A stretch of DNA of 33,342 nucleotides, taken from assembly GCA_009693305.1 (NCBI GenBank), contig SHXN01000006.1, positions 1 to 33,342 of the forward strand, in the 5' to 3' direction. Source of the DNA: Limnohabitans sp. GTDB taxonomy: Bacteria > Pseudomonadota > Gammaproteobacteria > Burkholderiales > Burkholderiaceae_C. The notes beneath the pieces were generated by a model that was given only the letters and a program-made list of their open reading frames with translations, searched no databases and was not told where the DNA came from. Below are positions 1-33,342 of this stretch, piece by piece. Both the position numbers and the translations under genes were made by a program. Every line of letters starts with the position of its first letter. Positions within the stretch are counted from its first letter, which is position 1.

Positions 1-1714
1 GGCGCTATGGATCAAACTTTTGCAAAAATCAAGCATAACCGGGATTGTCGTCTATGCTTACTGCGACAGAACCGTTTGTTTCATCTACCTATAACGTTTG
101 AGACAGCCCTGTGGATGACTTATTATGTGACTTTTGCAGAGAATCCCTAATGCCTCAGTGATGGGTGCCGACCAAGCGGCCAATAGAATCGTTGTAAAAA
201 AAGAATTCCATGCGGTACCCGCCCACACCATCCCGTAGACACCCCACTCAAAATCAAACGCAGTTTTGAAGTGCACCAAAGTGAGTGTGTAATCGCGCGC
301 CCAAGTTTGTACAAAACCACCTATGAATGCAAACAAATAAACCACCAACGTAAATGCCATCCAAGGCAATGCCAAAGACAACACAAAATGTTTGACACCA
401 CTGGGAAGTGGCATGAGCAAACCTGAATCGCCTTTGCCACTGACGGTTGTGAAGGCATTGCGACCTAATAATTTTCTTTTCAACGCAAAAATCACTAATG
501 TAAAGACGGTGAGTATCCAAGCCAATGATGCGGCGCGCCCTTGATCGAATTGCGCGCCCACAATTGCAAAAAATATTTCTGTTGACAACACATTTAATTG
601 ACCGCTCACCACTATTGGGTTGCCAAAGTCAGCCATACTCTCGATAAAGCCCACTAAAAATGCATTGGCCAAACCAGGTTTGAGCAAAGGCAGTGTGACC
701 ACCATGAATGTTTGATACGGCGATGCGCGCAAGGTTTGCGATGCTTCTTCGATGCTGGGTGCTACACCTTGCACAATGCCTCGCATGATCATGAATGCTA
801 TGGGTGTGAATGCAAATGTTTGCGCAATCCACACGCCCAAGCATCCATAAAACCAACGCGATGATGTGATATCAAACATCCATTCAAGCGCTTGATTAAC
901 CACGCCTGCACGACCGAATAATAAAATTAAACCTAGACCCACCACAAATGGTGGCGTGATGATGAGCAAGAGCGCCAATATATAAGTGGCTTTTGAAATC
1001 GCTTGCCTGTTCGCTCAGACATCAAGGCCATCAGCGTGCTCAACACAGTGGTAGACAACGCCACCATCAATGCCAAAAACAAGGTGTTCCATGCCACACC
1101 GCAACGCACATTCGTTTGCAAACATGCAAGACCCCAATTGCGCTTATTGAATACTCGATCAACAATGGCCATCACCGATATCAGTCTATCCTCTGTATAA
1201 AACGCATCGCTCAACGCTTTACAAACAGGATAGAGAATGAACAAGGTCATCAACGCTAAAAACAGCAACACAGCAATAGCAATAAATGAATCGCGCTTAA
1301 AAAAACCGCGCTTCGCAATACCAATGCCTAGGAGCATGGTTAAGGCGAGCAAAACACACAGCGCGCCCCATCCCATACCCGATTGTTGAAAAGGCATTTC
1401 ATCAAAAAAAATGTTAAGCCATTGCCAACGCTAACCGCGCGGGACAATTGCAAATCCAGTAATTAAAATACTAAGAAGGCCCAGGCTCGCACCTGCTATT
1501 AACGCCGACGATTGGAGTTGTTTGTGTGTGATAAAAAAAGAGCCGCTGCAGATTAACAAGCCCAAGAACGAAATAAAAGCCACGGTTTGCTATCTTGAAA
1601 AAATGCAGAGCCTTCTTGCATGGAATACCAAGGCAATAAAAAAAATCCGGCCAAACCCAACACACATGCAACTATTTCTTCGCGCGTGATAGACACTTTA
1701 AAAAATAAATTCAT
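1..1714 (-). pseudogene. ABC transporter permease (Fe3+/thiamine FbpB-type), degraded, continues past left edge
   Basis: Reading the minus strand from ATG at 1714 gives MNLFFKVSITREEIVACVLGLAGFFLLPWYSMQEGSAFFQDSKPWLLFRSWAC*; the membrane-protein reading then continues in other frames (FFITHKQLQSSALIAGASLGLLSILITGFAIVPRG*, then ORFs 933-1397 and 85-978 with EEASQTLRASPYQTFMVVTLPLLKPG, the permease EAA-type motif). Several frameshifts and stops. Confidence 0.85.
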
Positions 1715-1736
1715 GTTGCTGTTTGATCAATGGCGT

Positions 1737-2653
1737 TTATCTGGGCAATGCGTTGACTTCTTTTTCCCATTTAGCAATTAGACGTCGACGCTCAGCCGTA
1801 CTGCCGTATTTGGCATAGTCGTATGAAATGAGTTTTATTTTTGTGAAGTCGGGAACGCGTGAATCAACTTTTGCGCCTTTGTGACTGGGTAATTGAAATT
1901 GTTTGGCCGCCGGACCCATTTCTTGCGCAGATGGGGTAAGTGCCCATTAGTAAAATTGCTTGGCAACTTCTAAATTGCGCGCTCCTTTGATGATGCTCAT
2001 GGAACCGATTTCGGAACCTGTGCCGTCGCTTGGCGTGATGGTCTCAATGGGGAAGCCTTGCATTTTTTCGCCTGGTCCATCGTGTACAAAGCTAATAGAG
2101 ACTGTGGTTTCGCCGCGCGCGGCGGCTTTGATGGGGCCCGTGCCTGAACGACTGTATTGACTGATGTTTTTGTGCAAAGCGCGCATGTAATCAAAAGCTT
2201 TGTCTTCACCCATGAGTTGAACCAAGGTGGCGACCATGGTGTAGGGTGTTACGCTTGAAGCGGGATTGGCCACTTGAATTTCGCCTTTGAATGCGGGGTT
2301 GAGTAAATCGTTCCAGGTTTTGGGGACGGGTAGTTTTTTTTGGTTAATAATTCTGTGTTGTAACCAAAGCCCAACGGACCTGAGTAAATGCCCACGGTTT
2401 TGAAGACTGATTGTTGTGCTTGTTGTTGTGCCCAAGCATGTAGTTGCGGCAAGGAGGGCGATTTGTATTCCAAGCTCAAACCTTTGAGAGACATGTTGAC
2501 CTTGACGCCCGTGGTGCGCGAATACACAGTGGAAATCATGTTGCACCATTCAGCTTGAACCGAGCAAATGATGTTGATTTGTTGCGCTTGCACACTTGCG
2601 AAAGCAAGTAACGCAAGGCTTGATAGAAAGAATTGGAGTATTTTGAGTTTCAT
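1737..2653 (-). pseudogene. ABC transporter substrate-binding protein (Fe3+ type), degraded
   Basis: Three consecutive overlapping minus-strand ORFs in different frames (2249-2653, 1947-2549, 1737-1919) together read as one periplasmic binding protein: signal peptide, CSVQAEWCNMISTVYSRTTGVKVNMSLKG..., KTWNDLLNPAFKGEIQVANPASS, ...KWEKEVNALPR. Confidence 0.85.
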
Positions 2654-2806
2654 GCGCTACAGCTATTTTGGTATGAACGGCTAGTGTAGTCAAAATGGCT
2701 CTTTTTATCTACTGGGGATAGCTTGTGTTGCAGTTACATTAAGAGATGCTCTGCACCCCTTGTCTGCAGAATTGAGAGAATCAATCATTCTTTAGAAATA
2801 GATCGT

Positions 2807-3694
2807 ATGAAAAAAATTGTCGTTTTAGGCGGTAGTGGCTTTGTGGGGCGGCATGTGTGCGAAGCCCTCAACAAATTGGGTTGGCACGTCACCGTCCCTA
2901 CGCGTCGCCCACCCGCACGCGCCGTTCAAACCTTGCCTTTTATCGATGTGGTCAAAGCCGCCGTGCATAACGACGCTGATTTAAACGCAATCGTCAAGGG
3001 TCACGACGCTGTCATCAATTTAGTTGCCATCTTGCACGGCGACGCTTCAGCGTTTGAAAAAGTTCACCATCAATTGCCATTGCGTATTGCACAAGCTTGC
3101 ATGGCGCATCAAGTGCATCGCTTAATTCATGTCAGCGCCCTCGGTGCAGATTTACAAGGTCCATCGATGTATCTGCGTAGCAAAGCGCAAGGCGAAAAGG
3201 CATTGCAAGATTTTTCTGCACAAGGTCTTCAATGCACACTCTTGCGCCCCAGTGTGATTTTTGGTTTAGATGACGCTTTCATCAATCTATTTGCCAAGCT
3301 CCAAAAATGGGCCCCTGTAATGCCACTGGCAGGTGCGCATGCACAATTTCAACCTATTTGGGTTCAAGACGTTGCGCATGCCATTGTGAATGCACTACAA
3401 AACCCCAGCACCATTAATCAGACCTATGAGTTGTGTGGCCCTGATATTTTTACACTCAAGCAATTGGTCGAAGTCGCAGGCATTTGGACACAACATCCGC
3501 GTTGGGTCATCCCCTTGCCCGATGCGCTCGCGCGCATTCAGGCGCAAGTCATGCAATGGCTGCCTGGCCCGCCCCTGATGAGCCAAGATAATTTAGACTC
3601 TATGCGTGTGCCCAACATTGCTAGTGGTCAACTCCCCAACATCACACAACTGGGTGTTACGCACCCAACACCTCTCACAAGTATTTTCATTTAA
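2807..3694 (+). CDS. NAD(P)-binding SDR, complex I NDUFA9-like family
   Basis: ORF with Rossmann motif VVLGGSGFVGRHVCEALN; ATG at 2807 preferred over the upstream start of the listed ORF. Confidence 0.8.
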   Translation: MKKIVVLGGSGFVGRHVCEALNKLGWHVTVPTRRPPARAVQTLPFIDVVKAAVHNDADLNAIVKGHDAVINLVAILHGDASAFEKVHHQLPLRIAQACMAHQVHRLIHVSALGADLQGPSMYLRSKAQGEKALQDFSAQGLQCTLLRPSVIFGLDDAFINLFAKLQKWAPVMPLAGAHAQFQPIWVQDVAHAIVNALQNPSTINQTYELCGPDIFTLKQLVEVAGIWTQHPRWVIPLPDALARIQAQVMQWLPGPPLMSQDNLDSMRVPNIASGQLPNITQLGVTHPTPLTSIFI

Positions 3695-3708
3695 CTTCAA
3701 ATTTGCAC

Positions 3709-4950
3709 ATGAAGATTTATTTGGTCGGTGGCGCTGTCAGAGATGAATTGCTGGGTATCAGCGGAGCTGATCGCGACTGGGTGGTAGTGGGTGCAACGCC
3801 ACAAGACTTGTTAAATATGGGGTACCAAGCAGTCGGCAAAGGCTTTCCTGTTTTTTTGCATCCACAAACCAAAGAAGAATATGCGTTGGCGCGCACCGAG
3901 AGAAAAATCGCCAAGGGTTATCACGGCTTTGAAGTGCATGCGTCACCCGATGTCACATTAGAAGAAGATTTGTCGCGTCGCGATCTCACCATCAATGCCA
4001 TCGCCAAAGATGAATCGGGTGTGTTGCACGACCCGTATGGTGGTCGCAACGATTTAAACAATCAAATTTTTCGGCACGTCACCGATGCGTTTGCAGAAGA
4101 CCCTGTTCGTATTTTGCGTGTGGCCCGACTTGCGGCACGGTTCACAACTTTCACAGTTGCGCCCACAACATTGCAATTGATGCAATACATGGTCAATGTG
4201 GGTGAAGTCAATTCTCTGGTGAGTGAGCGTGTATGGCAAGAACTCGCAGGGGGCTTGATGAGCGCCAAGCCTTTACGCATGTTGGACGTGTTGCGATCGT
4301 GTGGCGCACTTCAACGCATCTTGCCCGAAGTGGATCGCTTGTATGGCGTGCCGCAAACCGAAACGCATCATCCAGAAATTGATACAGGCATTCATATTGG
4401 CATGGTGCTCGATATGTCGGCGCAACTCCAAGCGCCACTTGAGGTGCGATTTGCATGTTTGGTTCACGATTTGGGCAAGGGCACAACGCCCGCGGATCAA
4501 CTCCCACGACACATTGGGCATGAACAACGCAGTGTCAAACTCTTAAGGCAGTTGTGCGAGCGATTGCGCGTTCCTCAACACTGCAAAGAGTTGGCCGAAG
4601 TGGTTGCGCGAGAACACGGTCATATTCATCAATCGCAAAACTTGGACGCGCAAGCGGTGCTTCGTTTGTTGGTGCGATGTGATGCGATCCGTCGACCCGA
4701 GCGATTTGCACTGATTTTGCAAGCCTGCGAATGCGATGCGCGCGGACGATTGGGTTTGGAAAATAACACATACCTACAAGCCACTCGCTTGATGCGATTG
4801 TTGCAAGTTGTTTTACAAGTCGATACCGAAGCGATTGCCAATCAAGCGATCAAAGAGGGTTTGAGCGGTGAAGAGATAGGGCGAAAAATTGAGAGAGAGC
4901 GTGAGAGGGTGTTGGATGGCTTCATCAACTCAGCATCGGATACTCGTTGA
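3709..4950 (+). CDS. cca: multifunctional CCA tRNA nucleotidyltransferase
   Basis: MKIYLVGGAVRDELLG...DRDWVVVGATP...ARTERKIAKGYHGFEV...EEDLSRRDLTINAIA, then an HD-type HDLGKG region. Confidence 0.95.
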   Translation: MKIYLVGGAVRDELLGISGADRDWVVVGATPQDLLNMGYQAVGKGFPVFLHPQTKEEYALARTERKIAKGYHGFEVHASPDVTLEEDLSRRDLTINAIAKDESGVLHDPYGGRNDLNNQIFRHVTDAFAEDPVRILRVARLAARFTTFTVAPTTLQLMQYMVNVGEVNSLVSERVWQELAGGLMSAKPLRMLDVLRSCGALQRILPEVDRLYGVPQTETHHPEIDTGIHIGMVLDMSAQLQAPLEVRFACLVHDLGKGTTPADQLPRHIGHEQRSVKLLRQLCERLRVPQHCKELAEVVAREHGHIHQSQNLDAQAVLRLLVRCDAIRRPERFALILQACECDARGRLGLENNTYLQATRLMRLLQVVLQVDTEAIANQAIKEGLSGEEIGRKIERERERVLDGFINSASDTR

Positions 4951-5263
4951 TGAATTGTCGCAATGCCGCATTGACACGTGTCTACCAACCTTTGACAGTT
5001 GACTTAAATGTTTGCACGATATCAGCATCTAATCAAATCGCAGTGAACAATTTGGTTTCACCCGATTTGGGTCGACCACATGGCCGCTTCAATTGCAAGA
5101 AGGCTTGATAAATTTCTGGCGTTAAAAATTGCCCCGCAGGCTTTGCGCCTTGATGCCAATTACTATCCAACTCGCGCGCTTGAGGGTCGCTTTTAATCCC
5201 AGCATTGAATGCCAAATCTTCTTTATTAGTTGGAATGATTGTTTTAGGTTTGAGCTTGGACAT
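4925..5263 (-). pseudogene. brnA: BrnA-type antitoxin with two in-frame stops
   Basis: Reading through stops at 5033-5035 (TGA) and 4982-4984 (TAG) gives ...CGRPKSGETKLFTAI*LDADIVQTFKSTVKGW*TRVNAALRQFINEYPMLS*, matching the BrnA C-terminal pattern (I-R-L-D-x-D-V...F-K...G-W-Q-T-R-[IV]-N-x-A-L). Confidence 0.75.
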
Positions 5264-5348
5264 GTCTTTTACGATCTGTATATTGATGTTGAATAAAGGC
5301 AGTTATTTGTCTTGCGTGAAATTTAATCTCATACAAAGCTAAATACGA

Positions 5349-6761
5349 TCAACCACGACTCTCCCACTGCCCCGCCATGTTTTTCATCAACACATTCACC
5401 GCTACCGCTTGCCTAGACTTCACATCCAACAGCGATCTTTCTGCTGTTAACGCATTGGCCTGCGCCAACGCAACGTTTAAAAAACTCACCGTGCCCGCTG
5501 CATATTGCGCTTGAGCAATATCCAAATTTTTATTGGCCGCTTGCAATACTTGCGATTGCGCTTTAGCTTGCTCTTGCAGTTGTGCAATGGCAATCAAGTT
5601 GTCTTCTACTTCTTGCAATGCCGTTAACACCACTTGACGATATTGAGCCGATGTTTGATCGACCAATGAGAGCGCTTGATCGCTGGCCGCACGACGCGTA
5701 CCGCCATCAAAAACAGAAAGTGCAATCGCAGGGCCCAAAGACCAAGCACGTGTGGCAGTGCTGATCAAACTAGACATTTCATTGCTTCGATAACCACTAC
5801 TTGCCGAAAAAGTAACCGTTGGAAAAAATGCTGCACGTGCCACACCCACTTGTGCATTGGCCGCCACCACTCGCATTTGTGCGGCGCGTATATCGGGTCT
5901 GCGTTGCAACAGGCTGGCAGGAATCACGTCTGGCAACGCAGGTGTTGTTGGAATAAGCGCTGTTGTATTCAAATTTAATTGGGATGGCATCTCACCCAGC
6001 AACACTGCAATTGCATGCAACAGTTGTTGGCGTGTGGTGGCCACATCGATGGCTTGTGCTTGCGCACCACGCAATTGCACTTGTGCTTGCGCAACATCTG
6101 CGGCTGATACCACGCCTGCTTGGTATCGGTATTCGGTAAGTTGTAATGCTTTGGCGTAGGTTTGCTCTGCACGATTTAAAACGTCTTTTTGTGCTTCTGC
6201 AGTTCGCAGTCCAATGTAGAGTTGAACCAATGTGGCTTGCAATGACAAACGCGCCGCTGCTTCGTCTTCTTGAGAAGCAAGCAAACCCGAACGCGCAACC
6301 GCACCTTGTGCGTCAATGCGTCCCCACATATCTAATTCCCAACTGATGGGTGCACTCAATGTAAAAATATTAGTGACGTTGGGGTTGGTCACAGTGGTGC
6401 CACGCGTTACACCTGTGCTCACGCCAAGGCTTGGCCACAACGACGCTTGTGCCGCGTCTAATGCAGCTTTGGCTTGACGCACTTGAGCGGCCGATGCTTT
6501 TAAGTTTTGATTGCCGCTCATCAATCGTTGTTGCAATTCATTCAAGACGGAATCGTTGAGCAAATGCCACCACTGTGCATCTACTTTTATTTGCGTGTCA
6601 GCCGAATTTTGTAGGGTTTGCCGCACGGCCGCACTCGCACCAAACTGTTCAGGCAATGCCATGGGTGGCGATTCACGCACGACTTTGTATCCGCAAGCCG
6701 ATAGCACGCAAAGCATCATCGAGGCGATGCTGAGTTGAATGATGTGGCGTGAGGGTTTCAT
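5349..6761 (-). CDS. RND efflux outer membrane lipoprotein (OprM/NodT family)
   Basis: 470 aa; lipobox LSACGYKV; two OEP repeats with RRPDIRAAQMRVVAANAQVGVARAAFFPTVT. Confidence 0.92.
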   Translation of the reverse strand: MKPSRHIIQLSIASMMLCVLSACGYKVVRESPPMALPEQFGASAAVRQTLQNSADTQIKVDAQWWHLLNDSVLNELQQRLMSGNQNLKASAAQVRQAKAALDAAQASLWPSLGVSTGVTRGTTVTNPNVTNIFTLSAPISWELDMWGRIDAQGAVARSGLLASQEDEAAARLSLQATLVQLYIGLRTAEAQKDVLNRAEQTYAKALQLTEYRYQAGVVSAADVAQAQVQLRGAQAQAIDVATTRQQLLHAIAVLLGEMPSQLNLNTTALIPTTPALPDVIPASLLQRRPDIRAAQMRVVAANAQVGVARAAFFPTVTFSASSGYRSNEMSSLISTATRAWSLGPAIALSVFDGGTRRAASDQALSLVDQTSAQYRQVVLTALQEVEDNLIAIAQLQEQAKAQSQVLQAANKNLDIAQAQYAAGTVSFLNVALAQANALTAERSLLDVKSRQAVAVNVLMKNMAGQWESRG

Positions 6762-6763
6762 CT

Positions 6764-9700
6764 TTATGGGGCTGTGCTTTGCAATGTCGCTGATGTGTTT
6801 GAATCTGATTTGAATGAATCAAGCGGCAATTGTGAAGGCCGAGGGCCCATCATACGTGTTCGAATATTTTCTAATGCAACAAACACCACGGGCGTTGTGT
6901 AGAGTGTGAGCAATTGACTCAATATCAAACCACCTACAACAGACAGGCCTAAAGGGCGTCTGAGTTCTGCGCCATCACCCGATCCTAAAGCCAATGGCAA
7001 TGCGCCAAGCATTGCTGCGGCTGTTGTCATCAATATTGGACGCAGTCGCAGTTGTGCGGCTTGATAAATGGCTTGCGCAGGTGTTTTGCCTTTGCGTTGT
7101 CGAACCAATGCAAAGTCAATCATCAATATCGCATTCTTTTTAACAATGCCGATGAGCAAAATCACACCAATGAGTGCCACCACAGAAAATTCGGTATCAA
7201 AGGCCATCAATGCCAGCAACGCACCCACGCCTGCAGATGGCAATGTCGACAAGATAGTAATGGGGTGCAACAAACTTTCATACAACATACCCAAAACCAA
7301 ATACAAGGTGATGAATGCGGCCAAGATCAACATGGGTTGCGTGCTGAGTGATTTTTGAAATGAATTGGCGGTTCCAGAAAAACTCCCACGCACGGTAACG
7401 GGCATGTTGAGTTCTTTTATGGCTTGTTCAATGGCGCTGGTGGCTTGCGACAAAGAAACATTGGGTGACAAATTAAAACTGAATGTGTCCGATGGCACAC
7501 CGCCATCGTGGCTCACATACAAACCTGTATTGGTTAACTCAACGCTTGCAAAGGCGGCCAATGGAATGGCTTGGCCTTTGTCGTTGATGAATTGTAATTT
7601 TTTGAGTGACTCGGGGCTTTGCAAATGTTCGGGCGCTAGTTCGAGTACCACGCGGTATTGATTTAGAGGATTGTAGATAACGCCAATTTGTCGTTGACTG
7701 AAAGCATTACTTAAAGTTTGATCGATGGCTCTAACCGACAAATGTAACCGAGACGCCGCATCGCGATCAATCACCAATGTATTTTGTAATCCACGATCTT
7801 CGTAATCGGTATTGATGTCGTCAATTTCTTTGAGTCGTGCAAACACGCGTCGCAGTTTGGGCTCCCATGTTCTTAAATCTTCCAAGTCATCGGACTTGAT
7901 GGTGTATTCGTATTGTGAGCTCGACACTCGCCCACCGATGCGAATGTCTTGCGCAGGCACTAAAAACAATCGTGCACCCGCTTCTTTGGCAAGCTTGACG
8001 CGCAAGCGTGCCACCACTTGATCGGCACTCACGTCGCGGTCTTTGCGCAGCTTGAGGCTTAAAAACATTTGCGCGGAGTTGCGTTGACCGCCTCCTGTGA
8101 ATCCTGTTACGTGTTCAACTGCAGGATCGGCGCGCACGATGGCCATGAATTGATCGAGCCGCGCTTGCATGGCTTGAAACGATGAGCTTTGATCGGCACG
8201 CACAGAGCCAAAAATTCGCCCATTGTCTTGTTGCGGAAACATCCCTTTGGGAATGGTTTTGTACAAACTCACATTGAGGGCAATTGTGGCAATCAACATC
8301 AACCACATCAACCATTGATGTCGCAAAGCCCAACCCAAGCTGGATCGATAGATTTTTTGCAAACGAGAACACTTGCGATGCCCTGACGTAAGGTCGTGAT
8401 TTTTTAAAAAATTCGTACACATCATCGGTGTGAGTGTGAGTGAGACCACCATCGAGACCAAAATAGCAACCGAGAGCACCACCGCAAACTCTCGAAATAG
8501 TCGACCCAACACACCACCCATAAACAATATGGGTATAAATACAGCCACTAATGAGATGCTGATGGATAACACGGTGAAGCCAATTTCTTGCGTGCCGTCT
8601 AATGTGGCTTGCAATATGGACTTGCCGCGCTCGCGGTGTCGAGAAATATTTTCCAAAACAACAATGGCATCATCCACCACAAATCCTGTGGCAATCGTCA
8701 TCGCCATGAGCGTGAGGTTGTTGAGGCTGTAGCCAAGTAAATACATCACACCAAATGTGGCAGCTAAGGACAAGGGAACTGCAACGCTTGGAATCACCGC
8801 CGTTCGCCAATGCTTTAAAAACAATGCAACAACCAACACCACCAAGCCTACCGATATAGCCAGTGATTTTTGTATTTCATACATAGACGCACGGATAGAC
8901 GGTGTTCGATCAGAAACCACATCCATGCGAATCGATTGCGGAATCGAGGCTTGCAATTGTGCCAATATTGCGCGTACGCGATCAACCGCTTCAATCACAT
9001 TGGAGCCTGGTTGCAAATTCATCACCAACAAAATAGATGGCTTGCCGTTGGCTGCACCGTAGTTTCTCAAATCTTGTACGGAGTCAGTCACATTGGCCAC
9101 ATCTTTTAATCGCAGTGATTGACCGTTGATATGTTTGATGATTAGGGAAGCATAGTCTTTGGCTTGAAACGCTTGGTCATTGGCTTCTATTTGCCATGTG
9201 CGCTCCTTGTCATCTAAAAAACCTTTGGGTTTGTTGACGTTTGTGGCTACGACGGCGGTGCGTACGGTTTCTAATGAAACGCCGTATGAGGTGAGTTTTT
9301 CTGGATCGAGTGCGATGCGCACGGCTGGCAATGCGCCGCCGCCAATCGTTACCTGCCCTACGCCATCGATTTGCGCCAATCGTTGCGATAAATAAGTGGA
9401 AGCTACATCGTACATTTGTCCGCGTGTGAGCGTGTCGGATGTGAGCGCCAAGATCATCATCGGTGCATCTGCAGGATTGACTTTGCGGTACGTGGGGTTG
9501 CTGGGCATGCCAGAAGGCAACATTGATCGCGACGCATTGATAGCGGCTTGCACGTCGCGCGCAGCACCATTGATATCTCTGTTTAAATCAAACTGCAAGG
9601 TTACGCGCGTATTGCCTTGCGATGAATATGAAGTGATTTCGTTAACGCCCGCAATTGCACCCAATGCCCGCTCTAGCGGCGTTGCAACTGTTGCAGCCAT

Positions 9701-9883
9701 GGTTTCGGGGCTTGCACCGGGCATCGATGCTTGCACTGAAATCGTTGGAAACTCCACTTGCGGCAGTGGCGAGACGGGCAAATGAAAATAAGCCAACACG
9801 CCGGCCAATGCAACGCCCAATGCCACCAATGTAGTGGCAATCGGTCTTGCAACAAATGGCGAAGAGATCATGTTTGCTTCCAT
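6764..9883 (-). CDS. mdtC: RND multidrug efflux permease (MdtC-like)
   Basis: Full-length RND protein; [41 protein letters not shown]; start 9883 or 9871 (the latter has an ATGA overlap with the mdtB stop). Confidence 0.9.
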
Positions 9884-12800
9884 TTCTGCGCCCACGCAGA
9901 AAATGCCAAATAAATAACAGGTGTAGTAAACAATGTGAGCCATTGACTCACAATCAAACCACCCACCATCGTCACACCCAAGGGTTGACGCAACTCACTT
10001 CCCACGCCAGAACCCAACATCAATGGCAACGCACCCAACAAGGCGCACAGTGTAGTCATCAAAATCGGTCTGAAGCGCAACAAGCATGCCTGCTCGATGG
10101 CTTGACGCGGCGTCATACCTTGTTCGCGTTCTGCATCCAATGCAAAGTCAATCATCATGATGGCATTTTTTTTGACAATACCAATGAGCAAAATAATTCC
10201 GATGACCGCAATCAAACTCAAATCTATACGTGCAAGTATTAAAGCCAACAAGGCTCCTACTGCGGCAGAAGGCAATGTCGACAAAATCGTGAGTGGGTGA
10301 ATATAACTTTCATACAACACACCTAACACAATGTACATAGTGATGACCGCCGCCAATATCAACCACAAGGTGTTGCTAAGTGACGCTTGAAATGCCAATG
10401 CGGCACCTTCAAATCGCGATTCAACGCTGAGCGGCATGCCCTCTTCAATCATGGATTGCCAAGCCTCATCAATGACCGACACGGCTTCGCCCAAGGACGC
10501 ACGGGGAGCGTGATCAAAAGATAAAGTGACCGCAGGATATTGACCCGAATGCACGACCGATAAAACAGCGGCGCGCTCTTCAACCTTAGCCACGCTATTG
10601 AGTGGAATTTGTGCATTGTTAGCACCGGGCACATACAAGCGCTCTAACGCTGCCGGTCCTTTGCGCTCACCCGAGCCTACTTCTAACACCACGCGGTATT
10701 GATTGCTTTGTGTGAAGATAGTTGAAATCAAACGCTGGCCAAATGCGTTGTACAAAGCGTTATCGATCGCAGCCACGCTTACGCCCAATCGACTCGCCGC
10801 TTCGCGATCAATTTTGATATACGCTTGCAAGCCTTGGTTTTGCCAATCCGATACCAACGCAGAAAGCGCCGGATGATCTTGTAATTTTTCTTGTAAGCGT
10901 TGCGACCATTTGCCAAGCACTTGCGGATCGGGGCCGCTCATTAAAAAACGATATTGCGTGCGTGCAACGCGATCTTCAATCGTGAGGTCTTGCATCGGTT
11001 GCAAATACAAAGTCATGCCTATGACAGTTCGCGAAGTCGTTTGCAATCGCTCGAGAATTTTTTGGATGCGCGAGTCGCGTTCATTTTTGGGTTTGAGTTG
11101 AATGCTGATGCGTCCGATATTAAGACTGGTGTTGTTGCCATCCACACCAATGAATGAAGTGACGCTTTGAACCGCAGGATCTTGTAACAAAATTTGCGCC
11201 ATCTCTTGTTGTCTGGCCGACATGGCAGCAAATGACGTTGATTGCGTGGCTTCTGTGATGCCTTGAATCACGCCCGTGTCTTGCAATGGAAAAAATCCTT
11301 TGGGCACAAAAATATAGAGCAATGCGGTTAACAATAATGTGAATGCAAAAATACCCATGGTTTGATTGGGACGATTAAGCACCCAACGCAAGGCTTTGGC
11401 ATACGCATCAATCAACCCTTGTAACCAAGCACTCTCTTCTTTTTGCGGATGGTGTTTCAAAATATAAGCGCACATCATCGGCGTGAGAGTCAGTGACACC
11501 ACCGCAGATATCAAAATTGCAACGGCCAAGGTGATGGCAAATTCATGAAACAAGCGACCCGCCACATCACTCATAAACAGCAAAGGAATAAGCACCGCCA
11601 CCAATGAGAAAGTGAGCGAAATAATGGTGAAACCAATTTGTTGCGCGCCCACCAACGCTGCTTGCAAAGGCGAGAGTTGTTCGGGGCCATCCATGCGACG
11701 CGCAATGTTTTCAATCATCACAATCGCATCATCCACCACAAAGCCTGTTGCAATGGTAAGCGCCATTAAGGTTAAATTGTTGATTGAAAAATCGGCTAAA
11801 TACATAACGCCGAATGTGCCCACTAAAGACAAGGGCACAGCCACACTGGGTATGAGTGTGGCGGATGCATTTCGCAAGAATAAAAAAATCACCATCACCA
11901 CCAAAGCAATCGCAATCATCAATTCAATTTGAACATCACGAACCGATGCGCGAATTGTGACGGTTCTATCGGTCATCACTTGCACATCAACAGAGTCTGG
12001 CAATGAGGCACGCAAGAGTGGTAATAGTTTTTCGATACGCGACACGGTTTCAATCACATTGGCGCCCGGCTGTCTTTGCACTTGCACCACAATGGCTGGC
12101 GTAGTGTTGGCCCATGCAGAGAGTCGATTGTTTTCTGGCGCTTCAACAATGGTGGCCACATCTTGCAAACGCAATGGATTGCCATTGCGATACGCCAATA
12201 TCAATCGCGCATAGTCTTCGGGTGAACGCAGTTGATCGTTGGCGTCTAAGGTAGATGCGCGTGCTGGCCCATCAAAACTCCCTTTGGCCATGTTGACGTT
12301 AGATGATGCGATGGTTGTTCGCACATCTTCTAAAGAAAATCCAGCGGCAGCCAATGCAACTGGATTGACTTGCACACGCACGGATGGTCGTTGTCCGCCT
12401 ACAATGCTCGCCAAGCCCACGCCCGATACTTGCGATAAACGCTGAGCGACGCGGTTTTCAACCATGTCGTGCACACGCGTAATGGGTAAGGATGGAGAGC
12501 TCACCGCCAGTGTGAGAATAGGTGCATCTGCAGGATTAACTTTGTTGTAGGTTGGCGGCATGGGTATGTCGTTGGGCAACAAATTAGCGCCTGCGTTAAT
12601 CGCCGCTTGCACTTGTTGCTCTGCCACGTCCATTGCCAAATCCAAAGTAAATCGCAAAGTGATGATGCTTGCACCGCCCGAGCTGACCGATGTCATTTGA
12701 TCGAGTCCTGGCATTTGACCAAATTGACGTTCGAGTGGCGCAGTGATGGATGACGTGATCACATCAGGGCTTGCACCTGGATACAAAGTGGTCACTTGTA

Positions 12801-12933
12801 TCGTTGGATAGTCCACTTGCGGCAACGATGACACGGGTAAAAAACGATAAGCCAACGCACCTGCAAGCAACATTGCCAACATCATGAGCGATGTGGCAAC
12901 GGGTCTTAATATAAAGGGCTTGGAAATATTCAT
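9868..12933 (-). CDS. mdtB: RND multidrug efflux permease (MdtB-like)
   Basis: 1021 aa; [47 protein letters not shown]. Confidence 0.92.
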
Positions 12934-12967
12934 TGAGAAATCAATCCAACAACTTCATGCATGGGTG

Positions 12968-14461
12968 TTATTGACCTTGTTGTTGGCGACGCTCGCGCAT
13001 GCGTTGAAAAAAAGCTTTTCGCTCTTCAGGTGTCATGGCTTTTACTTTTTCAACCATCTCAGGTGGCAATCGATCCATCCATGGTGGACGCCCGCCTTCT
13101 GCAGGGGCTTGCGCGTTGGGCGCACTTGCGCTTGGTGCAGAGGCCGTGCTGCCCGCAGGCGATACTGCTTTGCCCGCAATGGCAGGCGCGTTTGTTGCAC
13201 CCGCCAGCCCTTTCGTATTTAATCCGCTGATGGATTTTCCATCATTGACGTCTGGTATTTTGTAGGTCAAAGTTTTGACCACCTCGACACGACTACCCGT
13301 TCTGAGTCTGTCTGCGCCATCCACCACCAATCGATCGCCTGCTTTGACCTCACCTTTGATCGATTGCCATTCACCATCGACCGTATCAAGCTGAATCACT
13401 TGTGTAGTCACCGAACTATCGGGCTTAACAACATAAACAAAAGTGCCCACAGCACCTCGCTGAACCGCCTGTGAGGGCACAGCCAATGCATTTTTTAATG
13501 TATCTAGTTGCAAACGAATATTGGCAAACTGATTGGGAAATAACAACCCTTCTTTGTTATCCAATGTAGCTTTGAGTTTGAGTGTGCCTGTTGCCACATC
13601 GATAGCGTTATCGGTGGTAGTGACCTGACCCGTTGCTAATTTTTGTGTGAGATCGCGGTCCCATGCTTCAACTTGTAATGACTGTCCGCTTTTGAGTTTT
13701 CGTTGAATCAATGGCACATACATTTCGGGCACTGCAAACACGACGGCCATGGGTTGTGTTTGTGTGATGGTGACGATACCATTGGCGTCACTTGATCTGA
13801 CCAAACTGCCCAACTCGGCTTGCTTCAATCCCAACTTGCCGCTAATAGGCGCGGTGACTTGTGTGTAAGAGACCAACAATTTGGCTTGATCAATTTGTGC
13901 TTGATCGGTTTGTACCGTTCCTTGCAATTGCTTAACCAAATATTCTTGTGTTTCAACTTGTTGACGTGCAATGGCATCTTTGGCTAACAAGTCTTTGTAG
14001 CGTTGCAAATCGAGTTCTGCATTTTTTAGCAAGGCCGCGTCTTTGGCCAATTGACCCATGGCTTGCGCCAATTGCGCTTCATACGTGCGCGGATCAATTT
14101 GTGCAAGCAATTGACCCGGTTGCACCACATCGCCTTCTGTGAATTTGATGGCCTTGAGTTCGCCATCAACTCGAGCACGCACCACCGCTGTGTTTAATGC
14201 AGTGAGTGTGCCAATGGCTTGCACGGTTTGTCGCACGTCAATTTGTTGAGCCACACCGATGCTCACGGGTTGACCGCGAGGCCCGCCTGCGCCACCGCTA
14301 CCACTCCAACTGGGCGAGGCTTCGGATTTTTTTTCTAACCATTGATCGCGTGCAATGGGATACCACCAAAACGCAGAGACAATTGCGCACACCACCACCA
14401 TTGCAATGGCGGGCGAATAGCGTGGGCGTTTGCGTTGCAAAGAAAAATCTTTATTCATCAT
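12968..14461 (-). CDS. mdtA: RND efflux periplasmic adaptor (MdtA-like)
   Basis: 497 aa; N-terminal TM, lipoyl/HlyD hairpin, VRARVDGELKAIKFTEGDVVQPGQLLAQIDPRTYEAQLAQA. Confidence 0.92.
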   Translation of the reverse strand: MMNKDFSLQRKRPRYSPAIAMVVVCAIVSAFWWYPIARDQWLEKKSEASPSWSGSGGAGGPRGQPVSIGVAQQIDVRQTVQAIGTLTALNTAVVRARVDGELKAIKFTEGDVVQPGQLLAQIDPRTYEAQLAQAMGQLAKDAALLKNAELDLQRYKDLLAKDAIARQQVETQEYLVKQLQGTVQTDQAQIDQAKLLVSYTQVTAPISGKLGLKQAELGSLVRSSDANGIVTITQTQPMAVVFAVPEMYVPLIQRKLKSGQSLQVEAWDRDLTQKLATGQVTTTDNAIDVATGTLKLKATLDNKEGLLFPNQFANIRLQLDTLKNALAVPSQAVQRGAVGTFVYVVKPDSSVTTQVIQLDTVDGEWQSIKGEVKAGDRLVVDGADRLRTGSRVEVVKTLTYKIPDVNDGKSISGLNTKGLAGATNAPAIAGKAVSPAGSTASAPSASAPNAQAPAEGGRPPWMDRLPPEMVEKVKAMTPEERKAFFQRMRERRQQQGQ

Positions 14462-14482
14462 TAGCTCAACCTACTCCAAACT

Positions 14483-14677
14483 TCAGATCAATTTGGCAAT
14501 GCCTGCGCACACCAAACTCAACAACACCGTGGTGGTAAGTGGAATATGCCACTCACGACCGAACAATCGAAATCTAAAATCACCTGGCAATCGACCCAAG
14601 CCCCATTTTTGCAGAAGTGGCAAAAATCCTTGAATTAAAATCAAGGCCAAAAAAACAACGAGTAACCAGCGCCACAT
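14483..14677 (-). CDS. DUF2905 family small membrane protein
   Basis: 64 aa with two TM segments and GRLPGDF motif typical of DUF2905. Confidence 0.8.
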   Translation of the reverse strand: MWRWLLVVFLALILIQGFLPLLQKWGLGRLPGDFRFRLFGREWHIPLTTTVLLSLVCAGIAKLI

Positions 14678-14680
14678 GAT

Positions 14681-15754
14681 TTATAAACTGTGGCTGCGAT
14701 CGCCACTCTCAAAACCCATCGGCTCCCAAGGCTCGCCCACCCCCAAGGCAATCACTTTAAACAACTCGCCCATTTCATGCTCGGCGATGAGTTTTTGCGC
14801 CATGGCTCGCTCTGCAATCGACGCATTCACCAAAGGTTCCAAGAAACCACTGTTGATTAAAAAATGCGCTTGCGATGTATAGCCCAAAACATTCATCCCC
14901 GCATTTTGCGCTGATAAAGCGATATCTGTGAAATTCACATGCGCTGTGATGTCTTTGCGCCCCACATCCACCAATGGATTCGTGTCAGATTGATGCGCCT
15001 GATGACACATCAACGTGCCCATGCTTCGTTGCTCGTGATAATACTCTCGCTCTGGAAAACCATAGTCAATTAAAAAAGCCGCGCCCTTTTGAAGTCGCTC
15101 AGCCAATGAAAAAATAAATGCTTGGGCTTGTGGATGAATTTCTGTGAGGTAATCGTGCTCTCCCGCAATATCCAACGGCGGTCGCGCATCTGTGATTTGA
15201 TCGCCCCACGCCAACTGTTGTTGATCGGGCAACCACACCACACCACGCTCGTGCCAAACGCCTTGGATACGACACAACAAACGCACAGGCATGGCGTCTA
15301 ATACTTCGTTGCCCACCACCACGCCTTCAATAGCAACTGACCATTGATCGGCCCAAGTGACTTTGTGCAAATAAGCGGAAAGAACTTCTTTTTGTCGTGC
15401 TTTTAAATGTGCAGACACCTCAACAATTGTGTAACTCTCCACCGCATCGCCTAAATGTTGTAACAATTGCAGGGCCAATGCGCCTGTGCCCGCGCCAAAT
15501 TCCCAAATTGCTTGTGTTTTCGTTTGATTCAAGACTTGTTTGACGCTATTGCCCATGGTTTTGCCAAACCAAGGCGATAACTCAGGCGCGGTTGCAAAAT
15601 CACTGCCTGTTTGTGGCATTTGACCTAATTTGGGTAATCCCGCACTGTAATAACCCAATTGAGGCGCGTACAAAGCCGAGGCCATGAATCGGTCAAAGGA
15701 TAACCAACCACCTGCGGCGTCTATTTGTCGTCGAATCAACTGTTGTAAGGGCAT
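14681..15754 (-). CDS. class I SAM-dependent methyltransferase (MidA/NDUFAF7-like, PF02636 type)
   Basis: 357 aa; GDFATAPELSPWFGKTMGNSV...EFGAGTGALALQLL...VVGNEVLDAMPVRL. Confidence 0.85.
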   Translation of the reverse strand: MPLQQLIRRQIDAAGGWLSFDRFMASALYAPQLGYYSAGLPKLGQMPQTGSDFATAPELSPWFGKTMGNSVKQVLNQTKTQAIWEFGAGTGALALQLLQHLGDAVESYTIVEVSAHLKARQKEVLSAYLHKVTWADQWSVAIEGVVVGNEVLDAMPVRLLCRIQGVWHERGVVWLPDQQQLAWGDQITDARPPLDIAGEHDYLTEIHPQAQAFIFSLAERLQKGAAFLIDYGFPEREYYHEQRSMGTLMCHQAHQSDTNPLVDVGRKDITAHVNFTDIALSAQNAGMNVLGYTSQAHFLINSGFLEPLVNASIAERAMAQKLIAEHEMGELFKVIALGVGEPWEPMGFESGDRSHSL

Positions 15755-15818
15755 GGGTATCGAAGAAGCTGAAAATTTGTGAGAATCTATCTTTTCCCAA
15801 TCCTAACGGGTCTTCTCT

Positions 15819-16604
15819 ATGTCATCTTGGGTCTTGGTCACCGGCGGCGCTGTTCGCTTGGGCCGCGAAATCAGCCTTGCCTTCGCCCATGCGGGGTGGA
15901 ATGTGGCTTGTCATTGCCTCTCGTCGGTTGCGGCGGCTCACTCTGTGTGTGCGCAAATCAAAGATTTGGGTCGTGAATCGATGCTTGTGCAAGCACAACT
16001 CACCGATGAGGCCGATTGTCGCTGTTTATGGGATGAAGTTACCCAACAAACTGGCAAGCAACTTCAATGTGTGGTTAACAACGCATCGTTATTTTTGCCC
16101 GATAGCTGCACCGATTTTGACGAGTCGCAAGCGCTGTCGCAATTACAAGCCAATTTAATTGCGCCCATGCGTTTGGGCAAATGGATGGCGCAGCTGCACG
16201 CAGACTCATCATCCATCGATGCCAATGTGATTCATGTGCTTGATCAAAAAGTATTTAACTTGAACCCTGATTATTTTTCTTACACCTTGTCCAAACTTGC
16301 ATTAGAACGCGCCGTGAGTTTGCAAGCCCAATCCTTGGCGCCTCATGTGCGAGTCAACGCCGTTGCGCCTGGTTTGATGTATTTGAGTGGCCCGCAAACA
16401 GCAGACAACTTCGCCAGAGCGTCGCGCGCCAATTTGCTTCGCAAACCCATCTCGCCAGCCAACGTCGCGCAAAGCGTTTTATTTTTGGCCAACAACAACA
16501 GCCTCACGGGCACTTGCATTCGTGTTGACAACGGCCAGCATTTGATCCCCATGGAGCGCGACGTGATGTTTGTGGTGGATGAGGTTTTTAAGGATATGCA
16601 ATGA
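15819..16604 (+). CDS. SDR, pteridine reductase / dihydromonapterin reductase-like (FolM type)
   Basis: TGGAVRLGREI cofactor motif, NNASLF, YTLSKLALERAV; directly followed by folB-type genes with ATGA overlap. Confidence 0.75.
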   Translation: MSSWVLVTGGAVRLGREISLAFAHAGWNVACHCLSSVAAAHSVCAQIKDLGRESMLVQAQLTDEADCRCLWDEVTQQTGKQLQCVVNNASLFLPDSCTDFDESQALSQLQANLIAPMRLGKWMAQLHADSSSIDANVIHVLDQKVFNLNPDYFSYTLSKLALERAVSLQAQSLAPHVRVNAVAPGLMYLSGPQTADNFARASRANLLRKPISPANVAQSVLFLANNNSLTGTCIRVDNGQHLIPMERDVMFVVDEVFKDMQ

Positions 16605-16981
16605 GCGATTTGGAATTAACGTGTCGACGATTGTTTTTGCGAGGCATCACCATCGCTGTCAATATCGGCATTCATGATTTTGAAAAAACTGCAACGCAAC
16701 GCATCATCTTTGACGTCGATTTGTATATACTTTTTCAAAACAGCACGGCGTATCAAGACGATATATCCGAAGTTGTTGACTATGATTTTGTGAGGCAAGT
16801 GATTCATCAACGCGTGGCGCAAGGTCACATCAATTTGCAAGAAACTTTGTGCGACGATGTGCTCACACAATTGATGTCGCACAAAGGCGTCAAAGCGGCT
16901 CGCGTATCCACGCGTAAACCCGACGTGTATCCCGACTGCGAATTTGTTGGCGTTGAAGCATTTCGCATCAAGCCCAATTAA
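16601..16981 (+). CDS. folB: dihydroneopterin aldolase
   Basis: 126 aa; NIGIHDFEKTATQRIIFDVDL, VVDYDFVRQVI, STRKPDVYPDCEFVGVE. Confidence 0.8.
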   Translation: MSDLELTCRRLFLRGITIAVNIGIHDFEKTATQRIIFDVDLYILFQNSTAYQDDISEVVDYDFVRQVIHQRVAQGHINLQETLCDDVLTQLMSHKGVKAARVSTRKPDVYPDCEFVGVEAFRIKPN

Positions 16982-17004
16982 TCAACCTTTATTAAACATC
17001 CCCA

Positions 17005-17373
17005 ATGGCAAATCACGGCACACAAATACTTACCCTAAACGGCTTGCGCTTTGATGCCAATCTTGGAATTTTAGAGCTTGAAAAAAATGCGCCGCAACCT
17101 ATTCAAGTCGATGCAGAACTCAATTTGGGAACACAGCCGCTTTCACCTCGCGACGACGACATCACGCATGTGCTTGACTACCGCAAGGTGCGACAAATTA
17201 TCATCAACGAGTGCACGGCCGAACACGTCAATTTGCTCGAAAGCTTGATTGGCAAACTCGCCAATCGGTTGATGCAACTGCCAGGCGTTGTTGGTGTGCG
17301 CATTAAAATTGCAAAACTTAAAATATTTGAAGACTGCGAAGTAGCCATTCGCATGGAAACAGGACTATGGTGA
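17005..17373 (+). CDS. second dihydroneopterin aldolase/epimerase (FolB/FolX-like)
   Basis: 122 aa paralog; [52 protein letters not shown]. Confidence 0.7.
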
Positions 17374-17377
17374 ACAC

Positions 17378-18265
17378 ATGAATACCGCAACATTAGATGT
17401 CTCGGCATCCAACAAAATTGAATTAGAAAATCACAAACTCGAAAAACGTTTGTGCAGACAAGTGGGCGACGCCATCATCACTTACAACATGATTGAGCAA
17501 GGCGACCGCGTGATGGTGTGCATGTCGGGCGGCAAAGACAGTTACGGAATGCTTGATATTTTGCTCAAACTGCAACAACGTGCACCGATTGAATTTGAAA
17601 TCAACGCGGTCAGCCTCGATCAAAAACAACCGGGGTTTCCAGATGAAATATTGCCTAATTATTTCAAGCAGCTCGGCGTGAAATTTCACATTGAAACCAA
17701 AGACACGTATTCAATTGTGAAACAAAAAATTCCTGAAGGAAAAACCATGTGCAGTTTGTGCAGTCGACTGCGGCGTGGCATTTTGTATCGCGTGGCTGAC
17801 GAATTAGGCGCAACTAAAATTGCATTGGGACATCATCGAGACGATATTTTGCAAACATTTTTCTTGAATATGTTTTATGGCGGAAAGCTAAAATCGATGC
17901 CGCCCAAATTGGTGAGTGACAACGGTGGGCATATTGTGATTCGTCCATTGGCATATGTAGCCGAACGTGATTTGCAACGCTGGGCCGAGATCCGTGAGTT
18001 TCCAATCATTCCATGCTCATTGTGTGGGAGCCAAGATAATTTGCAAAGACAAATAGTGGGCGATATGTTGCGTGAGTGGGAAAAGAAAACGCCAGGGCGT
18101 TTGAGCAATATGTTTCATGCGTTGCAAAATGTTGCGCCTTCGCATTTGTTGGATACGCAGTTGTTTGATTTTAAAAATTTGCAAACGACTGGCGTTGAGG
18201 ATGCAGATGGCGATAAAGCGTTTGATGTGGAAATGCCGATGATACGGGGGATTGGAATCATTTAG
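17378..18265 (+). CDS. ttcA: tRNA 2-thiocytidine(32) synthetase TtcA
   Basis: PP-loop [62 protein letters not shown]. Confidence 0.95.
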
Positions 18266-18297
18266 GGTTAATTCATTTTTGTTCTGAGCTCGCGGTG

Positions 18298-18378
18298 GTG
18301 TGGGGCGCACTCCTCCACGGCAAGCCGATGTCGTCGCGCACCCCACACGAACAAAATTGGGGTCAGATAACAATTAAT
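18298..18378 (+). repeat. structured repeat, copy A: hairpin plus ATTGGGGTCAG tail
   Basis: Hairpin GTGTGGGGCGCAC / GCGCACCCCACAC (18298-18310 / 18336-18348, 11 of 13 pairs) with 25 nt loop TCCTCCACGGCAAGCCGATGTCGTC, then ATTGGGGTCAGATAACAATTAAT at 18356-18378. Confidence 0.85.
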
Positions 18379-18540
18379 ACCGCACGCATAGGCAGTAGTT
18401 GCCGACAACTCATTTAATTATTTAAATATTAACTTCATTGACAAAGAGAATCAGCGATTGTTGCGAGTCGCGCCATGCTTGCAATTAGTTTCAAGCAATC
18501 TCGTCAGTAGTAATTTTTAATTTTTTAAATTAATACTTCA

Positions 18541-19058
18541 ATGAACGAAACAAAAGCTTTGAGTACGCAAGCCCGTTACTACTCAATTCATCATCTTCTT
18601 TTTCGCACCGCAGAAATTGCTCTCAAAGAGGCTATCGACAGCCCCGAAGTGCACAGGATCAACGCATTAAAAGCAATTATTTTTTCTGCACTCGGAACAG
18701 AGGCATTCATTAACGCGTTGGGCAATCGAACACGTGCAGACTGGAATAAATTCGAACGCAATTCGTCAACCATTTAAAAAATTGAATCAGTTGGCTTTTA
18801 AAGCTTAGAAATGACATTGCTCACAGCAAACCTAAAGATGTTCGAATAACACAGGAGCTAAATAAAATCGAAATAAAAAATATGAGTCTTGAAATTTCCC
18901 GGTCAAATCTTGAAAAACAACTGCCAGTTGAAAATGCGCAAACGGCAGTAACGGCTACCAAAGCTATGCTTGAGTTGTTTAGACCAATAGTTCTGGATCA
19001 AAAAATCGTATTTGAAATATTTTCAGACGCTTCGACAGGTTCAATTACTTTAAATTAA
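18541..19058 (+). pseudogene. degraded HEPN-like protein gene
   Basis: Intact N-terminal part (MNETKALSTQARYYSIHHLLFRTAEIALKEAIDSPEVHRINALKAIIFSALGTEAFINALG...), then frameshifted KKLNQLAFKA, then from 18804 LRNDIAHSKPKDVRITQELNKIEIKNM...ELFRPIVLDQKIVFEIFSDASTGSITLN* ending 19058. RNDIAH fits the HEPN R-x4-H motif. Confidence 0.65.
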
Positions 19059-19139
19059 TCGTTACCTGACCCCAATCAAAGGGGGGAGGGGTTAGGGCGG
19101 ACGACGATTTTGGCTTGCCGCTGAGGAGTCCGCCCTAAC
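19054..19139 (-). repeat. structured repeat, copy B (inverted relative to copy A)
   Basis: Perfect 12 bp stem GTTAGGGCGGAC (19091-19102) / GTCCGCCCTAAC (19128-19139); minus-strand loop TCCTCAGCGGCAAGCCAAAATCGTC (20/25 identical to copy A loop); tail ATTGGGGTCAGGTAACGATTAAT on minus at 19076-19054 (21/23 identical to copy A). Confidence 0.85.
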
Positions 19140-19180
19140 GCTTCGCCCGCACATGCATGCAAATGCAGACAATCAAAAGA

Positions 19181-20044
19181 TTACTTTTTATAAGCAATCA
19201 CTTTCTGACGTTGTTCACCCAAGCCCTCAATACCCACCGTCATCACATCGCCCCTTTTCAAGAACACAGGCGCTGGCTTTCCGTCTTTCTTAACGCCCAT
19301 ACCCACCCCTGGAGGTGTACCGGTTGTGATCACGTCACCGGGCATCAATGTCATGAATTGACTAGTATAGCTAATTAACTTAGCCACATTAAAAATCATG
19401 GTCTTGGTATTGCCGTCTTGCATGCGCTTGCCATTCAAATCCATCCACATGTGAAGTTTTTGTGGATTAGGCAATTCATCACGCGTTACCAACCAAGGAC
19501 CAATTGGGCCGAATGTGTCGCAACCCTTGCCCTTGTCCCATGTGCCGCCGCGTTCAATTTGAAATTCGCGCTCACTCACATCGTTGACCACACAATAACC
19601 CGCCGCATAACTCAATGCATCTTTGAGTGATACGTAAGAAGCCTTGGTGCCGATGACAACGCCGAGTTCAACTTCCCAGTCGGACTTAACTGAGTTTTTA
19701 GGCAACATCACATCATCATCGGGTCCTTGAATGGAACTGATGGCTTTGGTAAAAATAATAGGCTCAGAAGGAATGGGCAAGCCCGCTTCTGCTGCGTGAT
19801 CGGCGTAGTTCAATCCAATCGCAATGAATTTGCCAATGTGTTTGACGGGGCATCCCATGCGAGGCGTGCCGCGCACGAGCGGCAATTTGTCGGTTTTGAG
19901 TTTTTGCAATTTGGCCAAAGCTTTGTCGCTCAAGTGCTCGGGCGTGATGTCATCAATCACACCGCTTAAGTCACGCAGTTTGCCGTGTGCATCGATGAGG
20001 CCTGGTTTTTCTTTGTCGAGGTTGCCGTAGCGAACGAGTTTCAT
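19181..20044 (-). CDS. fumarylacetoacetate hydrolase family protein (2,4-diketo-3-deoxy-sugar-acid hydrolase-like)
   Basis: MKLVRYGNLDKEKPGLID...IGLNYADHAAEAG...SDWEVELGVVIG...VVNDVSEREFQ...TGTPPGVGMG. Confidence 0.85.
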   Translation of the reverse strand: MKLVRYGNLDKEKPGLIDAHGKLRDLSGVIDDITPEHLSDKALAKLQKLKTDKLPLVRGTPRMGCPVKHIGKFIAIGLNYADHAAEAGLPIPSEPIIFTKAISSIQGPDDDVMLPKNSVKSDWEVELGVVIGTKASYVSLKDALSYAAGYCVVNDVSEREFQIERGGTWDKGKGCDTFGPIGPWLVTRDELPNPQKLHMWMDLNGKRMQDGNTKTMIFNVAKLISYTSQFMTLMPGDVITTGTPPGVGMGVKKDGKPAPVFLKRGDVMTVGIEGLGEQRQKVIAYKK

Positions 20045-20066
20045 GTTTTCTCCGTTGTAAAAATGG

Positions 20067-20824
20067 TTAATACGTTGATCGTCCACCCGAGAGGTCAAAA
20101 ACCGCTCCAGTGGAAAAAGAACATTCTTCGGTGCTGAGCCACGTGATCATGGCTGCTACTTCATCGGTTGTGCCAAATCTGCCCATGGGGATTTTACTCA
20201 GCATAAACTGAATGTGCTCAGGCGTCATTTGATCAAACATCGACGTCTTGACTGCGGCAGGTGTCACGCAATTGACCCGCACACCTGTATCAGCCAATTC
20301 TTTACCCAAAGACTTTGTGATGCCTATAACCGCAGCCTTGCTGGCACTGTAAGCGCTCGCATTAGGATTGCCCTCTTTGCCTGCAACCGATGCGATGTTG
20401 ACAATGCGTCCGTAATTATTGGCCTTCATGTGCAAACTGATTTCGCGACAGCAATGAAACAATCCATGCACATTGATGTCAAACACTTGTTTCCAAGCAT
20501 CAACGGGATAGTCCCACAGCTTGGTGTTGGGGCCTGTGATGCCCGCGCTGTTGACAAGCACATCTACTTTTGCAATCGTAAAGGTTTCTTTGGCTGCATT
20601 AACAACGGATGGATGACTAGCAACATCCACGTGCACACACGACACAACCGCGTCTGCGATTTTTTTTTTAATTCTTCTACCGCTTTGCCCATACCGCCTA
20701 TATCGCGATCCCAAATGGTGACGCGCGCGCCAGAACTGAGCATTCGCTGTGCAATGGCAAATCCAATGCCTGTTGCACCGCCCGTAATCACCGCATGTCG
20801 GCCTTTTAAATCGAGAGCATTCAT
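20067..20824 (-). pseudogene. SDR oxidoreductase disrupted by a frameshift in an A10 tract
   Basis: ORF 20564-20824 (MNALDLKGRHAVITGGATGIGFAIAQRM...EELKKK) continues in another frame as IADAVVSCVHVDVASHPSV...NSAGITG...YSASKAAV (ORF 20067-20714). Shift at 20660-20669. Confidence 0.85.
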
Positions 20825-20840
20825 ATATTTTTCTTTCAGT

Positions 20841-21575
20841 TTAAATTGTCATACCACCATCAACCGAGAATAAATTGCCTGTTGAAAATGCGGATTCATC
20901 GGAAGCCAAAAACACCACCATCGGCGCAATTTCATGCGCTTGCGCCAAACGACCCATCGGCTGCCGATTAATAAAATCAATACGGGCTTTGGCAGGATCG
21001 GCATAACTGTTGATACGGTCTTGCAATGATGGTGTATCTACCGTGCCGGGACACAAGACATTGCAACGAATGCCCTGACGGACATAATCGGCCGCAACGC
21101 TTTTGGTCAATCCAATAACCGCCGCTTTACTGGCGCCATACACAAAGCGACTGGGCAATCCTCTCACGCTCGACGCAATACTGGCCATGTTAATGATGCT
21201 ACCACCACCATTGGCCAGCATTTTGGGTATTACCGCTTGAATCACCCAAAACTGTGAACGCACATTGAGGTTGAATGCAAAATTCCAATCACCATCGGTT
21301 GCGTCCATCACCGTGCCGTTGTGCACATAACCCGCGCAATTAAAAACAGCATCAATGCGTGGCAACTCGGCCACTTTTTTGATAATGGCGTTTTTATCCA
21401 TCACATCAAGCACCGATGCATGCACGCCTTTGACGCTGCTATAGGACTCGAGCAATTTTGCATTGACATCGGTTGCATAAACCATTGCACCTTCGGCGAC
21501 CATCGCCATCACTGTTGCTCGACCAATGCCTTGGCCTGAAGCCGTGACAAAAATATGTTTTCCATTGAGTCTCAT
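20841..21575 (-). CDS. SDR oxidoreductase (2-keto-3-deoxy-L-fuconate dehydrogenase-like)
   Basis: 244 aa; VTASGQGIGRATVMAM, NCAGYVHNGTV, YGASKAAVIGLTKSVAADYV. Confidence 0.85.
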   Translation of the reverse strand: MRLNGKHIFVTASGQGIGRATVMAMVAEGAMVYATDVNAKLLESYSSVKGVHASVLDVMDKNAIIKKVAELPRIDAVFNCAGYVHNGTVMDATDGDWNFAFNLNVRSQFWVIQAVIPKMLANGGGSIINMASIASSVRGLPSRFVYGASKAAVIGLTKSVAADYVRQGIRCNVLCPGTVDTPSLQDRINSYADPAKARIDFINRQPMGRLAQAHEIAPMVVFLASDESAFSTGNLFSVDGGMTI

Positions 21576-22687
21576 GATTTTTTAATCTCCTGTTGAATAC
21601 TTGCTCTGCGACCAATGGCCGCCCAATCCCATTCGATACCGAGTCCTGCGCTGTTGGGTGCATGCGCAAAACCATTCTCAACCACAATGCGTGATGTGGT
21701 GATGTCGTCAAATTGTGGAATGTATTCGACCCATGCCGCGTTGGGCACTGCGGCGCACAAACTCACGTGCAACTCCATCAAAAAATGCCGACACACGGGC
21801 ACGTCAAAACCTTCTGCCAAATGCGCTACCTTGATCCATGGCGTGATGCCACCGATGCGCGCCACATCGGGTTGCACAATACTACACCGCCGATTGTTCT
21901 AAATATTCTCTAAACTGCGACAGGTGATACATCGATTCACCCACGGCAATAGGAATTTGGGTTTGCTCGCGCAATTGTCTATGGCCCGATACATCTTCTA
22001 CGGGCATGGGCTCGTCAATCCATGACAAATCCAAACCATCGAATGCGCATGCGCGTCTGATAATTTCGGGCCTATTGAATCCTTGATTGGCATCGGTTAT
22101 CAAATCAAAAGCGGACCCGACTGCATCACGCACGGCGCTCAAACGCGCCACGTCTTCGCTAACATGAGGTCTGCCTATTTTTATTTTTGCGCCTTTGAAT
22201 CTTTGCGACTTGGCTTGTAGGGCTTGTTCCACCAATTGGGTTGTTGAGAGTTCAAGCCAACCGCCTTCGGTTGTGTATACAGGCACTTTGGGTTGTGCGC
22301 CACCCAACAATCGCCACAGAGGTAATTGTTGACTTCTGGCACGCCAATCCCACAACGCTGTATCCACACAGGACAAAGCCAAACTGGTAATGGCGCCAAC
22401 GGCTGTTGCATGGGTGAAGTAAAACAAATCTTTCAAATGGCTTTGTTGTCCATGGGACTGCGCCCAATTAAACGCGTCACCAAATGATCCTGCAGCAATG
22501 CCATCACCGATGTGCCGCCTGTGCCTGTGGTGTATGCATAACCCGTGGCGTCGATTCCATCACTGCAATGCAAGGTGAGCAATAAAGTTTCTTGCGTTAC
22601 AAACAATTGAATTGCATCTGTCCTCACCACCTTGGGCGGCAAATCAACTTTTCGCAAAGTAACACTGCGAATCACAACTTCAGTCAT
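21572..22687 (-). pseudogene. mandelate racemase/muconate lactonizing enolase-superfamily protein with two frameshifts
   Basis: Three successive minus ORFs (22433-22687, 21882-22436, 21572-21877) form one enolase-superfamily protein: KGAKIKIGRP, DANQGFNRPE, WIDEPMPVED, AVGESMY, QPDVARIGGITPWIKVAHLAEGF. Confidence 0.88.
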
Positions 22688-22847
22688 CGATTGGGTATCT
22701 CAAAAAAAACAGAGCCCATCTACTTGGGGTTCATGCGGATAGAACAAGGCTTGACGCTGATTGCTTATCCATGTCACCATTGTGCAATTGGTCAGAGCAC
22801 TTGTCCAATTCGCGTATTCCCTGATGTGACTCTTTTTTTGTTTTCAA

Positions 22848-23571
22848 ATGCCCTTGCAAATCGTTGAATCTCAACGTCTTTATCGACAAATCTCCGAACA
22901 GCTGCGCGCCCTCATTCAAAGTGGCGAATTTGTAGCGGGCGAGCGTTTGCCCGGAGAGCGCGGTTTGGCCCAACAATTGGGGGTGAGTCGCCCCACCGTG
23001 CGCGAAGCATTGATTGCACTCGAGGTTGAAGGGGTGATTGAAGTTCACACAGGTTCTGGCATTTATGTGTGCGAAAAAAGAAAACCCGCACGCAAAAAAA
23101 AATTATGTCAATGAAGATTGGCGCCCGCTTGAAGTGTTGAGCGCACGCCTTTTAATTTAAACTGAAATTGCAGGACTCGCCGCCATTCATGCCTCACGAC
23201 AAGATATGCAAAATATTGCACAAGCTTTGCATCAAATGAAAAAAGAGGTGGCCAACGGACAAGTGCCACGTCATGGCGATGAATCTTTTCATTTGGCCAT
23301 TGCACAAGCGTGTGGTAACAGTGTTCTGATCGACACATTAGCGCGCTATTGGCAGGCACGCAACGGCCCATTGTTTCAATGCTTAGGCGAACATTTTGAA
23401 AACTCAGTTTCTTGGGGCCAAGCGATTGCCGAGCACGAACGCGTGTACCAAGCCATTCGAGAACGCAACAGCACGGTGGCCAAACGCGCCATGCAACATC
23501 ACCTCAAGCAGGCCCACAAAAGATACAGCGCGAGCTGGCGTCGCCCACCCAATCACCCCAGTGGTTTTTGA
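22848..23571 (+). pseudogene. GntR/FadR-type transcriptional regulator with frameshift and nonsense codon
   Basis: wHTH part MPLQIVESQRLYRQISEQLRALIQSGEFVAGERLPGERGLAQQLGVSRPTVREALIALEVEGVIEVHTGSGIYV; after an A9 tract (23094-23102) reading shifts to NEDWRPLEVLSARLLI*TEIAGLAAIHASRQDMQN with TAA at 23158-23160. Confidence 0.88.
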
Positions 23572-23606
23572 TTTTCCGTCAGCACTTTTTTTAACAGGAG
23601 ACAAGC

Positions 23607-24585
23607 ATGAAAAAACGTTTACGCCTTCAACTACTAGCTACCGCAGGTGCACTTGCACTCGGTTTGTTGGGTAGCGCAACGGTGCAAGCCCAGCAAAAAC
23701 TCAAATGGGCACACGTGTACGAAACATCTGAGCCTTATCACACCGAGTCGGTATGGGCGGCCGATGAGATTAAAAAACGCAGCATTTGAAATTCAAGTGT
23801 TTCCTGCGTCCACATTAGGCAAAGAAACCGACATTAACCAAGGCCTCACCTTGGGCACCGTTGACATGATCATCAGTGGTCCATCATTTGCAGCACGCAC
23901 ATACCCACGATTTGGTATTGCTTACTATCCGTTCATCTTCCGTGATGGCGATCATTTATTGGCTTACTCCAAGAGCCCTGTGTTTCAAGAGATGGTCAAC
24001 GAGTTTCGTGCCAAAACAGGTATTCAAGTCACGGCCTATACCTATTATGGCGCTCGCCACACCACTGCTCAAAAAGTCTTTACCAATTGCGAAGGCATGA
24101 AGGGAATCAAAATTCGTGTGCCTGACGTACCCTTATACCGCGCCACACCTGAAGCATGCGGTGCCAACCCCACACCGATTGCATTTGCTGAAGTGTATTT
24201 GGCATTGCAAAACGGCACCGTAGATGCACAAGAGAACCCTTTGACTACCATTGAAGCTAAGAAGTTCTATGAAGTACAAAAAGCCATTATGTTGACGGGT
24301 CATATTGTGGATGGATTAATTACACAAATTGCTCCACATGTGTGGAATAAGTTGAGCGACGCTGAAAAGAAAATGTTCACTGAAGTGACGCAACAAGCTG
24401 CATCACGTGCAACAGCACAAATCAAAAAACGTGAAGCTGAGTTGGCTGATGAGTTCAAGAAAAAAGGTTTGCAAATTGTTACGGTGGATCGCAAAAGTTT
24501 TCAAGACGCTGTATTAAAGGCCAAACCGCTTGAGTCAATGAGTTTCACACGCGCTGATTACGACAAGATTCAAGCCGCCAAATAA
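23607..24585 (+). pseudogene. dctP: TRAP transporter substrate-binding protein DctP, frameshifted
   Basis: MKKRLRLQLLATAGALALGLLGSATVQAQQKLKWAHVYETSEPYHTESVWAADEIKKRS then frame change to FEIQVFPASTLGKETDINQGLTLGTVDM... around 23775-23789. Confidence 0.85.
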
Positions 24586-24597
24586 TTGTTAAGTCGC

Positions 24598-24636
24598 ATC
24601 TATCCATTCGGTATTAATCGAATGGATAGATTTTTT
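24598..24636 (+). terminator. intrinsic terminator/attenuator-like hairpin between dctP and dctQ
   Basis: ATCTATCCATTCG-GTATTAAT-CGAATGGATAGAT, 13 bp perfect stem with 8 nt loop, running into TTTTTT. Confidence 0.8.
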
Positions 24637-24656
24637 AGTTTAATGAGGTCGTACAC

Positions 24657-25232
24657 ATGAGCGCTTCCATAGATATTTATTCTGGCCCCAAAATCATAAG
24701 CGACGATGGGCAGTTTCACTCCACCGATGAAGAAGTCGATTTGTCAGGCACGCCTATAGAGGCTTGGGTGGCCTTATTTTTCTTTTGGGCGCTAGGCCTC
24801 ACCGTTTTCCATCAATTTTTTACCCGCTATGTACTTAATAATTCTGCCGCATGGACAGAGGAGATAGCGCGCTATTTGCTTATAGCTTCTGTTTTCACGG
24901 GTGCTGCGATTGGTGTGGCTAAAAACAACCACATACAAGTTGATTTCTTTTATCGCCATCTGCCGCATGTGGTGTGCAGGGCGCTTTCAGTTTTAACGGA
25001 TTTGTTGCGTTGCGCTTTTTTAGGGACGGCCACTTTTTTAACTTGGCAAATGATGGAACGCTTGGGCAGTTACAAAATGACCATTGTTGATTTGCCGATG
25101 AACATTGTGTATGGTATTTGTATGTTTGGTTTTGCTACTATGTTTTTGCGATCATTATGGGTTGCCAAAGTTCATTGGGAGCGCGGCTACAGCGTGCTCG
25201 AAAAACCCGCCACCGAAATGAGCGATCGTTGA
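24657..25232 (+). CDS. dctQ: TRAP transporter small permease DctQ
   Basis: 191 aa with four TM segments; FTRYVLNNSAAWTEEIARYLLIASVFTGAAIGV. Confidence 0.88.
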   Translation: MSASIDIYSGPKIISDDGQFHSTDEEVDLSGTPIEAWVALFFFWALGLTVFHQFFTRYVLNNSAAWTEEIARYLLIASVFTGAAIGVAKNNHIQVDFFYRHLPHVVCRALSVLTDLLRCAFLGTATFLTWQMMERLGSYKMTIVDLPMNIVYGICMFGFATMFLRSLWVAKVHWERGYSVLEKPATEMSDR

Positions 25233-25263
25233 TGCATTCCACCTCTTTATATAAAGTGCCCCT

Positions 25264-26658
25264 ATGTTAAAAATTATTTTTTTAATTCTCTTGAGTGGCG
25301 GCATACCTGTGGCTATTTCCATGGCGGGCGCGTCTTTCATTTATTTAATCTATCAAGGCTCAACACCGCCGTTTGTGGTGATTCATCGTATGGTGTCGGG
25401 CATTGATAGTTTTCCTTTGTTGGCCGTGCCGTTTTTTATTCTTGCGGGTAATTTGATGAACAACGCAGGCATCACCAATCGCATTTACAACTATGCATTG
25501 GCCTTGGTGGGTTGGCTCAAAGGTGGGTTAGGCCATGTGAACGTATTGGGGTCTGTTATTTTTGCAGGCATGAGTGGAACAGCCATCGCAGACGCAGCAG
25601 GATTGGGAACCATCGAAATCAAAGCCATGACCGATCACGGCTATAGCAAAGAATTTTCTGTGGGCGTCACTGCTGCTTCAGCCACATTAGGTCCCATCAT
25701 TCCACCGAGTTTGCCTTTTGTGATTTACGGCATGATGGCCAATGTGTCGGTGGGTGCTTTGTTCATGGCGGGCATATCACCTGGTGTTTTAATGGCATTT
25801 TTAATGATGCTCACCGTTGCTTACTTTGCGCATAAAAATGGTTGGGGCGCCGATGTCAAATTTGAATGGCCACGCGTGATCAAAGCGTTGATTGAAACGG
25901 TTGTTGTGATTGCTTGGCCTTTGTCAATTTGGTATTTGGTCACTCAATTGGGTTTTCAACCGCAATGGACGGTGTTTGCTGCCATCGCTGTTTTATTTGT
26001 TGCCGATCGCTTCTTTGATTTTCAAGCGGTGTTGCCCATCATGACGCCTGTCCTTTTAATTGGCGGCATGACAACAGGCGTTTTTACACCCACCGAAGGC
26101 GCGATTGCCGCATGCGTATGGGCTTTGATTTTGGGATTGTTGTGGTATCGCACCATGACGCTCAAAATGTTTGTCAAGGTGTGTTTAGAAACCGTTGAAA
26201 CAACAGCCACGGTCTTGTTCATCGTTGCGGCCGCGAGTATTTTTGGTTGGATGCTTACAGCAACAGGCGTCACTGCGGCGATTGGCGAATGGGTGTTGGG
26301 TTTTACCAAAGAGCCATGGGTGTTTTTATTGCTCGCTAATTTGTTGATGTTGTTTGTGGGGTGTTTTTTAGAGCCCACGGCGGCCATCACCATCTTGGTT
26401 CCTATCTTGGTTCCCATTTGTCAAAAGTTGGGCATTGATTTGGTTCACTTTGGTTTGGTGATGGTGCTCAACCTAATGATTGGTTTGTTGCATCCTCCTA
26501 TGGGCATGGTGTTGTTTGTATTGGCACGCGTTGCCAAACTCAGCGTGGAGAGAACCACCATGGCGATCTTGCCTTGGTTGGTGCCGCTATTGGGTAGCTT
26601 GGTGGTCATCACTTATGTACCCAGTTTGGTACTGTGGTTACCCAAATTGGTTTATTAA
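25264..26658 (+). CDS. dctM: TRAP transporter large permease DctM
   Basis: 464 aa; LLAVPFFILAGNLMNNAGIT, GSVIFAGMSGTAIADAAGLGTIEI, ATLGPIIPPS. Confidence 0.93.
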   Translation: MLKIIFLILLSGGIPVAISMAGASFIYLIYQGSTPPFVVIHRMVSGIDSFPLLAVPFFILAGNLMNNAGITNRIYNYALALVGWLKGGLGHVNVLGSVIFAGMSGTAIADAAGLGTIEIKAMTDHGYSKEFSVGVTAASATLGPIIPPSLPFVIYGMMANVSVGALFMAGISPGVLMAFLMMLTVAYFAHKNGWGADVKFEWPRVIKALIETVVVIAWPLSIWYLVTQLGFQPQWTVFAAIAVLFVADRFFDFQAVLPIMTPVLLIGGMTTGVFTPTEGAIAACVWALILGLLWYRTMTLKMFVKVCLETVETTATVLFIVAAASIFGWMLTATGVTAAIGEWVLGFTKEPWVFLLLANLLMLFVGCFLEPTAAITILVPILVPICQKLGIDLVHFGLVMVLNLMIGLLHPPMGMVLFVLARVAKLSVERTTMAILPWLVPLLGSLVVITYVPSLVLWLPKLVY

Positions 26659-26675
26659 CTTTTTAAATTTCAATC

Positions 26676-28202
26676 ATGCAATCATTCATTCGACTTCACA
26701 CCGCCGATGATGTGGTCATTGCTCGCACGCAACTCATGAGTGGGACGAGCGTTGAAAACATCGCCGTCAAAGGCCTCATTCCACCCGGACACAAAATAGC
26801 CACGCGCGCAATTGCAGCGGGGCAACCCGTTCGTCGCTACAACCAAATCATAGGCTTTGCGAGTCAAGCAATTGCGCTCGGTGAACACGTACATATTCAC
26901 AACCTCAATATGGGCCCCGATAAAGGTGACTTTGATCGCGACTATGCGTTTTGTGCCGATATCAAACCCGCACCAGCAAAAAAACAAGCAAGCTTTGATG
27001 GCATTGTTCGCGCCGACAGGCGTGTAGCCACGCGCAACTATGTGGGCATTTTGTCGAGCGTCAATTGCTCTGCAACGGCCGCGCGTGCCGTTGCCGATTA
27101 TTTTTCTCGCACCACCAATCCATCTGCACTGGCAGATTTTCCAAATGTGGATGGCGTTGTTGCGCTCACGCATGGTTTGGGTTGCGGTATGGACACCGAT
27201 GGCGTAGGCATTCAAGTATTGGAACGCACATTGGCGGGTTATGCAACGCATCCCAACTTTGCAGCAGCATTGGTGGTGGGTCTGGGTTGTGAGGCTAATC
27301 AAATTAATGCATGGCTTGCGCACAGCGGATTAAAAGAGGGCAGCACCTTGCAAACCTTCAACATTCAAGACACGGGTGGTACTGCAAAAACAGTGGCCAA
27401 AGGAATTGCATTGGTCAAACAAATGCTGCCCCACGCCAATGCCATCAAACGCGTGCCCTGCAGCGTTGAACACATCATGGTGGGATTGCAATGCGGCGGC
27501 TCCGATGGTTATTCGGGCATCAGTGCCAATCCTGCATTGGGTCATGCGGTTGATTTGTTAGTGGCGCACGGTGGCACTGCGATTTTGAGTGAGACACCCG
27601 AAATTTATGGCGCTGAACATTTATTAACGCGTCGCGCGGTCAACAGGGAGGTTGGACAAAAATTAGTGCAACGCATCAAATGGTGGGAGAACTACACGCG
27701 AATCAATCAAGGTGAGATGAACAACAACCCCTCTCCTGGCAACAAAGCAGGCGGCCTCACCACCATTCTTGAAAAATCTTTGGGCGCGGTGGCCAAAGGC
27801 GGAACAACCAATTTAGAAGCCGTTTATGAATACGCAGAAAAAGTTAATGCGCACGGTTTTGTTTATATGGACACGCCAGGTTATGACCCTGTAAGCGCCA
27901 CAGGACAAGTGGCGGGTGGCGCCAATGTGATTTGCTTCACCACAGGACGTGGTTCTGCTTATGGATGTGCCCCAACTCCTTCACTCAAACTTTCCACTAA
28001 TTCTGCATTGTGGAATAAGCAACAAGACGACATCGATATCAATTGCGGGGATATTGTGGAAGGCAACTCCAGCATCGAGAAAAAAGGCCAAGAGATTTTT
28101 CAACACATCTTGGATTGTGCATCTGGCAAATACAGCAAAAGTGAATTGCACGGTTATGGTCAAAACGAATTTGTGCCTTGGCAACTTGGCGCGGTCATGT
28201 AA
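26676..28202 (+). CDS. altronate/galactarate dehydratase (UxaA family)
   Basis: 508 aa; SAF-like N-terminus plus RRVATRNYVGILSSVNCSATAA, THGLGCGMDTDG, GLQCGGSDGYSGISANPALG. Confidence 0.88.
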   Translation: MQSFIRLHTADDVVIARTQLMSGTSVENIAVKGLIPPGHKIATRAIAAGQPVRRYNQIIGFASQAIALGEHVHIHNLNMGPDKGDFDRDYAFCADIKPAPAKKQASFDGIVRADRRVATRNYVGILSSVNCSATAARAVADYFSRTTNPSALADFPNVDGVVALTHGLGCGMDTDGVGIQVLERTLAGYATHPNFAAALVVGLGCEANQINAWLAHSGLKEGSTLQTFNIQDTGGTAKTVAKGIALVKQMLPHANAIKRVPCSVEHIMVGLQCGGSDGYSGISANPALGHAVDLLVAHGGTAILSETPEIYGAEHLLTRRAVNREVGQKLVQRIKWWENYTRINQGEMNNNPSPGNKAGGLTTILEKSLGAVAKGGTTNLEAVYEYAEKVNAHGFVYMDTPGYDPVSATGQVAGGANVICFTTGRGSAYGCAPTPSLKLSTNSALWNKQQDDIDINCGDIVEGNSSIEKKGQEIFQHILDCASGKYSKSELHGYGQNEFVPWQLGAVM

Positions 28203-28215
28203 TTTTTAATTTTTT

Positions 28216-29283
28216 ATGTCACACATCATTTCATCGTCAGAACTAGAACAACGCGTTGCCCATCTGTTTTCTTCTGTAGGAGCAACAAAACCCATCGCAC
28301 AACAAGTGGCTCCCATTTTGGTATTGGCCAACTTAAGCGGTCACGATTCGCATGGGGTGGGCATGGCGCCTCGTTATGTTGATGCCATCTTAGAAGGCAA
28401 TTTAAAACTCTCTGCATCAACGCTCATCAAGGTGGATAACGGCATGTTGTTGGGTTTAGATGGTGACACGGGTTTTGGTCAAATCCTGGGCGTGCAAGCC
28501 ATGAGTATCGCGTTCGAGCGCGTTAAACAACACGGTGCTTATATTTTTACGTTGGCGCGATCACATCACTTGGGTCGCATTGGTCATTTTGCTGAAATGG
28601 CTGTGGCACGCGGTTGGATCTCGATTCATTTTGTCAATGTGTTATCCAGACCCAACGTTGCACCCTTTGGTGGTTCTGATGGCCGCTATGGCACCAACCC
28701 TTGTTGTATTGGCATTCCCATTGGGGTGGATGAACAAAAACGCGAGCCTTTTGTTCTCGACTTTACAACAAGTCGCGTAGCACAAGGCAAGATGCGCGTG
28801 GCATACAACAAAGGTGAACGTGTAAGCCCCGGCATTTTGATTGATGGTGACGGCAACCCCACCACCGACCCTGGCGTGGTGGTCGTGCCTCAACCCAATA
28901 GACGCGCAGGCGCGCTTATGCCGTTTGGGGAATACAAAGGCTTTGGTCTTGCATTGGTCTGCGAACTCTTAGGTGGCGCATTGAGTGGTGGCGGCACATG
29001 GCACAAAGAATACGACGGTCGACGCGCGGTTCTCAACAACATGCTCACCATCGTGATCGATCCAAAAAAATTAGGCAGTGGTGTTGTGTTTGCGTCGGAG
29101 ACCCTAGAATTTTTAGACTGGCTCAAAAAGAGTCCAACTGCATCTGGCTCTAACGGTGTTCTACTCGCAGGCGAACCCGAGAGAAAAGCCAGAGCCAATC
29201 GTGACAAAAACGGCATCACAATCGACGACGCCACATGGCAAGAATTGGTTGACTGCGGCACCAAAATCAAATCAGCTTTTTAA
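28216..29283 (+). CDS. Ldh2/malate-lactate dehydrogenase family oxidoreductase
   Basis: 355 aa; SGHDSHGVGMAPRYVDAI, ARSHHLGRIGHFAEMA, RYGTNPCCIGIPI, FGEYKGFGLALVCELLGGALSGGG. Confidence 0.85.
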   Translation: MSHIISSSELEQRVAHLFSSVGATKPIAQQVAPILVLANLSGHDSHGVGMAPRYVDAILEGNLKLSASTLIKVDNGMLLGLDGDTGFGQILGVQAMSIAFERVKQHGAYIFTLARSHHLGRIGHFAEMAVARGWISIHFVNVLSRPNVAPFGGSDGRYGTNPCCIGIPIGVDEQKREPFVLDFTTSRVAQGKMRVAYNKGERVSPGILIDGDGNPTTDPGVVVVPQPNRRAGALMPFGEYKGFGLALVCELLGGALSGGGTWHKEYDGRRAVLNNMLTIVIDPKKLGSGVVFASETLEFLDWLKKSPTASGSNGVLLAGEPERKARANRDKNGITIDDATWQELVDCGTKIKSAF

Positions 29284-29289
29284 GTTTTA

Positions 29290-30621
29290 ATGTCTGTTAT
29301 ACCAACAGGTGTTGTGCATTTAGGCTTAGGTGCCTTTCATCGCGCATATCAAGCATGGGTTTTTGATCAACTCATCAAGCAAGGCGATTCGCGTTGGAGC
29401 GTATTCGGTGTTGCCATCAACAACCCCAATACGGTGAATGCATTGCACGCACAAAACCATCGCTACAGCGTTCAAATTTCTGATGGATACAAGCCAACAT
29501 TTCAATGGATCCATGCGATTGGCAACAGTTGCGTTGCAGCGACTCATCGACAACAAGTCATTGATGCGATTGCGTCACCGCACAAGCGCTGGTTAACACT
29601 CACCATTACAGAAAAAGGTTACACACCCACCATTGCTCAATTGATTGTGGATGGCTTGGCCTTGCGTCAGCAATTATCTTTATCTGGATTAACCATTGCA
29701 TCGTGCGACAACTTAAGCGGCAACGGTACGCAATTAAAAAATTTGTGTTCGGTTCAAGCCGAACAACAAAATACAAAACTCACCCAATGGATTTACACGC
29801 AGTGTGCGTTCCCCAGCAGCATAGTCGATCGCATTGTGCCTCAAGCCACCGATTTGTGACGCGCGCAAGCAGAGCTGGCATTGGGCGAGAGCGATCAAGC
29901 AGCCATTGCTACCGAGCCCTTTTGGGAATGGGTTATTGAACATCGTTTTGTTGATATGAACGACGCTATTGTTTTAAAAAGCGTGGGAGTTCAAGTCGTC
30001 GATGACGTCGCACCTTTTGAAAACGCCAAATTGCGAATGCTCAACGCCACACACACGGCACTGGCAGCCATGGGCGCAGTTCTAGGATTGACAGCGATGA
30101 ATGACTGCGTAGCTTCTCAACCCTTGCGTGATTTTGGATACGCATTAATGACACACGAAGTGATGCCTCTATTGTCACGCCCACGTCTTGACACCTACCG
30201 CGATCATTTATCGCAACGCTTTGCCAATCCTTCACTACAACACAAAGCGCTTCAAATTTGCAACGACAGTTCACAAAAGATTCCATTGCGTTGGGTTCCA
30301 AGCATTGAAAAGCGCATACAGTCGCAACAATCATTTCAATGCTTTGCATTTGCAGCCGCTGCATGGATGCGTTTTTTAGAAGGGCTCACGCAAGATCACA
30401 TTGCCTATGCATGGTCAGACACGATGCGCGAACAGTTACAAGCAATTGCACAACAACACGCCAACAACAGCAATGACTGCACTGCATCTCTCTTAAGTAT
30501 CCAAAGCATTTGGGGATCACATTTGCCCCATCACACGCCTTGGCTATCTGCCGTCGCACAACATCACCAATGCATTCAACAACTCGGCTTGCTTCAAGCC
30601 TTGCAGGAGACCTTGTCATGA
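29290..30621 (+). pseudogene. mannitol dehydrogenase / fructuronate reductase family, single in-frame TGA
   Basis: VVHLGLGAFHRAYQAWVFDQL...LTITEKGYTP...SCDNLSGNG; stop TGA at 29857-29859, then same frame RAQAELALGESDQAAIATEPFWEWVIEHRF...NATHTALAAMG. Confidence 0.85.
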
Positions 30622-31865
30622 AACAACCCCGTATCACCGACATACGCGCCACCACCGTCACCGTTCCACTTCACGCACCCCTGCGTCATTCCAACGGTGC
30701 GCATTGGGGCCGCTTTGTTCGCACCATCATCGAAGTTGATACCGACGTGGGCATTACTGGTTTGGGCGAAATGGGCGGCGGAGGCGAGAGTGCAGAGATG
30801 GCTTTTCGTCAACTCAAAACTTATTTGGTAGGACACAACCCGTTTGAACTCGAAGCCATGCGATTCAAAATTTGTAATCCCACAGCGAGTCTATATAACA
30901 ACCGCACACAACTGCACGCCGCACTCGAATTTGCTTGTATTGACATCATCGGTAAATTTTTAAATGTGCCCGCATGCGATTTGCTTGGGGGCAAAGTAAG
31001 AGATCGCGTGCCATTCGCCAGTTATTTATTTTTCACATACCCGAATGAAAAAACAGGTGTAGGCGGCATCACCACTGCCGACGATTTGTCGCAAGAGGCC
31101 ATCAAACTGAAAACGCAATATGGCTTTACTTCCCACAAACTCAAAGGTGGCGTGTTTCATCCCGACTATGAACTCGAAGCGTTTCGAGCCATGGCGCATG
31201 CGGTTGGGCATGACAGCGTGCGCTACGACCCCAATGCTGCATTGAGTGTCGAGGCCGCCATTCGCTTTGGTCAAGCGATTGAAGATCTCAACAATGATTA
31301 TTTGGAAGACCCCACATGGGGCTTGAACGGCATGCGTCGCGTCCGCGAAAAAGTGCGCATTCCCTTGGCCACCAACACAGTGGTGATTAATTTTGAACAA
31401 CTCGCCACCAACGTGCGCGACCCTGCTGTTGATGTGATTTTGTTAGACACTACGTTTTGGGGTGGCATACGATCATGCATCAAGGCCGCGGGCGTGTGCG
31501 AAACTTTTCAAACGGGCATCGCCGTGCATTCATCGGGCGAACTCGGTATTCAACTCGCCACCATGTTGCACATGGGCGCAGTCGTTCCTAATTTAAGTTT
31601 CAAAGCCGATGCCCACTATCATCATTTGGTGGATGATGTGATTGAAGGCGACCTCATGCCCTATCAAAACGGCTCAATTGCAGTGCCCACAGGCCCGGGT
31701 CTTGGTGTGTCCCTCAATCGCGACAAATTAAAACAATACGCAGAACTTTATCAATCGTTGGGCGGGTATCCGTATGACCGCGACCCAGGGCGTCCCGATT
31801 GGTTTGCATTGGTGCCCAACGAAACATGGGCCGATCCGCGCGAGACTGGTTATCTTAAAAAATAA
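30618..31865 (+). CDS. enolase-superfamily dehydratase, glucarate dehydratase-like
   Basis: Starts [101 protein letters not shown]. Confidence 0.82.
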
Positions 31866-31872
31866 AAAAATC

Positions 31873-32490
31873 TCACATCAAAATTGACAAGCTCTCATCG
31901 AGTTGTTCAATGGATGCGCGCTTAAAGCCCGAGCGAACAAATCGTTGCAAACGTCCCTGCGTAAAACAAATCAATACAGAGGACAACACATTGGCGTCGA
32001 CAGTGGGAGTTGTTGATTGACGTTGTGAGGCCGCTTCTTTTACCACTTGACGCAAAATCGACTCGATGCGCTCAAATAACTGGTTCACGCGTTGTTGCAA
32101 ACGCGCGTTTTCAAACACCAAGGCGTCGCCCACCATCACACGCGCCATACCCCGATTTTTTTCAGCAAACTGCAAAATCACGGTGAGGATTTGTTTGGCT
32201 TTTTGTGTGCCTTCACCCTCACGCGCAGAAATTTGATTGATGAGCGCGAACAAACTTTGTTCAATGAATTCAATCAATCCTTCAAACATTTGTGCTTTGC
32301 TTGCAAAGTGCCGATACAACGCGGCCTCACTCACCACCAACTCAGCGGCCAATGCCGCTGTGGTGATGCGGTCTGCCCTAGGCTTCTCGAGCATCGTAGC
32401 CAAGGTTTGCAAAATTTGAGTGCGCCTCTCCCCAGGCTTGGGACGCCTGCGTGTCGCCAAAGACGAATCCTCATGGTGCGCGTCATCCAT
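31873..32490 (-). CDS. slmA: nucleoid occlusion factor SlmA, TetR family
   Basis: GERRTQILQTLATMLEKPRADRITTAALAAELVVSEAALYRHFASKAQMFEGLIEFIE. Confidence 0.92.
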   Translation of the reverse strand: MDDAHHEDSSLATRRRPKPGERRTQILQTLATMLEKPRADRITTAALAAELVVSEAALYRHFASKAQMFEGLIEFIEQSLFALINQISAREGEGTQKAKQILTVILQFAEKNRGMARVMVGDALVFENARLQQRVNQLFERIESILRQVVKEAASQRQSTTPTVDANVLSSVLICFTQGRLQRFVRSGFKRASIEQLDESLSILM

Positions 32491-32513
32491 CTTACAACTC
32501 CTAGAAGAAATAT

Positions 32514-33342
32514 TTAATGAGAACGAATCATGGTGCCAAATGCTTGATCTGTCAAAATTTCGAGCAGTAAAGCATGCGGCACTCTGCCATCAATAATATG
32601 CACTGAATTCACGCCGCTTTTGGCCGCGTCCAAGGCACCACTGATTTTAGGCAACATACCCCCACTGATCGTGCCATCTTCAAATAATTCGTCAATACGG
32701 CGAGCACTTAGATCGGTCAATAATTGACCGTTTTTATCCAAAACACCCGTGGTATTGGTTAATAATACCAGTTTTTCGGCTTTTAAGACCGTGGCTAGTT
32801 TAGCCGCCACCACATCGGCGTTGATATTATAGGCCTCGTTTTCTTCGCCAAATCCAATCGGACTGATGACGGGTATAAACGCATCGTCTTGCAAGGCTTT
32901 AACGACGCTGGGGTCAATGCTCACGATGTCGCCGACCAGTCCCACGTCATATTCCACCGAAGGGTCTTTGTTATCGATCATACGCAGTTTGCGCGCACGA
33001 ATCATCCCGCCATCTCGCCCAGTCAGCCCAACGGCTTTGCCTCCCGCTTGATTGATGAGTCCGACGATGTCTTGCTGAACTTCGCCAGCCAAGACCCACT
33101 CCACCACCTCCATGGTTTCTGCGTCTGTCACTCGCATACCCTGAATAAACTCGCCTTTTTTGCCAAGGCGGTTGAGGGCTGTTTCAATTTGTGGCCCGCC
33201 TCCATGGACGACCACAGGGTTCATGCCCACGAGCTTGAGTAAAACCACGTCGGCCGCAAAGTCCGCTTGAAGAGCGGGGTCGGTCATGACCTTGCCACCA
33301 TACTTAATGACCAATGTTTTGCCGTGAAACTTGCGTATGTAG
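32514..33342 (-). CDS. argB: acetylglutamate kinase (5' end outside window)
   Basis: [19 protein letters not shown] reads through to the window edge; [42 protein letters not shown]. Confidence 0.95.

Follow-up and report, generated by a model that had tools for sequence, protein, structure and literature searches.

Two apparently unrelated repeat systems overlap between ttcA and an FAH family gene in Limnohabitans

In a Limnohabitans genome, the gap between a ttcA-like gene and a fumarylacetoacetate hydrolase (FAH) family gene has the appearance of a bounded cargo unit, which raises the question of whether its contents do form a single mobile element. We analysed a stretch of 33,342 nucleotides (the window; contig SHXN01000006.1 of GenBank assembly GCA_009693305.1), which is one of the contigs of a 2.14 Mb genome with a completeness of 82%.

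Layout of the ttcA–FAH gap

The gap contains two inverted pairs, GC-rich hairpins on the outside and ATTGGGGTCAG units on the inside, with one short ORF between them. A first-pass annotation had accurately described this layout as inverted structured elements bounding a decayed ORF, and a mechanical search found both pairs: I1 (18303-18343 / 19095-19135, 41 nt, 78% complementary) and I2 (18356-18378 / 19054-19076, 23 nt, 91% complementary). The ttcA and FAH genes are adjacent in approximately 19 loci of the genus. The features of the gap and its two neighbouring genes are:

17378..18265, plus strand: ttcA-like PP-loop ATPase gene, left neighbour (PF01171, E = 8e-14)
18284..18293, plus strand: CTGAGCTCGC, the outer end that intergenic hairpins conserve (shared by 35 of the 135 copies collected; 0 when the arms are reversed)
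18298..18348, plus strand: hairpin copy 1, decayed, sense to ttcA (counterparts in the same place in loci L018, L021, L023 and L029)
18356..18378, plus strand: RAYT/TIRYT-type inverted-repeat unit ATTGGGGTCAGATAACAATTAAT (ten genome sites; brackets Y1_Tnp genes in relatives)
18541..18777, plus strand: 5' part of the pseudogene, a 78-aa ORF (resembles residues 26-90 of a homologue of 207 aa)
18804..19058, plus strand: 3' part of the pseudogene, beginning LRNDIAH (RX4H motif; resembles residues 124-206 of that homologue)
19054..19076, minus strand: second RAYT/TIRYT-type unit ATTGGGGTCAGGTAACGATTAAT, inverted (pair I2; ten-site genome search)
19091..19139, minus strand: hairpin copy 2, decayed, sense to the FAH gene (counterparts in the same place in loci L015, L017, L018, L023 and L029)
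19181..20044, minus strand: FAH family gene, right neighbour (PF01557, E = 4.5e-70)

We consider it probable that two unrelated repeat systems overlap at this junction, namely a worn hairpin dimer and TIRYT-type units around a pseudogene. Once the two systems are told apart the cassette would become ordinary, and the site would serve as a caution that two repeat families with a preference for gene ends can pass for a bounded cargo unit.

The inner repeats and their transposase

We found the inner repeat at ten sites in the window's genome when up to 3 mismatches were allowed, compared to 0 for the control. The majority of these sites are single intergenic units, with one bare two-unit palindrome at contig C45, and single units commonly adjoin stop codons, as the right-hand unit of the window does. 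The repeat is widespread in the genus, where it has other bases at its variable positions.

These repeats are linked to a transposase gene, and their variable bases match it genome by genome. A Y1_Tnp family search of the relatives returned one copy in most genomes, and in most of the approximately 30 loci listed the gene is flanked on one or both sides by inverted GGGGTCAG units. Across 20 genomes, the variable bases of 68% of dispersed units equal those beside the transposase of their own genome, vs only 17% when the transposase variants were dealt among genomes, and the observed value was reached in 0 of 10,000 such deals (relatedness uncorrected). The first-pass annotation had suggested that a RAYT-type enzyme might move the unit and that a RAYT/Y1 transposase with matching ends should be sought in the genome. 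Such a gene is present: the only Y1 transposase gene of the window's genome is split over two contig ends (C110, L200; C93, L201), with residues 1-137 at one end and residues 154-231, with an inner repeat behind them, at the other. However, the suggestion holds only for the inner repeats, as no hairpin was found beside the transposase in the approximately 30 Y1 loci inspected. The ATTGGGGTCAG repeats would be inverted-repeat units that belong with the resident Y1/RAYT transposase (TIRYT type), an enzyme which may spread both single units and inverted pairs.

In Di Nocera 2013 (PMC3733652), such units are the TIRs of TIRYT genes and carry the motif GGGGWSAS, and in a later survey (PMC6006769) most such units are assigned to TnpAREP subclass 2.1. 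The motif is present, as GGGGTCAG, at both inner repeats of the window. As in the published TIRYT units, inverted GGGGTCAG repeats bracket a Y1/HUH transposase gene, and there are dispersed single units as well as tight inverted dimers. No difference was found in the features compared, and a passenger between units is absent from the excerpted TIRYT description. Judged by their sequence the inner repeats are of TIRYT type, an already known kind, for which cutting and binding by the transposase are putative here.

The interior gene

The gene between the inner repeats has lost its middle and its frame is broken, with the remainder after the 78-aa ORF lying out of frame and the stop codon overlapping the right inner repeat. 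An intact 207-aa homologue containing RFRNDIAH was found in another genus of the family (L209, ORF 1429-2052). The earlier suggestion that this cargo is HEPN-like is plausible, as RNDIAH agrees with the RX4H motif seen in HEPN proteins and is kept in the intact homologue, but none of the Pfam, NCBIfam and PADLOC models recognises the protein and there was no PDB match. The idea of a defence cargo is unsupported. The interior gene is a pseudogene of a HEPN-like candidate, and nothing more specific. No second copy of the interior was found in the window's genome or in the relatives, and it is absent from all of the other-species ttcA–FAH loci compared, of which those with paired hairpins have a short unrelated spacer.

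It is possible, though unlikely, that 18356-19076 is a non-autonomous RAYT cassette, in which the resident transposase mobilises, in trans, a passenger gene lying between inverted units. The two units are inverted like those of the transposase units and stand at a similar distance (approximately 720 bp, vs roughly 770-1,200 bp in many transposase units), the genome encodes the cognate enzyme and the palindrome at contig C45 shows two units with nothing between them. However, RAYT-type repeats also bracket an intact endonuclease III-like gene, nth, in two genomes (L202, G004:C329; L203, G010:C47) and a plain intergenic stretch in another (G400). Because nth is a housekeeping gene, bracketing alone is no proof of a cassette, and these cases indicate that it arises without cargo transfer, the two nth loci serving as a natural control for bracketing by chance. 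The lack of a second copy of the interior and the frequent position of single units next to stop codons, like the right one here, also count against a cassette, and a search for a clean empty-site pair showing one interior unit arriving whole found none. It is most likely that the inner repeats landed separately on either side of the pseudogene, one of them flush with its stop codon.

The hairpins at the ttcA–FAH junction

Hairpin copy 1 is made up of the arm GTGTGGGGCGC, the core CTCCTC..CGGCAAGCC..TCGTCG and the arm GCGCACCCCACAC, and copy 2 reads GTTAGGGCGGA-CTCCTCAGCGGCAAGCCAAAATCGTCG-TCCGCCCTAAC on the minus strand. As single copies, neither folds better than shuffled sequences while an intact relative does (z = -8.9 vs shuffles), and the two hairpins of the window are therefore relics. 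An Rfam scan gave chance-level matches only, and no match to the locus or the core was found in the plasmid DNA and viral contigs searched. We rejected intrinsic terminators as the identity of the hairpins, as neither is followed by a T-run (a U-run in the transcript), and also an integron attC site, as the terminal GTTRRR/YYYAAC is in the wrong orientation.

At the same junction in relatives, a convergent hairpin pair was found in three loci (L018, L023 and L029), copy 1 only in L021 and copy 2 only in L015 and L017, and no hairpin in L022, L026, L027 and L033, where an ordinary terminator fills approximately 60 bp instead. Because other species carry the same convergent pair here without the cargo, the hairpins belong to the locus, and the interior is a later or separate matter. 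The first-pass annotation had proposed that its mobile unit would be refuted by two elements unique in the genome, or by a layout conserved vertically in distant relatives, and for the hairpins the outcome goes against the unit. In the whole 2.14-Mb genome the hairpin core has 2 matches, both at ttcA–FAH (reversed-pattern control 0), and the hairpin layout is common to relatives, though its presence varies by species. What remains in the nearest relative, G034 (L014), is one inner repeat, the final bases of the pseudogene and, from both hairpins, halves without a pairing partner; we rejected this genome as a pristine empty site, since it is a deletion derivative which has lost what the window still has.

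We think it improbable that the hairpins act as RNA, that is, as 3'-end structures which stop transcription or protect convergent messages and which owe their persistence to selection, not to spreading. Each hairpin is sense to the gene reading towards it and the arms covary, in agreement with such a role, but no U-run follows the hairpins, dimers within genes put one sense and one antisense copy into the same message, and several species have no hairpins at this junction and an ordinary terminator in their place. The original proposal, that the hairpins are the recognised ends of a mobile unit spanning 18298-19139, is largely refuted and has very little probability left, since the two hairpins are indeed related and inverted but the pair occurs at the same junction elsewhere with a short unrelated spacer replacing the interior, single hairpins occur at this junction and genome-wide, no Y1 gene in the loci inspected adjoins a hairpin and the hairpin family is separate from the inner repeats. 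Under the reading of two overlapping repeat systems, the hairpins would be a convergent dimer, worn by now, from a REP/RPE-like family of palindromes which has been at ttcA–FAH since before the species split.

The hairpin family in related genomes

We uncovered this dispersed family by relaxed pattern searches of the relatives. The core was present in 46 of 400 relatives, with up to 17 exact-pattern copies per genome and almost nil for the reversed control. Its constant parts are YTCCTCATR and AAATCGTCR, with a short variable hairpin between them (CTGGGGTACCAG, CTGCGAGCAG, CGGCAAGCC and others), although this conservation is partly by construction, as the core is part of the search pattern. 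The core is flanked by arms of approximately 20-26 bp which differ between sites and pair within a site: in 31 non-redundant copies, arms paired with their own partner at 12.1 of 15 outer positions vs 5.1 with swapped arms, and 0 of 10,000 permutations reached the observed sum (relatedness of the genomes uncorrected). Approximately 20 hairpin pairs lie within 250 bp of each other, every one of them convergent.

The intergenic hairpin type has conserved ends, GCTGRGCTCGCT and AGACTGCGG, outside the variable arms, and the arms therefore belong to the element. A comparison of L021 with L018 had suggested that arms are copied from the target flank at insertion, which we rejected as the conserved ends lie beyond the arms. 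We found no transposase next to the hairpins, and no clean empty-site pair showing one hairpin arriving whole, the pairs G267/G344 and G058/G050 both being blurred by other insertions. Hairpin copies may spread as a folded single strand, recognised by some enzyme via the internal loop (YTCCTCATR opposite AAATCGTCR), and would be retained where they are harmless, at gene ends and in protein linkers. Separately, RAYT-type repeats and hairpin pairs were seen together in one intergenic gap at L284 (G058:343-347 kb), L262 and L277, which is perhaps commoner than chance.

Many hairpin copies lie in coding sequence, in frame, within the linkers of uvrA, leuS, a dnaE2-like polymerase and formate dehydrogenase alpha; these names were read from the protein sequence, with a profile match only for the 2Fe-2S domain of formate dehydrogenase alpha. 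The intragenic copies have one open register per orientation, GSSxxxxKSS or DDxxxxHEE. A UvrA-type protein of approximately 2,200 aa (L118, G267:C54; also L119 and L121-L123) has three linkers, each of which is encoded by a convergent hairpin pair.

Comparison with known palindromic repeats

The family resembles RPE-4, RPE-6 and the CGTC-tagged REPs in its dispersed palindromes, head-to-head dimers and in-frame copies in uvrA, dnaE2 and tRNA synthetase genes. Other bacteria are already known to have REP and RPE copies inside such genes, and the behaviour of the hairpins in genes is therefore of a known kind. However, CGTC REPs and RPEs have a fixed stem of 8-9 bp and an unpaired tag at one end, whereas in the hairpins a conserved internal loop separates the variable inner hairpin from the long site-specific outer arms. 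The tag arrangement of CGTC REPs, RPE-4 and RPE-6 (CGTC directly before an 8-9-bp stem starting AT, with a CCA tail) was not found in the hairpins, where CGTC lies 3' in the core and a long variable arm comes next. A GTAG REP identity was rejected, as the core is without GTAG and no hairpin was found in the approximately 30 Y1 loci inspected. The hairpins are like REPINs and BIMEs in that a short spacer (approximately 100-215 bp) separates two palindromes in inverted orientation, but differ from them in that no cognate transposase was found beside them and their stems are not a shared sequence.

A conserved internal loop with free stems is not among the REP and RPE families described for in-gene copies, and the core sequence strings had no match in open papers. 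Of the repeats at this locus, the hairpin family alone looks undescribed, everything else being known. We propose, tentatively and as something short of an even chance, that the hairpins represent a mobile palindrome class of their own, outside the GTAG/CGTC superfamilies, with internal-loop recognition, both stems free, one tolerated register in genes and a mover enzyme so far linked to no palindromic repeat. The family is worth following: it is a large group of palindromes, found outside Rickettsia, that insert in frame into DNA-repair and other core genes. Comparing sites with and without a hairpin would show the origin of the stems and the agent that moves them, an open point for CGTC-type repeats. 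It should also be noted that one hairpin (L117 / L123, G439:C29 near 17344) is a hybrid whose arms derive from the two different members of a pair, with the join falling exactly on the edge of the core, and looks as though an exact deletion between the pair members had produced it.
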